Positions 1 through 64,000 of a stretch of 64,000 nucleotides of DNA are shown piece after piece. The first letter of the stretch is position 1. Each line of letters starts with the position of its first letter. A program made the position numbers and the translations under genes. Source of the stretch: Nocardiopsis ganjiahuensis DSM 45031 (lineage in GTDB: Bacteria > Actinomycetota > Actinomycetes > Streptosporangiales > Streptosporangiaceae); NCBI RefSeq assembly GCF_000341085.1, contig NZ_ANBA01000014.1, positions 124,001-188,000 on the forward strand, written 5' to 3'. The notes below the pieces were generated by a model. It made no database searches. It was not told where the DNA came from and saw only the letters and a list, made by a program, of their open reading frames with translations.

Positions 1-338
1 TCAGCTATCCACCGGTTGGCGCGTTTGCGCAGCTGGGAGATGAGCTGACGGATCGCGATGGTCCACAGCCAGGCCCCGGCGTCGCTGTCGCCGGGGCGGG
101 GGGTGAAGGAGCCGGCGTTGCGCCACACCGCCAGGAAGGTCTCCTGGAGGGCGGCGTCGAGTTGGTCGTTGTCGGAACAGCGGTAGCGCAGACGGGCGCG
201 CAGCCAGGGGGCGTGCCTCCGGTGCAGGATCTCCAGGGCGTCGGTCTCCCCGGCGGCCACGGCGGTCAGCAGCACGGGGTCGGTGCTGTCGGGTCCGTAG
301 GCGGGGGCGCGGCGTCGTGCGCGGCGGAGAAGCTTCAC
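1..338 (-). CDS. ECF-type RNA polymerase sigma factor, C-terminal part cut off by window edge
   Basis: Reading the minus strand from GTG at 338 gives an open frame that runs off the left edge (112 complete codons visible). It carries a sigma-70 region 2 signature: a QETFLAVWR motif around residues 67-75, followed by an AWLWTIAIRQLIS stretch and a basic LRKRANRW segment, the usual layout of regions 2.2-2.4 that bind core polymerase and the -10 element. Region 4 and the stop lie outside the window, so the subgroup and any anti-sigma partner cannot be told. No better in-frame start is visible upstream. The gene is divergent from the oxidoreductase at 476, sharing a 137 bp intergenic region. Confidence 0.75.
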   Translation of the reverse strand, partial: MKLLRRARRRAPAYGPDSTDPVLLTAVAAGETDALEILHRRHAPWLRARLRYRCSDNDQLDAALQETFLAVWRNAGSFTPRPGDSDAGAWLWTIAIRQLISQLRKRANRWIA

Positions 339-475
339 GTGGACTGCTATCGCGGGTCGGGGGCGGAACGGTTCGGGTCGGGGGGTCCGTGTTCTCGCGG
401 CCCTGACCACGGCTTTTCCACGGTACCCGCGCGGCGGTTTCCGAACGGTCGGTGGCGTGGGAGAAACTGGGGCGT

Positions 476-1411
476 ATGCGCCTGAGGATCTTCCTTGAGC
501 CCCAGCAGGGGGCCACCTACGAGGACCAGCTCGCCGTTGCCAGAGCCGCCGAGGATCTTGGTTTCGACGCCCTGTTTCGCTCGGACCACTACCTCTCCAT
601 GGGCGACCACGTCAGCGGACTCCCCGGACCCACCGACGCCTGGATCACCCTGGCCGGTCTGGCCAGGGACACCTCCCGGATCCGCCTCGGCACGCTGATG
701 ACGGCGGCGACCTTCCGCCATCCCGGCCCGTTGGCCATCTCCGTCGCGCAGGTCGACCGTATGAGCGGCGGCCGGGTCGAGTTCGGCTTCGGAGCGGGCT
801 GGTTCGAGGAGGAGCACGCCGTCTACGGCATCCCCTTCCCCGACTCCGCGAGGGAGCGTTTCGACCGCTACGAGGAACAGCTCGACATCATCACGGGATT
901 GTGGTCCACCCCGGTGGGGGACACCTTCCGGTACGAGGGCAGGCACTACCGGCTGGCGGAGGGGCCTGCGCTCCCCAAACCGCAGCAGGGACCGCACCCG
1001 CCGGTGCTGATCGGCGGTACCGGGCTCAAGCGCACACCGCGGCTGGCGGCCAAGTTCGCCGACGAGTACAACGTGCCGTTCTCCTCGTTGGAGGACACCG
1101 AGGCGGCCTTCGGACGCACGGCCGACGCCGTTCTGGCGTCGGGCCGCAGCGCGCCGATGGTGTACTCGGCGGCCCAGGTCCTGTGTGCGGGGCGTGACGA
1201 GGCCGAGGTGTCCAAGCGGGCCGCCCGGATCGGCCGCGACGTGTCGGAGCTGCGCCAGAACGGTCTGGCGGGAACCCCCGACGAGATCGTGGACCGCATC
1301 GGCCGGTTCGGTGCCGCGGGTGCTGAGAGGATGTACGTGCAGCTCCTGGACATGTCCGACCTGGATCACCTGGAGCTGCTCGCCTCCGCGGTGGTGCCGC
1401 AGTTGGACTGA
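476..1411 (+). CDS. LLM-class F420-dependent oxidoreductase
   Basis: The 311-residue protein looks like a single-domain luciferase-like (TIM barrel) flavin/F420 oxidoreductase. Visible family features are the N-terminal beta strand MRLRIFLEP, an LGTLMTAATFRHPG segment at residues 71-84 and SGGRVEFGFGAGW at 98-110, the stretch that lines the cofactor pocket in this superfamily. The C-terminal part contains the usual GTPDEIVDRI motif. The ATG at 476 was preferred to the upstream in-frame ATG at 452 because it starts exactly at the first barrel strand and has a GGAG-type element about 10 nt upstream. The substrate cannot be predicted. The preference for F420 over FMN is inferred from the actinobacterial context. 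Confidence 0.85.
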   Translation: MRLRIFLEPQQGATYEDQLAVARAAEDLGFDALFRSDHYLSMGDHVSGLPGPTDAWITLAGLARDTSRIRLGTLMTAATFRHPGPLAISVAQVDRMSGGRVEFGFGAGWFEEEHAVYGIPFPDSARERFDRYEEQLDIITGLWSTPVGDTFRYEGRHYRLAEGPALPKPQQGPHPPVLIGGTGLKRTPRLAAKFADEYNVPFSSLEDTEAAFGRTADAVLASGRSAPMVYSAAQVLCAGRDEAEVSKRAARIGRDVSELRQNGLAGTPDEIVDRIGRFGAAGAERMYVQLLDMSDLDHLELLASAVVPQLD

Positions 1412-1462
1412 ACGGGGCCGAGCGCCGGGGGTGCCCGCCAGGGCTGGGGGCCCACCCGATAA

Positions 1463-1504
1463 CTTGATATCGAGATACAAGTTAGATACCTTGACGTCAA
1501 GATA
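1463..1504. promoter_or_regulatory. Two-copy palindromic operator candidate upstream of acnA
   Basis: Two related 15-mers lie 27 bp apart: CTTGATATCGAGATA at 1463-1477 and CTTGACGTCAAGATA at 1490-1504. The second contains the perfect 12-bp palindrome CTTGACGTCAAG, and a perfect TAACTTG/CAAGTTA inverted repeat flanks the first. Spacing of nearly three helical turns suggests cooperative binding by one dimeric repressor or activator. The sites lie in the 381-bp gap between the oxidoreductase stop and the acnA start, about 290 bp before acnA. In the rest of that gap (1505-1792) I see only GC-rich sequence and the acnA ribosome binding site AGGAGG at 1779-1784. The regulator is unknown. Confidence 0.6.
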
Positions 1505-1792
1505 AAAGCGGGCCTCCCCCCGACCCGCTCCGGGTTCGGGCGATGTGAGGTCGACCGCTTTTCGGCGCCGCGCCCCGGACCCTTGGGCGTCCGCGGCCAG
1601 CGGGCCGCGACCCGTGACGATGTGGCGTCGTTGCAGGTCAAAGCGGCCCTGAAGGATCATGGAGGCGGCGGGGTCACTCATCCGTGACCCTCGTACCCCG
1701 GTGATCCGGTTAGGGCGGCCTCAGTAGGTCCCGCGTCCACCCCATGGGGGAGGATGCTGAGGACAAAGTGGCGAGATCAGGAGGCAGACACC

Positions 1793-4519
<2,727 letters not shown>

Positions 4520-4568
4520 TGACCGAGACCGCAGCCCGCGCCCGACAGGCGTGAGCGCGGTGCATCGA

Positions 4569-4601
4569 GGGCCGCCACCGTCCGACCGACGGCGGCGGCC
4601 C
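4569..4601 (+). terminator. Rho-independent terminator of acnA
   Basis: A 14-bp stem (GGGCCGCCACCGTC pairing with GACGGCGGCGGCCC, one mismatch) with a 5-nt loop lies 50 bp after the acnA stop and is followed by TTCTCGTG. The same hairpin recurs at 5355-5387. Confidence 0.85.
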
Positions 4602-4835
4602 TTCTCGTGTCCGAGGGACCGGTCACATCCGCGGGATCCCGGGGATCGCCTCCCGCACGGAAACCACCCCTTGAATACGCCTTGACCAGGGATTTTCCCA
4701 GACATCGTGCGGCTCCCGGAGGACACGGCCACCAGGGGTGCGTCGGCGCGTTCCGCTCCGAGGCGTTTGCACGAAGGAAACTCGGTTAGGGCTCGAAGAG
4801 AACGAAGCGCGACACGACGACGAAAGGACTCCACG
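4602..4835 (+). other. Intergenic region upstream of the SRPBCC gene
   Basis: With the acnA terminator this makes a 316-bp gene-free stretch. A TTGACC hexamer at 4682-4687 could be a -35 element, but no convincing -10 hexamer sits at the right spacing. A purine-rich GAAAGGA at about 4821-4827 serves as ribosome binding site for the GTG at 4836. I see no convincing small gene here. Confidence 0.4.
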
Positions 4836-5261
4836 GTGTCCGAGATTGTCGAGACTGTTGAAGTCGATCTGCCCGTCACCGCCGCCTACGCGCTGTGGAC
4901 CCGCTTCGAGAGTTTCCCGGAGTTCATGGAGGGTGTCAGCCGCGTCGAGCGCCGCACCGACAGCCTCATGCACTGGTACATCGAGATCGGTGGCCAGGAG
5001 CGGGACTTCGAAGCCGAGATCACCGAGCAGATCCCCGGCGAGCGCGTCGCCTGGCGCAGCACGGACGGCGTCTCGCACGCGGGCGTGGTGACCTTCCACC
5101 ACATCTCCGAGACCCGCAGCCGTGTCACCCTCCAGCTGAGGGCCGCTCCGGAAGGGGTGGTCGAACAGCTCGGAGACAAGCTCGGCCTGGTGAAGGCCCG
5201 GGTGAAGGGCGACATGAAGCGTTTCAAGAACTACGCCGAGTCCTCGAAGGCGACTCCCTGA
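4836..5261 (+). CDS. SRPBCC-family (polyketide cyclase/dehydrase-like) protein
   Basis: A 141-residue protein with the START/SRPBCC helix-grip layout: a first strand (VETVEVDLPVTAAYALWTRF) in which a tryptophan follows the opening helix, a FPEFMEGV segment, then beta strands including the typical RDFEAEITEQIPGERVAW and a C-terminal helix (VVEQLGDKLGLVKARVKGD). Such proteins bind hydrophobic ligands or act as cyclases. Close relatives in actinobacteria are usually uncharacterised, and the ligand here is unknown. GTG at 4836 is preferred over an in-frame ATG at 4707 because the extension is Arg-rich and shows no family resemblance, and because an AAAGGA element precedes 4836. Confidence 0.85.
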   Translation: MSEIVETVEVDLPVTAAYALWTRFESFPEFMEGVSRVERRTDSLMHWYIEIGGQERDFEAEITEQIPGERVAWRSTDGVSHAGVVTFHHISETRSRVTLQLRAAPEGVVEQLGDKLGLVKARVKGDMKRFKNYAESSKATP

Positions 5262-5273
5262 ACCCGTCCGTCC

Positions 5274-5354
5274 CTCCGAGAGCCACACCGCTGACTCCCT
5301 CGGTCCGACCGGTGAGGAGACCTTCTCCAACACCGGTGTGACCGAGCTCGACGA
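5274..5354 (+). pseudogene. Displaced fragment of the acnA 3' end
   Basis: About 80 bp here match the acnA coding sequence at roughly 4290-4374 with scattered substitutions. For example GAGGAGACCTTCTCC and CACCGGTGTGACCGA occur in both. At the shared CGAGGGCCGC the match jumps to the acnA terminator (4569-4601 and a little beyond), skipping about 190 bp of acnA tail. The piece cannot encode a protein by itself. It looks like a segmental duplication of the acnA tail with an internal deletion between two copies of CGAGGGCCGC, now serving as the downstream flank of the SRPBCC gene. Confidence 0.75.
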
Positions 5355-5387
5355 GGGCCGCCGCCGTCCGACCGACGGCGGCGGCCC
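5355..5387 (+). terminator. Terminator of the SRPBCC gene, copy of the acnA terminator
   Basis: A perfect 14-bp stem (GGGCCGCCGCCGTC with GACGGCGGCGGCCC) around a CGACC loop, followed by TTCTCGTGTCC. It is nearly identical to the acnA terminator at 4569-4601, and the single stem mismatch there is repaired here. Confidence 0.8.
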
Positions 5388-5504
5388 TTCTCGTGTCCTG
5401 GCTGCGTGAATTCGGGGTGTGTGAACATCACGGCCGCTCAACCGCCTCGTTGCGCTTCGAGCAAGGCGAGGCGGGGAGCGGGTTCCGGTGCCTTTCGCGG
5501 CGCT

Positions 5505-6077
5505 ATGTTCGTGAACGTGCTTCGTTTCCCCCGCGTCCCCCTCCTGGCCCTGGCGGCCCTGGCCTGGGCCTTTCTCGCCGTACCGTGGACGGCACGCGAC
5601 CCCCTCCTACTGGCGGCGCTGACCGGCACGGTGGTCGGTGCCGTGACCCTCCTGGACCTGTGGGGGTACGCGCTCCGAACCCCCAACACCCCGCCCGAGG
5701 CCGACGTGGCCCTTGCCCTGCTCCACGGAAAGCCGGACGAGATCGACGTGGTCGGTTCCCTGGTCATCTCGGGCCGGGTCCTCCGGCGTCTGGGGGCCCG
5801 CCCTGGAGACCCCGACAGCCGGGTGTGTTCGACCAACCCCCTGCACGGGCCCGCCGCCGGTCTGGGCAGGAGTTACTGGTCCAGGCACACAGACAGGCTC
5901 CTGTGCGCGTGGTGTCTGAACCGGTCACCGAAACACCGCTTCCACTGTTATCGGCTGCACCCGAGGGTGGAGGGAGAGACCCCCGGATTCGCCTCAACGC
6001 GCAGAACACGGTGGCGGTCTGGCGACTACGGATCGCGTGGCAGGATCCGCGCCCAGGAGCTGTTGCGCACACCATGA
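5505..6077 (+). CDS. A-type membrane protein 1 (reduced; Cys-NPLHG module)
   Basis: This 190-residue protein is the short member of the A group. Two membrane segments (about residues 10-28 and 33-55) lead directly into the C-terminal module: KPDEIDVVGSLVISGRVLRRL, then C108-STNPLHG, then LCAWC (C134 and C137) and a closing YGSRGRIRAQELL. Both large extracytoplasmic modules of the full-length A proteins at 6876 and 10284 are missing. An extra HCY-RLHP segment follows the CxxC. The ATG at 5505 starts just before the first membrane helix, but the ribosome binding site is weak and GTG at 5511 is an alternative. Its stop overlaps the next ATG (ATGA at 6074-6077). It is not recognised as a named family, and its function is unknown. 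Confidence 0.7.
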   Translation: MFVNVLRFPRVPLLALAALAWAFLAVPWTARDPLLLAALTGTVVGAVTLLDLWGYALRTPNTPPEADVALALLHGKPDEIDVVGSLVISGRVLRRLGARPGDPDSRVCSTNPLHGPAAGLGRSYWSRHTDRLLCAWCLNRSPKHRFHCYRLHPRVEGETPGFASTRRTRWRSGDYGSRGRIRAQELLRTP

Positions 6078-6802
6078 TCCCTCTCCCTGTCACTTCCTCC
6101 GCCCCGCTTCAACCGCTCGGACCCTGGGCCGCCCCCTTGCCCTGGGTACTGGCTGCGCTGGCCGTGGCCGGACTCCTGTTCCTGGCCTGGCGCCGCTACG
6201 CCCTCCCACCGCTGCCCGCCCTGCGCCAGCACGCGGCCTTCGACAACGCCGACCGCGCACGGGTCAACGAGCTGCGGAGCCGGGCGGAGGGCCGCCTCAC
6301 CGAGGTGGGCCAGCGCCTGGCCGAATCCGGGGAACGGGTGCGCAACACTCCGCGGCTGCGCCGCGCCCTGGATGCCCACGCGGCTGCCCGCCGGGTCCAC
6401 GACGGGGGAGGTGACGCCCCCGACCTGGTGGAGTCGGTGGGGGTCCTGATCCTGCTGGACCTGGCCGAGGACCACTACGCCAGAGCTGTGGCCCGGCGCC
6501 GTGACGAGGCACCCGAAGTGCGCACCCACTGCTACGCCAATCCCCTGCACGGCACCGACACCGAGCACACCGACTGGCGGGAGGTCGGAGGCACGCGTGT
6601 CACCGGTGTGCCGCTCTGCGCCGACTGCGCTGAGGCGGTGCGCACACGGAGGCGTCCCAACGTCCTGCCCGACCGGGACCGAGGGCGCACCGTGCCCTAC
6701 TACAAGGTTCCCGCGGAGCGGAGCGTGTGGGCGGCGACGGGGTTCGGCACCCTCCGGAGCGACCTCGTGGAGCGGGTGCTGCGCGGAGAGCACCGTGGCT
6801 GA
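6074..6802 (+). CDS. B-type membrane protein 1 (reduced; Cys-NPLHG module)
   Basis: This 242-residue protein has one membrane segment (about 20-39), a QHAAFDNADRAR motif just inside the membrane, a helical region with ALDAHAAARRVHD, then VGVLILLDLAEDH, C153-YANPLHG, VPLCADC (C182, C185) and the closing VWAATGFGTLRSDLVERVL. It matches the C-terminal halves of the B proteins at 8923 and 12304 but lacks their signal peptide and extracytoplasmic module. It starts at ATG 6074 inside the stop of the A partner, implying translational coupling. The cysteine spacing suggests a zinc-binding fold, which is inference. Biochemical function is unknown. Confidence 0.75.
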   Translation: MIPLPVTSSAPLQPLGPWAAPLPWVLAALAVAGLLFLAWRRYALPPLPALRQHAAFDNADRARVNELRSRAEGRLTEVGQRLAESGERVRNTPRLRRALDAHAAARRVHDGGGDAPDLVESVGVLILLDLAEDHYARAVARRRDEAPEVRTHCYANPLHGTDTEHTDWREVGGTRVTGVPLCADCAEAVRTRRRPNVLPDRDRGRTVPYYKVPAERSVWAATGFGTLRSDLVERVLRGEHRG

Positions 6803-6875
6803 TCCGAGCTGACCAGCTGCGGAGTCGGCGCTGGGAGCTCCGTCCCGGGTTCCGGGTCGACCGAAAGCTCCGGAT

Positions 6876-8930
6876 ATGCTCGTGCGCATGCCCCTGACCC
6901 CCGACCCCTCCTCTCCAGGGTTCGCTGAACTGCGCCGACGTCTCCTGACGTTGGGCGCCGTGGCTCTCTTCGCCGTGTTCGCGACCCTGTTCGCGGCGGC
7001 GCCCGCCGCGTGGGCGGACCCCGGGGCCGGGGCGACCGAGGCCTACGAGAGTTCCCCGACCCCGGCCGAGTACTACGCCGAGGAACTCGCCGAGCGCCCC
7101 GAGGGCGCGGCCGTGTTCGTCGACGAGGTCATGGCCGGCCAGTACGACGTGGCCGAGCTGGAAGAGGAGCTGCACGAGCTCTTCTCGACCCTCGACGTCC
7201 CGTACCACGTGATCGTCAGCCCCTTCCCCGGCCCCCAGGAGGAGTGGGGAGGCGCCTCCGTCCTGGCCCCGGTGGTCGACCGGCTCGGGCAGGACGGCCT
7301 GTACGTGCACCTGCGCCCCGACACGTACACGCAGGAGGCGCAGGTCCGCGGTTACGACCTGCCCGCGGCGGACAGCGTGCGCGCGCTGTACGACGATCCC
7401 AGGATCGAGCACCGCACCCCCGTCGACACGGTCGCCGCCGTCCTCGTCGAACGCCTCCAGGGCGCCGCGCCCGTGGTGGAGCCGGACGGCTCGGGCGCGG
7501 AGGGATCGGAGGCCGAACCGGGGACACTCGCCGCGTTCTGGGAGGGGTTCCTCGAGGAGACCGATCCCGCGAGCTCCATGGGCGCGGAGAACCTCGGCAC
7601 CCTGTCCGGGCTGGCCGGGGGGTTCCTGATCGCCTCGGCCGGGTTCTGGATCTGGTGGCGGCTCCACGAGGGCCGCGCGGCCGCCTTCGAGGTCCCGGTC
7701 GTGATCGTCACGGGCCTGGCCCTGGCCGGGCTGAGCGTCGCCGGGCCCTACGCCCTCACGGTGAACGCGGCGGAGGAGGACGGCGCCGAGATCGCGCGCG
7801 ATCCCGCCGAGGCCCGCTTCGAACCGCCCTATGTCACCGGCACCGACCGGGTGGAGCGCCTGATTGCCGAGACAGAGTCCGCCCCCCTGTACGTCGGGCC
7901 CCTGGTCCCGATGGACCGGACCGGGCTCGCGGCCACCGCCGAACGGCTGGAGGAGTCGGAGCTCCCGGTCCGCGCCGTGGTCGTGCCCATGGCCGGGAAC
8001 GACGAGTCCGCGGGTGACCCCGAGGTCCTGGCCTACGCCCTGGCCGAGCTCACCGGGGAGGAGGCCGTCTACCTGGTCGCCACCGTCGGCACCGGGGGGC
8101 AGGTCGGGGTCGCCGCCGGGTCCGCCGGACTGGGTATCGACCCCTTCGACCTGAGCCGGACGCTCTGGGATATCTCCGAAGCCACCCCTGCGGAGGCCAT
8201 CGAGGCGGCGCTGCCCGCGCTCGCGGAGGTGCCCACCGATCCCGGCCGGGCCGACGCCGAACCGCTGTTCACGGACGACTACGCGCACGAACCCGGCTCG
8301 CCCTCGGAGCGCTTCTTCGGTGACGGCTTCCTCCCCTGTCTCCTGGCCGTGGGCCCGCTGCTCTCAGGAATCCTCTTCGGAATCGCCCTCGTCGTGGTCT
8401 CCGTGGTGCGGGCGGTGCGCAAGGGCACGGGCGGACGCCGGCCCCGGATGAGCACACGCGCCCTGCGCAGGCTCGCCCTGGCCGAGACCCGGTCCATGGT
8501 CCGGGAGCTGGAGGAGGTCCAGGACGCGCTGGTCCCCGAGTGGGCGATGCGTGACGCCGACGCCTCCCTGGTGGTGCTCCGCCGCCCCGTGGACGCGCTC
8601 GACCTCCTCGGGGTCACGGTCCTGGCCCGCCGGGCCCGGGCGGCCATCGCCGGGAACGCCGTACACGGTACTCGGGCGGTCTGCTCGGCCGACCCCCTGC
8701 ACGGGCAGGCGCGCAGGACCGGCCGGGTCCACCGCCTCCCGGGCCGCAGGCCGCTGTGCGACTCCTGTTTCGACCTCTCGGACAAAGAGCGGGACAGCCG
8801 TGTGCTGGAAGTGCGGATCGACGGGGCCTGGGTCCCGCACCTGGACCTGGACCGGGTCTGGGTCCGCACCAACTACGGATCGACCGGGCGCGCCCTCGTC
8901 GACGGAATCCTGGAGAAGAGCGATGCGTAG
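6876..8930 (+). CDS. A-type membrane protein 2 (two ectomodules, Cys-DPLHG module)
   Basis: A 684-residue protein. Layout: N-terminal signal/anchor (25-46); extracytoplasmic module 1 (about 60-195) with AERPEGAAVFVDE and GLYVHLRP; membrane segments near 243-262 and 272-292; extracytoplasmic module 2 (about 322-455) with PLYVGPLVPMDRTG, AVVVPMAGNDES and AVYLVATVG; a fourth segment (487-512); then a cytoplasmic region ending in C603-SADPLHG, LCDSC (C628, C631) and YGSTGRALVDGIL. Both ectomodules alternate hydrophobic strands and helices. Module 2 is related to the single module of the B proteins. The start is either 6876 or the in-frame ATG at 6888. Its end overlaps the next gene by 8 nt. Not assigned to a characterised family. 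Confidence 0.8.
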   Translation: MLVRMPLTPDPSSPGFAELRRRLLTLGAVALFAVFATLFAAAPAAWADPGAGATEAYESSPTPAEYYAEELAERPEGAAVFVDEVMAGQYDVAELEEELHELFSTLDVPYHVIVSPFPGPQEEWGGASVLAPVVDRLGQDGLYVHLRPDTYTQEAQVRGYDLPAADSVRALYDDPRIEHRTPVDTVAAVLVERLQGAAPVVEPDGSGAEGSEAEPGTLAAFWEGFLEETDPASSMGAENLGTLSGLAGGFLIASAGFWIWWRLHEGRAAAFEVPVVIVTGLALAGLSVAGPYALTVNAAEEDGAEIARDPAEARFEPPYVTGTDRVERLIAETESAPLYVGPLVPMDRTGLAATAERLEESELPVRAVVVPMAGNDESAGDPEVLAYALAELTGEEAVYLVATVGTGGQVGVAAGSAGLGIDPFDLSRTLWDISEATPAEAIEAALPALAEVPTDPGRADAEPLFTDDYAHEPGSPSERFFGDGFLPCLLAVGPLLSGILFGIALVVVSVVRAVRKGTGGRRPRMSTRALRRLALAETRSMVRELEEVQDALVPEWAMRDADASLVVLRRPVDALDLLGVTVLARRARAAIAGNAVHGTRAVCSADPLHGQARRTGRVHRLPGRRPLCDSCFDLSDKERDSRVLEVRIDGAWVPHLDLDRVWVRTNYGSTGRALVDGILEKSDA

Positions 8931-10227
8931 CCCCCGAACCCCCGTCGCCGCGTCGGCGCTCGTTCTGGCCTGCCTGATTGCGTCCCCCGCCGCGGCCCAG
9001 CCGGAGGAGAACGCCTCCCAGGCGATCGCCGACACCCTGGCCGCGTCCCCGGTCCACGTGGACCCCGCCTACGACAGCGCCTTCGGCGACGAGGCCCAGC
9101 AGGAGGTCGTCTCCCTCATCGAGGCCTCGGACCTGCCCCTGTACGTGATCGTGGTGCCCCTGATCGAAGGGGACACCTGGGACGGCCAGCCCGACGACCT
9201 GGCCACCCTCGTCCACGACCGCATGGGTGGCGGGGAGGGCCACTACCTGGTCTTCGCCAACAGCGGCATGCACGGGAAGGACTTCGGTGCCGCCCACGAC
9301 AGCCCCGCCCACTACGGTGCCCTCACCTCCTCCTACGCCACGCAGTTCAGGGGAGATCTGGCCACCGTGGTCGAGGTCTCGGTGGAGACGGCTCTGTCCG
9401 ACGACCCCGAGGGCGCCTTCCTCGCCGCCGAAGCGGCCTACGAGGAACAGCGGGAGGACACGGCGCCGGCCCCGGACCCCTCTCCCTCGGGTACGGACGA
9501 GTCGGCGGAGGCCGGTGGCGTCGGACTCCCCGGCTGGCTGTGGCCGTCCGTGGCCGTCCTGGCACTCGTCCTGGCCGCCGGGCTCGCCTGGCGCGCCCGC
9601 CGTGCCAGGGTCCCCTCGCTGCCCGCGTTGGCCGTCACCCAGCACGCCGGGTTCGACAACGCCGACCGCGCCGAACTGGACCGGCTGGTCGAACGGGGTG
9701 CGACGGACCTGGTCGAACTGGGTGAACGCCTGGGCCGCCTCGGCGCGGCACCCAAGGGCGAGGAGGGCAACCGGCTCCTCCAGCACGCGCTGGACGCCCG
9801 GGCCGCCGCGGCCAGTGTCCACGACCGCATGGCGGCCACCGGACCCACCCTGCCCGACGCGGTCGGTGTGCTCGTCCTGCTCGACATGGCCGAGGACGCC
9901 ATCGTGCGCAGCGGTTCCAGGTCCGGGAAGCCGCGGGTGCACTGCTACGCCAACCCGCTGCACGGCACCGGCACCAAGCTGACGGAGTGGCGTGAGTTCG
10001 GCGGCACCCGCAGTGTCCGGGTACCGCTGTGCGCCGAGTGCGCCTCGACGGTCCGGGGCCGTGGCCGTCCACGGGTCCTGCCCGCCCGGTACCGGGGGAG
10101 CGAGGTGCCCTACTACGAGGTGCCCGCCGAGGAGAGCGTGTGGGCGGCCACCGGCTACGGTGCCCTGCGCGCGGACCTGGTCGACCGTGTCCTGCGCGGC
10201 GAGCACCGGGGCGAGCGCACCCGGTGA
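8923..10227 (+). CDS. B-type membrane protein 2 (signal peptide, ectomodule, Cys-NPLHG module)
   Basis: A 434-residue protein with a signal peptide (cleavage plausible after ASPAAA near residue 25), an extracytoplasmic module (about 32-175) containing PVHVDPAYDSAF, LPLYVIVVPLIEGDTW, VHDRMGG and HYLVFANSG, a Pro/Ser/Asp-rich tether (178-200), one membrane helix (204-223) and a cytoplasmic region. The latter shows QHAGFDNADRAE, a helical stretch, C341-YANPLHG, VPLCAEC (C370, C373) and VWAATGYGALRADLVDRVL. The strand-helix pattern of the ectomodule recalls TPM-type domains, but this is a weak resemblance seen by eye. Starts within the end of its A partner. Function unknown. Confidence 0.8.
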   Translation: MRSPRTPVAASALVLACLIASPAAAQPEENASQAIADTLAASPVHVDPAYDSAFGDEAQQEVVSLIEASDLPLYVIVVPLIEGDTWDGQPDDLATLVHDRMGGGEGHYLVFANSGMHGKDFGAAHDSPAHYGALTSSYATQFRGDLATVVEVSVETALSDDPEGAFLAAEAAYEEQREDTAPAPDPSPSGTDESAEAGGVGLPGWLWPSVAVLALVLAAGLAWRARRARVPSLPALAVTQHAGFDNADRAELDRLVERGATDLVELGERLGRLGAAPKGEEGNRLLQHALDARAAAASVHDRMAATGPTLPDAVGVLVLLDMAEDAIVRSGSRSGKPRVHCYANPLHGTGTKLTEWREFGGTRSVRVPLCAECASTVRGRGRPRVLPARYRGSEVPYYEVPAEESVWAATGYGALRADLVDRVLRGEHRGERTR

Positions 10228-10283
10228 CCGGTTCGACCGCCTCCCGGAAGGCCACCAGACAGAACACCAGGAAAGTTGCTCCG

Positions 10284-12314
10284 ATGGACTCCTCCCGCCC
10301 CCTCGCGGGCCACCGCTCCCGAACGGGCCGCCGTGCGCTGCCGTACCTGACCGCGCCGCTGCTGGCCGCCCTGGTGCTGCTCGGCTCGGCGACCGCAGGC
10401 GCGGGACCCGCGCACGCGGAACCCGAGAACCCCAAGCCCTCTCCCGCCGAGCACTTCGCCGGGCTCCTCGCCGAGGAGCCCGAGGGCGCGGCGGTCGTCG
10501 TCGACGACTCCCTCGCCGGGGACTACGGCCTGGCGGAACTGGAACAGAGCCTGCACGGCTCCTTCGGCAGGCTGGACGTGCCGTACTACGTCGTGGCCAG
10601 CAGCGTCCCGGACTACGCGACCTCGAGTGACGACCTCCTGGCCGGGTTGCAGGACCGTGTGGGCAAGCCCGGCCTGTACGTCCACCTGCGGCCGCAGCAG
10701 TCCCGGGTCCACGCGGTGGCCCGTCAGGTGGACCTGCCGCTGGCCGAGGCCGACCGGGTGCTCGGCAGGGAGCGGGCGTTCACCATCCACACCCCGCTGC
10801 ACACGATGGCGGGCGTCTACGTGGACACCCTGACCGCCCCCGACCTCGCCGAACGGGCCGAACTGCGCTGGAACGACACACTGCCGTTCACCTGGTGGCT
10901 GGAGGCCCGGTTCGGCGGTCTACGGCTGGAAACCCGGTCCGGACCGGCCCAGTTGGGCGAGCTCACGGCGGGGGTCGCCGGAGCGGCGGTGACGCTGGGG
11001 CTGCTGCTGGGGGCGGTCCGCTCCGGGCGGCGGGGCCGGGCGGCGAAGACGGGGTACACCGGGGACCTGCCCGGGGACCGGGCCCTCGGTGTGGGCCGCG
11101 TCCTCGTCCTGGGTACGGGCGCGGTCGTGGTGGTCGCCTCCGTGGTCCACCTGTCCACCGCGGCCCTGCCCTGGGAGCAACAGCAGCGGGGGCCGACCCC
11201 TCCGCAGGTCGGCCCCTACGTCGCCTCCACGGTCCGGGTCACGCGGATCGCCGAGGAACTGGCCGAGGATCCCCTGTACGTGGACCCCCTGGCCCAGGTG
11301 GGCGTCCAGGACCTGAACGGAACCGCGGACCGCCTGACCGGGGCCGAAGTCCCTGTCTACACCGCGGTGCTGCCGATGAGCCGTACCGACGAGTCAGGCG
11401 GCGACCCGGAGGTCCTCGCCTACGCGCTCCACCACGTCATGGACGAGGACGGCCTCTTCATCGTCGTGGACGCCACCGTCGAGGATTCCCCCAAGGTGGG
11501 GGTGGCCCTGTTCGGTGTCGAGGCCGAGGGCCTCTCCGAGGACGCGTACGGCCTGTGGGAGGTGACCGGGCACCGGTTCGACCGGACGGTCGACCAGGCG
11601 TTGGCCGAACTGCTCGACTGGCTGGGGGAGGTCTCGGCGGCTCCGGGGCAGGAACCGGAGACACCCGACTGGGTTCAGGACAGGGCCGAACCGCCCTACG
11701 AGCCCTCCCGGTGGGAGGAGTTCTTCTCCGGCCGGTTCGCCGGGGCCCTGTTCCTGGCCGGACCGCTCACGGCCGCGGTGCTCCTCGCGCTGGCGGGTCT
11801 GGCGCTCCGCGCCAGGGGGCGCCTGCGTGCCGTGCCGGGGCGCGCCCTGCGGCCGCGCGCCGACCGCGCGGTGCGCCGGGCGGTCAGGGCGCTGGAGTCG
11901 GCGCCGCAGGACCGCCCGGGGAGGGACCGGGCCCTGCGCGAGATCGACACCGCCCTGGCCGTCCTGGCCGGGGAACCGGACGAACTCGACCTGGTCGGGG
12001 TGATCGTGCTGGCGGAGCGGTCCGTGCGCAGGCTGGACCCCGAGGTGGTGACCGGGGTCGACGCACAGCTCTGCGAGGTCAACCCCCTGCACGGCCAGGC
12101 CGTGCGGCGCGGGACGGGGCCCGGCCCATCCCTGTGCGCCTCCTGCACGGCGCTGGGGAAGAGCGAACGCGACCGGCGCACCCTCCGGGTGGCCGCTCCG
12201 GAGGGAGGCCGCGTCCCGCACGGGGAGCTGAACCGGCGGTGGGTCACCACCGGCTACGGGACCAGGGGCCGACTCGAGGCCGAAGATCTGCTGAAGGAAA
12301 CCGATGTCCACTGA
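10284..12314 (+). CDS. A-type membrane protein 3 (two ectomodules, Cys-NPLHG module)
   Basis: A 676-residue paralogue of the protein at 6876. Signal/anchor segment about 20-41, with AHA as a possible cleavage site; ectomodule 1 (50-185) with [12 protein letters not shown] and GLYVHLRPQQ; membrane segments about 226-244 and 270-292; ectomodule 2 (315-450) with PLYVDPLAQV, AVLPMSRTDESGGDPE and GLFIVVDA; last membrane segment 487-508; cytoplasmic tail with EPDELDLVGVIVLAER, C597-EVNPLHG, LCASC (C618, C621) and YGTRGRLEAEDLL. The ATG at 10284 is preceded by a CAGGAAAG element. It follows the previous B gene by 56 bp and overlaps its own B partner by 11 nt. Function unknown. Confidence 0.8.
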   Translation: MDSSRPLAGHRSRTGRRALPYLTAPLLAALVLLGSATAGAGPAHAEPENPKPSPAEHFAGLLAEEPEGAAVVVDDSLAGDYGLAELEQSLHGSFGRLDVPYYVVASSVPDYATSSDDLLAGLQDRVGKPGLYVHLRPQQSRVHAVARQVDLPLAEADRVLGRERAFTIHTPLHTMAGVYVDTLTAPDLAERAELRWNDTLPFTWWLEARFGGLRLETRSGPAQLGELTAGVAGAAVTLGLLLGAVRSGRRGRAAKTGYTGDLPGDRALGVGRVLVLGTGAVVVVASVVHLSTAALPWEQQQRGPTPPQVGPYVASTVRVTRIAEELAEDPLYVDPLAQVGVQDLNGTADRLTGAEVPVYTAVLPMSRTDESGGDPEVLAYALHHVMDEDGLFIVVDATVEDSPKVGVALFGVEAEGLSEDAYGLWEVTGHRFDRTVDQALAELLDWLGEVSAAPGQEPETPDWVQDRAEPPYEPSRWEEFFSGRFAGALFLAGPLTAAVLLALAGLALRARGRLRAVPGRALRPRADRAVRRAVRALESAPQDRPGRDRALREIDTALAVLAGEPDELDLVGVIVLAERSVRRLDPEVVTGVDAQLCEVNPLHGQAVRRGTGPGPSLCASCTALGKSERDRRTLRVAAPEGGRVPHGELNRRWVTTGYGTRGRLEAEDLLKETDVH

Positions 12315-13611
12315 CCACAGGACCACGCGTACCCGTTGGGCCGCGGTCGCGGTGCCGCCCCTGGCCGTCCTCCTCCTGGCCGCCGCTCCGGCGGCGAGCC
12401 GGGCCGACACCGCTGAGGAGGGACCGGGGCCGAGCGAGCGCCTGGCGGCGGCGCTGGAGGAGTCACCCGTCTACGTCGATCCCACCTACGCCAGCGCCCT
12501 CCCCGAGGACCTCGTCCAGCAGGTGGAGAACAGCATCAACGACTCCGGGGCGCCGCTGAGGGTGGTGGCCGTCCCGATGATCGAGGGCGGCGACTGGAAC
12601 GGTGACTCCTCCCTCATGGTGTCCGCCGTGCACGACAGGAGCGGCGCGGACGAGGCGCACTACCTGGTCCTGGACGGCCGGAGCCTGTCCGGGCACGACT
12701 TCGAGGCGGGGGGAGAACGCACGAGCCGCGCCTTCTACGGCTCCGAGGCGGCCTCCGTGGAGCTGGGCCGGGACGCCCCGGCCGCGGAGCGCCTGGAGCG
12801 GGCCGTGGAGGTCGCGCTCTCCGACGACCCGGAGGGGATCTACGACACCGCCAGGGAGCAGCAGGAGAGTGCCCCGTTCGACTGGAGGTACTCGCTCGGC
12901 CCGGGAGGGTACACGCTGTTCGCGGTGCTTCCCTGGGTCCTGGCGGCTCTCGCCCTGCTGGGGCTCGGCTTCGGCCTCCACCGCTGGCGCCGGCCCCGGC
13001 CGGTCCCCGTGCTCGCCCAGCACGCGGCGTTCGACAACGCGAACCGGGCGCGGCGGTCCGAGCTGGCCCGCCGGGCGGGTGAGGAGGTGGTCGAACTCGG
13101 CGAGCGCCTGAGCCAGGCGGCTCCGACCAGCGGTGACGGTGCGGCGGAGGCCCTCCACCGGGCTCTGGACGCGCACGCCGCGGCCCGTAGGGTCTACGAC
13201 CGGCTCCCCGACACCGGGGCCCTGGAGGAGATCGCCGGGGTGCTGGTGCTGTTGGACATGGCCGAGGACCACCTGGACCGGGCGACCCGGCCCGTCGGCC
13301 GCCAGCGCTCCGCGCCCCTGCGCTCGCACTGCTACGCGAACCCGCTGCACGGGACCGTCACCAAGGTGACGAAGTGGCGGGAGTTCGGCGGGCGCAACGA
13401 CATCAGGGTGCCGCTGTGCGCTCCGTGCGCGAAGGCGGTCCGGGACCGGCAGCGCCCGACCGTGCTGTCCGCCCGGTACCGGGGACGTGAGGTGCCCTAC
13501 TACGAGGTGCCCGCCGAGGAGAGCGTGTGGGCGGCCACCGGTTACGGCGCCCTGCGTGAGGACCTGGTCGAGCGTGTTCTGCGCGGCGACCGCCGGGGCC
13601 GGACGAGATAA
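12304..13611 (+). CDS. B-type membrane protein 3 (signal peptide, ectomodule, Cys-NPLHG module)
   Basis: A 435-residue paralogue of the protein at 8923. Signal peptide about 1-34 (hydrophobic 13-31), ectomodule about 44-185 with PVYVDPTYASAL, VVAVPMIEGGDW, AVHDRSG and HYLVLDGRSLSG, membrane helix about 203-224, then QHAAFDNANRAR, ALDAHAAARRVYD, C343-YANPLHG, VPLCAPC (C372, C375), VPYYEVPAEESVW and YGALREDLVERVL. The cytoplasmic half is far more conserved among the three B proteins than the ectomodule, as expected if the inside binds a common partner and the outside has diversified (inference). Starts inside the A3 stop region. Function unknown. Confidence 0.8.
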   Translation: MSTDHRTTRTRWAAVAVPPLAVLLLAAAPAASRADTAEEGPGPSERLAAALEESPVYVDPTYASALPEDLVQQVENSINDSGAPLRVVAVPMIEGGDWNGDSSLMVSAVHDRSGADEAHYLVLDGRSLSGHDFEAGGERTSRAFYGSEAASVELGRDAPAAERLERAVEVALSDDPEGIYDTAREQQESAPFDWRYSLGPGGYTLFAVLPWVLAALALLGLGFGLHRWRRPRPVPVLAQHAAFDNANRARRSELARRAGEEVVELGERLSQAAPTSGDGAAEALHRALDAHAAARRVYDRLPDTGALEEIAGVLVLLDMAEDHLDRATRPVGRQRSAPLRSHCYANPLHGTVTKVTKWREFGGRNDIRVPLCAPCAKAVRDRQRPTVLSARYRGREVPYYEVPAEESVWAATGYGALREDLVERVLRGDRRGRTR

Positions 13612-13686
13612 CGTCCGGGCATCGGATCAGGGGATGCGGGAACCGGGACCGTGTACGGGCGGTCAGTTCCCTGTGGCACCCTGACA

Positions 13687-13707
13687 TGGCGCCCCGCCGG
13701 GGCGCCA
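13687..13707 (+). other. Short GC-rich hairpin upstream of the first kinase gene
   Basis: TGGCGCCCC and GGGGCGCCA form a perfect 9-bp stem with a 3-nt loop, 33 bp before the GTG of the kinase gene. No U-tract follows, so it is not a typical terminator. It could attenuate or stabilise the transcript between the membrane-protein and kinase genes. Confidence 0.4.
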
Positions 13708-13740
13708 CGGGAACGGTGACGGAAGAGAGACGGGCGGGCT

Positions 13741-16023
13741 GTGGACGACCCTCAGAACCAGGGATCGGAGGCCGAGGAGGTCGGCGGCTACCGACTGACT
13801 CGTTCGCTGGGACGGGGCGGTTTCGGTGAGGTGTTCCTCGGTGAGGCCGAGGACGGTACCCGCGCCGCGGTGAAGCTGTTGCACGCCAGTTGGTCGGGCG
13901 ACCCCGACATGCGGCGCCGCTTCGCCGCCGAGGTCGATCAGGCCCGGCGGGTGAGCGGGTTCTGCGTGGCGACGATCCTGGACGCCGACCCCGGCGCCGA
14001 ACGGCCCTGGATCGCCACCGAGTACATCGACGGCCCCACCCTCCAGGCCTCGGTCGAGCAGAACGGTCCGCGCTCGGGAGTGGAACTCCAGCGTCTGGCC
14101 GTGGGCAGCGCGACCGCGCTCGCGGCGATCCACGCCGCCGGGGTGGTGCACCGCGACCTCAAGCCGGACAACATCATGCTGGCCCCGGACGGGCCGAGGG
14201 TGATCGACTTCGGTATCGCCCGCGCCGTGGAGACCACCTCGGTGACGGCCAGCGGGGTGGTCGGAACGATCGGCTACATGGCCCCCGAGCAGTTGGAGGG
14301 CGCCCGCCTCACCTCGGCCGTGGACGTCTTCTCCTGGGCGTCGGTGATGGTCTTCGCGGCGACCGGCAGGGAGGCCTTCCACGGCCCCACCCAGGCCTCG
14401 CGCATCGCCCGCATCCTGGGCGGCGAGCCCGACCTCGGTGGACTGGAGGGCGCCTTCGCCGACATCCTCCGCGCCTGTCTGGACAAGGAGCCCGGGAAGC
14501 GGCCCGACGCCGAGACCCTCATGCGGTGGCTGATCTCCGCGCCCTCCGGCGGCGGCGCGGCCCCGGCACCGGCGGGGACCGGCGGCCACACGGCCGCCCC
14601 CGGCCGGGACCTCACCGCGGTGACCCCCTCACCGGACGCCCACACCCGGGTCGGGGTCGAGGGGACCAGGGTCGCCGAGCACCCGCCCACCGGTGTGGTC
14701 CCGGTCGACCCCACCAGGGTGGCCCCGCCCGGGAAGACCGACCCCACCCGCGCGTACACACGCATGGCACCGGCCGAGGCGCGCCCCGGACAGACCCCGC
14801 AGCCCGGGCAGACCCCGTCGGAGCGGCACCTCCAGCAGGCTCCGCCGCCCGTGTCGCACACGCCGGCCCCGTACGCGCCGCCCCCGTACCCGCCGGTCTC
14901 CGAGACCCCGGTGCCCGGGCACACCGGGGCGGTGCCGCCCTACCACTTCGTCGGCGTCCGCTTCCTCGACCCCGGGGCCCTGGCCGAGGCGATGCAGCAG
15001 AACTGGAGCGCCGCCGTCCAGGTCTTCAGCGACCCCGTCGAACGCGCCGCCCTGGGCGCCTGGATCGTCGACGACCTCGGGGACACCAGAGTCGACCGCT
15101 CCCTCTTCCGCCGCGAGGTCAGGGACGCCAACCTGGCGGTCGCCTCCTTCGTGGCCCAGAACCGCCCCGACCTGCCACCGGTCTTCCGCGGCAGGGGCGT
15201 GTCCCTGGCCGAGCTCCGGGCGCTCTTCTCCGACCCCGGGCCGATCCTGACCGGTGCTCCGATGGCCAACGAGATGGTCCTGCTGGCCCGGCCCGAGCTC
15301 CTGCGGCTGTTGAGCGCGCACCAGGGCTCCGAGGCCGCCGAGTACCAGCGCCTCGCCGAACAGCTCGACCGGGCCGAGCGCGCCGGGACACTCATGCACG
15401 AACAGCTCGCCCAGCAGCTCGTGGGGTGGCGCTCCAGCAAGCCCAACGTCAACCCCTCGCTGATCCTCGCCTTCCTCCTGAACCCCGACCGGATGGTCCC
15501 GCCCGGAAGCGGCGGCGACTCCGGGGTCGCCGAGTGGGTGGACATCCTCTGGCAGCGCGTCATGAACTCCGGGGATCCGGACAACGCCGGGTACGCCGCA
15601 GCGGTCTACGGTTCCATGAGCACCCTCCAGGCCCTGGCCCGTCAGCGCCGTTACTGGGAGAGCCGCTACTCCGAGGTGTCCACCGCCCACGAGGCCGTCC
15701 AGGACAAGGTGCGGCTCCAGGAACGGATCGCCACCGTCGTCCGCTGGAGCAAGTACTCCCTCTTCGGCATCCCCGTCGGCCTGGTCCTGGGAGCGGCCAC
15801 CGACAGCGAGGCCTTCGGCCTGCTGTCCCTGCTGGGGGCGCTCGGCGCAGTGGTCCTGGTCGGGGCCGTCGCCACGAACCTGGTGCTCTGCGGGCCCGCC
15901 CCCCGTCGACGGCAGCGGGTCATGGAACTGCACAACTCCGGGCACCAGCTGCCGCAGCTCACCTCCGGGGTGGAGCGCATCCGCGCGGACCTGGCCCAGG
16001 CGCGCAGGATCAGCGCCGGCTGA
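13741..16023 (+). CDS. Membrane-anchored Ser/Thr protein kinase 1
   Basis: A 760-residue Hanks-type kinase. Catalytic features in order: glycine loop GRGGFGEVFLG (24-34), lysine K45 in AAVKLL, catalytic loop HRDLKPDN (D139, K141, N144), DFG at 156-158 and APEQLEG in the activation segment. A Pro/Thr-rich linker (about 268-395) leads to a conserved region (about 399-640) containing VGVRFLDPGALAEAM and VDRSLFRREVRDAN, which I do not recognise, then two hydrophobic helices near 675-720 and a short tail. No PASTA or other known sensor domain is visible. Start is GTG with a GGAAGAGAG element upstream. Follows the A/B array by 129 bp on the same strand. Confidence 0.9.
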   Translation: MDDPQNQGSEAEEVGGYRLTRSLGRGGFGEVFLGEAEDGTRAAVKLLHASWSGDPDMRRRFAAEVDQARRVSGFCVATILDADPGAERPWIATEYIDGPTLQASVEQNGPRSGVELQRLAVGSATALAAIHAAGVVHRDLKPDNIMLAPDGPRVIDFGIARAVETTSVTASGVVGTIGYMAPEQLEGARLTSAVDVFSWASVMVFAATGREAFHGPTQASRIARILGGEPDLGGLEGAFADILRACLDKEPGKRPDAETLMRWLISAPSGGGAAPAPAGTGGHTAAPGRDLTAVTPSPDAHTRVGVEGTRVAEHPPTGVVPVDPTRVAPPGKTDPTRAYTRMAPAEARPGQTPQPGQTPSERHLQQAPPPVSHTPAPYAPPPYPPVSETPVPGHTGAVPPYHFVGVRFLDPGALAEAMQQNWSAAVQVFSDPVERAALGAWIVDDLGDTRVDRSLFRREVRDANLAVASFVAQNRPDLPPVFRGRGVSLAELRALFSDPGPILTGAPMANEMVLLARPELLRLLSAHQGSEAAEYQRLAEQLDRAERAGTLMHEQLAQQLVGWRSSKPNVNPSLILAFLLNPDRMVPPGSGGDSGVAEWVDILWQRVMNSGDPDNAGYAAAVYGSMSTLQALARQRRYWESRYSEVSTAHEAVQDKVRLQERIATVVRWSKYSLFGIPVGLVLGAATDSEAFGLLSLLGALGAVVLVGAVATNLVLCGPAPRRRQRVMELHNSGHQLPQLTSGVERIRADLAQARRISAG

Positions 16024-16133
16024 CACCACCGGCCGGCACCACGGCGCGGCACCACGGGTCGGCGTCGTCGGCCGTGCCGCGCCGTGCGACGCGGCGCACG
16101 GAACAGGACAAGAGAAGAAGGAAGGGTGGGATC

Positions 16134-18245
16134 GTGGACGAGACCACGGACGTGACCTCCTCCCCCCGGAGGGCCGGTCCGTATCGTCTGACCCGTTCGC
16201 TGGGACGGGGTGGTTTCGGTGAGGTCTTCCTCGGTGAGGCCGAGGACGGCACCCGCGCCGCGGTGAAGCTGTTGCACGCCAGTTGGTCGGGCGATCCCGA
16301 CATGCGGCGCCGCTTCGCCGCCGAGGTCGATCAGGCCCGGCGGGTGAGCGGGTTCTGCATCGCCGCGATCCTGGACGCCGACCCCGGCGCGGACGAGCCG
16401 TGGATCGCCACCGAGTACATCGACGGCCCCACCCTCCACCGCGCTGTCACCGAGGACGGCCCCCGGACCGGCGACGAACTCCAGCGCCTCGCGGTCAACA
16501 CGGCAACCGCGCTCGCGGCGATCCACGCCGCCGGGGTGGTGCACCGCGACCTCAAGCCGGACAACATCATGCTGGCCCCGGACGGGCCGAGGGTGATCGA
16601 CTTCGGCATCGCCCGCGCCGTGGAGACCACATCGGTGACGGCCAGCGGCATCGTCGGCACGGTCGGGTACATGGCTCCCGAGCAGTTGGAGGGGATGCGC
16701 CTCACCTCGGCCGTGGACGTCTTCTCCTGGGCGTCGGTGATGGTCTTCGCGGCGACCGGCAGGGAGGCCTTCCACGGCCCCACCCAGGCCTCGCGCATCG
16801 CCCGGGTGCTGTCCGGGGAACCCGACACCGGCGACCTGTCCGGGCCGCTGCTGGACACCGTCCTGGCCTGCCTGGACAAGGACCCGAAGCGTCGTCCGGA
16901 CGCGGCCGCGCTCTTCCACCACCTGATCTCGGGCAGCGCGCCGGGACCCGGGGCGCCGGTGGCCCCCACCCGGGTGGAGGAGGTGGCGCCGACGCCGCCC
17001 ACCCGCCGGTACACCGAGATCGCTCCGAACCCCGCTCCGCGGCGTCCGGCTCCCACCCCACCGCCCGCCCCGCCGCGTACACAGAGCTCCTACGCCGCCC
17101 CGGCCCTTGCCCGCACAAGCGAGGGAGAGGCCCCGCCGTACAGTTTCGCCGGGGTCCGCTTCACCCGGATCGAGGCGCTGGCCGCCGCCATGCAGGAGCA
17201 CTGGTCGGAGGCGGTCACGGTTCTCGGCGACCCCGCCGAGAGGTCCATGCTCGGGTCCTGGGTCATCAACGACATCCACGACACCAAGGTGGACCGGTCC
17301 CTGTTCCGCAGGGAGGTCAGGGACGCGAACATGGCGGTGGCCTCCTTCATCGCCCAGGCCTGCCCGGAGCTGCCGCCCCGTTTTCGGGGCCACGACCTGA
17401 CGCTCGAAGGGCTGGGCCGCCTCTTCAGTGATCCCCGCCCGCTCATCACCGGCGGCCACCGGGCCAACGAGCTCATGCTGCTGGCCCGTCCGGAGCTGCT
17501 GCGGCAGATGGCGGAGCACCAGGGCGGGGACGGGCCGAGACTGGGCCGGCTGGCCGGGGAGATCGAGGAGGCCGAACGGACCGGCACGGCCTTCCACCGG
17601 GAGCTCGCCCAGAACCTCACCGGCTGGCGCGGCTTCGAGGGCAGAGTGGAGCCCGCACTGGTGCTGGCCTTCCTCCTGCACCCGGAACTCGTCGTGCCCC
17701 CGGACCCCGGCGGCCTGCCCGGGGTCGCGGACTGGACGGGCGCGCTCTGGCCGCGTGTCGACCTCGCCTCGGGCACCCAGCGCGTGGGGTACGCGGCGGC
17801 GGTCTACGCCTGTCTGCCGACCGTCGTCACCCTGGCCCGGCAACGTTCTGCCTGGGAGCAGCGGTCTGTGGCCCTGCACAGCGAGCACAGGGCGCTGGCC
17901 GCTGCCGCGCGGTCGGCAGAGGAGCACTCGGGGACGACGAAGGTCCTGGGCGTCGTGGCCGCCCTGTGCCTGCTCTTGTCCGTGGTCTTCGCGGCGGCGG
18001 CCCAGGGCTCGGGGTTGGGCATGCTGTTCTTCTTGGCCGCGGTGGGTCTGGTGAGCACTCTGGCGATCCAGAAACAGCGGGACACCAATCGCTACGGGGG
18101 CGCGTACGTGCGCCACATGCAGAACCAGCGGATGCAGGGCATCCCCGTCCAGGGGCGGGAGCTGCTCCAGGGGCTCCGGAGGATGGACACCGACCTCCAG
18201 CAGGCCCGCCGGCTGTGTTCACAGCCGCCCCGGCAGCGCCACTAG
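16134..18245 (+). CDS. Membrane-anchored Ser/Thr protein kinase 2
   Basis: A 703-residue paralogue of the preceding kinase with the same catalytic residues at the same positions (K45, D139, K141, N144, D156). Its linker is shorter and Pro-rich (about 265-340), followed by the same unrecognised region (FAGVRFTRIEALAAAM, VDRSLFRREVRDAN, HDLTLEGLGRLF) and two hydrophobic segments close to the C-terminus. The kinase-domain DNA contains blocks of about 100 bp that are identical or nearly so to kinase 1, while the linker and C-terminal region have diverged. GTG at 16134 has GAAGGGTGGG just upstream. Ends the same-strand run, with a terminator 20 bp beyond. Confidence 0.9.
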   Translation: MDETTDVTSSPRRAGPYRLTRSLGRGGFGEVFLGEAEDGTRAAVKLLHASWSGDPDMRRRFAAEVDQARRVSGFCIAAILDADPGADEPWIATEYIDGPTLHRAVTEDGPRTGDELQRLAVNTATALAAIHAAGVVHRDLKPDNIMLAPDGPRVIDFGIARAVETTSVTASGIVGTVGYMAPEQLEGMRLTSAVDVFSWASVMVFAATGREAFHGPTQASRIARVLSGEPDTGDLSGPLLDTVLACLDKDPKRRPDAAALFHHLISGSAPGPGAPVAPTRVEEVAPTPPTRRYTEIAPNPAPRRPAPTPPPAPPRTQSSYAAPALARTSEGEAPPYSFAGVRFTRIEALAAAMQEHWSEAVTVLGDPAERSMLGSWVINDIHDTKVDRSLFRREVRDANMAVASFIAQACPELPPRFRGHDLTLEGLGRLFSDPRPLITGGHRANELMLLARPELLRQMAEHQGGDGPRLGRLAGEIEEAERTGTAFHRELAQNLTGWRGFEGRVEPALVLAFLLHPELVVPPDPGGLPGVADWTGALWPRVDLASGTQRVGYAAAVYACLPTVVTLARQRSAWEQRSVALHSEHRALAAAARSAEEHSGTTKVLGVVAALCLLLSVVFAAAAQGSGLGMLFFLAAVGLVSTLAIQKQRDTNRYGGAYVRHMQNQRMQGIPVQGRELLQGLRRMDTDLQQARRLCSQPPRQRH

Positions 18246-18264
18246 CACCATCGGGACGGAACGA

Positions 18265-18300
18265 CGGAGCCGCCGTGGTCGGGTGACCACGGCGGCTCCG
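18265..18300. terminator. Bidirectional terminator between kinase 2 and the AbgT transporter
   Basis: A perfect 16-bp stem (CGGAGCCGCCGTGGTC with its complement) and a 4-nt loop lies between two converging genes and ends the 5.5-18.2 kb gene run. Confidence 0.85.
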
Positions 18301-18317
18301 TGCGATCGGTCGGCCGA

Positions 18318-19874
18318 CTAGTAGGTGTAGGGAGTGCCCGGGCCGAGCGGGAGGCCCAGACCCCACCAGAGGAAGAAGAACAGGGACCAGGAGACGAACA
18401 CCGTGATGCTGATCGGCAGCGTCAGCGAGATCATCGTGCCCACACCGGCGTCCTTGCGGTACTTCTGCAGCAGGCCGAGCACCATGATGAAGTACGCGCT
18501 CATCGGGCTGATGATGTTGGTCGCCGAGTCCGCGATCCGGTAGAGCGCCTGGGTGGTCTCGGGGCTGGTGCCCATGAGCATGAACATCGGGATGAACACC
18601 GGGGCGATGAGGGCCCACTGGGCCGAACCGCTGGTGATGAACACGTTCAGCAGCGCCGCGAACACGAGGAACCCGATGAAGAGCACGGCCGGGGGCACCC
18701 CGGTGGACTCCAGGAAGTTGGCTCCGCTGATCGCGATCACGTCGGCCATGCCGGACCAGGAGAAGTAGGCGATGAACTGGGCGGCGGCGAAGAAGAGCAC
18801 CAGCACCGGGGCCAGTTCTCGTACACCGACCGCCATCGCGGGCGGCACCGACGCCATGGTCGGCAGCGTGCCCGTGGTGCGGCCGTAGACGATGCCGACG
18901 AGCAGGAAGGCGATCGCCAGGACGAAGGCCACACCGCTCAGCAGGGGAGAACTGAGGACTCCGCCGTCCTCCCCGCGCAGCGGTGACGCCGGGGGAGCCA
19001 GGGCGGCGGCGATCACGCCGAAGTACACCAGCAGGGTCAGGCCCGCGCGGCGCATGCCCTTGCGTTCGACGTCGGTCAGGAGCATCGAACCGAGGTCGCC
19101 GATCTCGGCGTCCTCGTCCTCCTGGGCGTTGCCGGACAGCTTCACCAGGACGAGCTCGGTCAGCAGGGTGATCACGACGGCGAGGAAGATCGCCGAGACG
19201 AACGTGAAGAAGAAGTTCGCCAGCGGGTTGACCACGTAACCGGGGTCGATGATCTGCGCGGCGCTGGTGCTGAGGCCCGACATGAGTGCGTCGGTCAGGG
19301 TGATGGTCAGTGCCGCGTTGTATCCGGCGCTGACGGCCCCGAAGCCGACGACCAGGCCGAGGATCGGGCTGCGTCCGACGGCCTTGAACACCATCGCGGC
19401 CAGCGGGATGTAGACCACGTAGGCGGCGTCGGAGGCCACGCTGGCGCTGATGCCGGTGAGGACCACGGCGAAGGTCAGCCACTTCTTCGGCACCCGGGTG
19501 ACGCTGCCGCGCAGGGCGGCGGTGACGAGCCCGCTCTGTTCGGCGACCGAGACACCGATCATGACGGACACGATCAGCGGCAGGGGCGGGAAGGCCGCGA
19601 AGTTGGCCACCGCGTCGCCGATGATGAAGCGCAGGCCCTCGGCGCTCAGCAGGCTGGTGACGGAGACGGTCTCTCCGTCGGCGGGGGAGACCACCGCTAC
19701 GTTCAGGGCGCTGAGCACGGCGCTGGTGAGGATCACCAACCCGGCCATGATGACGAACAGCCAGAACGGATGCGGCAACTTGTTGCCGACGCGTTCGATG
19801 GCGGAGAGGGCGCCGATGGTCAGGCGCATCCTGCGGGTGGGGGTCTTCGCCGACCCGTTCTGCGTCGTAGTCAA
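18318..19874 (-). CDS. AbgT-family transporter
   Basis: A 518-residue integral membrane protein with about 11-13 hydrophobic segments. Family marks of AbgT (p-aminobenzoyl-glutamate uptake or sulfonamide efflux) are visible: an N-terminal ALSAIERVGNKLPHPFWLF motif, VASDAAYVVYIPLAAMVF, a long acidic cytoplasmic loop (QEDEDAEIGD) and NVFITSGSAQWALIAPVFIPM near the C-terminus. The start is TTG at 19874, with AAGGAAAG upstream on the minus strand. Known members either import p-aminobenzoyl-glutamate or export sulfonamide antimetabolites, and sequence alone does not decide between these. No hydrolase partner (abgA/abgB) is adjacent. Confidence 0.9.
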   Translation of the reverse strand: MTTTQNGSAKTPTRRMRLTIGALSAIERVGNKLPHPFWLFVIMAGLVILTSAVLSALNVAVVSPADGETVSVTSLLSAEGLRFIIGDAVANFAAFPPLPLIVSVMIGVSVAEQSGLVTAALRGSVTRVPKKWLTFAVVLTGISASVASDAAYVVYIPLAAMVFKAVGRSPILGLVVGFGAVSAGYNAALTITLTDALMSGLSTSAAQIIDPGYVVNPLANFFFTFVSAIFLAVVITLLTELVLVKLSGNAQEDEDAEIGDLGSMLLTDVERKGMRRAGLTLLVYFGVIAAALAPPASPLRGEDGGVLSSPLLSGVAFVLAIAFLLVGIVYGRTTGTLPTMASVPPAMAVGVRELAPVLVLFFAAAQFIAYFSWSGMADVIAISGANFLESTGVPPAVLFIGFLVFAALLNVFITSGSAQWALIAPVFIPMFMLMGTSPETTQALYRIADSATNIISPMSAYFIMVLGLLQKYRKDAGVGTMISLTLPISITVFVSWSLFFFLWWGLGLPLGPGTPYTY

Positions 19875-20069
19875 GAGTCTTTCCTTGGAAAGCCGGCTGC
19901 CCCTGGGGAGTCGTGGGACCGGGTCCGGGCGGGATACGCACGAGAGGACCCGATGAACAGCAGAGTTTCGGACAAATGGCTCAAAAGGTGCACTTGTGGT
20001 GCAGATGACAGTGAATCATGGCCGCCGGAGTGGTGTGACCAGAGTGGAGCGCTGTGTGGCCGTGAAGCC

Positions 20070-20669
20070 TCAGAAGTTGTCCAACCGCAGGTCGGCGCAT
20101 TCCTCGGGAGGGTCGCCGGCGTAGAGGGAGTCCTCCTGACGGGACCAGCGGACCCGGTACGGGGCGTACGCCCCGGCGTCCGCGCGGCCGTCGAGCCGCC
20201 GGGAGCGCACCTCCTCAGGTGCCTCCACCCACACCAGTACGTCCACCAGGTCGCGCACGGGCGCCGCACCCGAACCGCACCCCTCCACGACCAGGGTCCC
20301 CCCGCGCTCGACCAGGTCGGCGGGCAGGCCCACCGGCTCCGACCCGAAACCGCCGCGCCCCCAGTCGTACCGGTGCCAGGCCGCCCCGCGTCCCTCGGCC
20401 AGCGGCAGCAGAACCCACTCCCTGAGCAGCCCGGGCGCCTCGGCCAGACCGTCCCAGCCGGGATAGAGGTCCTCCATGGTCAGCACCGCCACCGGTTCGC
20501 CGCGGTCGGCCAGGGCCCGGCGCACCTCCTCGGCCACCGTGCTCTTGCCCGAACCCGAACGCCCCTCCACCGCCACGATCCGCACCCGCGGGCCGCGCGG
20601 GGGAGTGTCCACCACTGTCTCGGCCACGCGGTCCGCCCACCCGGGCCGGTCGGTTCTCTCCCTTGACAT
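20070..20669 (-). CDS. P-loop NTPase, uridine kinase-like
   Basis: A 199-residue protein with a clear Walker A motif GRSGSGKST at residues 36-44 after a hydrophobic strand (VRIVAVEG), a TMEDLYPGWDGL segment matching the substrate-loop position of the uridine/phosphoribulokinase-like family, and a Walker-B-like strand GGTLVVEGCGSG. The C-terminal half is Arg- and Asp-rich. Actinobacterial members of this group are annotated as uridine kinase or as unassigned nucleoside/nucleotide kinases. The substrate here is unproven. The gene stands alone, divergent from the ROK regulator. Confidence 0.75.
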   Translation of the reverse strand: MSRERTDRPGWADRVAETVVDTPPRGPRVRIVAVEGRSGSGKSTVAEEVRRALADRGEPVAVLTMEDLYPGWDGLAEAPGLLREWVLLPLAEGRGAAWHRYDWGRGGFGSEPVGLPADLVERGGTLVVEGCGSGAAPVRDLVDVLVWVEAPEEVRSRRLDGRADAGAYAPYRVRWSRQEDSLYAGDPPEECADLRLDNF

Positions 20670-20802
20670 GCCCGGAGCCTAACGGGGCGGGGCTCCGAGG
20701 CGCTGTTACCAGGGGTGCCGGGGTACAGCGCCCCGTTCAATGCTTGTAGCATTCCTCGAAACAACGCCAGGGCGCGAAGAACGACGGACGAAGGGGTACG
20801 TG

Positions 20803-21978
20803 GTGACCGACACCGGTACGACCCCTGGTTCCCAGTCCGCGTTGCGCCAGGCCAACGAACGGCGCGTCGTGGACGTGCTGCGCCGCGACGGCACCCAGAC
20901 CCAGGCCGAACTGGCCCGGGCCACGGGGCTGTCGGCGGCCAGCGTCTCCAACATCGTGCGCGGCCTGCGCGCCGCCGGGACCGTCTCCGTCCGCAACACC
21001 TCCTCCAACGGGCGCCGGGCCCGGGCCGTCACCCTCCTGCGCCCGCCGGGGACGGTGGTGGCCGTCGACTTCGCGGTCGACCAGATCCGGGTGGCGATCG
21101 GCGACAGCGAGGGCAACATGCTCGCCCGCGAGGCCATCGCCTACGAGGTCGCCGCCGACGCGCCGCGGGCGGTCCGCCGGGCGGCCTGGCTGACCGAGAC
21201 CGCTCTGCTGGGGGCCCGGATCGACCTGGGCACGGTCGCCTCGGTGGTGGCCTCCGTCCCCGGTCCGATCGCACCCGACACCGGCGCGGTGGGCCCCATC
21301 TCCTGTCTGCCCCGCTGGGCGGGCTTCCGCCCGGCGCCGGCTCTCCAGGAGCGGCTGGCCCTGCCCGTGCTGGCCGAGAACGACGCCAACCTCGCGGTGG
21401 TGGCCGAGCGCAGGCTCGGCGCCGCGCAGGGCGCCGACCACGTCATCCAGCTGGTCCTCGGCGAGGGCGTGGGCGCCGGCATCGTCATGTCCGGCCGGCT
21501 CTTCCAGGGGGCGGGCGGCACCGCGGGCGAGATCGGCCACATAGGGCTCGATCCGCGCGGCCAGGTGTGCCGCTGCGGCAACCGCGGCTGCCTGGAGACC
21601 TTCGTCGGCACCGGGTACCTGTTGAACATGCTGCCCAGGAACTACGATCTCGCGCAGGGAACGGACCGGGTCCGCCTGAACGACGTGGTCTCGTCCGCCC
21701 TGAGGGGGGACCCGGGCGCCCGCCGCATCATCGCCGAGGCCGGGACCGCCCTGGGACAGGGCGTCGCGATCATGGCCAACCTGTTCAACCCGGACCGCGT
21801 GGTCGTGGGCGGTGACCTGGCCGAGGCCGGGAGCCTCCTGCTGGACCCGATGCGGCGGTCGATGGAGCTGGGAACCCTGGGCAGCGCCCTGGCCCAGCTC
21901 GAACTGGTGGCCAGCGCCCTGGGTGAGGACGCGCCGCTCCGCGGCGCACTGCTCACGGCCACTCACAGCCTGCGCTGA
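20803..21978 (+). CDS. ROK-family transcriptional regulator, probably of the adjacent sugar ABC operon
   Basis: A 391-residue protein with an N-terminal winged helix (residues about 14-75; recognition region TQAELARATGLSAASVSNIV) followed by an ROK sugar-kinase-like domain. The zinc site is visible as H246 and the CRCGNRGC cluster (C256, C258, C263), and the ENDANLA motif lies at 192-198. ROK repressors of this form control sugar uptake. This one precedes a xylose-type ABC operon in the same orientation by 245 bp. Start GTG 20803 is chosen because GAAGGGG lies upstream. The in-frame ATG at 20740 would add 21 unconserved residues. Confidence 0.9.
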   Translation: MTDTGTTPGSQSALRQANERRVVDVLRRDGTQTQAELARATGLSAASVSNIVRGLRAAGTVSVRNTSSNGRRARAVTLLRPPGTVVAVDFAVDQIRVAIGDSEGNMLAREAIAYEVAADAPRAVRRAAWLTETALLGARIDLGTVASVVASVPGPIAPDTGAVGPISCLPRWAGFRPAPALQERLALPVLAENDANLAVVAERRLGAAQGADHVIQLVLGEGVGAGIVMSGRLFQGAGGTAGEIGHIGLDPRGQVCRCGNRGCLETFVGTGYLLNMLPRNYDLAQGTDRVRLNDVVSSALRGDPGARRIIAEAGTALGQGVAIMANLFNPDRVVVGGDLAEAGSLLLDPMRRSMELGTLGSALAQLELVASALGEDAPLRGALLTATHSLR

Positions 21979-22014
21979 TCGCGGCTCCGCGCGTTCGCGC
22001 GTGAAAGTTGTCTT

Positions 22015-22093
22015 GGTCAAATCCCCTTGACCTTCACACGAGGTCACAGACCTGCCCAAGCCCCTTGACCTGCGCTTTTAATGATTTTATGTT
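22015..22093 (+). promoter_or_regulatory. Promoter and operator candidate of the sugar ABC operon
   Basis: GGTCAA-N6-TTGACC is a perfect inverted repeat at 22015-22032. Its right half CCCCTTGACCT (22023-22033) recurs as an 11-bp direct repeat at 22061-22071. In the second copy TTGACC (22065-22070) is followed after 17 bp by TATGTT (22088-22093), a good housekeeping-sigma promoter. The region is much more AT-rich than its surroundings. The ROK protein encoded just upstream is the likely binder (inference). Confidence 0.6.
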
Positions 22094-22223
22094 GTGAAGG
22101 TAACACTCGTGATGTTTCGGTTATGTGTTCATGAGTTGACGGCAAGGTGGAGTCGGGGTTCTACTTCACATCATCAAACGCGAGTTCCCACCCGCGCCGG
22201 TTCCGTAAGAGAGGTCCCCCGCG

Positions 22224-23369
22224 TTGACTAACAAACGCCCCTACTCCCGACGTTCGGCTGCCCTCGGCATCGCCGCCGCCAGCGCCGCTCTGGCCGTGTT
22301 CGCCAGCGCCTGCGGCTCGCTCACCACCGGTTCGGAGGACGGCGAGACCGAGGCGCACAGCCTGGAAGAGGGCTTCCACGTCGGTCTGCTCCTTCCCGAG
22401 CTCCAGACGGCGCGCTACGAGGCCTTCGACAAGCCGTACTTCGAGGAGGCGCTCGAGGAGCTGTGCCCCAACTGTGAGCTCTCGTACGCCAACGCCGACC
22501 AGGACGTCGACGAGCAGCAGACCCAGGCCCAGGCGATGCTGACCGACGGTGTCGACGTGCTCGTACTCGGCGCGGTCGACTCCGAGGCCGCCGCCGGCAC
22601 CGTGAACGAGGCGCGCAGCCAGGGCGTCCCCGTCGTCGCCTACGACCGCCTCGCGCAGGGCGGCGTGGACATGTACGTCTCCTTCGACAACTTCCGCGTC
22701 GGCCAGGTCCAGGCCGAGGCGCTCCTGGGCGCCCTCGACCAGTCCGGCACCGCGGGCGACGGTCAGATCGTCATGATCAATGGCTCGCCCACCGACCCCA
22801 ACGCCGGTGACTTCAAGGCCGGCGCCCACGAGATCTTCGAGGGCCAGGTCGAGATCGGCCAGGAGTTCGACACCCCCGACTGGTCGCCGGACGAGGCCAA
22901 CAGCCAGATGGAGGGCGCCATCACCTCCCTCGGTCTGGACGAGATCATCGGTGTCTACTCGGCCAACGACGGCATGGCCGCGGGCATCATCTCCGCGCTG
23001 CGCAGCGCCGGTGTGTCGGTCGAGGACCTTCCCCCGGTCACCGGTCAGGACGCCGAGCTCCACGGCATCCAGCGCATCGTCTCCGGTGAGCAGTACATGA
23101 CCGTCTACAAGGCCATCCGTCCCGAGGCCGAGATCGCCGCGGCCATGGCCGTCTCCCTGGCCACCGGGGAGGACCTCGACGCGGGTGAGTACTCCGTCAC
23201 CGAGGTCGAGGACGCCAACGGAGAGAAGGTCGACTCCGTGCTGCTCGACCCCGTCGCGGTCACGGTGGACAACATCAGTGACACGGTCGTCTCCGACGGT
23301 TTCTACACCATCGAGGAGATCTGCACCGACGACTACGCCGACTACGACTTCTGCAAGGAAGCCCTCTAA
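22224..23369 (+). CDS. xylF: Sugar ABC transporter substrate-binding lipoprotein, xylose type
   Basis: A 381-residue type-I periplasmic-binding-fold protein. The N-terminus is a lipoprotein signal peptide with the lipobox ASAC and lipidated C30. The mature protein contains FHVGLLLPELQTARYE, DGVDVLVLGAVDSEAA, PVVAYDRLAQGG and NDGMAAGIISAL, all typical of the XylF/ribose-binding group, and an ADQDVDEQQTQAQAML segment that often precedes the first sugar-contact strand. Start is TTG at 22224 with AGAGAGG about 10 nt upstream. First gene of a three-gene operon. Xylose as substrate is inferred from overall resemblance. Other pentoses or hexoses are possible. Confidence 0.88.
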   Translation: MTNKRPYSRRSAALGIAAASAALAVFASACGSLTTGSEDGETEAHSLEEGFHVGLLLPELQTARYEAFDKPYFEEALEELCPNCELSYANADQDVDEQQTQAQAMLTDGVDVLVLGAVDSEAAAGTVNEARSQGVPVVAYDRLAQGGVDMYVSFDNFRVGQVQAEALLGALDQSGTAGDGQIVMINGSPTDPNAGDFKAGAHEIFEGQVEIGQEFDTPDWSPDEANSQMEGAITSLGLDEIIGVYSANDGMAAGIISALRSAGVSVEDLPPVTGQDAELHGIQRIVSGEQYMTVYKAIRPEAEIAAAMAVSLATGEDLDAGEYSVTEVEDANGEKVDSVLLDPVAVTVDNISDTVVSDGFYTIEEICTDDYADYDFCKEAL

Positions 23370-23484
23370 CCAGGTCCGGTGGACGGGCCGCCCCGCAACG
23401 GCGGGGCGGCCCGGGTGCGAGGCCCCGTGGGGTCACGGAGCAACCGGCCCCCGTCCGCTCGGGGCGAGAAAGAGAAACGAACAC

Positions 23485-24285
23485 ATGAGCACACCCGTCC
23501 TGGAACTGTCCGGGATCTCCAAGACCTTCGGGGCCGTGAAGGCACTGACCGAGGTCGACTTCCACGTCGCGCCCGGCGAGGTCGTCGCCCTGCTCGGTGA
23601 CAACGGCGCGGGCAAGTCGACCCTCGTCAAGGTCATCGCCGGGGCGCACCCCGCGGACAGCGGCGGCGCCATCTACTGGGACGAGCAGCAGGTCACCATC
23701 GGCGCGCCCGCCGACGCCCAGCGCCTCGGGATCGCCACCATCTACCAGGACCTCGCGCTGTGCGACAACCTGGACATCGTCGGCAACCTCTTCCTGGGCA
23801 ACGAACGCCTCCACTTCCCCGGCACCCTCGACGAGGTCGAGATGGAGCGCCGTGCCGTGGAGCTCCTCGACTCCCTGTCGGTGAGCATCCCCAGCCTCCG
23901 GGTGCCCGTCGCCGCCCTGTCCGGCGGCCAGCGCCAGATCATCGCGATCGCCCGCTCCCTGCTGGGCCAGCCCCGCGTGGTCATGCTCGACGAGCCGACC
24001 GCGGCGCTGGGAGTGGCGCAGACCGCGCAGGTCCTCGACCTCATCGAACGCCTGCGCGACCAGGGGCTGGGCGTCGTTCTGATCAGCCACAACATGGCCG
24101 ACGTCCGAGCCGTCGCCGACCGGGCGGTCGTGCTCCGCCTGGGCCGCAACGCGGGTGACTTCCCCATCGCCACGACCAGCTACGAGGAGATCGTGGCTGC
24201 CATCACCGGCGCCTCGGACAACCCGGTGACCCGCCGCTCCACTCGTACCGGCTCATCGGCCACGGCCACGAAGGACAAGGAATGA
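23485..24285 (+). CDS. xylG: Sugar ABC transporter ATP-binding protein, single-domain
   Basis: A 266-residue ATPase with one nucleotide-binding domain: Walker A GDNGAGKST (38-46), Q-loop IYQDLALCDNL, signature LSGGQRQIIAIARSL, Walker B VVMLDEPTAAL and H-loop VVLISHNMADV. Canonical proteobacterial XylG/RbsA proteins carry two fused domains of about 500 residues, so this is the half-size form, which presumably acts as a homodimer. A short Thr/Ser-rich tail follows. Its stop overlaps the permease start (ATGA at 24282-24285). Confidence 0.9.
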   Translation: MSTPVLELSGISKTFGAVKALTEVDFHVAPGEVVALLGDNGAGKSTLVKVIAGAHPADSGGAIYWDEQQVTIGAPADAQRLGIATIYQDLALCDNLDIVGNLFLGNERLHFPGTLDEVEMERRAVELLDSLSVSIPSLRVPVAALSGGQRQIIAIARSLLGQPRVVMLDEPTAALGVAQTAQVLDLIERLRDQGLGVVLISHNMADVRAVADRAVVLRLGRNAGDFPIATTSYEEIVAAITGASDNPVTRRSTRTGSSATATKDKE

Positions 24286-25559
24286 GCCAGCAGACACACG
24301 TTCCCCACAGCGCCGGTGAGGGCCAGCCGGAGAACGCTCCCCGGCGCGACCCGCGGCTCCTGGCCACCGTGGCCTCGCCCAGCGGATGGCTCCAGGCACT
24401 GCGCCGCAACCTCAGGGGCGGCGAGCTGGGCGCGGTTCCGGTCATCGTCGGCCTCCTGCTGATCGCGATCGTCTTCCAGTCCATGAACGACCGGTTCCTG
24501 TCACCGCAGAACCTGTCGAACCTGACGGTCCAGATCGCCGCCGTCGGCCTCATGACCACCGGCGTGATCATGGTCCTGCTGCTCGGCGAGATCGACCTGT
24601 CCATCGGTTCGGTGTCCGGTCTGTCCGCCGGGGTCCTGGCGGTTCTCGCGGTCCGGCACGGGGTCTCCGAGTGGGTCGCCATCGGCGCCGCGGTGGGGGT
24701 CGGCCTCCTGGTGGGCCTCCTCCACGGGTTCATCTTCGCGAAGATGGGCGTTCCGGCCTTCGTGGTCACACTGGCCGGCCTGCTCGGCTGGCAGGGCGTC
24801 CACCTGTACCTCATGGGCGGCGACGGGAGCATCAACACCAGCTCCAGCGGTCCGATCGCGATGCTCACCCAGACCTACTTCGTTCCGGTGGTGGGCTGGT
24901 TCCTGGTCCTGCTGGCCCTGGTCCTGTACCTGGTCTCGGTGCTGACGGTCGAACGCAAGCGACGCCTCGCGGGCCTGCCCTACAAGCCGCTGAGCGAGGT
25001 CCTCTTCCGGGCCGTCCTGCTGGCCCTGCCGCTGGTCGGCGGCGTGTGGATCCTCAACCAGTACAAGGGCGTGCCGCTCGCCTTCCTGATCTTCGTGGGC
25101 TTCGTCGTCGTCCTGGACCTGGTGCTGCGCAAGACGCGCTACGGCCGCATGGTCTACGCCGTGGGCGGCAGCTCGGAAGCGGCCCGCCGGGCCGGCATCA
25201 ACGTGGACCTGATCCGGATCTCCGTCTTCGGCATCGCCTCCACCCTCGCGGCCCTCGGCGGCGTCATGCTCGTGTCCCGCAACTTCGCGGCGAGCGTCTC
25301 CACCGGCGGCGGCGCCGAGCTGATGATGGCCATCGCGGCCGCGGTCATCGGCGGCACCAGCCTGTTCGGCGGACGAGGCAACGCCTACTCCGCCCTGCTG
25401 GGCGGCCTGGTGCTGGGCGCCATCACCTCGGGTCTGCTGCTGCTCCAGATGGACACCTCCGTGCGCTTCATGATCACGGCGGCCGTCCTGCTGATCGCGG
25501 TCGTCCTCGACGCGGTCTCCCGGCGCGGACGCAAGACCCACGCCAGAGGCGGCGCCTGA
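24282..25559 (+). CDS. xylH: Sugar ABC transporter permease
   Basis: A 425-residue permease of the BPD_transp_2/RbsC-XylH type with about ten membrane segments. Typical pieces are GEIDLSIGSVSGLSAG, AKMGVPAFVVTLAGLLGWQGV, YAVGGSSEAARRAGIN (the cytoplasmic loop that contacts the ATPase) and AAAVIGGTSLFGGRGN. A cytoplasmic N-terminal extension of about 45 residues precedes the first helix. Translationally coupled to xylG. Terminator follows at 25623-25659. Confidence 0.92.
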   Translation: MSQQTHVPHSAGEGQPENAPRRDPRLLATVASPSGWLQALRRNLRGGELGAVPVIVGLLLIAIVFQSMNDRFLSPQNLSNLTVQIAAVGLMTTGVIMVLLLGEIDLSIGSVSGLSAGVLAVLAVRHGVSEWVAIGAAVGVGLLVGLLHGFIFAKMGVPAFVVTLAGLLGWQGVHLYLMGGDGSINTSSSGPIAMLTQTYFVPVVGWFLVLLALVLYLVSVLTVERKRRLAGLPYKPLSEVLFRAVLLALPLVGGVWILNQYKGVPLAFLIFVGFVVVLDLVLRKTRYGRMVYAVGGSSEAARRAGINVDLIRISVFGIASTLAALGGVMLVSRNFAASVSTGGGAELMMAIAAAVIGGTSLFGGRGNAYSALLGGLVLGAITSGLLLLQMDTSVRFMITAAVLLIAVVLDAVSRRGRKTHARGGA

Positions 25560-25622
25560 CCGGCGTCTCCTCTCCCCGTTCCCCTCCCGGAGGAACAAGG
25601 CGGCCGACCCCGGGCCGCCGCA

Positions 25623-25659
25623 GGGTCCGGGCCGGTTCCACTCCCACCGGCCCGGGCCC
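25623..25659 (+). terminator. Terminator of the sugar ABC operon
   Basis: A 14-bp stem (GGGTCCGGGCCGGT with ACCGGCCCGGGCCC, one G-U pair) and 9-nt loop lies 64 bp after the permease stop and is followed by TTTCCG. Confidence 0.8.
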
Positions 25660-25833
25660 TTTCCGTGTGAGGTGTGTCGCTTTCCCCGCGCTCGGAGTGA
25701 GGGGCGCGGACGACCGGGGCCCGCCCCGGTGGCGGAACGGGGGCCTTCGCCTCGCCCGGTCCCGGCCGTGTTAACGGGTCCCCGTCCGACCCGCGGGAAC
25801 GGCGCCCGGCCCGCTGGACCGCCCCTGGGCCGC

Positions 25834-26163
25834 GGGGCGACCGGTGAGGAGGTCCTGGAGGTGCTGCTCGACGTCCTGCGCGTCCACGCGCCCTGGGGCC
25901 ACGAGCGCTTCTCCCGGGCCCGGCCGGCCGACCCCGCGGCCGCCCTGCACGGCGGTTGCACGCCGGTGGTGCGTGAGCCCGTCGCCCGGTCGGCCGACGG
26001 GACCCCGGTCCCGGGCATGGACGATGCGGTGGTCAGCAACGACCCCGTCACCGCCCAGGGAGCCAACATGGCCTCGTTGCGCGCGGACGTCTGCAGGAGG
26101 GCGATCGTCGACCACGGCGGGCGCACCTTGCCACCCCGGTCATCCCATCTCCCTATCTCCTAA
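25834..26163 (+). pseudogene. Remnant of a StyA-like FAD-dependent monooxygenase
   Basis: The 643-bp gap between the permease and the TSUP gene is not empty. One frame keeps a protein-like C-terminal portion: EEVLEVLLDVLRVHAPW, then ALHGGCTPVVREPVARSADG, then a DDAVVSNDPVTAQGANMASL motif and RADVCRRAIVDHGG. This matches the layout of the C-terminal part of styrene/indole monooxygenase-type flavoproteins, where NDPxTGQGAN contacts the FAD. The N-terminal Rossmann dinucleotide motif and most of the enzyme are absent, the expected GDA before VVSNDP is changed, and no ribosome binding site is present. I read it as a decayed or truncated gene. The part before 25834 is GC-rich with nothing recognisable apart from the operon terminator. 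Confidence 0.55.
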
Positions 26164-26202
26164 TCCCGGTCGGAGTGGCGGAGATATAGCGTCGTTCCCC
26201 TC

Positions 26203-26973
26203 ATGTTCGCTGATCTCCTCACACCCACCGCCCACGGACTGTTCGGCCAGATCGACGCGTGGGTCTTCCTCCTCGTGGCGGCGTCCGCGGTCCTGGCCGG
26301 GGCCGCCGTCCAGAGCATGGTCGGCCTCGGCCTCGGCCTGGTCGCCGCCCCCGTGATCTCCTTCCTCGACCCCACGCTCATGCCCGGGGCACTCCTCATC
26401 ACCGTGATCATCCTCCCGGTGCTCACTCTCATCCAGGAGTGGCGCCACGTGGACTGGCGCGGCATGGCCTGGGGACTGCCCGCCCGGGTGCCCGGAACCG
26501 TGCTGGGGGTGTGGGTCGTGGCCGTCCTCGACCCCAGCGCCCTGGCCGCGGTCGTCGGTGTGATGGTGCTCGTGGCCGTCGCCCTGTCCGTGTGGTCCCT
26601 ACGGGTGCGCATCACCCCGGTCTCCCTGGTGGCGGCGGGCGCCCTGTCCGGTTTCTCGGGCACCGCGACCTCGGTGGGCGGCCCGCCGATGGCCCTGCTC
26701 TACCAGCACGAACCGCCTGAGCGGGTGCGCGCCACCCTGGCCGCGTTCTTCCTGTTCGGCGGTGCGATCTCCCTGTTCTCCCTCGGGATCGGCGGGCAGC
26801 TCGACAGCCGCACGGTCGCCGCCGGGGTCGCCGCGATCCCCTTCGTCGGCCTCGGATTCCTCCTCGGGAACCGGGCGCGCCGCTGGGTCGAGCCGGCCAG
26901 GATGCGGGTCGTGCTCCTGTGCGTGGTGACCGTCTCCGCGATCGGCCTCCTCGCCCAGGCCGCACTCGGATAG
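26203..26973 (+). CDS. TSUP-family (TauE/SafE-like) membrane permease
   Basis: A 256-residue protein with about eight membrane segments and the internal two-fold repeat of the TSUP family: GAAVQSMVGLGLGLVAAPVISFLDP near the N-terminus and a matching GALSGFSGTATSVGGPPMALLY in the middle. Members move sulfite, sulfoacetate or other small anions. The substrate is not predictable. The ATG is preceded by ATATAGCG about 18 nt upstream, which could be a -10 element giving a short leader. Confidence 0.88.
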   Translation: MFADLLTPTAHGLFGQIDAWVFLLVAASAVLAGAAVQSMVGLGLGLVAAPVISFLDPTLMPGALLITVIILPVLTLIQEWRHVDWRGMAWGLPARVPGTVLGVWVVAVLDPSALAAVVGVMVLVAVALSVWSLRVRITPVSLVAAGALSGFSGTATSVGGPPMALLYQHEPPERVRATLAAFFLFGGAISLFSLGIGGQLDSRTVAAGVAAIPFVGLGFLLGNRARRWVEPARMRVVLLCVVTVSAIGLLAQAALG

Positions 26974-27257
26974 CGTGGGTAGCCGGATGGCCAGGGGTAA
27001 CCGTGCTCCGAAAAGGGAGTAATCTACGCCGAAACGCCTGTGGCGGCAGATGTTCCCCGTGGTATCCGGCAATGGGGGGAACCGCTGGCGTCGGGATACC
27101 GTCAAAGCCGTAGCCTCGGGGGCTGCCGGGTGTGACCCGTGGGCGAAGCCCCATAAACTCGGGTATGTATACCTGCCGGTAGCCAACGCCGGCCCACGTC
27201 AGGGGCCGGGCACGGCAAACGTAAGCGGACACGCTGGACGAGGGGACTGACGAGACA
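26974..27257 (+). other. Structured-looking leader region upstream of dxs
   Basis: This 284-bp gap contains a string of possible RNA helices. GGTATCC and GGATACC (7 bp, about 27062-27109) enclose GC-rich internal pairing. CGGGT/ACCCG with a 3-nt loop, GGGC-GAA-GCCC, and GGTAT/ATACC follow. It is rich in GNRA-like and A-rich loops. I tested it by eye against TPP, cobalamin, SAM-IV, ydaO, fluoride and c-di-GMP consensus features and found no match. It could be an unrecognised regulatory leader of dxs or simply a promoter region. No protein-coding potential seen. Confidence 0.35.
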
Positions 27258-29186
27258 GTGGCACTGTTCGAGTCGATACACAATCCGGAAGCGCTCAAGA
27301 AGCTTTCGGCCGACCAGCTCCCAGCTCTGGCCCAGGAGATCAGGGACTTCCTTGTCGACTCCTGCTCCCAGACCGGCGGACACCTCGGCCCCAGCCTCGG
27401 CGTCGTCGAGCTGAGCATCGCGCTGCACCGGGTCTTCGACTCACCGAAGGACCCCATCCTCTTCGACACCGGCCACCAGGCCTACGCGCACAAGGTCCTC
27501 ACCGGCCGCCACGACTTCACCGACCTGAAGTCCGAGGGCGGCCTGTCCGGCTACCCCTCCCGCGCCGAGTCCGAGCACGACTTCATCGAGAACTCCCACG
27601 CCTCCACCGCCCTGTCCTACGCCGACGGCATGGCCAAGGCCAACGAGGTCCAGGGCCGCACCGACCGGACCGTGGTCGCCGTCATCGGTGACGGCGCCCT
27701 CACCGGCGGAATGGCCTGGGAGGCCCTCAACAACATCGCCGAGAAGAAGAACCGGCGCCTGGTCGTGGTCGTCAACGACAACGGCCGCTCCTACTCGCCC
27801 ACGATGGGCGGTCTGGCCGACCACCTGGCCTCGTTGCGCATGACCCCGGGTTACGAGCAGGCCCTGGACCTTGCGAAGAACACCCTCAACCGCACCCCCG
27901 TGGTCGGTCAGCCCCTCTACGAGGCCCTGCACGGCCTCAAGAAGGGCCTCAAGGACACGATCCAGCCGCAGATCATGTTCGAGGACCTCGGCCTCAAGTA
28001 CCTCGGCCCCATCGACGGGCACGACGAGCCCGCCGTGGAGAAGGCGCTGCGCCGCGCCCGCGACTTCGGCGGACCGGCGATCGTCCACGTGATCACCCAG
28101 AAGGGCAAGGGCTACGCCCCGGCCGAGAACCACGACGAGGACCAGTTCCACGCCCCCGGCCCCTTCGACATCGACACCGGCAAGGCCAAACCCGGCCCCA
28201 AGGTGGAGAAGTGGACCTCGGTCTTCGCCGACACCATGGTGGAACTGGGCGGCGAGCGCGAGGACATCGTCGGCATCACCGCCGCGATGCTGCACCCCAC
28301 CGGCCTGAACAAGTTCGCGGACGCCTACCCGGACCGGATCTTCGACGTCGGCATCGCCGAACAGCACGCCGCCACCGCCGCCACCGGCATGGCGATGAAC
28401 GGCCTGCACCCGGTGGTCGCCGTCTACGCGACCTTCCTCAACCGCTGCTTCGACCAGGTGCTCATGGACGCCGCCCTGCACCGCCAGGGCGTCACCTTCT
28501 GCCTGGACCGCGCGGGCGTCACCGGCAACGACGGCGCCAGCCACAACGGCATGTGGGACATGTCCATCCTCCAGGTGGTCCCCGGGCTGCGCCTGGCCGC
28601 CCCGCGGGACGCCGCGCGCCTGCGCACCCTGCTGCGCGAGGCCGTGGCCGTCGAGGACGCCCCCACCGTCGTGCGCTACCCCAAGGGCGCCGTCGCCGAG
28701 GAGCTGACCGAGATCGGCAAGGTCGGCACCATGGACCTGCTGCGCCGCGCCACCGACGGCGGCCACGCCAAGGACCTGCTCATCGTCGGCGTGGGCACCA
28801 TGGCCCAGGTCGCCTGTGAGGTGGCCGACCGCATGGCCGACCAGGGCATCGGCGTCACCGTCATCGACCCGCGCTGGGTCAAGCCCCTGGACGAGGCCCT
28901 GGTGGCCGAGGCCGCCGAGCACTCCGTGGTGGCGGTCGTCGAGGACAACGGCCGCACCGGCGCCGTCGGCGACGCCGTGGCCCGCCTGCTGCGCGACCAC
29001 GACGTGGACGTGCCCGTGCGGACCTTCGGCATCCAGCAGGAGTTCCTGGACCACGCCAAGCGCGACCGGATCCTCCAGCAGCAGGGCCTGACCCCGCAGG
29101 AGCTGTCCCGCAAGCTCACCGAGACGGTCTCCCGCCGCTCCGAGGGCGCCAAGGACCACCGCGAGCTCGCTGACGAAACAGCCTGA
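27258..29186 (+). CDS. dxs: 1-deoxy-D-xylulose-5-phosphate synthase
   Basis: A 642-residue thiamine-diphosphate enzyme that condenses pyruvate and glyceraldehyde-3-phosphate, the first step of the MEP isoprenoid pathway. Visible marks: [16 protein letters not shown] with the catalytic-site histidine, the ThDP motif starting [16 protein letters not shown], the transketolase pyrimidine-binding region [15 protein letters not shown] and the C-terminal domain with [11 protein letters not shown]. Length matches the family. The GTG start at 27258 is preceded by GAGGGGACTGACGAG. Monocistronic by the terminator at 29208-29241. Confidence 0.97.
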
Positions 29187-29207
29187 CCAGGTCCTTCCCA
29201 CACCCTT

Positions 29208-29241
29208 CTGGCAGCCCCGGACCAACGTCCGGGGCTGCCAG
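29208..29241 (+). terminator. Terminator of dxs
   Basis: A perfect 14-bp stem (CTGGCAGCCCCGGA with its complement) and 6-nt loop, 22 bp after the dxs stop. It ends only 9 bp before the next start codon, so it also overlaps the promoter region of fprA. Confidence 0.88.
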
Positions 29242-29250
29242 AATGGTTTC
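29239..29250 (+). promoter_or_regulatory. Candidate leaderless -10 element of fprA
   Basis: CAGAAT at 29239-29244 (five of six bases of TAGAAT) ends 6 nt before the ATG at 29251, placing the expected first transcribed base on the A of the start codon. There is no Shine-Dalgarno sequence between the dxs terminator and the ATG. No good -35 element is visible. Confidence 0.45.
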
Positions 29251-30672
29251 ATGACCTCTTCCGAACCCGACCACCGAAGTCCTCAGGACGAGACTCCGCT
29301 CAGGGTGGCCGTGATCGGCTCCGGCCCGGCCGGGGTCTACACCGCCGACGCCCTCACCCGCCAGCGCCGCGTCCCGCTGCGCGTGGACATCCTGGACCGG
29401 CTCCCCACTCCCTACGGGCTGGTGCGCTACGGCGTGGCCCCCGACCACCTCAAGATCAAGGGCGTCGCGCGGACCCTGCGCAGGGTCCTGGAACACCCGG
29501 ACGTGCGGTTCGTCGGCGGGGTCGGGTTCGGTACCGACCTGACCCGCGCCGACCTTGCCCGCTCCCACCACGCCGTCGTCTACGCGACCGGCGCCGGCGT
29601 CGACCGCCGCATGGGGGTGCCCGGGGAGGACCTGCCAGGGAGCCTGGCCGCCACCGACTTCGTCAACTGGTACTGCGGCCACCCCGACAACGAGTGGGAC
29701 CGGTTCGCGCTCGACACCGAGGAGGTCGCGGTGGTCGGTGCGGGCAACGTCGCCCTCGACGTCGTCCGGATCCTGGCCAAGACCGCGGACGAGCTCCGGC
29801 ACACCGACATCCCGCAGGCCGCCCTGGAGGTGCTCGCCGCCAGCCGGGTGCGCACCGTCCACCTCCTGGCCCGCCGCGGCCCGCTCCAGGCCAAGTTCAC
29901 CGCACCCGAACTGCGGGACCTGCTGGCCCTGCCCGGAGCGGACGTGGTCGTCCGCCCGGAACAGGTGGACATCGACCCCACGACGGTGGGCACCGACCGT
30001 GCCGAGCGCCCCGAACTGCGGGAGGTCTCCCGGGCGGCGCGCACCAACCTCAGGCTCCTGCGGGAACAGGCCGAGCGGCCCCCCGAAGGCCGTCCCCGCC
30101 GCGTGGAACTGCACTTCTGGACCAGGCCCGAGGAGATCCTGGGACAGCAGGGGCAGGGCCGCGTGAGCGGCCTGCGGGTCGAGCGCACCCGGATGGACGC
30201 CGACGGGCGCCTGGAGGGGACCGGTGAGCACACCGTTCTCGACGTCGGCATGGTGCTGCGCTCGGTGGGCTACGCGGGCGTGCCCCTGGAGGGTGTGCCC
30301 TTCGACAGCGACGGGCGCACGGTCCCGCACGACCGGGGCCGGGTCCTGGACGCCGAGGGCCGCGTCGTGTCCGGCGACTACGTGGCCGGGTGGATCAAAC
30401 GGGGCGCCACGGGTGTGATCGGCACGAACAAGTCGGACGCGGCGGGGACCGTGCGCGCACTGCTGGAGGACGCCCCGAAACTGCGCGAGGCGGTGCCGGA
30501 CCCGGTCCCCCTCGAACGGGTCCTGGACGAACGGGGACTGGCGCACAGCGACTACGAGGGCTGGCTGCGCATCGACACCGCCGAGGCCGGCCACGCCGCG
30601 GAGCTGGGCCGGGGGGAACGGGTCAAACTGCACGGCTGGGACGCCTACCGGAAGGCGCTGGAGGAGAACTGA
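29251..30672 (+). CDS. fprA: NADPH-ferredoxin reductase, FprA type
   Basis: A 473-residue flavoprotein of the adrenodoxin-reductase-like group that passes electrons from NADPH to ferredoxin, for example for cytochromes P450. FAD-binding VIGSGPAGVYTADAL (21-35), the characteristic RLPTPYGLVRYGVAPDH, NADP-binding VVGAGNVALDVVRILAK and ARRGPLQAKFTAPELRDL, and the late GWIKRGATGVIGTNKSDA are all present. Length matches mycobacterial FprA with a short extra N-terminus. The start has no ribosome binding site and lies just after the dxs terminator, suggesting a leaderless transcript. GTG at about 29305 is an unlikely alternative. Confidence 0.92.
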   Translation: MTSSEPDHRSPQDETPLRVAVIGSGPAGVYTADALTRQRRVPLRVDILDRLPTPYGLVRYGVAPDHLKIKGVARTLRRVLEHPDVRFVGGVGFGTDLTRADLARSHHAVVYATGAGVDRRMGVPGEDLPGSLAATDFVNWYCGHPDNEWDRFALDTEEVAVVGAGNVALDVVRILAKTADELRHTDIPQAALEVLAASRVRTVHLLARRGPLQAKFTAPELRDLLALPGADVVVRPEQVDIDPTTVGTDRAERPELREVSRAARTNLRLLREQAERPPEGRPRRVELHFWTRPEEILGQQGQGRVSGLRVERTRMDADGRLEGTGEHTVLDVGMVLRSVGYAGVPLEGVPFDSDGRTVPHDRGRVLDAEGRVVSGDYVAGWIKRGATGVIGTNKSDAAGTVRALLEDAPKLREAVPDPVPLERVLDERGLAHSDYEGWLRIDTAEAGHAAELGRGERVKLHGWDAYRKALEEN

Positions 30673-30730
30673 CCGTTCCGGGGGCGGGGCGCGAGCCGAG
30701 GGCCGGGGTTCTTGTCCGTTCAGGGACGGT

Positions 30731-32374
30731 TCAGGCGACCTCGTGCTCCTCGGCCCCGTAGGTGTTGCACCCGCCCACGGTCGGACTGGACCAGCCCGAC
30801 TCCAGCCACAGGGCCCGGTTGGCCGCGCTGCCGTGGGTCTCCAGGTCACCGCCGCCGTTGAAGTACAGGTTGACCACGTCCAGGGAGTCACCGTTCGGAT
30901 CGGTCAGCCCGCGCAGCCCCACACCCGCCATGCACTCGGCCTGGAGCTCGGTCCGGCGCAGGGTGTCCAGCTCCGCGTCCTCGCTGCCCGCGTCCCGGCG
31001 CAGTTCGTGGGAGACGCTCAGGATCCCGGTCGCGTACTGCACGTGGTGGGCGTACTCGTGGCCCATCAGCGCGAGCCACACGTCCTCCTGGTGGGCCTGG
31101 GGGATCTCTTCACCGACCTGGCGCACGTTGGGCAGGACCACGGTGATCAGACCCAGGTCGCTCTCGTAGTAGGCCAGGGTGAAGGACTCCTCGGTGTCGG
31201 TCTCCAGGGGACTGTTGGTGACGGTGATCTCGGGCAGGTCGGGGACCAGGCCGAGATCGTCCATGACCGGGGCCCACAGCTCGTTCAGGCAGGTCCCGGC
31301 CTCGTCGGCGAACGCCATCCAGGAGTTGTCGGACTCCGTGTCGAGGGCGGGCAGGGCGCAGTCGACCGGCTCCGGCATGGCGACGTCGTAGAGCGGGTGG
31401 TCGGCGATGTCGATCTCCGCCGGGTTCGGCCGGGCGTACAGGCCGCTGTCGTAGAAGGCGGACACGTCCGCCCCGCCGCTGGGCGGCTCCTCCTGCGGGG
31501 AGGTCGCCACGACGGCCACGCTGGCGATCAGCGCGATCAGGGCGACGGAGGCGGCGGCGAACGCCCCGCCCAGCACGATCCCGCCCCGGTTGCGCCGGGG
31601 CGGCGGGTACCAGGGCTGGGTGCCCCACTGCTGGGGCGGCGGCCACTGCTGCGGGGGGTGCTGGGGCCACTGCTGTGCGGGCTGCCCCTGGGGATGCCAC
31701 TGCTGTTGCGGCTGCGGCCCCCGGTGCTGGGGACCCTGCTGCTGCGGCCAGGGCTGTGGGGGCCGCTGCGGGTGAGCGGCCGGGGGCGTCGCCTCCCGCG
31801 GAGGAGCCCATCCGTGTCGCGCGGCGTCCCCGGGCTGCCCGGGAGCCCGCGGTATCGGCGGGCCCTGCCGGGCCGGGGCCTGAGACGGCCACTGGGCCTG
31901 CTGGGCCTGCGGCCCCTGTGGAGACTGCGGCCCCTGCGGTGACCGGGGAGGCTGCTGAGAGGTCAGCGGCGCCTGTGGCGCCTGGGCAGGCTGCTGCGGC
32001 CCCTGCGAGCCCTGTGGAGCCCTCGGCCCTTGGAAGGGCTGTTGCGGGGGCTGCGGTGCCTGCGAGCCCTGTGGAGCCCCCGGTCCCTGAGCAGGCTGCT
32101 GTGGCGCCTGCGAGCCCTGTGAAGCCCCTGCCCCCTGGACAGGTTGCTGTGGGCTCTGCGGAGCCGGTGCCCCCTGTGGTTCCTGGGCCCCCTGCGGAGT
32201 CCGACCGTGCTGAGCGGGGGGCGGGCCGCCGTGCTGGTAGGTCCCCGTGTGCTCGGGCGGTCGCTGGTGGGTGCCGGTCCGGTCCGGGCGGGGAATGTCT
32301 TCCCCGGGCTGCTCAGCGCCGGTTCGGTTCTCCACAGGGTCGTCCTCGTCGTCGCGCCAACACGGGTAGGGCAT
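30731..32374 (-). CDS. Membrane-anchored neutral zinc metallopeptidase (YpfJ-like) with Pro/Gln-rich N-terminus
   Basis: A 547-residue protein. Residues 25-262 are a low-complexity cytoplasmic region of Pro, Gln, Gly, Ala and Ser with imperfect repeats of the type PQGSQAPQ. One membrane helix follows (266-291), then an extracytoplasmic domain. The latter holds the metallopeptidase signature HEYAHH (H439, E440, H443) in LALMGHEYAHHVQYATG, and downstream RTELQAECMAGV supplies the third ligand region and a conserved Glu, as in the putative neutral zinc metallopeptidase family. ATG at 32374 is assumed. GTG at 32336, with GAGGA upstream, is possible. The DNA repeats in the linker could vary in copy number between strains. 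Substrate unknown. Confidence 0.85.
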   Translation of the reverse strand: MPYPCWRDDEDDPVENRTGAEQPGEDIPRPDRTGTHQRPPEHTGTYQHGGPPPAQHGRTPQGAQEPQGAPAPQSPQQPVQGAGASQGSQAPQQPAQGPGAPQGSQAPQPPQQPFQGPRAPQGSQGPQQPAQAPQAPLTSQQPPRSPQGPQSPQGPQAQQAQWPSQAPARQGPPIPRAPGQPGDAARHGWAPPREATPPAAHPQRPPQPWPQQQGPQHRGPQPQQQWHPQGQPAQQWPQHPPQQWPPPQQWGTQPWYPPPRRNRGGIVLGGAFAAASVALIALIASVAVVATSPQEEPPSGGADVSAFYDSGLYARPNPAEIDIADHPLYDVAMPEPVDCALPALDTESDNSWMAFADEAGTCLNELWAPVMDDLGLVPDLPEITVTNSPLETDTEESFTLAYYESDLGLITVVLPNVRQVGEEIPQAHQEDVWLALMGHEYAHHVQYATGILSVSHELRRDAGSEDAELDTLRRTELQAECMAGVGLRGLTDPNGDSLDVVNLYFNGGGDLETHGSAANRALWLESGWSSPTVGGCNTYGAEEHEVA

Positions 32375-32446
32375 GCCGGATTAGTACCCACTTATCCGGC
32401 AAGTGCCGCAGACCTCCAGTATGGGGCTCAAACGGTCAAGTCAGTC

Positions 32447-33232
32447 CTAGGACGAGCCTTGAACACCCGCCACCCTCAGGGGCGGGGAGTACCGCACCCC
32501 GAGGTCCTTCGTCATGTTCTGAAGCTCGGACTCGAAGAGTGGTTCCATGTCACCCACGACAAAGTTCAGATGCTGGAACACTTCCATGCAGACCACCCCG
32601 TACAGGCGCACCCAGCACGTGGTGAGCACCATGGCCGCGCCCTCGGTGATGTCGGGGGAGGTGAAGCCGATGGTCCCCGTGAAGGAGCGCAGCTCCCTGC
32701 GCAGGGACTCGGGAAGGTCCTCGTCCGCGGGCAGAGGGAAGCGCTCCTCGGTGACCAGGCGGTCGAAGAGGGTGAAGAAGGTGGACCCGAACCGGCGCCC
32801 CGCCTCCAGGGCGCGTGTGATGTCGGCGTCGGGGTCGAGCCGGGTGCGCGGTCCGAACATCACCGAGAACTCGGCCCGGTGGGTGATCGCCCAGTACCGG
32901 AAGGCGCGCAGCGAGGCGAGGATGCGTCCGTCCGTGTCCTCCGCGGGCATCCCGGCGTCGGCCTCGGCCACCACGTCGGCCAGCTCCTCGTACATGTCAG
33001 CCGTGATCGCCACGAGCAGGGCGTCGATCCCCGGCACGTAGCGGTACAGGCCCGGGGCGGTCATGCCCATCTCCCGGGCGATCGCACGCAGGGAGACCCC
33101 GGCGACCCCGAACTCCACGAGGTGCCTGCGGGCGATCTCCTTGATCTCGGCGAGTGTGGCCTCGCGCACACGTTCGCGACGGCTCAGGGTGCCTCCGGTC
33201 CGTTGGTCGCTTCCGACCGGCGGTTTCGTCAT
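32447..33232 (-). CDS. TetR-family regulator, probable repressor of the adjacent MMPL exporter
   Basis: A 261-residue protein. The N-terminal helix-turn-helix lies at about residues 28-72 (VREATLAEIKEIARRHL, VSLRAIAREMGMTAPGLYRYV). The C-terminal region (RYWAITHRAEFSVMFG, GAAMVLTTCWVRLYGVVCMEVF) resembles TetR members with a WHG-type ligand domain. The ATG at 33232 was chosen because the HTH begins at a normal distance. Upstream in-frame codons give an Arg-rich extension. The gene is divergent from the MMPL gene at 33385, and the intervening region holds a perfect candidate operator. Confidence 0.88.
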   Translation of the reverse strand: MTKPPVGSDQRTGGTLSRRERVREATLAEIKEIARRHLVEFGVAGVSLRAIAREMGMTAPGLYRYVPGIDALLVAITADMYEELADVVAEADAGMPAEDTDGRILASLRAFRYWAITHRAEFSVMFGPRTRLDPDADITRALEAGRRFGSTFFTLFDRLVTEERFPLPADEDLPESLRRELRSFTGTIGFTSPDITEGAAMVLTTCWVRLYGVVCMEVFQHLNFVVGDMEPLFESELQNMTKDLGVRYSPPLRVAGVQGSS

Positions 33233-33322
33233 CTGCTGCGGTACACCCCGTCTCACGCGCCAGGGTCGCGGCGCTCTGGATCCTCTTCGGCGATATTGAC
33301 ATCGTAATGCCCGCACGCTTAA

Positions 33323-33350
33323 GTGAACACCGTTAGCAAACACTGTTCAC
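33323..33350. promoter_or_regulatory. TetR operator candidate between the regulator and MMPL exporter 1
   Basis: GTGAACACCGTTAGC (33323-33337) and, on the other strand, GTGAACAGTGTTTGC (33350-33336) match in 12 of 15 positions and form a 28-bp inverted repeat. A related GACTGTTCGC follows at 33360. It lies 35 bp before the exporter start and about 90 bp before the regulator start, suitable for controlling both. Confidence 0.6.
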
Positions 33351-33384
33351 GGACATGACGACTGTTCGCTTGAAAGGGCGGCCC

Positions 33385-35613
33385 ATGCCGACACACACGG
33401 GGTTCTTCGGCCGACTGGGGCTCGGCGCCCACCGGGGCAGGTGGTGGGTGCTCGCCTTCACCGGACTCTTCGCGGTCCTGTCCGTCGTGTGGGGCCTCGG
33501 GGTCTTCTCCGACGTCAGTGACAGCGGCTTCGAGGACCCGGACTCGGAGTCCTCCCGGGCCATGGACGTGCTCCAGGACGAGCTCGGCCACGACGACATC
33601 GACATCATCGCGGTCTACCGCAGCGACGAGATGAAGGTGGACAACCCGACCTTCGCCCAGGCCGTGCAGCGCATCGCCGACGACCTGCCCGAGGACGTCG
33701 TCGCGGGCTACGACGTCTACCTCGACGAGGAGCTCGAGGACGTCGAGCGCGGCATGCTCGTCTCCGAGGACATGCACGCCACCTACATGCCGATCACCCT
33801 CACCGGCCAGACCCACGAGGAACGCCTGCACCAGTTCGAGGCGGCGGCCGAGGTCCTGGAGTCCGGTCCCCTGGAGAGCCACCTGGGCGGTTCGATCGCG
33901 GTCGAACACGAACTCTCCGAAACCGCGGAGAGCGACATCATCCGCGCCGAGATCGTCACGCTCCCCGTCCTGCTCCTCCTCCTGGTCCTGATCTTCGGCG
34001 GCCTGGTCGCCGGGCTGGTCCCCCTCGCCGTCGGCGGCCTGGCCATCCTCGGCTCCCTCACGGTCCTGCGCGCCCTCACCTCCGTGACCGAGGTGTCGGT
34101 GTTCGCCATCAACGTGGCCACCCTGCTCGGTCTGGGCCTGGCGATCGACTACGGCCTGTTCATGGTCAGCCGCTTCCGTGAGGAGCTGAACCGGGGGCGC
34201 GCGGTCCCCGACGCCGTCCGCCGCACCGTCGACACCGCCGGACGCACCGTCGCCTTCTCCGGCATCACCGTGGGCATCGCCTTCGCCGGCCTGCTGTTCT
34301 TCCCCCAGCCCATCCTGAAGTCCATCGGCTTCGGCGGGATCGCCGTGGTCGCCTTCGACCTCATCGCGGCCCTGGTCTTCCTGCCCGCCCTGATGTCGGT
34401 GGTCGGCCGCCGCATCGACCGGCTCAAGCTGCCGCTGCCGCGCCGGACCGCGACCGGAGTGGTCGACGAGAACACCGGCGCCTGGGCCAGGCTGGCCCGC
34501 ACCGTGATGCGCGGCCCCGCGGTCTCACTGGTCGCGGTCGGCTGCGTCCTGATCGCCTTCAGCTCCGGGCTGGCCTCGACCCAGTTCGGCTCCACCGACC
34601 AGCGCTACCTGCCCGCCGACGCCTCCAGCCGGATCGGCACCGAGGTCATGGGGGAGGACTTCCCCGCCGGGCAGGTCGGCCGGCTCCACGTGGCCGTGCT
34701 CGGTGACAGCGGTGAGGAGGAGCTCGACGGTTACGTGGAGCGCCTCGACTCCCTGCCCGGCGCGGTCCGCACCCAGCTCGTGCGCACGGGGGAGGGCATC
34801 GCGCACGTGGAGGTGGCCTACCAGGGCGCCGCCGACGACCCGGAGGTCCAGGACCTGGTCCGTGACGTGCGGGCCGAGCCCGGACCCGAGGGCGCCGACG
34901 AGACCCTCGTGGGCGGTGTGGCCGCCATGCAGCTGGACAACCTGGACGCCATCGTCGAGGAGGCGCCCAGGACGGTCGGCTTCATCATCGGCTCCACCCT
35001 GCTCCTGCTCTTCCTCGCCTTCGGCTCCGTGGTGCTGCCGGTCAAGGCGGTGCTCATGGGCGCCCTGTCCCTGGGTGCCTCGCTGGGCGTGGTGATCTGG
35101 GGCTTCCAGGAGGGGCACTTCGCCGGACTGCTCGGATTCGAGGCGGTCGGCACGATCGACCCCACGTATCTGGTGCTCATCATGATCGTCTCCTTCGGCC
35201 TGGCGATGGACTACGAGCTGTTCCTGCTGAGCCGGGTGCGGGAGGAGTACCTGCGCAGCGGGGACAACACCCGCTCCGTGGCCCTGGGGCTGCAGCGCAC
35301 GGGCCAGATCATCACGAGCGCGGCCCTGCTGCTGGGCGTGGTGCTCGTGGCGATGGGCACCTCGGGACTGCTCTTCCTGAAGATCATCGGCATCGGGCTC
35401 GCTCTCGCGGTCCTGGTGGACGCCACCCTCGTCCGGGCGGTCATGGTGCCCGCCACCATGCGCCTGCTCGGCGACTGGAACTGGTGGCTGCCGCGCCCGC
35501 TGCGTTGGCTGCACGACCGGATCGGCATCTCCGAGGGCGGTGACGACGAGGACGTGACGGTCCCCGCGGCCAAGGGGAGCGAGCGGCGCGAGAAGGCCCA
35601 CGCGGGGGTCTGA
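33385..35613 (+). CDS. MMPL-family (RND-type) transporter 1
   Basis: A 742-residue exporter with the MMPL two-fold layout: helix 1, a large extracytoplasmic loop (about 42-195), a five-helix bundle with GLGLAIDYGLFMVSRFREEL, a second helix and loop, and a second bundle with VSFGLAMDYELFLLSRVREEY. The Asp-Tyr pairs in helix 4 of each half are the proton-relay residues of the family. Members export lipids, siderophores or drugs. The substrate is unknown. ATG at 33385 has AAAGGG about 7 nt upstream and is preferred to ATG 33355. Divergent from its probable TetR repressor. Confidence 0.9.
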   Translation: MPTHTGFFGRLGLGAHRGRWWVLAFTGLFAVLSVVWGLGVFSDVSDSGFEDPDSESSRAMDVLQDELGHDDIDIIAVYRSDEMKVDNPTFAQAVQRIADDLPEDVVAGYDVYLDEELEDVERGMLVSEDMHATYMPITLTGQTHEERLHQFEAAAEVLESGPLESHLGGSIAVEHELSETAESDIIRAEIVTLPVLLLLLVLIFGGLVAGLVPLAVGGLAILGSLTVLRALTSVTEVSVFAINVATLLGLGLAIDYGLFMVSRFREELNRGRAVPDAVRRTVDTAGRTVAFSGITVGIAFAGLLFFPQPILKSIGFGGIAVVAFDLIAALVFLPALMSVVGRRIDRLKLPLPRRTATGVVDENTGAWARLARTVMRGPAVSLVAVGCVLIAFSSGLASTQFGSTDQRYLPADASSRIGTEVMGEDFPAGQVGRLHVAVLGDSGEEELDGYVERLDSLPGAVRTQLVRTGEGIAHVEVAYQGAADDPEVQDLVRDVRAEPGPEGADETLVGGVAAMQLDNLDAIVEEAPRTVGFIIGSTLLLLFLAFGSVVLPVKAVLMGALSLGASLGVVIWGFQEGHFAGLLGFEAVGTIDPTYLVLIMIVSFGLAMDYELFLLSRVREEYLRSGDNTRSVALGLQRTGQIITSAALLLGVVLVAMGTSGLLFLKIIGIGLALAVLVDATLVRAVMVPATMRLLGDWNWWLPRPLRWLHDRIGISEGGDDEDVTVPAAKGSERREKAHAGV

Positions 35614-35622
35614 CCCCTTCCG

Positions 35623-35644
35623 CCTGCCGCCGCCCGGCGGCAGG
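35623..35644. terminator. Short hairpin between converging MMPL 1 and SDR genes
   Basis: CCTGCCGCCG pairs perfectly with CGGCGGCAGG around a 2-nt gap (a 4-nt loop if the last pair opens), 10 bp after the MMPL stop. No T-tract. Confidence 0.55.
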
Positions 35645-35692
35645 ACCCGTGCCCGGCCCTCCTTCCCCGAGGACCGGGCGCGGTGCTGTCGG

Positions 35693-36454
35693 CTACGCGC
35701 TGGCGCCGCCGTCGATCACCAGGTCGGACCCCACCGTGAAGCCGGCGTCGTCCGAGGCGAGCCACAGGACGGCGGAGACGACCTCGTTCAGCTGGGCGAT
35801 CCGGCCGACGGGGAAGGCCGGGCCGAGGCGGGCGGCGCGCTCCTCGTCGCTCTCACCCGGTCGGCGCGACATCGGCGCGTCCACCGCCCCGGGGCTGACC
35901 GCGTTGATCCGCACACCGTCCGCGATGTGGTCCCGAGCGGCGACCCTGGTCAGGGTGCTGAGCCCGGCCTTGGAGGCCGCGTAGGCGGCCAGGTGGGGCA
36001 GGCGCAGGTGGGCCCCGATGTTGGAACCGGTGTTGACGACGGCGCCGCCCCCGTGCTCGCGCATGTGGGCGATCTCGTACTTGAGCGCGAGGAAGGTGCC
36101 GGTCAGGTTGGTCTCCAGGGTGCGCCGCCACTCGTCGGGGTCCAGGTCCGCCACGGGAGCGGCCGGTCCGAGCGTCCCCGCGTTGTTGTGGGCCACGTGC
36201 AGCGCGCCGTGGCGCTCCACGACGGTGGCGACCAGCTCCTTGACCTGTTCCTCCCGGGTGACGTCGGCGACGGCGTGGTCGGCGGTGCCCCCGGCCCGGC
36301 GGACCAGTTCGACGGTCTCGGCGAGGCGGTCCTTGTCCCGGCCGGCCGCGACCACGGTGGCGCCCTCCCGGGCGAAGGCGAGTGCGCTGGCCCGACCGAT
36401 GCCGGAGCCGGCCCCGGTGACGAGGACGACGCGCTGGTGGAATCTGGGGTTCAT
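35693..36454 (-). CDS. Short-chain dehydrogenase/reductase
   Basis: A 253-residue classical SDR. TGAGSGIG at 13-20 binds the nucleotide, AHNNAG lies at 88-93, S144, Y158 and K162 (YAASK) form the catalytic set, and the C-terminal GSDLVIDGGASA is typical. The arginine and Asp/Arg arrangement after strand 2 (AAGRDKDRL) suggests NADP preference, which is an inference. The substrate is not predictable. Second gene of an operon behind the MFS gene (84-bp gap), probably under the TetR protein at 37996. Confidence 0.93.
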   Translation of the reverse strand: MNPRFHQRVVLVTGAGSGIGRASALAFAREGATVVAAGRDKDRLAETVELVRRAGGTADHAVADVTREEQVKELVATVVERHGALHVAHNNAGTLGPAAPVADLDPDEWRRTLETNLTGTFLALKYEIAHMREHGGGAVVNTGSNIGAHLRLPHLAAYAASKAGLSTLTRVAARDHIADGVRINAVSPGAVDAPMSRRPGESDEERAARLGPAFPVGRIAQLNEVVSAVLWLASDDAGFTVGSDLVIDGGASA

Positions 36455-36503
36455 GGCTGGGGCTCCTTGGTGTGTCCGCCGTTCGGCGGTGTTCGCAGGG
36501 TGG

Positions 36504-36538
36504 TGTTCGGAGAGCGGGCCCGCTGTTCGGAGAGCGGG
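36504..36538. repeat. Tandem 20-bp duplication between the MFS and SDR genes
   Basis: TGTTCGGAGAGCGGG occurs at 36504-36518 and again at 36524-36538, a 20-bp period lying directly after the MFS stop codon. A related GTTCGGCGG lies just before. Probably a local slippage product. Confidence 0.7.
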
Positions 36539-37882
36539 TCAGACGGTCCGGGGGATCCGGCGCAGGGTCAGCGCGGCGGGGGTCAGGAGGAGGAAGAGCA
36601 GAGCCGCACCGGTCAGGGCCGGCCCGTAGCCGCCCGCGGCGGAGGCCAGCGCGACCAGGAGGGCGAAACCGGCCGTCGGGCCGACCTCCATGGCGGTGGT
36701 GGCCACCGCCGCCACCACACCTGTCCGGTGGGCGGGGGAGCCGTGTACGGCCAGGACGGTGGCGGAGGAGAAGACCAGGCCCACGCCGACCGGCATCACC
36801 ACCAGCCCCGCGAGCACTGTCGCGCCCAGCGGGGCCAGCAGAAGCAGCCCGGTGGCGGCGACGACCAGTCCGACGGTGAGAACGGGCCGCACGCCGTAGC
36901 GGGAGAGCAGGCGGCCGGACAGGAGCCCGGTCGCGGTGAGCGCGAGGCCGTAGGGCAGGAACAGCGCCGCCGTGGCCAGGGCGGACGCGCCCCGTTCGTC
37001 CTGGACGTACAGGGACAGGAAGAAGAACCCGGCGGCCATGGCGGCCGAGGCGAGAACGATCGAACCCAGCGCCACGGCACGCGGCCGGGTGGCCAACAGC
37101 CCCAGCGGTACCAAGGGCTCCGCCGAACGGGCCTCGACGGCCACGAAGGCGGCCAGGGACGCGACCCCCGCCACGACTACGGCCGGAACGGCCTCGAGAA
37201 CGCCGACTCCGATCGCGGTCAGCCCCGCGGTGGCCAGCACCGCGCCGGGCACGTCCAGGCGCCCGTTCCCCGCGGGGGTCGGCGCGGGCACGAACCGGAG
37301 GACGCCGACCAGGCAGAGGAGGGCCACCGCCACGAGGACGGTGAACACCCCTCGCCAGGCCCCTCCGTGGGCGAACACGCCGGACAGCAGTGTGCCCAGG
37401 GTGGCCCCGGTCCCGGAGAGCACGCCCCACAGCGCCAGGGCGCGGACGCGCCTGGCGGGTTCGGTGACGACCGAGGAGACCAGCGCCATGGCTGCGGGAG
37501 AGGCCAGCGCGGCTCCGACACCCTGGGCGAACCGTGCCGCGACCATGGTGAACACGGTCGGGGCCACGGCACAGGCCGCGGACGCCAGTGTGAACAGGAC
37601 GAGTCCGACCACCAGGAGGCGACGGCGCCCGTACAGGTCGGCGAGGCGGCCGCCGAGGAGGAGCAGGCCCGCGAACGAGATCCCGTAGGCGCTGGTGACC
37701 AGGGCGAGCCGGCTGTCCGTGAGGCCCAGGTCGAGGCGTACCTCGGGCAGGGCCACGGTGAGCACCGTGATCCCGGCGATGAGCGTGGCCTGGACGGTGC
37801 CGAGGAGGGCGAAGGCGGTGCGGGGCCTGCGCACGGCAGGGGAGTCCCGCTCCGAGGCGGGCGGGGCTGCGGGGTCGGGCAA
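36539..37882 (-). CDS. MFS transporter, drug-efflux type
   Basis: A 447-residue major facilitator protein with 12-14 membrane segments. Motif A between helices 2 and 3 is visible as GGRLADLYGRRRLL, motif B-like RFAQGVGAALASPAA in helix 4, and motif C-like GVLSGTGATLGTLLSGVF in helix 5, pointing to the DHA2/EmrB-type H+ antiporters. It is shorter than typical 14-helix members. The start is TTG at 37882 with AGAGAGGT upstream. An 18-bp near-palindrome (37903-37920) sits just before it. First gene of an MFS-SDR operon. Confidence 0.9.
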   Translation of the reverse strand: MPDPAAPPASERDSPAVRRPRTAFALLGTVQATLIAGITVLTVALPEVRLDLGLTDSRLALVTSAYGISFAGLLLLGGRLADLYGRRRLLVVGLVLFTLASAACAVAPTVFTMVAARFAQGVGAALASPAAMALVSSVVTEPARRVRALALWGVLSGTGATLGTLLSGVFAHGGAWRGVFTVLVAVALLCLVGVLRFVPAPTPAGNGRLDVPGAVLATAGLTAIGVGVLEAVPAVVVAGVASLAAFVAVEARSAEPLVPLGLLATRPRAVALGSIVLASAAMAAGFFFLSLYVQDERGASALATAALFLPYGLALTATGLLSGRLLSRYGVRPVLTVGLVVAATGLLLLAPLGATVLAGLVVMPVGVGLVFSSATVLAVHGSPAHRTGVVAAVATTAMEVGPTAGFALLVALASAAGGYGPALTGAALLFLLLTPAALTLRRIPRTV

Positions 37883-37902
37883 GGGACGACCTCTCTCTTT
37901 TA

Positions 37903-37920
37903 AGAACGATCATTCTTGAA
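37903..37920. promoter_or_regulatory. TetR-type operator candidate of the MFS-SDR operon
   Basis: TAAGAACGATCATTCTTG is an 18-bp imperfect palindrome (AAGAAYGATCRTTCTT core), 21 bp upstream of the MFS start. Read on the minus strand it matches the site at 38592-38609 in 13 of 18 positions. Confidence 0.6.
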
Positions 37921-37995
37921 TTTGGGCAGAGGTCGACCTGTGTCGGGCCCGTCTCCGATTCGGGGGCGGCACGGGAGCGCCTCGGGTTCGGGTGG

Positions 37996-38571
37996 CTAGA
38001 GGAGGGCGAGCATCTCCGCGGCCGCGTCACGCAGGCGGGCGGGATCGTCACTGCTCTTGCCGACGACCCGCATGCCCTGGAGCGTCACGAGCAGCAGGCG
38101 CGCCAGCGCCCGTGGGTCGCGGCCCTGCGGCAGTTCACCCTGGGCGCGGGCCCTGACCAGGGCCGAGAACAGGGCCGTCTCCACGAGGTTCCAGTTGGCC
38201 TCGACCCGTCGGGCCAGGACGGGGTCGTGCGGCGACAGCTCCACGGCCGTGTTCACCACGAAGCATCCGCGGCGCGCGGCGTCGGCTGCCGACTCCTCCG
38301 CGTACCTGGTCAGCAGCGACCGGACCACCGGCATCACCGGGCCCGGCTGGGAGAGTTCGCCGACGAAGTCGACCCCCTCCTCCAGGTAGCGGTCGTACGC
38401 CCGCACGTAGAGCTCGTGCTTGTCGCCGAAGGTGCTGTACAGGCTGGCCCGGCTCACCCCCAGGTGTTCCACCAGGTCGGCCATGGAGGTGGCCTCGTAG
38501 CCCTTGCTCCAGAACAGCTCCATCGCACGGAGCAGTGCCGTGTCCGGATCGAACTCCTTGGTTCTCGCCAT
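37996..38571 (-). CDS. TetR-family regulator, probable repressor of the MFS-SDR operon
   Basis: A 191-residue protein with N-terminal HTH (about 10-55: ALLRAMELFWSKGYEATSM, LVEHLGVSRASLYSTFGDK), closely resembling the AcrR/TetR_C_16-like efflux regulators. The C-terminal domain includes ESAADAARRGCFVVNTAVE, a stretch common in regulators whose cysteine and hydrophobic pocket sense small molecules. ATG at 38571. It lies 113 bp upstream of the MFS gene in the same orientation, and similar palindromes precede both genes. Confidence 0.92.
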   Translation of the reverse strand: MARTKEFDPDTALLRAMELFWSKGYEATSMADLVEHLGVSRASLYSTFGDKHELYVRAYDRYLEEGVDFVGELSQPGPVMPVVRSLLTRYAEESAADAARRGCFVVNTAVELSPHDPVLARRVEANWNLVETALFSALVRARAQGELPQGRDPRALARLLLVTLQGMRVVGKSSDDPARLRDAAAEMLALL

Positions 38572-38591
38572 GGTGGGAAGGCTACTCCTTT

Positions 38592-38609
38592 CAAGAATGC
38601 TCGGTCAAG
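38592..38609. promoter_or_regulatory. TetR-type operator candidate upstream of the regulator gene
   Basis: CAAGAATGCTCGGTCAAG, 21 bp before the regulator ATG, resembles the site in front of the MFS gene (CAAGAATGATCGTTCTTA on the same reading strand). This is consistent with autoregulation. Confidence 0.55.
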
Positions 38610-38671
38610 AAAGAGAGAATCCGGGCTCTCGCGACAACAGTGATGGGTAAGTCAGACGATCGCTTCCCATG

Positions 38672-38692
38672 ATCGTAGGTTGTGCATACGAT
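38672..38692. promoter_or_regulatory. Inverted repeat in the promoter region of MMPL exporter 2
   Basis: ATCGTA and TACGAT form a perfect 6-bp inverted repeat with a 9-nt spacer, about 70 bp before the exporter start. TACGAT itself is a good -10 hexamer, so a bound regulator (for example the MarR protein encoded after the exporter) would block it. This is inference. Confidence 0.45.
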
Positions 38693-38760
38693 ATGGCCAA
38701 GATATTGAACTGGAAACGGTGCACCTGACCCGGCGCCACACGCACCCTCCAGGAGACGCC

Positions 38761-40974
38761 ATGGCCGCCTCACCCACCACGACCACGCCATCCGGCCCCC
38801 GGGCCCCGGAACCGCCCCGGCCACCCCTGCTGGCCCGGCTCGGAAGGGGCGTGGCCCGCCGCCCCGGCCGGGTGCTCCTCGCCGCGCTCGCCGTCAGCCT
38901 GGCCTCGCTCGTTCTGGCCTCGGGCACCCTCGACCGGCTCCAGCTCAGCCGTTTCGAGAGTCCCGGATCGGAGTCCCACCGGGTCGAGCAGGCCCTGGAA
39001 GAGGACTTCGGTACGGGAAAACACCACTTCCTGCTCCTGGTCACCGCACAGCGGGGCACCGTCGACGACCCCGAGGTGGCCGCGGCCGCCACCGCCCTGG
39101 AACGTGAGGTGGCCGCCCGTGACGGCGTCGCCGAGACCGCCTCCTACTGGTCCCGCGACGGCTCACCGGCGATGCGCTCGGAGGACGCCACCCAGGCCCT
39201 GGTCACCGTGCGCATGACCGGGACGGTCACCGAGGCCCGCGCCGCCCTCGCCGAGATCTCGCCGGACTTCACCCGCACCGACGACCTGATCCGGGTCGAG
39301 GTCGGCGGTGGCGACGAGGTCTTCCGCCAGGCCGCCGCCCAGGCCCAGGCCGACTTCGTCCGCGCCGAGATCGTCATCCTCCCGCTGGTCTTCGCCCTGC
39401 TCCTACTGCTCTACCGCAGGGCCTCGGTCGCCGGGCTCACCCTGGCCATGGGCGTGTTCTCGGTGGTCACCACCCTCGCCCTGCTGCGCGGTGCCGCCGC
39501 GCTCACCGAGGTGTCGACCTTCGCCGCCAACCTGGCCCTGGTCATGGGGATCGGGCTCGGGGTCGACTACAGCCTGTTCGTCATCAACCGGTTCCGCGAG
39601 GAACTGGCCCGCGGCCGCGACGTGCCCGAGGCGGTGGAACTGGCCGTGGCCCGGGCGGGGCGCACAGTCGTCTTCAGCGGGCTCACCGTGGCCATCGCGC
39701 TCTCCTGCCTGATGCTCTTCCCGTTCCCGTTCCTGCAGTCCTTCGCCTACGCCGGGGTGGGTGTGGTCCTGACCTCGGTGGTCGCCGCCCTGGTGCTCCT
39801 GCCCGCCGCCCTGGCCAAGGCGGGCCACCGGGTCCGCGCCCGCCGCGAACCCCGCGCCGACCAGGGGTGGTGGCACACCAACTCCCTGCGGATGATGCGC
39901 CGCCCGCTGCTGTACGGTGTGCCCGCCCTCGGCCTGGTCCTGCTGCTGGCCGCCCCGGCGCTCGGGGTCGCCTTCGGCCCGCCCGACGCCCGGGTCCTGC
40001 CCGAGGGGCACTCCGGCCGCGACGTCCAAGAGCAGATCGAGGCGGGGTTCGGCCAGGAGGAGATGGACGCCGTCCACGTACTGGCGGACCTGCCGTCCGG
40101 GGAGACCGATGAGGTCGACGCCTACGCCGCCGCCCTGTCCCGCGTGGCCGGGGTCGCCCAGGTCGACGCCCACACCGGCACCTACCAGGACGGGCAGCAC
40201 ACCATCGAACCCGGAGCCGCCGCGGAGCGCTTCGCGGGGGAGGAGGCCACCTGGTTCTCGGTGGTGCCCACCATGGCGGCACTCGAGGACACCCCGAGGC
40301 TCATCGACGGCCTCCGCGACGTCCCCGCGCCCGCCGACACCTCGATCGGCGGCTACCCGGCCGACCTCACCGACTTCAGCGACGCCCTGCTCGAACGGGT
40401 GCCCCTGGTGTTCGGGCTGATCCTGGCCCTCACGTTCGTCCTGCTGTTCCTGATGACCGGGAGCCTGCTGCTGCCGCTCAAGGCGATCGTGCTCAACGTG
40501 CTCAGCCTGGCGGTGATGTTCGGCGTGATCGTCTGGATCTTCCAGGAGGGGAACCTGTCCGGCCTCCTGGGATTCACCGCCGACGGCACCTTGGAGGTGA
40601 CCTTCCCGATCCTGATGTTCTGTGTGGCCTTCGGCCTGTCCATGGACTACGAGGTGTTCATGCTGGCCAGGATCAAGGAGGAGTACGACCTGACCGGCGA
40701 CACCGCCTCGGCCGTGGCCACCGGACTCCAACGCAGCGGCCCGCTGGTCACCGCGGCCGCCGTCGTGCTCGCGGCGTCCTTCGCGGTCTACGCGACCTCC
40801 AGCGTGTTCTACCTGATCATGCTGGCCGTGGGCATGGCCGCGGTGATCCTGGTCGACGCCACCCTCATCCGAGGCGTGCTGGTGCCGGTCTTCATGCGCC
40901 TCGCGGGCCGAGCCAACTGGTGGGCACCCCGTCCGCTGCGCCGTGTGCACGCCGCACTCGGCCTGGCCCACTGA
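38761..40974 (+). CDS. MMPL-family (RND-type) transporter 2
   Basis: A 737-residue paralogue of the exporter at 33385 with the same two-half design. GIGLGVDYSLFVINRFREEL lies in the first bundle and VAFGLSMDYEVFMLARIKEEY in the second, with extracytoplasmic loops of about 150 residues after helix 1 and helix 7. An N-terminal Pro/Thr-rich cytoplasmic stretch of about 40 residues precedes helix 1. ATG at 38761 has CAGGAGA 7 nt upstream. The coding end is 1 bp from the end of the converging MarR gene. Substrate unknown. Confidence 0.9.
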   Translation: MAASPTTTTPSGPRAPEPPRPPLLARLGRGVARRPGRVLLAALAVSLASLVLASGTLDRLQLSRFESPGSESHRVEQALEEDFGTGKHHFLLLVTAQRGTVDDPEVAAAATALEREVAARDGVAETASYWSRDGSPAMRSEDATQALVTVRMTGTVTEARAALAEISPDFTRTDDLIRVEVGGGDEVFRQAAAQAQADFVRAEIVILPLVFALLLLLYRRASVAGLTLAMGVFSVVTTLALLRGAAALTEVSTFAANLALVMGIGLGVDYSLFVINRFREELARGRDVPEAVELAVARAGRTVVFSGLTVAIALSCLMLFPFPFLQSFAYAGVGVVLTSVVAALVLLPAALAKAGHRVRARREPRADQGWWHTNSLRMMRRPLLYGVPALGLVLLLAAPALGVAFGPPDARVLPEGHSGRDVQEQIEAGFGQEEMDAVHVLADLPSGETDEVDAYAAALSRVAGVAQVDAHTGTYQDGQHTIEPGAAAERFAGEEATWFSVVPTMAALEDTPRLIDGLRDVPAPADTSIGGYPADLTDFSDALLERVPLVFGLILALTFVLLFLMTGSLLLPLKAIVLNVLSLAVMFGVIVWIFQEGNLSGLLGFTADGTLEVTFPILMFCVAFGLSMDYEVFMLARIKEEYDLTGDTASAVATGLQRSGPLVTAAAVVLAASFAVYATSSVFYLIMLAVGMAAVILVDATLIRGVLVPVFMRLAGRANWWAPRPLRRVHAALGLAH

Positions 40975-40975
40975 C

Positions 40976-41437
40976 CTACTCGGACTTGGTCACCCGGGGG
41001 TGCTGGCCGATGAGCCGCCCGGACAGCTCGTGCAGGACCCGGCGTTCCTCCTCGGAGATCCCGGCGAAGAACTCCTCCTCGGTCCGCGCCACGGCCGCCT
41101 GGGCCCGCGCCAGCACCTCCAGGGCCCGCAGCGTCGGCGTGACGATGTACCGCCGCCGGTCCTGGGGGTTGCGCACCCGCTCCACCAGCTCCAGCCGCTC
41201 CAGCTCGTCCACGACCCCCACCATGACGTTGGGGTCGATTCCCAGAGTCCGGCTCAGCTCCCGCTGCGAGGGCTCGGCCATCGTCGCCGCGGTCGCCAAC
41301 ACGTGGAACTGCCGTGCGTTGAGCTCCATCGCCTCGAACACCGAGGCCGTGGTCGCCTGCACCAGCTCACCCAGCTTGATCAGCCGAAACCCGGTCAGGT
41401 GCCACAGGGGGGAGACCCCCTCATTCGCCTCGCTCAT
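40976..41437 (-). CDS. MarR-family regulator
   Basis: A 153-residue winged-helix protein. The recognition region is SQRELSRTLGIDPNVMVGVVDELERLELVER, followed by the wing NPQDRRRYIVTPT typical of MarR, with dimerisation helices at both ends. It converges on the MMPL 2 gene with a 1-bp gap, so it probably regulates that exporter or an unlinked target. An operator-like repeat lies at 38672-38692. Confidence 0.9.
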   Translation of the reverse strand: MSEANEGVSPLWHLTGFRLIKLGELVQATTASVFEAMELNARQFHVLATAATMAEPSQRELSRTLGIDPNVMVGVVDELERLELVERVRNPQDRRRYIVTPTLRALEVLARAQAAVARTEEEFFAGISEEERRVLHELSGRLIGQHPRVTKSE

Positions 41438-41498
41438 GCAGGCATCCTACGTCCGGTCGACCGTAGGTCCCGGGGACAGTCTGCCGGACGTAGGAATG

Positions 41499-42395
41499 TC
41501 AGTCCTCGAAGAGCTGGTCCGCGCGCGTGATGTTCAGAGCCCTGTTGAACCAGACGTCGAGCAGGTCGAGATCACGGCACTCCTCGATGCGCTTGCGGGC
41601 GTCATCGCTGGGGATCTTTCCCCGCGCGTCCATGATGCGCAGGATCGCCTCTGCCTTGCCCTCCGCCTTGCCCTCTGCCTTGCCCTCGGCACGGCCCTCG
41701 GCTTTGAGGCTCTCGGTCCAGGCGCTGGTGTACTCGTAGGTTTCCGTCATCATCAGTTCCTCCAGAACCCGCTGGCCGTTGCTGTCGGTGAGCAGGTGCA
41801 GCGCGTATCCAATGTACTTCGTCGCCCTTTCCTGGTCGATGGAATCCAAGCCGGTGTGCAGGGCCTTGATCACGTCAGGGTCGACCGGGCCGTGGGCCGC
41901 CGCGGACAGGACGCCCAGGGTCGGATGTCGGCTCACTCCGGCCGGGTCGGTGATGACCGGGATCCGTTCCGGGCCCAGCACGATGGGGTTGAGGACGAAC
42001 CCCGGATGGCCCAGGGGGATCGGTTTGTCGTACCAGTCGGCCACATGCTGCCGGGGGCAGATGACCAACAGCGTCACCGGGCACTCGTGCTTGGAGCGGA
42101 GTGCGGCTACGTACTCGGGCCAGCTGAAGCGTTTGCGCTCCTTCTCGTCTCGTTGAACCTCCACGACGATGCCCATGAGGTTGCCGAGGGGGTCTTCGCG
42201 AACTTTGCCTCGCAGCATGATCGCCACGTCGGACCGGCGCTCCACCGGGTCGACGTGGCCGAGGTCGCAGGAGGTCAGTTCGCTGCGGTCGTAGTCCGGG
42301 ACCACCACCCCGAGGTCGCGCAGGAAGTCCACCGCCATGTCGGGGGCGTCCGCGAACAGCTCGGAGTAGATCTGGTGTTCGGGAGAGATGGCCAT
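41499..42395 (-). CDS. Rpn-like PD-(D/E)XK nuclease/transposase-related protein
   Basis: A 298-residue protein resembling the Rpn group of recombination-promoting nucleases. The putative PD-(D/E)XK site is D56 in RRSDVAIML followed by E79 and Q81 in GIVVEVQRDEKER. The middle (EYVAALRSKHECPVTLLVICP) fits the following strand. Near the C-terminus is a charged repeat (EGRAEGKAEGKAEGKAE, about 236-253) of the kind seen before the tail of many Rpn-like proteins. In actinobacteria such genes occur in many copies and are often annotated as hypothetical. Upstream (42396-42480) is locally AT-rich. Confidence 0.65.
   Translation of the reverse strand: MAISPEHQIYSELFADAPDMAVDFLRDLGVVVPDYDRSELTSCDLGHVDPVERRSDVAIMLRGKVREDPLGNLMGIVVEVQRDEKERKRFSWPEYVAALRSKHECPVTLLVICPRQHVADWYDKPIPLGHPGFVLNPIVLGPERIPVITDPAGVSRHPTLGVLSAAAHGPVDPDVIKALHTGLDSIDQERATKYIGYALHLLTDSNGQRVLEELMMTETYEYTSAWTESLKAEGRAEGKAEGKAEGKAEAILRIMDARGKIPSDDARKRIEECRDLDLLDVWFNRALNITRADQLFED
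41653..41706. repeat. 12-bp tandem repeat coding for KAEG units
   Basis: Four to five copies of GCCTTGCCCTCN in tandem within the Rpn-like gene encode the KAEG repeat. The array could expand or contract by slippage without shifting the frame. Confidence 0.75.
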
Positions 42396-42481
42396 GAGCC
42401 ATAAATTACACAGGGTTACTGATGAGTGTGTTCCCGTAGTCGTAATGCGTTGATAAGTCGCCTGCGCGGGGAAAAGCGAAA

Positions 42482-42516
42482 AGGGCCCGAACTCCCGGGA
42501 AGGGAGTACGGGCCCT
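42482..42516 (-). terminator. Terminator of the fadA-fadB operon
   Basis: On the minus strand AGGGCCCGTACTCCC pairs with GGGAGTTCGGGCCCT (one mismatch) around a 5-nt loop, and TTTTCGCTTTT follows: a classical rho-independent terminator 17 bp after the fadB stop. Confidence 0.9.
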
Positions 42517-42533
42517 GAAGGGCCGACTCGAGC

Positions 42534-44627
42534 CTAGAAGGCCTTCGGGTCGCCCTCGTGGAACGGCTTGCCGTTCACGGCGGTGGAGACGCCGACCTTG
42601 TCCAGGTACGGGGTGATGCCACCGGTGTGGAAGGGCCAACCGGCGCCGGTGATCAGGCACAGGTCGATGTCGGCGGCCTCGGCCACGACACCCTCGTCCA
42701 GCATCAGCTGGATCTCCTTGGCCAGCGCGCGCAGGGCGCGGTCCAGGATCTCCTTCTCCTCGGACGGGTTGTCCCCGCCCTTGAGGAGCTCCTTGACCTC
42801 GGGGTCGATGGTGAAGTCCGGGGCGAAGATCGCCGTCTTGCCCGCCTTGACCACGGCCTCCAGCTGCGGCGAGACCGCGAAGCGCTCGGGGAACGCCTCG
42901 TTGAGGGTCTCGGCGACGTGCAGACCGACGGCCGGGCCGACCAGCTGCAGCAGCATGAGCGGCGACATCGGCAGGCCCAGGGGCGCGACCGCGCGGTCGG
43001 CGACCTCGGGCTCGGTGCCCTCGCCCACGGCGCTCAGGACCTCGCCCATGAACAGGGTGAGCAGGCGGTTGACGACGAACGCCGGAGCGTCCTTGCACAG
43101 CACCGAGGTCTTCTTCAGCTTCTTGGCCGTGGCGAACGCCGTGGCCAGCGAGGCGTCGTCGGTCCTGTCGCCGCGGACGATCTCCAGCAGCGGCAGGACG
43201 GCGACCGGGTTGAAGAAGTGGAAGCCCACGACCCGTTCGGGGTGCTCGAGCTTCGACGCCATCTCGGTGATCGAGAGCGAGGAGGTGTTGGTGGCGAGGA
43301 TCGCCTCGGGGGAGACGACGGCCTCCACCTCGGCGAACACCTGCTGCTTGACCTCCATCTTCTCGAAGACGGCCTCGATGACGAAGTCGGCGTCCGAGAA
43401 GGCGTCCTTGGTGAGCGAACCGCTGACCAGGGCCTTGAGGTGATTGGCCTTGTCCTGGTTGACGCGCCCCTTCTTGAGGAGCTTGTCGACCTCGCCGTGG
43501 ACGTAGGCGACACCCTTGTCCAGGCGGTCCTGGTCCAGGTCGGTCATGACGACCGGCACGTCCAGGCGGCGCGCGAACAGCAGGGCCAGCTGACCGGCCA
43601 TCAGACCGGCGCCGACGACGCCGACCTTGGTGACCTTGCGGGCCAGCGACTTGTCCGGGGCGCCGGCGGGGCGCTTGGCGCGCTTCTGCACGAGGTCGAA
43701 GGCGTACAGGCCGGCCTTGAGCTCGTCGCTCATGATCAGGTCGGCGAGCGCCTGGTCCTCGGCGTCGAAGCCCTCGTCACGGGTGGCGGTCTTGGCGGCG
43801 GCGACCAGCTCGACGGCGCGGGCCGGGGCCGGGGCTGCGCCGTGCAGCTTGCCCTCGACCACGAAACGGGCCATGTTGACCGCGTTGTCCCAGGCCTCGC
43901 CCTTGTCGACCTCGGGGCGCTCGACCTCGACGTCGCCCTTGAGGACCTTGGCGGCCCAGCGCAGGGACTCCTCGACGAAGTCGGCCGGCTCGAAGATCGC
44001 GTCGGCGATCCCCATCTCGAAGACCTGCTTGCCCTTGATCATCTTGTTCTGGGCGAGCGGGTTGTCGACGATGAGCTTCAGGGCCTTCTCGGCGCCGATC
44101 AGGTTCGGCAGCAGGTAGGTGCCGCCCCAACCGGGGACGAGGCCGAGGAAGGCCTCGGGGAGCGCGAAGGCCGGGACGCCGGCGGAGACGGTGCGGTAGG
44201 TGCAGTGCAGCGCCACCTCGACGCCGCCGCCCATGGCCGCGCCGTTGACCAGCGCGAAGGTCGGTACGTCCAGCTCGCCGAGCTTGCGGAACACGTCGTG
44301 CCCCAGCTTGCCGATGGCCTCGGCCTGCTCGCGGTTCTGGAGTGCGGGGACACCGGTCAGGTCGGCGCCGACGGCGAAGATGAACGGCTTGCCGGTGACG
44401 GCCACGGCCACGATGTCGGTGCGCGCCTTGGCGGCCTCGATCGCGGCGTCCAGGCTGAGCAGGCCGCCGGGGCCGAAGGTGTTCGGCTTGGTGTGGTCGT
44501 GCCCGTTGTCCAGGGTGATCAGGACAGCGGTGCCAGCGCCGTAGGGGAGCTCGACATCACGGGAGATCGCCTTGGTGACGACCTCGTCCTTGAACAGCTC
44601 TCGTGCCTGCTCGATGGCGGTGCTCAC
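42534..44627 (-). CDS. fadB: Fatty-acid oxidation complex alpha subunit (enoyl-CoA hydratase / 3-hydroxyacyl-CoA dehydrogenase)
   Basis: A 697-residue bifunctional beta-oxidation enzyme. The N-terminal crotonase domain (about 1-330) shows GADLTGV, NGAAMGGGVEVAL and LPEAFLGLVPGWGGT with the two catalytic glutamates. The dehydrogenase part (about 330-697) begins with VGVVGAGLMAGQLALLFA (NAD binding) and contains ATNTSSLSITEMA, VGFHFFNPV and CKDAPAFVVNRLL. The length matches actinobacterial FadB. The GTG start at 44627 overlaps the thiolase stop (GTGA), so the two subunits are translated together. Confidence 0.95.
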   Translation of the reverse strand: MSTAIEQARELFKDEVVTKAISRDVELPYGAGTAVLITLDNGHDHTKPNTFGPGGLLSLDAAIEAAKARTDIVAVAVTGKPFIFAVGADLTGVPALQNREQAEAIGKLGHDVFRKLGELDVPTFALVNGAAMGGGVEVALHCTYRTVSAGVPAFALPEAFLGLVPGWGGTYLLPNLIGAEKALKLIVDNPLAQNKMIKGKQVFEMGIADAIFEPADFVEESLRWAAKVLKGDVEVERPEVDKGEAWDNAVNMARFVVEGKLHGAAPAPARAVELVAAAKTATRDEGFDAEDQALADLIMSDELKAGLYAFDLVQKRAKRPAGAPDKSLARKVTKVGVVGAGLMAGQLALLFARRLDVPVVMTDLDQDRLDKGVAYVHGEVDKLLKKGRVNQDKANHLKALVSGSLTKDAFSDADFVIEAVFEKMEVKQQVFAEVEAVVSPEAILATNTSSLSITEMASKLEHPERVVGFHFFNPVAVLPLLEIVRGDRTDDASLATAFATAKKLKKTSVLCKDAPAFVVNRLLTLFMGEVLSAVGEGTEPEVADRAVAPLGLPMSPLMLLQLVGPAVGLHVAETLNEAFPERFAVSPQLEAVVKAGKTAIFAPDFTIDPEVKELLKGGDNPSEEKEILDRALRALAKEIQLMLDEGVVAEAADIDLCLITGAGWPFHTGGITPYLDKVGVSTAVNGKPFHEGDPKAF

Positions 44628-45823
44628 TTGCCCCCCTCGTAGTTGGTGTTCTCCCACAGGATGGTCCCGCCCATGCCCAGGCCCACGCACATGGTGGTGA
44701 TGCCGTAACGGACGTCGGGACGCTCGGCGAACTGGCGCGCGAGCTGCATCATCAGGCGGCCGCCCGAGGAGGCCAGCGGGTGGCCGACGGCGATCGCGCC
44801 GCCCCACGGGTTGACGCGGGCGTCGTCGTCGGCGATGCCGAAGTGCTCCAGGAAGGCGAGCACCTGGACGGCGAAGGCCTCGTTGATCTCGATCAGACCG
44901 ATGTCGTCGATCGTGATGCCCTGGCGGGCGAGGAGCTTCTCGGTGGCCGGGACCGGGCCCACGCCCATGACCTCAGGCTCGACACCGGTGAAGGAGAAGT
45001 CAACCAGGCGCATCTTGGCGTCCAGGCCCAGCTCCTCGGCGACCTCCTCGGCCATGAGCAGGGTGCCGGTGGCGCCGTCGTTGAGACCGGCGGCGTTACC
45101 GGGCGTCACGTTGCCGTGCGCGCGGAACGGGGTCTTCAGGCCGGCGAGCGACTCCATGGTGGTGCCGGGGCGCGGCGGCTCGTCCTGGGTGGCCAGACCG
45201 AAGCCCTTCTCCGCGGAGCGGACCAGGGTCTCGACCAGGTCGGGCTGGATCTTGCCGTCGGCGTAGGCCTTGGCGACCTTCTCCTGGCTGCGCACCGCGT
45301 AGGCGTCGGCGCGCTCCTTGGTGATGGCCGGGTACCGGTCGTGCAGGTTCTCGGCGGTGTTGCCCATAACCAGCGCGGACGGGTCGACCAGCTTCTCGGA
45401 GATGATCCGGGGGTTGGGGTCGACGCCCTCACCCATGGGGTGGCGGCCCATGTGCTCGACGCCGCCTGCGATCACGACGTCGTAGGCACCGAAGGAGATG
45501 CCCGCGCCCGCGGTGGTCGCCGCGGTGAGCGCGCCGGCGCACATGCGGTCGATGGAGTAACCGGGGACGCTCTTGGGCAGCCCGGCGAGGATCGCGGCGG
45601 TGCGCCCGAGGGTCAGGCCCTGGTCGCCGATCTGGGTGGTGGCGGCGATGGCGACCTCGTCGACGCGCTCCGGGGGCAGGCCCGGGTTACGGCGCATCAG
45701 TTCGCGGATGACGCGGACGATCAGGTCGTCGGCGCGCGTCTCGGCGTAGAGGCCCTTGCCTGACTTGCCGAACGGGGTGCGGACCCCATCGACAAACACG
45801 ACATCGCGGGCAGTTCGCGACAC
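44624..45823 (-). CDS. fadA: Acetyl-CoA acyltransferase (3-ketoacyl-CoA thiolase)
   Basis: A 399-residue thiolase performing the last step of beta-oxidation. The nucleophilic cysteine is C95 in DRMCAGAL. The other active-site pieces are NEAFAVQ, GHPLASSGGR (His about 348) and CVGLGMGG (Cys 379). The GTG start at 45823 has a strong GGAGG upstream on the minus strand. It leads the fadA-fadB operon. The 204-bp region to the divergent ABC gene must hold both promoters. Confidence 0.95.
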   Translation of the reverse strand: MSRTARDVVFVDGVRTPFGKSGKGLYAETRADDLIVRVIRELMRRNPGLPPERVDEVAIAATTQIGDQGLTLGRTAAILAGLPKSVPGYSIDRMCAGALTAATTAGAGISFGAYDVVIAGGVEHMGRHPMGEGVDPNPRIISEKLVDPSALVMGNTAENLHDRYPAITKERADAYAVRSQEKVAKAYADGKIQPDLVETLVRSAEKGFGLATQDEPPRPGTTMESLAGLKTPFRAHGNVTPGNAAGLNDGATGTLLMAEEVAEELGLDAKMRLVDFSFTGVEPEVMGVGPVPATEKLLARQGITIDDIGLIEINEAFAVQVLAFLEHFGIADDDARVNPWGGAIAVGHPLASSGGRLMMQLARQFAERPDVRYGITTMCVGLGMGGTILWENTNYEGGK

Positions 45824-46027
45824 GATGGCCCCTCCTTCTCCAAGCAGTGGTGGACTGTATGGGCTCCATGCTACTCGCCGGTAACAAATAGTGCGAGCGG
45901 CGGGGCCGGTCTCTTCGGAAGAAGGGGGCGTCCCCTACTTTCGACGGTTGTGGCCGCCCCCGCCAACGCGGTTGTCTGGGAGGAGATTCCGCACGCAGGG
46001 GACCATCAGGGGACAACGGGGGCACGG

Positions 46028-47833
46028 ATGCCGAGGTCGGACATGGAGCACCGGGCGCTGCTCAGACAGGCTCCGAAGGCGCCGTTGCGCCGCCTGTGGG
46101 AGTACGCCCGCGTGCACTGGCGCATGCTGGTCCTCGGCGGTGTGCTCACCTTCCTCGGCGGGACGACCGGCCTGGTGCAGCCGCTCATGGCCAAGTACGT
46201 CATCGACGCCCTGGGCGAGGGCACCGCCATCGCCGGCCCGATCACAGCTCTGCTGGCCGTGGTGCTCGCCGGTGCGGTCATCGGCGCCCTGGGCGCCTTC
46301 GTCCTGGAACGCACCGGCCAGAGCGTCGTGCTCGGAGTGCGCCGCAACCTGGTCGGGCGCCTGGTCCGGCTGCGCGTGGGCGAACTCGACCGGCTCAAAC
46401 CGGGCGACCTGGTCTCCCGGCTGACCGCCGACACCACCCTGCTCCGGTCCGTCGCCACCAGCGGCATCACCAACCTCTTCACCAGCGCGGTCCTGCTGGT
46501 CGGCGCCGTCGTCATCATGGGGTTCCTGAGCCCGCTGCTGCTCCTGATCACCCTGGGCATGATCGTCGTGGTCGGCGTCCTCATGGGGGTGATCCTGCCC
46601 AGGATCGGCCGGGCCACCCAGGCCGCGCAGGCCTCGCTCGGTGAGATGGGCTCCCTCCTGGAGCGGATCTTCGGTGCCTTCCGCACGGTCAAGTCCTCCT
46701 CCGCCGAGCGGGCCGAGATCGAACGCCTGGACGTCGCCGCCGTGGAGTCCTGGCGCAAGGGTGTCTCCGTGGCGGGGTGGACCGCGCTCTCGGGCACCCT
46801 GGCCTCGCTCACCGTCAACGCCTCGTTCCTCGTGGTGCTGGGCGTGGGCGGCGGAATGGTGGCCGCGGGGACGATGGATGTGTCCACCCTCATCGCCTTC
46901 CTGCTGCTGCTCTTCTACCTGATGGAGCCCATCGTCACCCTCGTGCAGTCGGCCACCGAACTCCAGACCGGGCTGGCCGCCGTCCGCCGCATCGACGAGG
47001 TCGCCGACCTGGACCAGGAGAACCCCGAGGGAAACCGCGCCGAACCCGACTCCGAACGCCCGGCCGAGCTCTCCCTCACCGACGTCACCTTCCGCTACCA
47101 CCCCGACCTGCCCCTGGTGCACCACGGTGTGAGCTTCGAGGCCTCGGGTGCGGGCCTGACCGCACTGGTCGGCCCCTCGGGCTCGGGCAAGACCACGGTC
47201 TTCTCCCTCGTCGAGCGCTTCTACGACACGACCACCGGCAGCGTGCGCCTGGACGGTACCGACGTGCGCGACTGGCCGCTGGAGGCGCTGCGCTCCCAGA
47301 TCGGCTACGTCGAACAGGACGCCCCGGTCCTGGACGGAACCCTGCGCGCCAACCTCACCATGGCCGCGCCCCGCGCCACCGAGGCCGAGGTCCGGGAGGT
47401 CGTCCGCACGGCCCGGCTCACCGACCTGGTCGAGCGCCTGCCCGACGGCCTGGAGAGCGCGATCGGCCACCGGGGCGTCACCATCTCCGGCGGTGAGCGC
47501 CAGCGCGTGGCCATCGCCAGGGCCCTGCTCCGCCGCCCCCGCCTGCTGCTGATGGACGAGGCCACCTCCCAGCTGGACGCCGCCAACGAGGGCGCGCTGA
47601 AGGCGGTCATGCTGGAGGCCGCCCGCACCACCAACGTGATCGTGGTGGCGCACCGCCTGTCCACGGTCACCAGCGCCGACCGGATCGTGGTCATGGAGAC
47701 CGGCACCGTCCGCGCTGTGGGCACCCACGCCGAACTGGTCGAGGGCGACGACCTGTACCGCGACCTCGCCGCCGGTCAGCTCATCACCCCGGAGAGCCCT
47801 GACACCCCGGAAGGGGTCGGTGCCCGCTCCTGA
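46028..47833 (+). CDS. ABC transporter, fused membrane and ATPase domains (exporter type)
   Basis: A 601-residue half-transporter with six membrane helices (about 28-315) and one nucleotide-binding domain carrying Walker A GPSGSGKTT, signature SGGERQRVAIARALL, Walker B LLLMDEATSQLD and the H-loop VVAHRLS. The order TMD-NBD is that of type IV exporters (MsbA/LmrA-like), which work as homodimers or as heterodimers with a second gene. No partner gene is adjacent, so a homodimer is likely. ATG at 46028 was preferred over an upstream in-frame ATG at 45950. 46043 is also possible. Confidence 0.92.
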   Translation: MPRSDMEHRALLRQAPKAPLRRLWEYARVHWRMLVLGGVLTFLGGTTGLVQPLMAKYVIDALGEGTAIAGPITALLAVVLAGAVIGALGAFVLERTGQSVVLGVRRNLVGRLVRLRVGELDRLKPGDLVSRLTADTTLLRSVATSGITNLFTSAVLLVGAVVIMGFLSPLLLLITLGMIVVVGVLMGVILPRIGRATQAAQASLGEMGSLLERIFGAFRTVKSSSAERAEIERLDVAAVESWRKGVSVAGWTALSGTLASLTVNASFLVVLGVGGGMVAAGTMDVSTLIAFLLLLFYLMEPIVTLVQSATELQTGLAAVRRIDEVADLDQENPEGNRAEPDSERPAELSLTDVTFRYHPDLPLVHHGVSFEASGAGLTALVGPSGSGKTTVFSLVERFYDTTTGSVRLDGTDVRDWPLEALRSQIGYVEQDAPVLDGTLRANLTMAAPRATEAEVREVVRTARLTDLVERLPDGLESAIGHRGVTISGGERQRVAIARALLRRPRLLLMDEATSQLDAANEGALKAVMLEAARTTNVIVVAHRLSTVTSADRIVVMETGTVRAVGTHAELVEGDDLYRDLAAGQLITPESPDTPEGVGARS

Positions 47834-47854
47834 GCCCGGGCCGGTCGCCCCGGC

Positions 47855-48361
47855 TCAGCTCCCGTGGCTGAGGAAGGAGGTGGCGAAGCGGTCGACGTTG
47901 ATGCGCAGGCGCTGGATGCGCTCCTCGCGGGTGAGCGCCTCCACCGTCTGGATCAGCGGGGACTCCCGCTTGCCGCGAACGTAGAGCGGGCAGGCGAGGT
48001 CGGCGCACAGGTACAGGCCGACCGTGTCACCCCGCTTTCCCGCCTTGCCGGGCTTGGGCGCGCTGAACATGCGCACGCCTCCGACGGGGTGCGAGGTCAC
48101 ACAGAACGAGCAGGTCATCGTTTTGAAGAAGTCGGTCTTGCGGTTCGTGGCCGGTAGCCGCAGGGCGATCCCGAGCGGGTCCTCCCCGGCGTCGAGCACC
48201 AGGTAGGCGCGGTTGGGCGCCTTCGGGTCGGTCCAGCCGAGGAAGTCCATGTCCTCCCAGTCCAGGAGCGGCATGGTCGGCGGGAAGTGCATCCGCTTGG
48301 CCTCGCCCTTGGGACAGTTGAGGAAGGAGGAGCGGATCTCCTCGCTGCTCAGTTCGCGCAC
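47855..48361 (-). CDS. FBP-type treble-clef zinc-finger protein
   Basis: A 168-residue protein whose C-terminal half is the FBP (EF-G-binding/fibronectin-binding protein C-terminal) treble-clef finger: TMTCSFC (C84, C87) ... SAPKPGKAGKRGDTVG ... LYLCADLAC (C119, C124). Relatives such as FusB bind elongation factor G and can confer fusidic-acid tolerance. Most actinobacterial members are uncharacterised, so a ribosome-rescue role is only a possibility. GTG at 48361 has GGAGAGAG directly upstream and gives an N-terminus RELSSEEIRSSFLNCPKGEA usual for the family. Confidence 0.82.
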   Translation of the reverse strand: MRELSSEEIRSSFLNCPKGEAKRMHFPPTMPLLDWEDMDFLGWTDPKAPNRAYLVLDAGEDPLGIALRLPATNRKTDFFKTMTCSFCVTSHPVGGVRMFSAPKPGKAGKRGDTVGLYLCADLACPLYVRGKRESPLIQTVEALTREERIQRLRINVDRFATSFLSHGS

Positions 48362-48534
48362 GGCTCTCTCCGATCGATTGGTGGGATCAACGGATGGATA
48401 CTCCCAGTCCCACGAAGCTCGCGCGAGTGGTTTTCGCACGTGGCGGGTGCGCGTCCGCAACGGTCCGCCGGACCCGCTCCAGGCCCCTGGCCAGCTCCTT
48501 ACCCATTACCCAGGAGGTCTCCCGCACACGCGAA

Positions 48535-48568
48535 GGGGCCGGGAACTCCGGCTGGAGTTCCCGGCCCC
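48535..48568 (-). terminator. Terminator of the TPR gene
   Basis: A perfect 15-bp stem (GGGGCCGGGAACTCC with its complement) around a short loop, 26 bp downstream of the minus-strand TPR gene stop. Confidence 0.8.
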
Positions 48569-48593
48569 GGGTGTGACGGGTGTGCTGCCCGGC

Positions 48594-49592
48594 TCAGAGC
48601 AGGGCGTTGGCCTCGCGGTGGCGACCGGCGGCGTTGTAGGCGCCCGCCAGGTCCCGGCGCAGCCGCATGGTGAGCCGGCGCACCTCCGGGTCCCCGGAGG
48701 AGTTCAGCGCCACCCGGTAGGCCTCGCGCAGCACCTCGACGGCCTCGTCGGCGCGGCCCGCCTGGGTGTAGGCGCGGCCCAGGCGGTGGTGCACCGCGAG
48801 GGTGTCCAGGTGGCCCTTGCCCAGACGGCGGCGGCGTCCGGCGAGCACCATCCGCAGCTGTGAGATGGCCTCCTCGTACCGTCCGGCCATGCTCTGCGCG
48901 GCGCTCATCCCCAGGCGCAGCTCCTCACGGCGCTCGGTCGAGGCGACGTCCTCGATGGCCCGCGCGTAGTGCGCCACCGCGGCGTCCACCCGGCCACTGC
49001 GCCGGTAGCAGACGGCCAGGCGCATGCGCGCCTCCACCGTGTCCTCGTCGGCCGGACCGAACTGGTTCTCGCGCTGGCTGAGCAGGATCTCCCACTGTCC
49101 GGCGGCGTCGGCCGGGCAGCCCACGTCCTCCAGGGCCCAGGCCAGGTTCTCCCGGATGATCTCGGTGCGGGGGTGGTCGTCGCCGTAGACCGCGACGGCC
49201 TCGCCCAGCGCCAGCTCGAACTGCTGGACGGCGGCCTGGCGCCGACCCATCTGCGCGTACTTGGTCGCCAGGTTGTTGCGGGCGGTGATGGTGTCCGGGT
49301 GCTCGGTCCCCAGCCGCTCCACCAGCGACTGGAGGGTGCGCTCCAGGGCCGCCGCGCGCATCCCGGCGGTGGGGACCTTGGCGGCCGGAGCGGACGAGAC
49401 CGGGCGCTGGGGCAGCGCCCGGTGCGAGGCGCCGGAGGACACCCCGCCCGCGGAAGCCGGCACCTGCTCGGGCAGGGGCGCGGCGGGTTCCTCGAGGTGA
49501 TCCTCGGGAGTGGGCATGGCGGCCTCGGTCGGCTCGACCTTGGCAGAACGCGTCAACCCCGTCTCGCGCAGCAGCGCACGCCAGAACGACAA
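48594..49592 (-). CDS. Tetratricopeptide-repeat protein
   Basis: A 332-residue protein with an N-terminal unstructured part (about 15-75, Pro/Ala/Glu-rich) and a run of TPR-type helix pairs: LGTEHPDTITARNNLATKYAQ, YGDDHPRTEIIRENLAWALED, RMRLAVCYRRSGRVDAAV, and LGKGHLDTLAVHHRLGRAY. The GxxHPxTxxxxxNLA pattern is that of the NB-ARC/kinesin-light-chain-like TPRs frequent in actinobacteria. TPRs mediate protein contact and the partner is unknown. The start appears to be TTG at 49592. ATG at 49517 is an alternative. No enzymatic domain. Confidence 0.8.
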   Translation of the reverse strand: MSFWRALLRETGLTRSAKVEPTEAAMPTPEDHLEEPAAPLPEQVPASAGGVSSGASHRALPQRPVSSAPAAKVPTAGMRAAALERTLQSLVERLGTEHPDTITARNNLATKYAQMGRRQAAVQQFELALGEAVAVYGDDHPRTEIIRENLAWALEDVGCPADAAGQWEILLSQRENQFGPADEDTVEARMRLAVCYRRSGRVDAAVAHYARAIEDVASTERREELRLGMSAAQSMAGRYEEAISQLRMVLAGRRRRLGKGHLDTLAVHHRLGRAYTQAGRADEAVEVLREAYRVALNSSGDPEVRRLTMRLRRDLAGAYNAAGRHREANALL

Positions 49593-49805
49593 GCAGACTC
49601 ACCACATTTCCCTGATCACAAGTACCCGGGCCTTGTGGGCCCACGGTTCTGTACACACCCGTAAAAGAAGCCAAGCGGCCCTGAGTTGCCAGGGCACGTT
49701 TCTATAACTTAATCGGACAACGGGCTACGGAACAGGCGTGAACCGCCCCTGGTGGCATGTGACTTCAGTCACCTTTGGGTTCAAAGGGGATGAAGGGGGT
49801 AATGT

Positions 49806-51068
49806 TCACGCTTTTGCCGCGTCCCGGATGGCCGTGGCCAGCGGTTCCGCGGTAAGCCCGATTTGCCAGTTCCGGGCGCCGCGCGTGCGCAGGAAATCGC
49901 CCACCGAGTCCGGGTCCACGGTCTTCGGGGGCGCCCACGCCAACCTTCTGACGGTGTCCGGCAGCAGAAGGTTCTCGGTCGGCATCACGACGTCCTCCGC
50001 GATCCCCGTCACGGTCGCCCGCGCGGCCTCGAGACGGCGCGCCGCCTCGGGGGCGCGGTCGGCCCAGCGGTTCACCGGGGGCGGACCGTCACCGGGGGCG
50101 TTGGGGCGCGGCAGGTCGGCCTGGGCCATCTCGCGGGCCCGGTCCACCGCCTTGATCCACGTGGTCAGGTAACGGCGGGCCAGTTTGATCCCGAACTGCC
50201 GGATCTTGGTCAGCTCCGTCGTGTTGCGCGGCATCGCCGTCGCCGCCTCCACGATCGCCGCGTCCGGCAGCACCCGGCCGGGGGAGATGTCCCGCTCCTG
50301 GGCGATGCGGTCGCGCTCGTACCAGAGCTCGCGTACGGCGGCCAGGGCGCGCTGGTTGCGGACCTTGTGGATGCCCGAGGTGCGTCGCCAGGGGTCGGTG
50401 CGCGGCTCCTTGGGCGGGGCGGCCAGGACGGAGGAGAACTCCTCCCGGGCCCACTCCAGCTTCCCGGTCTCGGTCAGCTCGGTCTCCAGGGAGTCCCGCA
50501 GCTCGATGAGGATCTCCACGTCCAGGGCCGCGTACCGGAGCCAGTCCTCGGGCAGCGGGCGCTGCGACCAGTCCACCGCCGAGTGCTCCTTGGCCAGGCG
50601 CACGTTCAGCAGCCGCTCCACCATGAACCCGAGCCCCACCCGCTGGTAACCCAGCAGCCGGCCGGCCAGCTCGGTGTCGAACAGCAGGGTCGGCCGCAGG
50701 TTGACCTCCGACAGGCACGGGAGGTCCTGGTGCGCGGCGTGCAGCACCACTTCGGCGTCACCGACCGCGGAGTTCAGCTCGCTCAGGTCGGGACAGGCGA
50801 TCGGGTCGATCAGCGCCGAACCGGATCCCTCCCGACGCAGCTGCACCAGGTAGGCGCGCTGGCCGTACCGGTAACCCGAGGCGCGCTCGGCGTCCACGGC
50901 AACGGGTCCGGAGCCGGCACGGACGGCCGCGATGACACCGGCGAGGGCGTCGGCGTCGGCGGTGACCTCGGGCAGGCCCTCGCGTGGTTCCCGTAGTAGG
51001 GGCGCCCTCTCCGCGTCTTCGTTGTCCGGTTCGCGGGGTTCTGTCTTGGAGTTCAACGCGTTCGCCAC
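49806..51068 (-). CDS. rnd: Ribonuclease D-like 3'-5' exonuclease with HRDC domain
   Basis: A 420-residue protein. The exonuclease domain holds the DEDD residues in VAVDAERASGYRYGQRA, LHAAHQDLPCL, and YAALDVEILIEL. An HRDC domain follows (about 232-310; NQRALAAVRELWYERDRIA). The C-terminal 100 residues are specific to the actinobacterial form. Function: 3' trimming of tRNA and small RNA precursors. GTG start at 51068. It lies with DUF3000 and divergent hemE in an arrangement often seen in actinobacteria. The 213-bp gap to the TPR gene is AT-richer at 49700-49720, a likely promoter of the TPR gene. Confidence 0.92.
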   Translation of the reverse strand: MANALNSKTEPREPDNEDAERAPLLREPREGLPEVTADADALAGVIAAVRAGSGPVAVDAERASGYRYGQRAYLVQLRREGSGSALIDPIACPDLSELNSAVGDAEVVLHAAHQDLPCLSEVNLRPTLLFDTELAGRLLGYQRVGLGFMVERLLNVRLAKEHSAVDWSQRPLPEDWLRYAALDVEILIELRDSLETELTETGKLEWAREEFSSVLAAPPKEPRTDPWRRTSGIHKVRNQRALAAVRELWYERDRIAQERDISPGRVLPDAAIVEAATAMPRNTTELTKIRQFGIKLARRYLTTWIKAVDRAREMAQADLPRPNAPGDGPPPVNRWADRAPEAARRLEAARATVTGIAEDVVMPTENLLLPDTVRRLAWAPPKTVDPDSVGDFLRTRGARNWQIGLTAEPLATAIRDAAKA

Positions 51069-51204
51069 ACCACTACGGTATGCGCTGTCGCCACCGAACG
51101 CAGATACGGGCCGTTTCGGGATCGGTGGCTGATACCGCTCGGGGAGTCCCCGAGACCGCTCCGTGCGGCCCCGCGCCGGTGCCGCGGGGCCGTGAGGACA
51201 CCTC

Positions 51205-51801
51205 TCAGGGGCGCGACCGCTGCCTCGCGATGTCGGTGACGTCCAGTGGCGGAAGCCCCGACGCCGAGGCCAGCAACGCCAGCCAGGCGCTCATGTGTCC
51301 GGACAGGTCGTCCGACTCCGGGGTCCACGAGGCGCGCATCTCGACCTCGGTGTTGGCCCCCTCGTGCGCCTTGGTCCCGAACCCCTCGGTGGTGGCGCGG
51401 GTGACCGTGCCGCTCAGCGTGTGGTGGGTGGCTCCGTGGGTCTCCAGGGCGTCGGTGAGCCAGCTCCAGGCGACCGGGCCGAGCAGGGGATCGGTCGCGA
51501 TCTCCGACTCCAGCTCGGAGTTGGCCTGGCAGACCACCCGGAAGGGGCCTGGCCAGTCACGGGTGCCCTCGGGGTCGTACAGGACGATCAGCCGGCCCCA
51601 GGCGATCTCCTCACCCTGGACCGAGACCTCGGCGGAAACGGCGGCGGAATGGGGCGCCAGCCGTTGCGGGGAGGGGATCTCCCGGACGGTGATCTCGGGG
51701 CGGATGAGGGGTGAGCGCAGGGCCTCGACCGCTCGCCGGAACGTCTCATGCGCGTTCTCGGCGCTACCGACATCGGGCATGGTGGAAACGTCAGCCTTCA
51801 T
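51205..51801 (-). CDS. DUF3000-family protein
   Basis: A 198-residue protein of the actinobacterial DUF3000 family, recognisable by ETFRRAVEALRSPLIRPEI, IPSPQRLAPHSAAVSAEV, GRLIVLYDPEGTRDWPGPFR and PLLGPVAWSWLTDALE, and by its position beside RNase D and hemE. Function is unknown. No membrane segment or catalytic motif is evident. The ATG at 51801 is used. ATG at 51780 is about equally likely. Confidence 0.85.
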   Translation of the reverse strand: MKADVSTMPDVGSAENAHETFRRAVEALRSPLIRPEITVREIPSPQRLAPHSAAVSAEVSVQGEEIAWGRLIVLYDPEGTRDWPGPFRVVCQANSELESEIATDPLLGPVAWSWLTDALETHGATHHTLSGTVTRATTEGFGTKAHEGANTEVEMRASWTPESDDLSGHMSAWLALLASASGLPPLDVTDIARQRSRP

Positions 51802-52044
51802 AATTGTGGTGATCACGTCCTGGCGGGGGTCGCCGGGACGTGTCCCGCCGATGGTGTGATGGTGGGCACGGATTCGACCGTGGCACGAGTCACCGGCGGG
51901 AGGTCGTAGTTCCCCCGGCGTGTCGGTGTTTTGTGATGATCTTGGAACCGCTCGGGTGCCGACCGCCGCGCTTCGGCCCCGGCGGCTCCCGTTTCCGGGA
52001 CCCCCGGTCCGGCGATCCGAGTGAGACCACCCGGGCGGGCATGG

Positions 52045-52056
52045 CACGATTCAAGG
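52045..52056 (+). promoter_or_regulatory. Candidate leaderless -10 element of hemE
   Basis: CACGAT at 52045-52050 ends 6 nt before the GTG at 52057, placing the transcription start at the start codon. No Shine-Dalgarno sequence is seen there. The 255-bp region 51802-52056 is shared with divergent DUF3000 and shows nothing else recognisable. Confidence 0.4.
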
Positions 52057-53088
52057 GTGACGCTTCAAGAATCTCCCTTCCTTCGCGCCTGCCGGCGCCT
52101 CCCGGTGTCCCACACACCGGTGTGGTTCATGCGCCAGGCCGGGCGCTCACTGCCCGAGTACCGACGGGTCCGCGCCGACGTGCCGATGCTTGAGGCGTGT
52201 GCGCGACCCGACATGATCACCGAGATCACCATGCAGCCGGTCCGCCGGTACGACACCGATGCCGCGATCTTCTTCAGCGACATCGTCGTGCCGCTCAAGG
52301 CCATCGGGATCGACCTGGACATCAAGCCCGGGGTCGGCCCCGTGGTCGACGACCCGATCCGGGACGCCGGCGGGATCAAGCGGCTGCGCGATCTCGAACC
52401 CGGCGACGTCCCGTACGTGACCGAGGCGGTCGGCCAGCTCGTGGGAGAGCTCGGCGACAAGCCGCTCATCGGTTTCGCGGGGGCTCCGTTCACGCTGGCC
52501 TCGTACCTCATCGAGGGCGGGCCGTCGAAGAACCACGAGCACACCAAGGCGCTGATGTACGGCGAGCCCGAGCTGTGGGACGAGCTCATGCGCCGTCTGG
52601 CCAACATCACCCTGGGCTTCCTGCGCACCCAGATCGAGGCGGGGGCCAGCGCGGTCCAGCTCTTCGACTCCTGGGTCGGCGCGCTGAGCGCCGAGGACTA
52701 CCGCGCCTCGGTGCTGCCCTACACCTCGTGGATCTTCGGTCAGCTGACCGAGTACGAGGTGCCGCGCATCCACTTCGGGGTGGGCACCGGCGAGCTGCTG
52801 AGCCTGCTCAGCGAGGCCGGGGCCGACGTGGTGGGCGTGGACTGGCGCGTGCCCCTGGACAAGGCCGTCCAGCGGGTCCAGCCGGGCACGGCGCTCCAGG
52901 GCAACCTGGACCCCGCGACCCTGTTCGCGCCTTGGGAGGTCGTCGCCGACCGCACACGCGACATCCTTGCGCGCGGCCGCGCCGCCGACGGCCACATCTT
53001 CAACCTCGGCCACGGCGTGCTGCCCAGCACCGACCCGAACATGCTCGAACGGCTCACCGCCTTCGTGCACGAGGAGACGGCCGTCTAG
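52057..53088 (+). CDS. hemE: Uroporphyrinogen decarboxylase
   Basis: A 343-residue enzyme that converts uroporphyrinogen III to coproporphyrinogen III. Active-site pieces: [14 protein letters not shown] (R26, R30), IFFSDIVVP (D75), [17 protein letters not shown], and [13 protein letters not shown] at the C-terminus. The GTG at 52057 starts VTLQESPFL just before the first conserved helix. It opens a heme cluster continued by cgoX and chdC. A DUF4349 gene on the other strand separates them. Confidence 0.96.
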
Positions 53089-53112
53089 GCCGGTCCTCCC
53101 TGTCCGACGCGC

Positions 53113-53145
53113 CGATGCCCGGCCCCCTCGGGGAGCCGGGCATCG
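53113..53145. terminator. Terminator between converging hemE and DUF4349 genes
   Basis: CGATGCCCGGC pairs with GCCGGGCATCG around an 11-nt loop that can add further pairs. GCGCTTTCC follows. Located 25 bp after the hemE stop. Confidence 0.75.
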
Positions 53146-53170
53146 GCGCTTTCCGGTCGTCCCGGTCAGG

Positions 53171-54259
53171 TCACCGCTCGTCCCCGGAGGACGCCGAGGT
53201 GCCCGAAGGGCCTTCGGCGGGCCCGTCGGAGGGGGCGGCGGGGTCACCCGAGGGGCCGTCGGGCGAACCGCCGTCGGGGCCGTCCGGGGGCGTGGGCCCG
53301 CGTCCCCGGCCCGCGTCGACGGAGACGGCCGCGGACCGCGCCCGGCGGGCACGGCCCCGACGGCGCCACAGCCACAGCGGCCAGGCGCCGATCACGGCGA
53401 CCACCGCGGCGAAGGGCAGCAGCCACCCCACGGCCACGGCCAGTCCCTGGCCCAGGCCGACCAGGGACAGCCAGCCGCGCTCCAGGCCGCCGAGGAAGCC
53501 GACGGAGTCCTGTGAGGGCTCCTCGATGTAGGTCGCCGGGGGCACCAGGCTCAGGTGCACCGTGGAGTAGGCGGTCTGGTTCTCCAGCGTCTTCAGCCGG
53601 GCCTGGAACGCCTCCAGGTCCTCCTGGCGCTGCTGGATCTCACCCTCCACCCGCAGCAGGTCGTCGACGTCCTCCGCCTCCTCCAGGTAGCCGCGCAGGG
53701 TCTCCAGGGCGGCCTCGGAGGACTCGATCCTGCTCTCGACGTCGGCGACCTGGTCGGTGACGTCCTCCACCGAGCGCTCCAGTGTGGAGCGGTCACCCAG
53801 CTCGGCCAGCGCGTCCAGAGCGCTCTCGTAGTCCTCGTTGGGGATGCGCAGGGTGAGGCCGGCGTCGGGGGATCCGTTCGCGGGGGTGGAGAGGCTCTCG
53901 TTCGCCACGTAGCCGCCGGCCTCGATCGTCATCTCCTTGGCCAGAACGGCGGCCTCGGCGACGTCGTCGACGCGCACGGTCATGTCGGCGATGTGGATCA
54001 GTCGCCGGTCCGCGACCTCCACGTCCGCGCCGACGCTGCCCTCGCCGCTCTCACCGTTCTCCTCCGCGCGATCGGCCTCGGCCGCCACGGACTCGTCGGG
54101 CGCCGCCATGTCGGCGGACTCCGGAGCGGAGCTGCCGGCGCCGCCGCTGTCCGCGTAGTCGCCGGAGGCTCCGCAGGCCGTGAACAGGAGGGCTGCCATG
54201 CCGGTGGCGACGGCCGTCACGGCCACGCGGCCCGCCCGGGGGGGAGCTGAAATGTCCAT
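53171..54259 (-). CDS. DUF4349 lipoprotein
   Basis: A 362-residue predicted lipoprotein. The signal peptide ends in the lipobox FTAC. An acidic Ser/Glu-rich linker follows, then the DUF4349 core (DRRLIHIADMTVRVDDV, AGGYVANESLS, LTLRIPNEDYESAL) with a long coiled coil (about 185-260, DQVADVESRIESSEAALETL), the VHLSLVPPATY strand, a membrane helix (about 288-315) and a Pro/Gly/Ser-rich tail. Having both a lipobox and a second anchor is the family norm. Function unknown. Start ATG 54259 chosen for the signal peptide. It commonly neighbours hemE/hemG in actinobacteria. Confidence 0.88.
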   Translation of the reverse strand: MDISAPPRAGRVAVTAVATGMAALLFTACGASGDYADSGGAGSSAPESADMAAPDESVAAEADRAEENGESGEGSVGADVEVADRRLIHIADMTVRVDDVAEAAVLAKEMTIEAGGYVANESLSTPANGSPDAGLTLRIPNEDYESALDALAELGDRSTLERSVEDVTDQVADVESRIESSEAALETLRGYLEEAEDVDDLLRVEGEIQQRQEDLEAFQARLKTLENQTAYSTVHLSLVPPATYIEEPSQDSVGFLGGLERGWLSLVGLGQGLAVAVGWLLPFAAVVAVIGAWPLWLWRRRGRARRARSAAVSVDAGRGRGPTPPDGPDGGSPDGPSGDPAAPSDGPAEGPSGTSASSGDER

Positions 54260-54417
54260 GCCGCTTCGACGCGGCCCGCGGGGACGCCGTTGCGTTCGGG
54301 GGATAACGAGACCGCAACGTCCTGACTCCGGGACCTTCGACCGAAACCTCCCGGCCGCAGGTCCCGCTTCGGGGACGGCGGATCGATGTGACCCGCGGCA
54401 TCTGGAAAGCTGGTGGC

Positions 54418-55911
54418 ATGCCTGAAGCACCGCATGTCGTCGTGATCGGGGGCGGGGTCTCCGGACTCACCGCCGCACACCGCCTCAACGGCCGGGGGGT
54501 CGCCACCACGGTGATCGAGGCCGCCGACGCCCCGGGCGGCAAGCTCCGAGCCTCACCCGTGGCGGGTGTGTCCGTCGACGCCGGTGCCGAGGCGGTGCTC
54601 GCCCGCCGCCCCGAAGCCCTCGACCTCTTCGCCGAACTCGGCCTGGACGAACAGGTGGTGCACCCCGGGCCCGGAGCCGCTGCCATCTACAGCCGGGGCC
54701 GGGTCCGCTCCCTGCCCAAGGGACAGCTCATGGGCGTCCCCGGCGACCTGCGAGCCCTGGCCCGCAGCGGTGTGCTCTCCCCGGCCGGGACCCTGCGCGC
54801 CGCCCTCGACCTCGTCTGGCCGCGCACCCCGGTCCGCTCCGACGTGCCCGTGGCCGCCTACGTCGGCACCCGCATGGGCCACCAGGTGGTGGAACGGCTG
54901 GTCGAACCCCTCCTGGGCGGTGTCTACGCGGGCCGCGCGGACGAGCTCTCCCTCGACTCCACCCTGCCCCAGATCGCCCCGATGGCCCGCAGGGACCGCT
55001 CCCTGATGAGCGCCGTGCACACGAGCCTGAGCGGCCGTGGCGAAGCGCCCACCAAGGCCGGTCCCGTCTTCGCCTCCCTGCGCGGCGGTGTCGCCTCGCT
55101 CGTGGAGGCGCTCGCGGCGCGGCAGAAGGACCTGCGCACCGGTACCCGGGTCCAGGCCCTGGAGCGGCTCCCCGAGGGCTGGAGAGTGCGTCTGGAGGGC
55201 GCAGAGGGGGCGGAGGCGCTCGACTGCGACGCCGTCCTGCTCGCCTGCCCCGCGCCCGAGGCCGCGCGCCTGCTCGACTCCACCGAACCCGACGCCGCGC
55301 GGGAGCTGCGCGGGATCGAGTACGCGAGCATGGCGCTGGTGACCTTCGCCCTGCCCGCCTCCGCTTTTCCGCAACCCCTCACGGGAACCGGTTTCCTTGT
55401 TCCGGCCGGGGAGGGGCTGACCATCAAGGCGGCCACTTTCTCCAGCAACAAGTGGCCCTGGCTGGCCGAGGAGCTGGATAGGGTCAACCCGGGGGAGGAC
55501 CTGGTCGTCCTGCGCTGCTCGATCGGCCGGTTCGGCGAGGAGGGCGTGCTGCGTCGCTCCGACGGGGAACTGACCGAGACGGCCCTCGCCGACCTCGCCC
55601 ACGTCACCGGAGTCCGCGGGGCACCGGTCGAGACCCGGGTGACCCGGTGGGCCGACGGGCTGCCGCAGTACGCGGTCGGCCACGCCGCCCGGGTCGAGCG
55701 CGTGCGGTCGGCCGTGGGACGCCACCCCGGTCTGGGGGTGTGCGGTGCCGCCTACGGGGGAGTGGGCATCCCCGCCTGTGTCGCCGACGCCACCGACGCG
55801 GCCGGGCGCCTGGCCGACACCCTCACGGCCCCCAGCCACACAGACCACTGTCACACCGACCGCGGCGACCAGAGCGCCGACGGACCGAACCAGCAAGGAG
55901 TCAACCCGTGA
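54418..55911 (+). CDS. cgoX: Coproporphyrinogen III oxidase / protoporphyrinogen oxidase (HemG/HemY type)
   Basis: A 497-residue FAD enzyme. The dinucleotide motif [17 protein letters not shown] is at the N-terminus, with PGGKLRAS and [15 protein letters not shown] after it. [13 protein letters not shown] and the C-terminal [19 protein letters not shown] are hallmarks of the HemY family. In actinobacteria this enzyme oxidises coproporphyrinogen to coproporphyrin (CgoX), which the chdC gene right behind supports. ATG at 54418 has GGAAAG upstream. The last 35 residues are His/Asp-rich and unconserved. Overlaps chdC by 4 nt. Confidence 0.94.
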
Positions 55912-56618
55912 CGGGGCAGCAGAACGAGGCCGTCGCCCAGGACGGCACCGACCTCAACAAACTCATCCGCTACACCATGTGGTCGGTCTTCAAGGTCGAC
56001 AGCCTGGAGGACACGGACCGCAACGGTGCCGCCGAGGAGCTCCAGGCGCTCCTCGACAAGGCCGCCGAGCAGGGCGTGACCACGCGCGGCAGCTACGACG
56101 TCCAGGGCTTCCGGGCCGACGCCGACATCATGTTCTGGTGGGTCGCCGACACCCCCGAGCAGGTGCAGGGGATCTACTCCGAGTTCCGCCGCACCCGGAT
56201 CGGCCGCGCCAGCACCCCGGTGTGGTCGGTCGTGGGCCTGCACCGCCCCGCCGAGTTCAACCGCGGTCACGTGCCCGCCTTCCTGGCCGGCGAGGAGCCG
56301 CGGGACAACATCTGCGTGTACCCGTTCGTGCGCTCCTACGAGTGGTACCTGCTGCCCGACGACGAGCGCCGCGCGATGCTCGCCGAGCACGGCCGCATGG
56401 CCGCCCCGTACCCGGACGTGCGCGCCAACACGGTCTCCTCGTTCGGTCTGAACGACTACGAGTGGCTGCTCGCCTTCGAGGCCGACGAACTGCACCGCAT
56501 CGTGGACCTCATGCGGCACCTGCGCGGTGCCAAGGCCCGCCTGCACACCCGTGAGGAACTGCCCTTCTACACCGGGCGGCGCAAGAGCGTGGCCGAGCTG
56601 GTCGCCTCCCTGCCGTAG
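55908..56618 (+). CDS. chdC: Coproheme decarboxylase (HemQ)
   Basis: A 236-residue member of the chlorite-dismutase-like family that decarboxylates coproheme to heme b as the last step of the coproporphyrin-dependent pathway. The catalytic tyrosine is Y138 in [15 protein letters not shown], and the likely proximal histidine is H161 in [25 protein letters not shown] completes the fold. The GTG at 55908 overlaps the cgoX stop (GTGA) and has AAGGAG 8 nt upstream. Confidence 0.95.
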
Positions 56619-56652
56619 CCGGCGGCCCCCGTCGTGAACGCGAGGGGCACAC

Positions 56653-56701
56653 ACGACGAGGGACGGCCCCCGCACCGGGTGCGGGGGCCGTCCCTCGTCG
56701 T
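56653..56701. terminator. Very long perfect hairpin between converging chdC and pssA
   Basis: A 23-bp perfect stem with a 3-nt loop. Its central part GGACGGCCCCCGCAC pairs with GTGCGGGGGCCGTCC. It ends both the heme and the phospholipid transcription units. Confidence 0.9.
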
Positions 56702-56719
56702 CACTGCGGTCGGGAACCG

Positions 56720-57553
56720 CTATTCGCCGTGCCGCGCGACGGGGGGCGTCGTGCGGCGGGTGGCGATCACGTAGAAGGGGAGCGCGAGGATCGTCACCAG
56801 CAGCAGGGCGCTCATCAGGTAGACGAGGACCTCACCCGCGGGCAGGCCCAGGCCCCAGGCGGCGATGAAGGCCACGCCCAGGGCGAGCAGGCCCAGCACC
56901 ACGTAGGCCCTCCTGCCCCGCGGCTTGGGGTACTCCATCCGGCTGACCATCAGCCAGGAGACGAGCAGCACCGCGGCGACCGCGGCCAGGACCGGCGGGT
57001 CCAGCAGCACGATCGTCACCACCGCCATGGCCCCGAACGGGCTCGGCAGACCGGTGAAGTAGTTCGAGTCCGGCGCCTGGCAGGAGAACCTGGCCAGCCG
57101 GACGATCACCGCGAGCAGCACGGCGCCGCCCGCCACGACCGGCAGCACCGGGCCGCCCAGCAGCACACCGGCGCCGCCGGCGATGGTGCCCCACACGACG
57201 AAGAAGAACGCCGGGGCGAACCCGAAGCTGATCACGTCGGCGAGGTTGTCCAGTTCGGCGCCCATGCCGCTGCCGCCCAGCTTGCGGGCGACCCGGCCGT
57301 CGAGCACGTCCAGGGCGGCCGCGACCATCATCAGGCCCACGGCGGTGGCCATCGCCGATTTCGGCAGCGGACCGGCGGTGCCGCCGGCCAGGTGCGCGGC
57401 CTGGGCCGTGGCCAGCGCCCACACCGCGAGGAATCCGCACAGGGCGTTGCCGAGGGTCAGGTAGTCGGCCACACCCAGACGGAGCCTGGGCGCCTCTTCG
57501 GGAGCGGAGGTGCCGGATCGCTCAGCGGCGGGGACGGTCTCAGCCGGCGTCAA
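56720..57553 (-). CDS. pssA: CDP-diacylglycerol-serine O-phosphatidyltransferase
   Basis: A 277-residue membrane enzyme making phosphatidylserine. The CDP-alcohol transferase motif is complete: D82, D85, G86, A89, R90, G98, D102 and D106 in DVLDGRVARKLGGSGM followed by ELDNLAD. About eight hydrophobic segments. The start is taken as TTG at 57553, which has CCGGAGAAA upstream and overlaps the psd end by 14 nt. Much longer upstream frames run inside psd and are Arg/Ser-rich shadows. It forms a psd-pssA operon that makes phosphatidylethanolamine. Confidence 0.9.
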   Translation of the reverse strand: MTPAETVPAAERSGTSAPEEAPRLRLGVADYLTLGNALCGFLAVWALATAQAAHLAGGTAGPLPKSAMATAVGLMMVAAALDVLDGRVARKLGGSGMGAELDNLADVISFGFAPAFFFVVWGTIAGGAGVLLGGPVLPVVAGGAVLLAVIVRLARFSCQAPDSNYFTGLPSPFGAMAVVTIVLLDPPVLAAVAAVLLVSWLMVSRMEYPKPRGRRAYVVLGLLALGVAFIAAWGLGLPAGEVLVYLMSALLLVTILALPFYVIATRRTTPPVARHGE

Positions 57554-58208
57554 GACGGGTTTCTCCGGCGCGGACCTTCTGGCCGATCTCCACCGCCGGG
57601 GCGACCCCGGCCGGAAGGTAGACGTCGACGCGTGACCCGAACCGGATGAGGCCGATCCTCTCGCCTTGCTCGACCTTCTGCCCCGCAGCGAGATACGGGA
57701 CGATACGCCGGACCAACGCGCCGGCGATTTGAACGACCGTGATCTCACCGATCTCGGTTTCAAGGGTCCAGATGACGCGTTCATTACGCTCGCTGTCCTT
57801 GTCGAAGGCGGGGCGGAAACCCCCCGGGCGGTGTTCGACACCGGTCACGACACCGGCGAGGGGGGCACGGTTGACGTGCACGTTGAGGGGGTTCATGAAC
57901 ACCGCGACCCTGATGCGCCCGTCGGGCTGAGGGTCGAGGCTCTGTACGACGCCGTCGGCCGCGGACAGCACCCGTCCCGTCGCGGGCCCCCGGTCGGGGT
58001 CCCGGAAGAACCAGGTCATCCCCGCCGCGAGGGCGATCACCGGAGCGGCGGCCACGGCCCCGACCCGGGAGCGCCGGGCGAGGAGAGCGGCGGCGCCCGC
58101 GGCGCCGAGCGCCGGAAGCAGCCACGGGGCGGAGCCCTGGGCCATACCGAACCGCGGTCTGGCCGCGGGACGCGGGGAGACTGATGAGGAAGGTGAGTCG
58201 TCGGTCAT
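57540..58208 (-). CDS. psd: Phosphatidylserine decarboxylase proenzyme
   Basis: A 222-residue PSD of the short (archaeal-type) class. Cleavage between G191 and S192 in IRFGSRVDVYLP generates the pyruvoyl group. SAADGVVQSL with its Asp and FMNPLNVHVNRAP with its His supply the other catalytic residues. Hydrophobic N-terminal segments (28-45, 50-66) anchor it. Upstream of and overlapping pssA. The region 58209-58471 between it and msrB (263 bp) shows no gene and no clear hairpin. Confidence 0.94.
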   Translation of the reverse strand: MTDDSPSSSVSPRPAARPRFGMAQGSAPWLLPALGAAGAAALLARRSRVGAVAAAPVIALAAGMTWFFRDPDRGPATGRVLSAADGVVQSLDPQPDGRIRVAVFMNPLNVHVNRAPLAGVVTGVEHRPGGFRPAFDKDSERNERVIWTLETEIGEITVVQIAGALVRRIVPYLAAGQKVEQGERIGLIRFGSRVDVYLPAGVAPAVEIGQKVRAGETRLDAG

Positions 58209-58471
58209 CGAGCGCTTTCGTCACGGGTCGGTCTGGTCGCCCGCACATCGGATACCTCTGTGAGGGGTGAACCCGGCGCTGGCCTGGTTCGAGTGTGCGC
58301 GGTCACCGGGTGGGGCACCCTCGCCGCGCGCGCCCTCCGGCCGACCGGGGGGTCGAACTTCGGTGCGCTGGTGAGATTATCCCTGATCCCGCGGGGGCGG
58401 AAAGCAGGCTGGTTCCGGGACGGCCTGTTCCGGCGGAACGGCGGGTACCCGGAACCAGGATCGTATGCCAC

Positions 58472-58918
58472 CTACTCTTCGGGCTCCAGGGTGAGAGCGA
58501 CGGAGTTGATGCAGTACCGGGCGTCCGTCGGGGTGCCGTACCCCTCCCCGTAGAAGACGTGACCCAGGTGGGACCGGCAGGTGGCGCATCGCACTTCGGT
58601 GCGCACCATCCCGAGGGACGAGTCCTCGTGCAGGGTGACGGCGTCGGAGCCGGCCGGGTCGAAGAAGCTCGGCCACCCGCAGTGGGAGTCGAACTTCTCG
58701 TCGGAGCGGAACAGTTCGGTCCCGCATCCCCGGCAACGGTAGACGCCCGTGGTCTTGGTGTCGACATAGGCCCCGGACCAGGGGCGTTCCGTGCCCGCCA
58801 AGCGGAGTACCGCGTACTCCTGCTCGTTGAGGCGCTCGCGCCACTCCTGGTCGGTTCGGGGAAGTTCCCTGGGTGCCCCGCCCGTGCTGTCCGGGGTCCG
58901 GTCCGCTGCGTCAGCCAT
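58472..58918 (-). CDS. msrB: Peptide-methionine (R)-S-oxide reductase
   Basis: A 148-residue MsrB. The zinc-binding pairs are C62/C65 (CRGC) and C111/C114 (CATC). The catalytic cysteine is C136 in RYCINS, and HCGWPSF carries the family Trp and C80. It repairs methionine-R-sulfoxide with thioredoxin. ATG at 58918 fits the family N-terminus ([12 protein letters not shown]). In-frame codons upstream give an unconserved extension. Confidence 0.95.
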
Positions 58919-59119
58919 GGTGACGACGCTACCTGGAAACGCGCTCCGATGCCGACAGGGGATCCCGGGGTCAAGAACGGCCCTTGGACACACGAGTCAG
59001 GTAAATCATCCTTAAGAGCCACATACGCCTAACTTCACCTTCGATGACGTTCGGTGTCCTATCGGGCGGGTACGGGCTCAGACAGGGGTCAGTGGTCGAG
59101 GTGCACTGAGGCAGGTGGC

Positions 59120-59599
59120 ATGGCTGTTACAGCTCAACAGGCACTCGGAGTGAGCAGGCGACCTCTGCGCGTGGGCAGAATTCGATACGGACTGTGGTGG
59201 ATCGACCAGAGCACCGCGGGAGCCCGTTCGCGGGCCCGCGCCGTCACCGGCGGCGCGGCCACCGTGGGCCGGGAGCTGCGCTGGGCCGCGGAGCTCAGCG
59301 TCCGTTCCACCCTGGCGGGTATCGACCACGTGCGACCGGAGCCCTGGGGCGACCGCAAACTGCTGGTGTTCGTCACGGTGATCGCCGTCGGCGCGCTGGC
59401 GGTGGCGCTCGTCCTGGGGGTGGGAATGGCGCACTGGGCGATGACCTCGTCCGACGCCATGATCTTCGCGGCGGCCGGTGCCCTGGCGGTGGGACTCACC
59501 CTCCTGCCGTTGGCGTACCTGGTCTTCGCCTCCAAACGGAGACGTCGCCTGAGCGCTGGGAGCCCGGGTACGGGCGACCGGGTGCCGGAACGAGTGTAG
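59120..59599 (+). CDS. Small membrane protein of unknown function
   Basis: A 159-residue protein with a basic N-terminal half (many Arg; RARAVTGGAATVGRELRWAA) and two membrane helices (about 81-103 and 112-137), ending in a basic KRRRRL stretch. I do not recognise the family. ATG at 59120 has GAGGCAGG upstream and is followed by its own terminator. Divergent from msrB across 201 bp, where TTAAG and ACATACGCCTAAC are the only AT-rich promoter-like pieces. Confidence 0.65.
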   Translation: MAVTAQQALGVSRRPLRVGRIRYGLWWIDQSTAGARSRARAVTGGAATVGRELRWAAELSVRSTLAGIDHVRPEPWGDRKLLVFVTVIAVGALAVALVLGVGMAHWAMTSSDAMIFAAAGALAVGLTLLPLAYLVFASKRRRRLSAGSPGTGDRVPERV

Positions 59600-59630
59600 G
59601 AAGCGGAAGGGACCGAGAGCGAGAGAACAC

Positions 59631-59665
59631 GGGAAAGGGGCGCCCCTCAGGGGCGCCCCTTTCCC
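59631..59665. terminator. Terminator of the small membrane protein gene
   Basis: A perfect 16-bp stem (GGGAAAGGGGCGCCCC with its complement) and TCA loop, 31 bp after the stop and between converging genes. Confidence 0.88.
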
Positions 59666-59696
59666 GCGGGTCCCGAACGGGGGCGCGGGTGCGGCC

Positions 59697-60485
59697 TCAG
59701 GCGTCGAAGTCGTACTGCAGCACGTACGCCGAGCCGTCCATGGTGATCTCGTTGAACTCGACGGGCCGGTGGTCCGAGGTCAGGGCGGTGCGGGCCACCT
59801 CCAACACGGGGGTCCCCGGGGACAGGCTCAGGTCCTGCGCCTCCTCGGGGGTGGGCATCCTGACGCGGATCTCCTCGGTGAAGTGGGCGGGGGCGTGCCC
59901 GAGCTCCGCGAGGCGCGCGTAGATGCCCCCGGGGCCGCTGTCATGGGCCCGGACGCGTCGGGCGGCGGTGGAGTCCTCCCGGCCCGCCCACAGGTGCGGG
60001 GAGAGGTGGGAGACCGCGCTCTGCACCGGTCTTCCGTCCACGAGGTAGCGCCGGGAGCGGCGCACCACCGTGACCCCCTCCTCCAACTCCAGGGCCCGGA
60101 GGACGTGGCTCTCGGGGACGGTCTCGTCGATGACGAGCCCCTCCACCTCGTACCCCCGGGTGTCGCTGTCGGTCTGCCAGATGGCCCGCCCGTTGCCCCA
60201 CAGGTCCTTGGACAGGCGCCGGGCCCCGTGTCTTCGCAGGGGCCGGAACGCCCGCACGTAGATGCCCGAACCGCGCACGGCCACGGCCAGGCCCTCGTTG
60301 ATGAGTAGGGAGAGCGCCTGCCGGGCCGTCGCCCGGGCGACGCCGTAGCGCTCGATGAGGGTGTTCTCCCCGGGAAGGCGGTCGCCGTCGGCGTACCGTC
60401 CGGAGCGGATCTGGCCTCGTAGTTCCCCGGCTATCTCCCGGTAGACCGGAGGGGACCCGTTTTCGGACGTCGGCACTACATTCAT
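59697..60485 (-). CDS. GntR/HutC-family transcriptional regulator
   Basis: A 262-residue regulator. The N-terminal winged helix shows VYREIAGELRGQIRSGRYADGDRLPGE and RYGVARATARQALSLLINEGL with the RGSGIYV wing. The C-terminal UTRA ligand domain follows (YEVEGLVIDETVPESHVL, VVRRSRRYLVDGRPVQSA, FNEITMDGSAYVLQYDF). The ATG at 60485 gives the normal length. No metabolic partner gene is next to it, so the effector is unknown. Confidence 0.92.
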   Translation of the reverse strand: MNVVPTSENGSPPVYREIAGELRGQIRSGRYADGDRLPGENTLIERYGVARATARQALSLLINEGLAVAVRGSGIYVRAFRPLRRHGARRLSKDLWGNGRAIWQTDSDTRGYEVEGLVIDETVPESHVLRALELEEGVTVVRRSRRYLVDGRPVQSAVSHLSPHLWAGREDSTAARRVRAHDSGPGGIYARLAELGHAPAHFTEEIRVRMPTPEEAQDLSLSPGTPVLEVARTALTSDHRPVEFNEITMDGSAYVLQYDFDA

Positions 60486-60651
60486 CCTCTCGCCCAGGGG
60501 ACCGAACCGGTGAGCCCCGTCGATGCGGTGTGTCCAGTCACAGCGTTTCCAGTGGGTGGCACACAACGGGTATGTCCGGTTGCGGGATGGTTCATGCGTC
60601 ATTGTGGGGCGGCCGAAACCGAGCGGTTACAGGTGCTTCCCGTGTGACGCC

Positions 60652-61455
60652 CTATTCCCTCAGGTAACGCGTGAACAGGTTGCCCTCGGCCTCCAGCAGG
60701 TGCGCCATCCGCACGGGCGTGCTCATGGCCGATGAGTGCTCCGGGGCGCCGGGCGTTCCGGGACCGCCGGTGACGATCCGGGGCGACCCCGCGCCCAGCA
60801 GGTGCGGACTCACCGTCAGGCACAGCTCGTCCAGCAGGCCCGCCCCCACGAACTCGGCCAGCAGGTGCGGCCCTCCCTCGGTCAGCACCCGGTACAGACC
60901 CTTCTCGGACAGGGCGTTCACGATGTGCTCGGGGCCGACCGAGACCCCGTCGACCACCACCAGGTCGGCGTGCTCGGCGACGAACGCCCGGCGTTCGGCC
61001 GGGGCGTCCGCGACGGTGAACACGATCGTGCGCGCGTCCTCGGGCGCGGTGGTGAGCAGCTCCTCGTCCACGTCCAGGGAACGGGAGACCACCGCGATCC
61101 GCGGTGTGGCCGGGCGTCCCGCGCGCAGGTCCGACCACACCTCACGCGGCCGGACCGGCCGGTACCCCTCCTTGCGGGCGGTCGCGGCACCGACCACGAC
61201 GACGTCGCACAGGCCGCGCAGCACCCCCATGACCCTGCGGTCGGGGGCCGAGGAGAGGTCGCGGCTGCGTCCCGAGGGGCCGATCGCGCCGCCGTCCGCG
61301 CTGGCGACCATGTTCGCGCGCACCCAGGGCCGGTCCGGGGACGGCGGGTAGGCGTAGGCCTCGGCCAGGTCCACGTCGGTACGGCCGGGGACGGGCAGGA
61401 GTTCGCGGAAGCGGGCCGGTTCCGGGGAGGCGCCCGCGCTGTGTGTGCTCGACAT
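60652..61455 (-). CDS. RibD C-terminal-like pyrimidine reductase
   Basis: A 267-residue dihydrofolate-reductase-fold protein of the RibD_C group: RPWVRANMVASADGG near the N-terminus, SAPDRRVMGVLRGLCDVVVVGAATARKEGY in the middle, and VLTEGGPHLLAEFVGAGLLDELCLTVSPHLLG towards the end, which are the NADPH and substrate loops. No deaminase domain. Stand-alone members act in riboflavin biosynthesis or on related 5-amino-uracil compounds, but no other rib gene is nearby. ATG at 61455 is used. In-frame upstream codons look unconserved. Confidence 0.85.
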   Translation of the reverse strand: MSSTHSAGASPEPARFRELLPVPGRTDVDLAEAYAYPPSPDRPWVRANMVASADGGAIGPSGRSRDLSSAPDRRVMGVLRGLCDVVVVGAATARKEGYRPVRPREVWSDLRAGRPATPRIAVVSRSLDVDEELLTTAPEDARTIVFTVADAPAERRAFVAEHADLVVVDGVSVGPEHIVNALSEKGLYRVLTEGGPHLLAEFVGAGLLDELCLTVSPHLLGAGSPRIVTGGPGTPGAPEHSSAMSTPVRMAHLLEAEGNLFTRYLRE

Positions 61456-61597
61456 GGTCACCCAGGTTAGGGCCTGCTCCCCGGTTCGCTCCGGACCCTC
61501 CGGGCGCACGGCGAGGGACCGGGGGCCCGCCGCTCTCGCGGCGGTGTCCGCCCGGCCCCTCGCCGTCGTGTCCGTGTTCCTCCCGGAGGCGCTCCGG

Positions 61598-63754
61598 TCA
61601 GCCGTGCCGGTGCGAGACGCGCCGCAGCAGCACCAGCGCGCGGTCGATCACCCGAACGGGGCCGCGCGCCGTCACGAACGGCCGGCCGCCCACGTCGGGC
61701 TCGGCGGTGTCCAGCACGGTCTCCCAGGCCATGCCGTACTCGGTGCCGGGAAGCTTGAACTCCACCGACTCGGGCCCGCTGTTGAGCAGCAGCACGAAGG
61801 AGCTGTCGCGGATGCGGCGGCCGCGTGAGTCGGGTTCGGTGATGGCGTCCCCGTTGAGGAACACCCCCAGTGCCCGCTCACCGGTGCTCCAGTCGTCGCC
61901 CTCCATGGTCGACCCGTCCGGGCGCAGCCACGAGATGTCGGGCAGCCCGTTCTCCGGGGCCTTCCAGCTCCCCGACCCGCTCTCCACCGGGCTGCCGCGG
62001 AAGAAGCGGCGGCGCCGGAAGACCGGGTGCTCGCGCCGCAGCCGGGCCAGTTCGCGCACGTAGTCCAGGAGGTCGTTGCCCGGGTACTCGCCGATGAGCC
62101 CCGCGCCCTCCCAGTCGATCCAGGCGATCTCGTTGTCCTGGCAGTAGGCGTTGTTGTTCCCGCCCTGGGTGCGCCCGATCTCGTCGCCGTGCGAGAGCAT
62201 CACCACCCCCTGCGACAGGTACAGGGTGGTCAGGTAGTTGCGCACCTGCCTGCGGCGCAGGGTGAGGATCGCGGGGTCCTCGGTGGGGCCCTCCACCCCG
62301 TGGTTCCAGGAGCGGTTGTCATCGGTGCCGTCCCGGTTCTCCTCGCCGTTGGCCTCGTTGTGCTTGTCGTTGTAGGACACCAGGTCGGCCATGGTGAAGC
62401 CGTCGTGGCAGGTGATGAAGTTGATCGAGGCCACCGGGCGGCGCCCGTCGTCCTGGTACAGGTCACTGGACCCGGCCAGCCGCGAGGCCAGTTCCCCCTT
62501 GACCGGCTCGCCCCGCCAGAAGTCGCGGACGGTGTCGCGGTACTTGCCGTTCCACTCGGTCCACAGCGGCGGGAAGTTGCCCACCTGGTAGCCGCCCGGG
62601 CCCACGTCCCAGGGTTCGGCGATCAGCTTGACCTGGGAGATCACCGGGTCCTGCTGGACGATGTCGAAGAACGTGCTCAGCCGGTCCACGTCGTGGAACT
62701 CGCGGGCCAGGGCCGAGGCGAGGTCGAAGCGGAACCCGTCCACGTGCATCTCCAGGACCCAGTACCGCAGCGAGTCCATGATGAGCTGCAACGAGTGCGG
62801 GTGGCGCACGTTCAGGCTGTTGCCGCAGCCCGTGTAGTCGAGGTAGTAGCGCTGGTCCTCGTCACTGACCCGGTAGTAGCCGAGGTTGTCGATGCCCCGC
62901 CAGGACAGGGTGGGGCCCATGTGGTCGCCCTCGGCGGTGTGGTTGTACACCACGTCGAGGAGCACCTCGATGCCCGCCTCGTGCAGCGACTTCACCATCG
63001 CCTTGAACTCCTGCACCTGCTGGCCGTGTGAGCCGCGCGCGGCGTACCCGCTGTGCGGGGCCAGGAAGGCCAGGGTGTTGTACCCCCAGTAGTTGGTCAG
63101 CCCCCGCGCGACCATCGCGTGTTCGGGCACGAAGTGGTGGACCGGCATCAGCTCGACCGCCGTCACCCCCAGCGAGGTGAGGTAGTCGATCATCACCGGG
63201 TGGGCCAGCCCCGAGTAGGTGCCTCTCTGGTGTTCGGGGATGTCCGGATGGCGCATGGTCAGGCCGCGCACGTGCGTCTCGTAGATCACCGTCTGGTGGT
63301 ACGGGGTGCGGGGCCTGGACTCGTTTCCCCAGTCGAAGAAGGGACTGACCACCACGCACTTGGGCACGTACTTCGCGCTGTCGGCCGTGTTCTTGCGGTC
63401 CGGGTCGGCGAAGTGGTAGCTGAAGAGCGATTCGTGCCAGGTGAGGTCGCCGTTGAGCGCCTTCGCGTAGGGGTCGGTGAGCAGTTTGTTCGGATTGCAG
63501 CGCAGCCCGTGTTCGGGTGCGTAGGGTCCGTGCACGCGATACCCGTACTGTTGCCCCGGGCCGATCCCGGGAAGGTATCCGTGCCAGACGAAACCGTCGT
63601 ATTCGGTCAGCGGTATTCGGGTCTCCTTGCCGTCGTCGTCGAACAGGCACAGATCCACCTGTTCGGCCGCCTCCGAGAAGAGGGAGAAATTGGTGCCGGA
63701 CCCGTCGTAGGTCGCACCGAGCGGATAGGAACTACCTGGCCAGACTTCCACCAT
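61598..63754 (-). CDS. glgX: Glycogen debranching enzyme
   Basis: A 718-residue GH13-type isoamylase/GlgX. An N-terminal CBM48 domain (PLGATYDGSGTNFSLFSEAA) precedes the barrel with DVVYNHTAEG (267-276), catalytic nucleophile D344 in DGFRFDLASAL, acid/base E380 in IAEPWD and D451 in TCHDGFT. The NNNAYCQDNEIAWIDW segment and a C-terminal beta domain are also typical. It hydrolyses alpha-1,6 branch points of limit dextrins in glycogen breakdown. Could equally be named TreX in a trehalose context, as a trehalose operon may continue outside the window. The 194-bp upstream gap (63755-63948) contains AT-rich stretches but no firm promoter. Confidence 0.95.
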   Translation of the reverse strand: MVEVWPGSSYPLGATYDGSGTNFSLFSEAAEQVDLCLFDDDGKETRIPLTEYDGFVWHGYLPGIGPGQQYGYRVHGPYAPEHGLRCNPNKLLTDPYAKALNGDLTWHESLFSYHFADPDRKNTADSAKYVPKCVVVSPFFDWGNESRPRTPYHQTVIYETHVRGLTMRHPDIPEHQRGTYSGLAHPVMIDYLTSLGVTAVELMPVHHFVPEHAMVARGLTNYWGYNTLAFLAPHSGYAARGSHGQQVQEFKAMVKSLHEAGIEVLLDVVYNHTAEGDHMGPTLSWRGIDNLGYYRVSDEDQRYYLDYTGCGNSLNVRHPHSLQLIMDSLRYWVLEMHVDGFRFDLASALAREFHDVDRLSTFFDIVQQDPVISQVKLIAEPWDVGPGGYQVGNFPPLWTEWNGKYRDTVRDFWRGEPVKGELASRLAGSSDLYQDDGRRPVASINFITCHDGFTMADLVSYNDKHNEANGEENRDGTDDNRSWNHGVEGPTEDPAILTLRRRQVRNYLTTLYLSQGVVMLSHGDEIGRTQGGNNNAYCQDNEIAWIDWEGAGLIGEYPGNDLLDYVRELARLRREHPVFRRRRFFRGSPVESGSGSWKAPENGLPDISWLRPDGSTMEGDDWSTGERALGVFLNGDAITEPDSRGRRIRDSSFVLLLNSGPESVEFKLPGTEYGMAWETVLDTAEPDVGGRPFVTARGPVRVIDRALVLLRRVSHRHG

Positions 63755-63948
63755 GGGCGTCGTCAGTCTCTTGGTGTCGGGGCCCTGCCGGGCGTTGGTG
63801 TTGGTGACGACTTCTTTCTTCCGCTAAGGCAGCGGAAGTATGCCGAACTGGACCGATGATCATTCATCGGTCGAGTTCGCGGGGGTTTTTGATGTTGTTA
63901 TCGCCAGGGATAGGGGTGTTGTTTGGATATGGCGCGGAAAGGGCGATT

Positions 63949-64000
63949 CTATCCGCGGGGCCGGGCCCGGTCCAGGATCAGCTGGGTGTCCACGCCCCGG
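63949..64000 (-). CDS. Possible C-terminal end of a gene entering from the right edge
   Basis: On the minus strand the last 52 bases read RGVDTQLILDRARPRG followed by TAG at 63949-63951. The codons are GC-rich at third positions as in neighbouring genes, so this may be the tail of a gene in the same direction as glgX. Too short to identify. Confidence 0.3.
   Translation of the reverse strand, partial: RGVDTQLILDRARPRG

Follow-up and report, generated by a model that had tools for sequence, protein, structure and literature searches.

Why do two neighbouring protein kinase genes share stretches of almost identical DNA inside domains that differ strongly elsewhere? The question is raised by K1 and K2, a tandem pair in Nocardiopsis ganjiahuensis DSM 45031, and was addressed in a 64,000-nucleotide stretch of its draft genome (the window; 7.35 Mb in the whole assembly). 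The source genome is termed G000 and other G numbers denote the genomes of Nocardiopsis relatives. A sequence-only reading of the locus had named two candidate causes, recent gene conversion or purifying selection at the nucleotide level. The analysis presented here indicates that recurrent gene conversion, i.e. partial concerted evolution, very probably explains the K1/K2 mosaic.

The kinase pair and its mosaic of identity

K1 (13741-16023, forward strand, 760 amino acids) was annotated by Pkinase match and alignment as a Hanks-type Ser/Thr kinase, and K2 (16134-18245, forward strand, 703 amino acids) as its tandem paralogue. The match to the Pkinase profile PF00069 (E 4e-36 for K1 and 2e-39 for K2) and intact catalytic motifs in both (Gly loop, AVK, HRDLKPDN, DFG and APE) identify the products as predicted Hanks-type Ser/Thr protein kinases. 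In K1 the kinase domain (residues 17-261) is followed by a Pro-rich linker, a copy-specific helical region and a hydrophobic segment near the C-terminus (689-721); K2 has the same layout, with a shorter linker and the hydrophobic segment at 599-647. Because these segments lie near the C-terminus, the C-terminal region is probably at the inner side of the membrane. It occupies 14947-16020 in K1, where it is orthologous across species and carries no conversion signal, and 17145-18242 in K2 (both forward strand), the two proteins being ~45% identical there. Searches of Pfam, NCBIfam and solved structures gave no match to this region, and its AlphaFold model (mean pLDDT 82, pTM 0.63; the other four models score 48-70) matched no solved structure with E below 0.1. 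As structure and sequence searches were both without a match, no sensing role is claimed for it. Named orthologous records come from Nocardiopsis species that include N. metallicus, N. prasina and N. terrae.

The two kinase domains align without gaps at a constant offset of 2393 nt, and a 300-nt repeat within them (13789-14088 and 16182-16481) is 89% identical. In 30-codon windows, DNA identity is 0.97-0.99 at 13831-13965, 0.99 at 14146-14235 and 0.97 at 14326-14415, and dips to 0.76 at 14056-14145 and 0.62 at 14416-14505, with values of 0.39-0.80 further downstream. Three blocks, all on the forward strand, are 97-100% identical. Block 1 (codons ~29-71; 13825-13953 in K1, 16218-16346 in K2) runs from the end of the glycine loop to alpha-C, block 2 (codons 128-171; 14122-14253 and 16515-16646) covers the HRDLKPDN catalytic loop, DFG and activation loop, and block 3 (codons 189-223; 14305-14409 and 16698-16802) extends from the C-lobe into the alpha-G region. 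The stretches between the blocks are 50-80% identical, with dips at codons 76-127 and 172-188; identity falls sharply at codon 224 to ~60% beyond, and the C-terminal halves are ~59-66% identical in DNA.

The longest exact run shared by K1 and K2 is 107 nt. Permutation of the variable sites of the kinase domain alone confirmed that identical sites are clustered (P=0.0002 for the longest run and likewise for the number of runs). Restricted to synonymous sites, the test gave P=0.098 for the longest run and P=0.002 for run number; the former is weak because just 98 sites remain. Single-genome run tests are weak when limited to perfectly conserved codons, and the a/b pair of G030 showed no clustering of identical sites in the runs test. 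The nearly identical blocks amid divergent parts that the sequence-only reading had described are thus borne out, as are the differences in linker length and C-terminal region, and divergence along the kinase domain is not uniform. Of its two example pairs of blocks, the second (14308-14415 and 16701-16808) is correctly placed and the first is off by one, i.e. 13864 pairs with 16257 and not 16256.

Homogenisation within and between genomes

A search of 40 Nocardiopsis genomes (G000 included) with the K1 C-terminal region as query returned a match in 40/40. Species carry one to three copies of the kinase, and pairs comparable over the kinase domain were found in 15 genomes besides G000. K1 and K2 of two genomes at a time were then compared in a quartet test that counts every kinase site, with no picking of blocks. 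Paralogue-supporting sites outnumbered control sites by 38 to 1 for G000 against G020, 32 to 3 against G021 and 32 to 4 against G037 (P from 1e-6 to 7e-11), and overall the four-gene site test gave 30-38 paralogue-supporting and 1-7 control sites in the kinase. No such excess was seen in the C-terminus (7/2 with G020, 7/6 with G021, 8/5 with G037).

Divergence at synonymous sites follows the same boundaries. In the core blocks, dS averages 0.16 between paralogues within a genome (0.05 within G000 alone), against 0.45 both for paralogues of different genomes and for orthologues, and the bootstrap interval of the within/between ratio is 0.25-0.44. In the copy-specific islands described below and the C-terminus, paralogue dS is equal within and between genomes (0.7-1.2, ratio ~1), for example 0.99 and 0.98 for the island at codons 224-262 and 0.74 and 0.73 for the C-terminus. 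These values bear directly on purifying selection at the nucleotide level, through RNA structure, codon usage or overlapping antisense frames, as the force that keeps the blocks alike. The blocks do span the most constrained kinase motifs, and high G+C and codon bias lift synonymous identity (in unrelated kinases of G000, identity over the best 90 nt is 0.8-0.9), but a constraint of this kind would keep orthologues alike too. It is therefore refuted by their dS of 0.45 in the very same blocks, and hardly any credence can be given to it.

Phylogenetic tests separate the core from the remainder of the genes. For the core blocks, the orthology tree was rejected by the AU test (dlnL 107, P=2e-5) and in the core tree K1 groups with K2 within G000, G021 and G037. 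For the islands and the C-terminus it is K1-K2 sisterhood that was rejected (dlnL 123 and 273, respectively), and their trees show clean K1 and K2 clades over five species. A separate recent duplication in each species, leaving a young pair whose core is merely more constrained, would suit the variable copy number but not these clades or the log units that sisterhood costs, which make such an origin exceedingly improbable. The limits of blocks and islands were partly drawn from the very data tested. When the blocks were instead delimited in G000 by itself and the test was confined to G020, G021 and G037, orthology was rejected for these three species too (dlnL 40.6, P=3e-5).

Gene conversion is accordingly strongly supported by quartets, dS and AU tests, although as a recurrent, genus-wide process and not as the single recent event first suggested. 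The core is homogenised within genomes, in several lineages independently, and no homogenisation is seen elsewhere in the genes. Conversion has occurred repeatedly, in no fewer than four lineages (G000, the G010/G020 ancestor, G021 and G037). Between G010 and G020, there has been none since their split (1 paralogue-supporting, 0 control and 102 orthologue-supporting sites), so conversion is episodic. The signature is also present in relatives assembled as one or two large contigs (G001, G010, G020 and G038) and is therefore no assembly artefact. With lower dS within genomes, different trees for tract and flank, and clustered identical sites with breakpoints, K1 and K2 are a case of concerted evolution.

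Controls on other gene pairs were mostly negative, showing that the test is not triggered by kinases as such. A kinase pair on contig 2 gave quartets of 7/5 and 8/4. Contig 31 of the source genome carries a tandem array of seven kinases (L079, 10730-14986), nearly all pairs of which were flat in the quartet test, with little or no conversion in those below ~78% identity; the neighbours at 10730 and 12328 gave a strong signal (41/7 with G037, P=3e-7; 20/5 with G020, P=2e-3). Conversion seems to need close, similar neighbours. Exact runs of 62-65 nt between other kinases of the genome had suggested conversion among them, which was dismissed for most of them on negative quartets.

Upstream of the kinases, the window contains a tandem array of a two-gene A-B unit (5406-13611), comprising a degenerate remnant (5406-6802), A1 (6876-8930), B1 (8923-10227), A2 (10284-12314) and B2 (12304-13611). 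Sets of A-B copies vary among related genomes, and no Pfam family was matched by the array proteins (A1 was outside the scan). Conversion between B1 and B2, prompted by an 84% repeat at the gene ends, was rejected: paralogue identity within the genome is similar to that across species, and both are below orthologue identity.

Over ~3.4 kb of this region (10444-13856), most 100-nt bins are 94-98% identical to G037, against 65-92% in the remainder of the locus. The segment extends from the upstream genes into K1, of which it includes the first 116 nt, and, judged from its similarity, looks like the result of exchange between species. The likeness to G037 ends inside K1 at 13857, the start of the K1/K2 block. 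This similarity, with its break, is the point in favour of homogenisation mainly by DNA from other strains, acquired through transformation or conjugation and recombined into both copies. Import alone, however, would make orthologues alike across species and not paralogues within one, and the pairing of K1 with K2 within lineages in the core tree renders it improbable as the main source. The data do not distinguish conversion proper from exchange with DNA of another cell that has the same genes. The break had also suggested K1 of G000 as acceptor and K2 as donor, an assignment that was dropped as either genome could be the overwritten one.

Copy-specific islands and the proposed mechanism

Three copy-specific islands interrupt or border the blocks on the forward strand: codons 100-127 in the alpha-D region (14038-14121 in K1, partner 16431-16514), codons 172-188 at the activation-loop end and P+1 side (14254-14304, partner 16647-16697) and codons 224-262 at the end of the C-lobe (14410-14526, partner 16803-16919). 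Homogenisation ends at codon 223/224 in 16/16 genome pairs (identity 0.83-0.95 before and 0.56-0.70 after), and all genomes examined have copy-specific codons 224-262. The mosaic thus reaches inside the kinase domain as well. In a six-genome clade, 20 amino acids consistently differ between K1 and K2, mostly within islands, and those fixed in the 172-188 island are V/I173, I/V177 and A/M188. The sensor parts, said to have been freed, do differ between the copies, yet orthologue dN for the C-terminal half is 0.145, so this part is conserved across species and is copy-specific rather than free.

Contacts of Hanks kinases with substrates and with partner kinases are made through the alpha-D, P+1 and alpha-G to alpha-I regions, so it is plausible that selection maintains the island differences. 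Alternatively, conversion could be neutral throughout, with the islands being spots too diverged to pair, an account that touches only the selection step and has a reasonable, though somewhat less than even, chance of being right. Codons 224-262 and the C-terminus are ~60% identical between the copies in G000, which is low for recombination, and the pairs of the contig-31 array with little conversion point the same way; a heterology barrier could be the cause of the largest island. Against neutrality, the 172-188 island is short, lies between converted blocks and has a dN of 0.002 between orthologues and 0.14 between copies, and its V/I173 and I/V177 differences recur in more distant pairs.

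K1 and K2 are old tandem duplicates, present as a triplet in some species, and recurrent conversion would operate on them through homologous recombination, presumably of the RecA type, between kinase domains in the same orientation ~2.4 kb apart. Short tracts (~100-130 bp in G000) would repeatedly be copied between the twins by non-reciprocal conversion, and the ATP-binding and catalytic core would therefore stay alike within a genome. The C-terminal halves and islands, above all codons 224-262, escape homogenisation and descend separately as K1-type and K2-type; conversions that blend the islands may be removed by selection, if islands help to fix the choice of partner or substrate.

Now and then, unequal crossover between copies would delete or fuse genes. 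Three kinases (a, b and c) are present in G001 and G026, while G034 (L051) has two, the second of which combines b-type upstream DNA and leader (score 185 against G001_b and 54 against G001_c) with a C-lobe, linker and C-terminus that are all c-type. The b/c junction lies inside the kinase domain, strongly indicating that this fusion is the expected product of unequal crossing over within kinase domains. The assemblies of G002 and G007 are interrupted inside the kinase domain, the two halves lying at the ends of separate contigs, and the domain is cut by a contig end in G014, G019, G023 and G039; these breaks are consistent with near-identical repeats. The third kinase of G026 (L044) and the first of G009 (L043) have a frame that appears broken in or after the kinase domain, and are either pseudogenes or the result of sequencing errors.

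More tentatively, and with the balance of probability somewhat against it, Nocardiopsis tandem kinase loci might be viewed as recombination cassettes, in which conversion keeps the engine uniform, rare crossovers swap promoter and leader relative to the C-terminal region, and selection keeps the islands (alpha-D, P+1 side and C-lobe end) distinct, insulating two signals. Tandem arrangement is common among bacterial Ser/Thr kinases, whose signalling specificity is poorly understood. In this pair, recombination appears to sort the positions of each kinase into those that can be shared between paralogues and those that cannot, which offers residues 16, 76, 103-107, 173, 177 and 188 and a cluster in 225-262 as candidate specificity residues. 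Furthermore, kinase-domain trees from tandem arrays can mislead, and assemblies may break there.

Comparison with known systems

The best curated matches of K1 and K2 are the AfsK and PknB families, and the nearest solved structures are StkP and PknB. Neither protein belongs to these families by score: they reach 205 and 217 bits against the AfsK cut-off of 1300, over the kinase part and linker only, and 159 and 170 bits against the cut-off of 450 for PknB/Stk1 PASTA kinases, with no PASTA repeats in the profile search. Literature searches on conversion in bacterial kinases returned no account of homogenisation of part of the core with a genus-wide boundary. The process itself is already known, and K1/K2 is a clear new instance of it.

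Long-lasting concerted evolution by recurrent gene conversion has been described for tuf and other duplicated prokaryotic genes (Wang and Chen 2018, PMC6053082), in a paper in which the word 'kinase' does not occur. As in those cases, K1 and K2 of one genome resemble each other more closely than orthologues do. Unlike the tuf type, whole-gene homogenisation is not seen, since the C-terminus and islands show none; the effect is limited to part of one domain, with a shared boundary, and the remainder behaves as ordinary orthologues. In Mycobacterium tuberculosis, the portions consulted of two reports (PMC13061034, PMC12046097) describe gene conversion as a driver of diversity at paralogous antigen and virulence-associated loci. 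As far as those portions go, the likeness is conversion between paralogues in a high-G+C actinobacterium and the difference lies in the outcome, for conversion between K1 and K2 keeps the catalytic core uniform.
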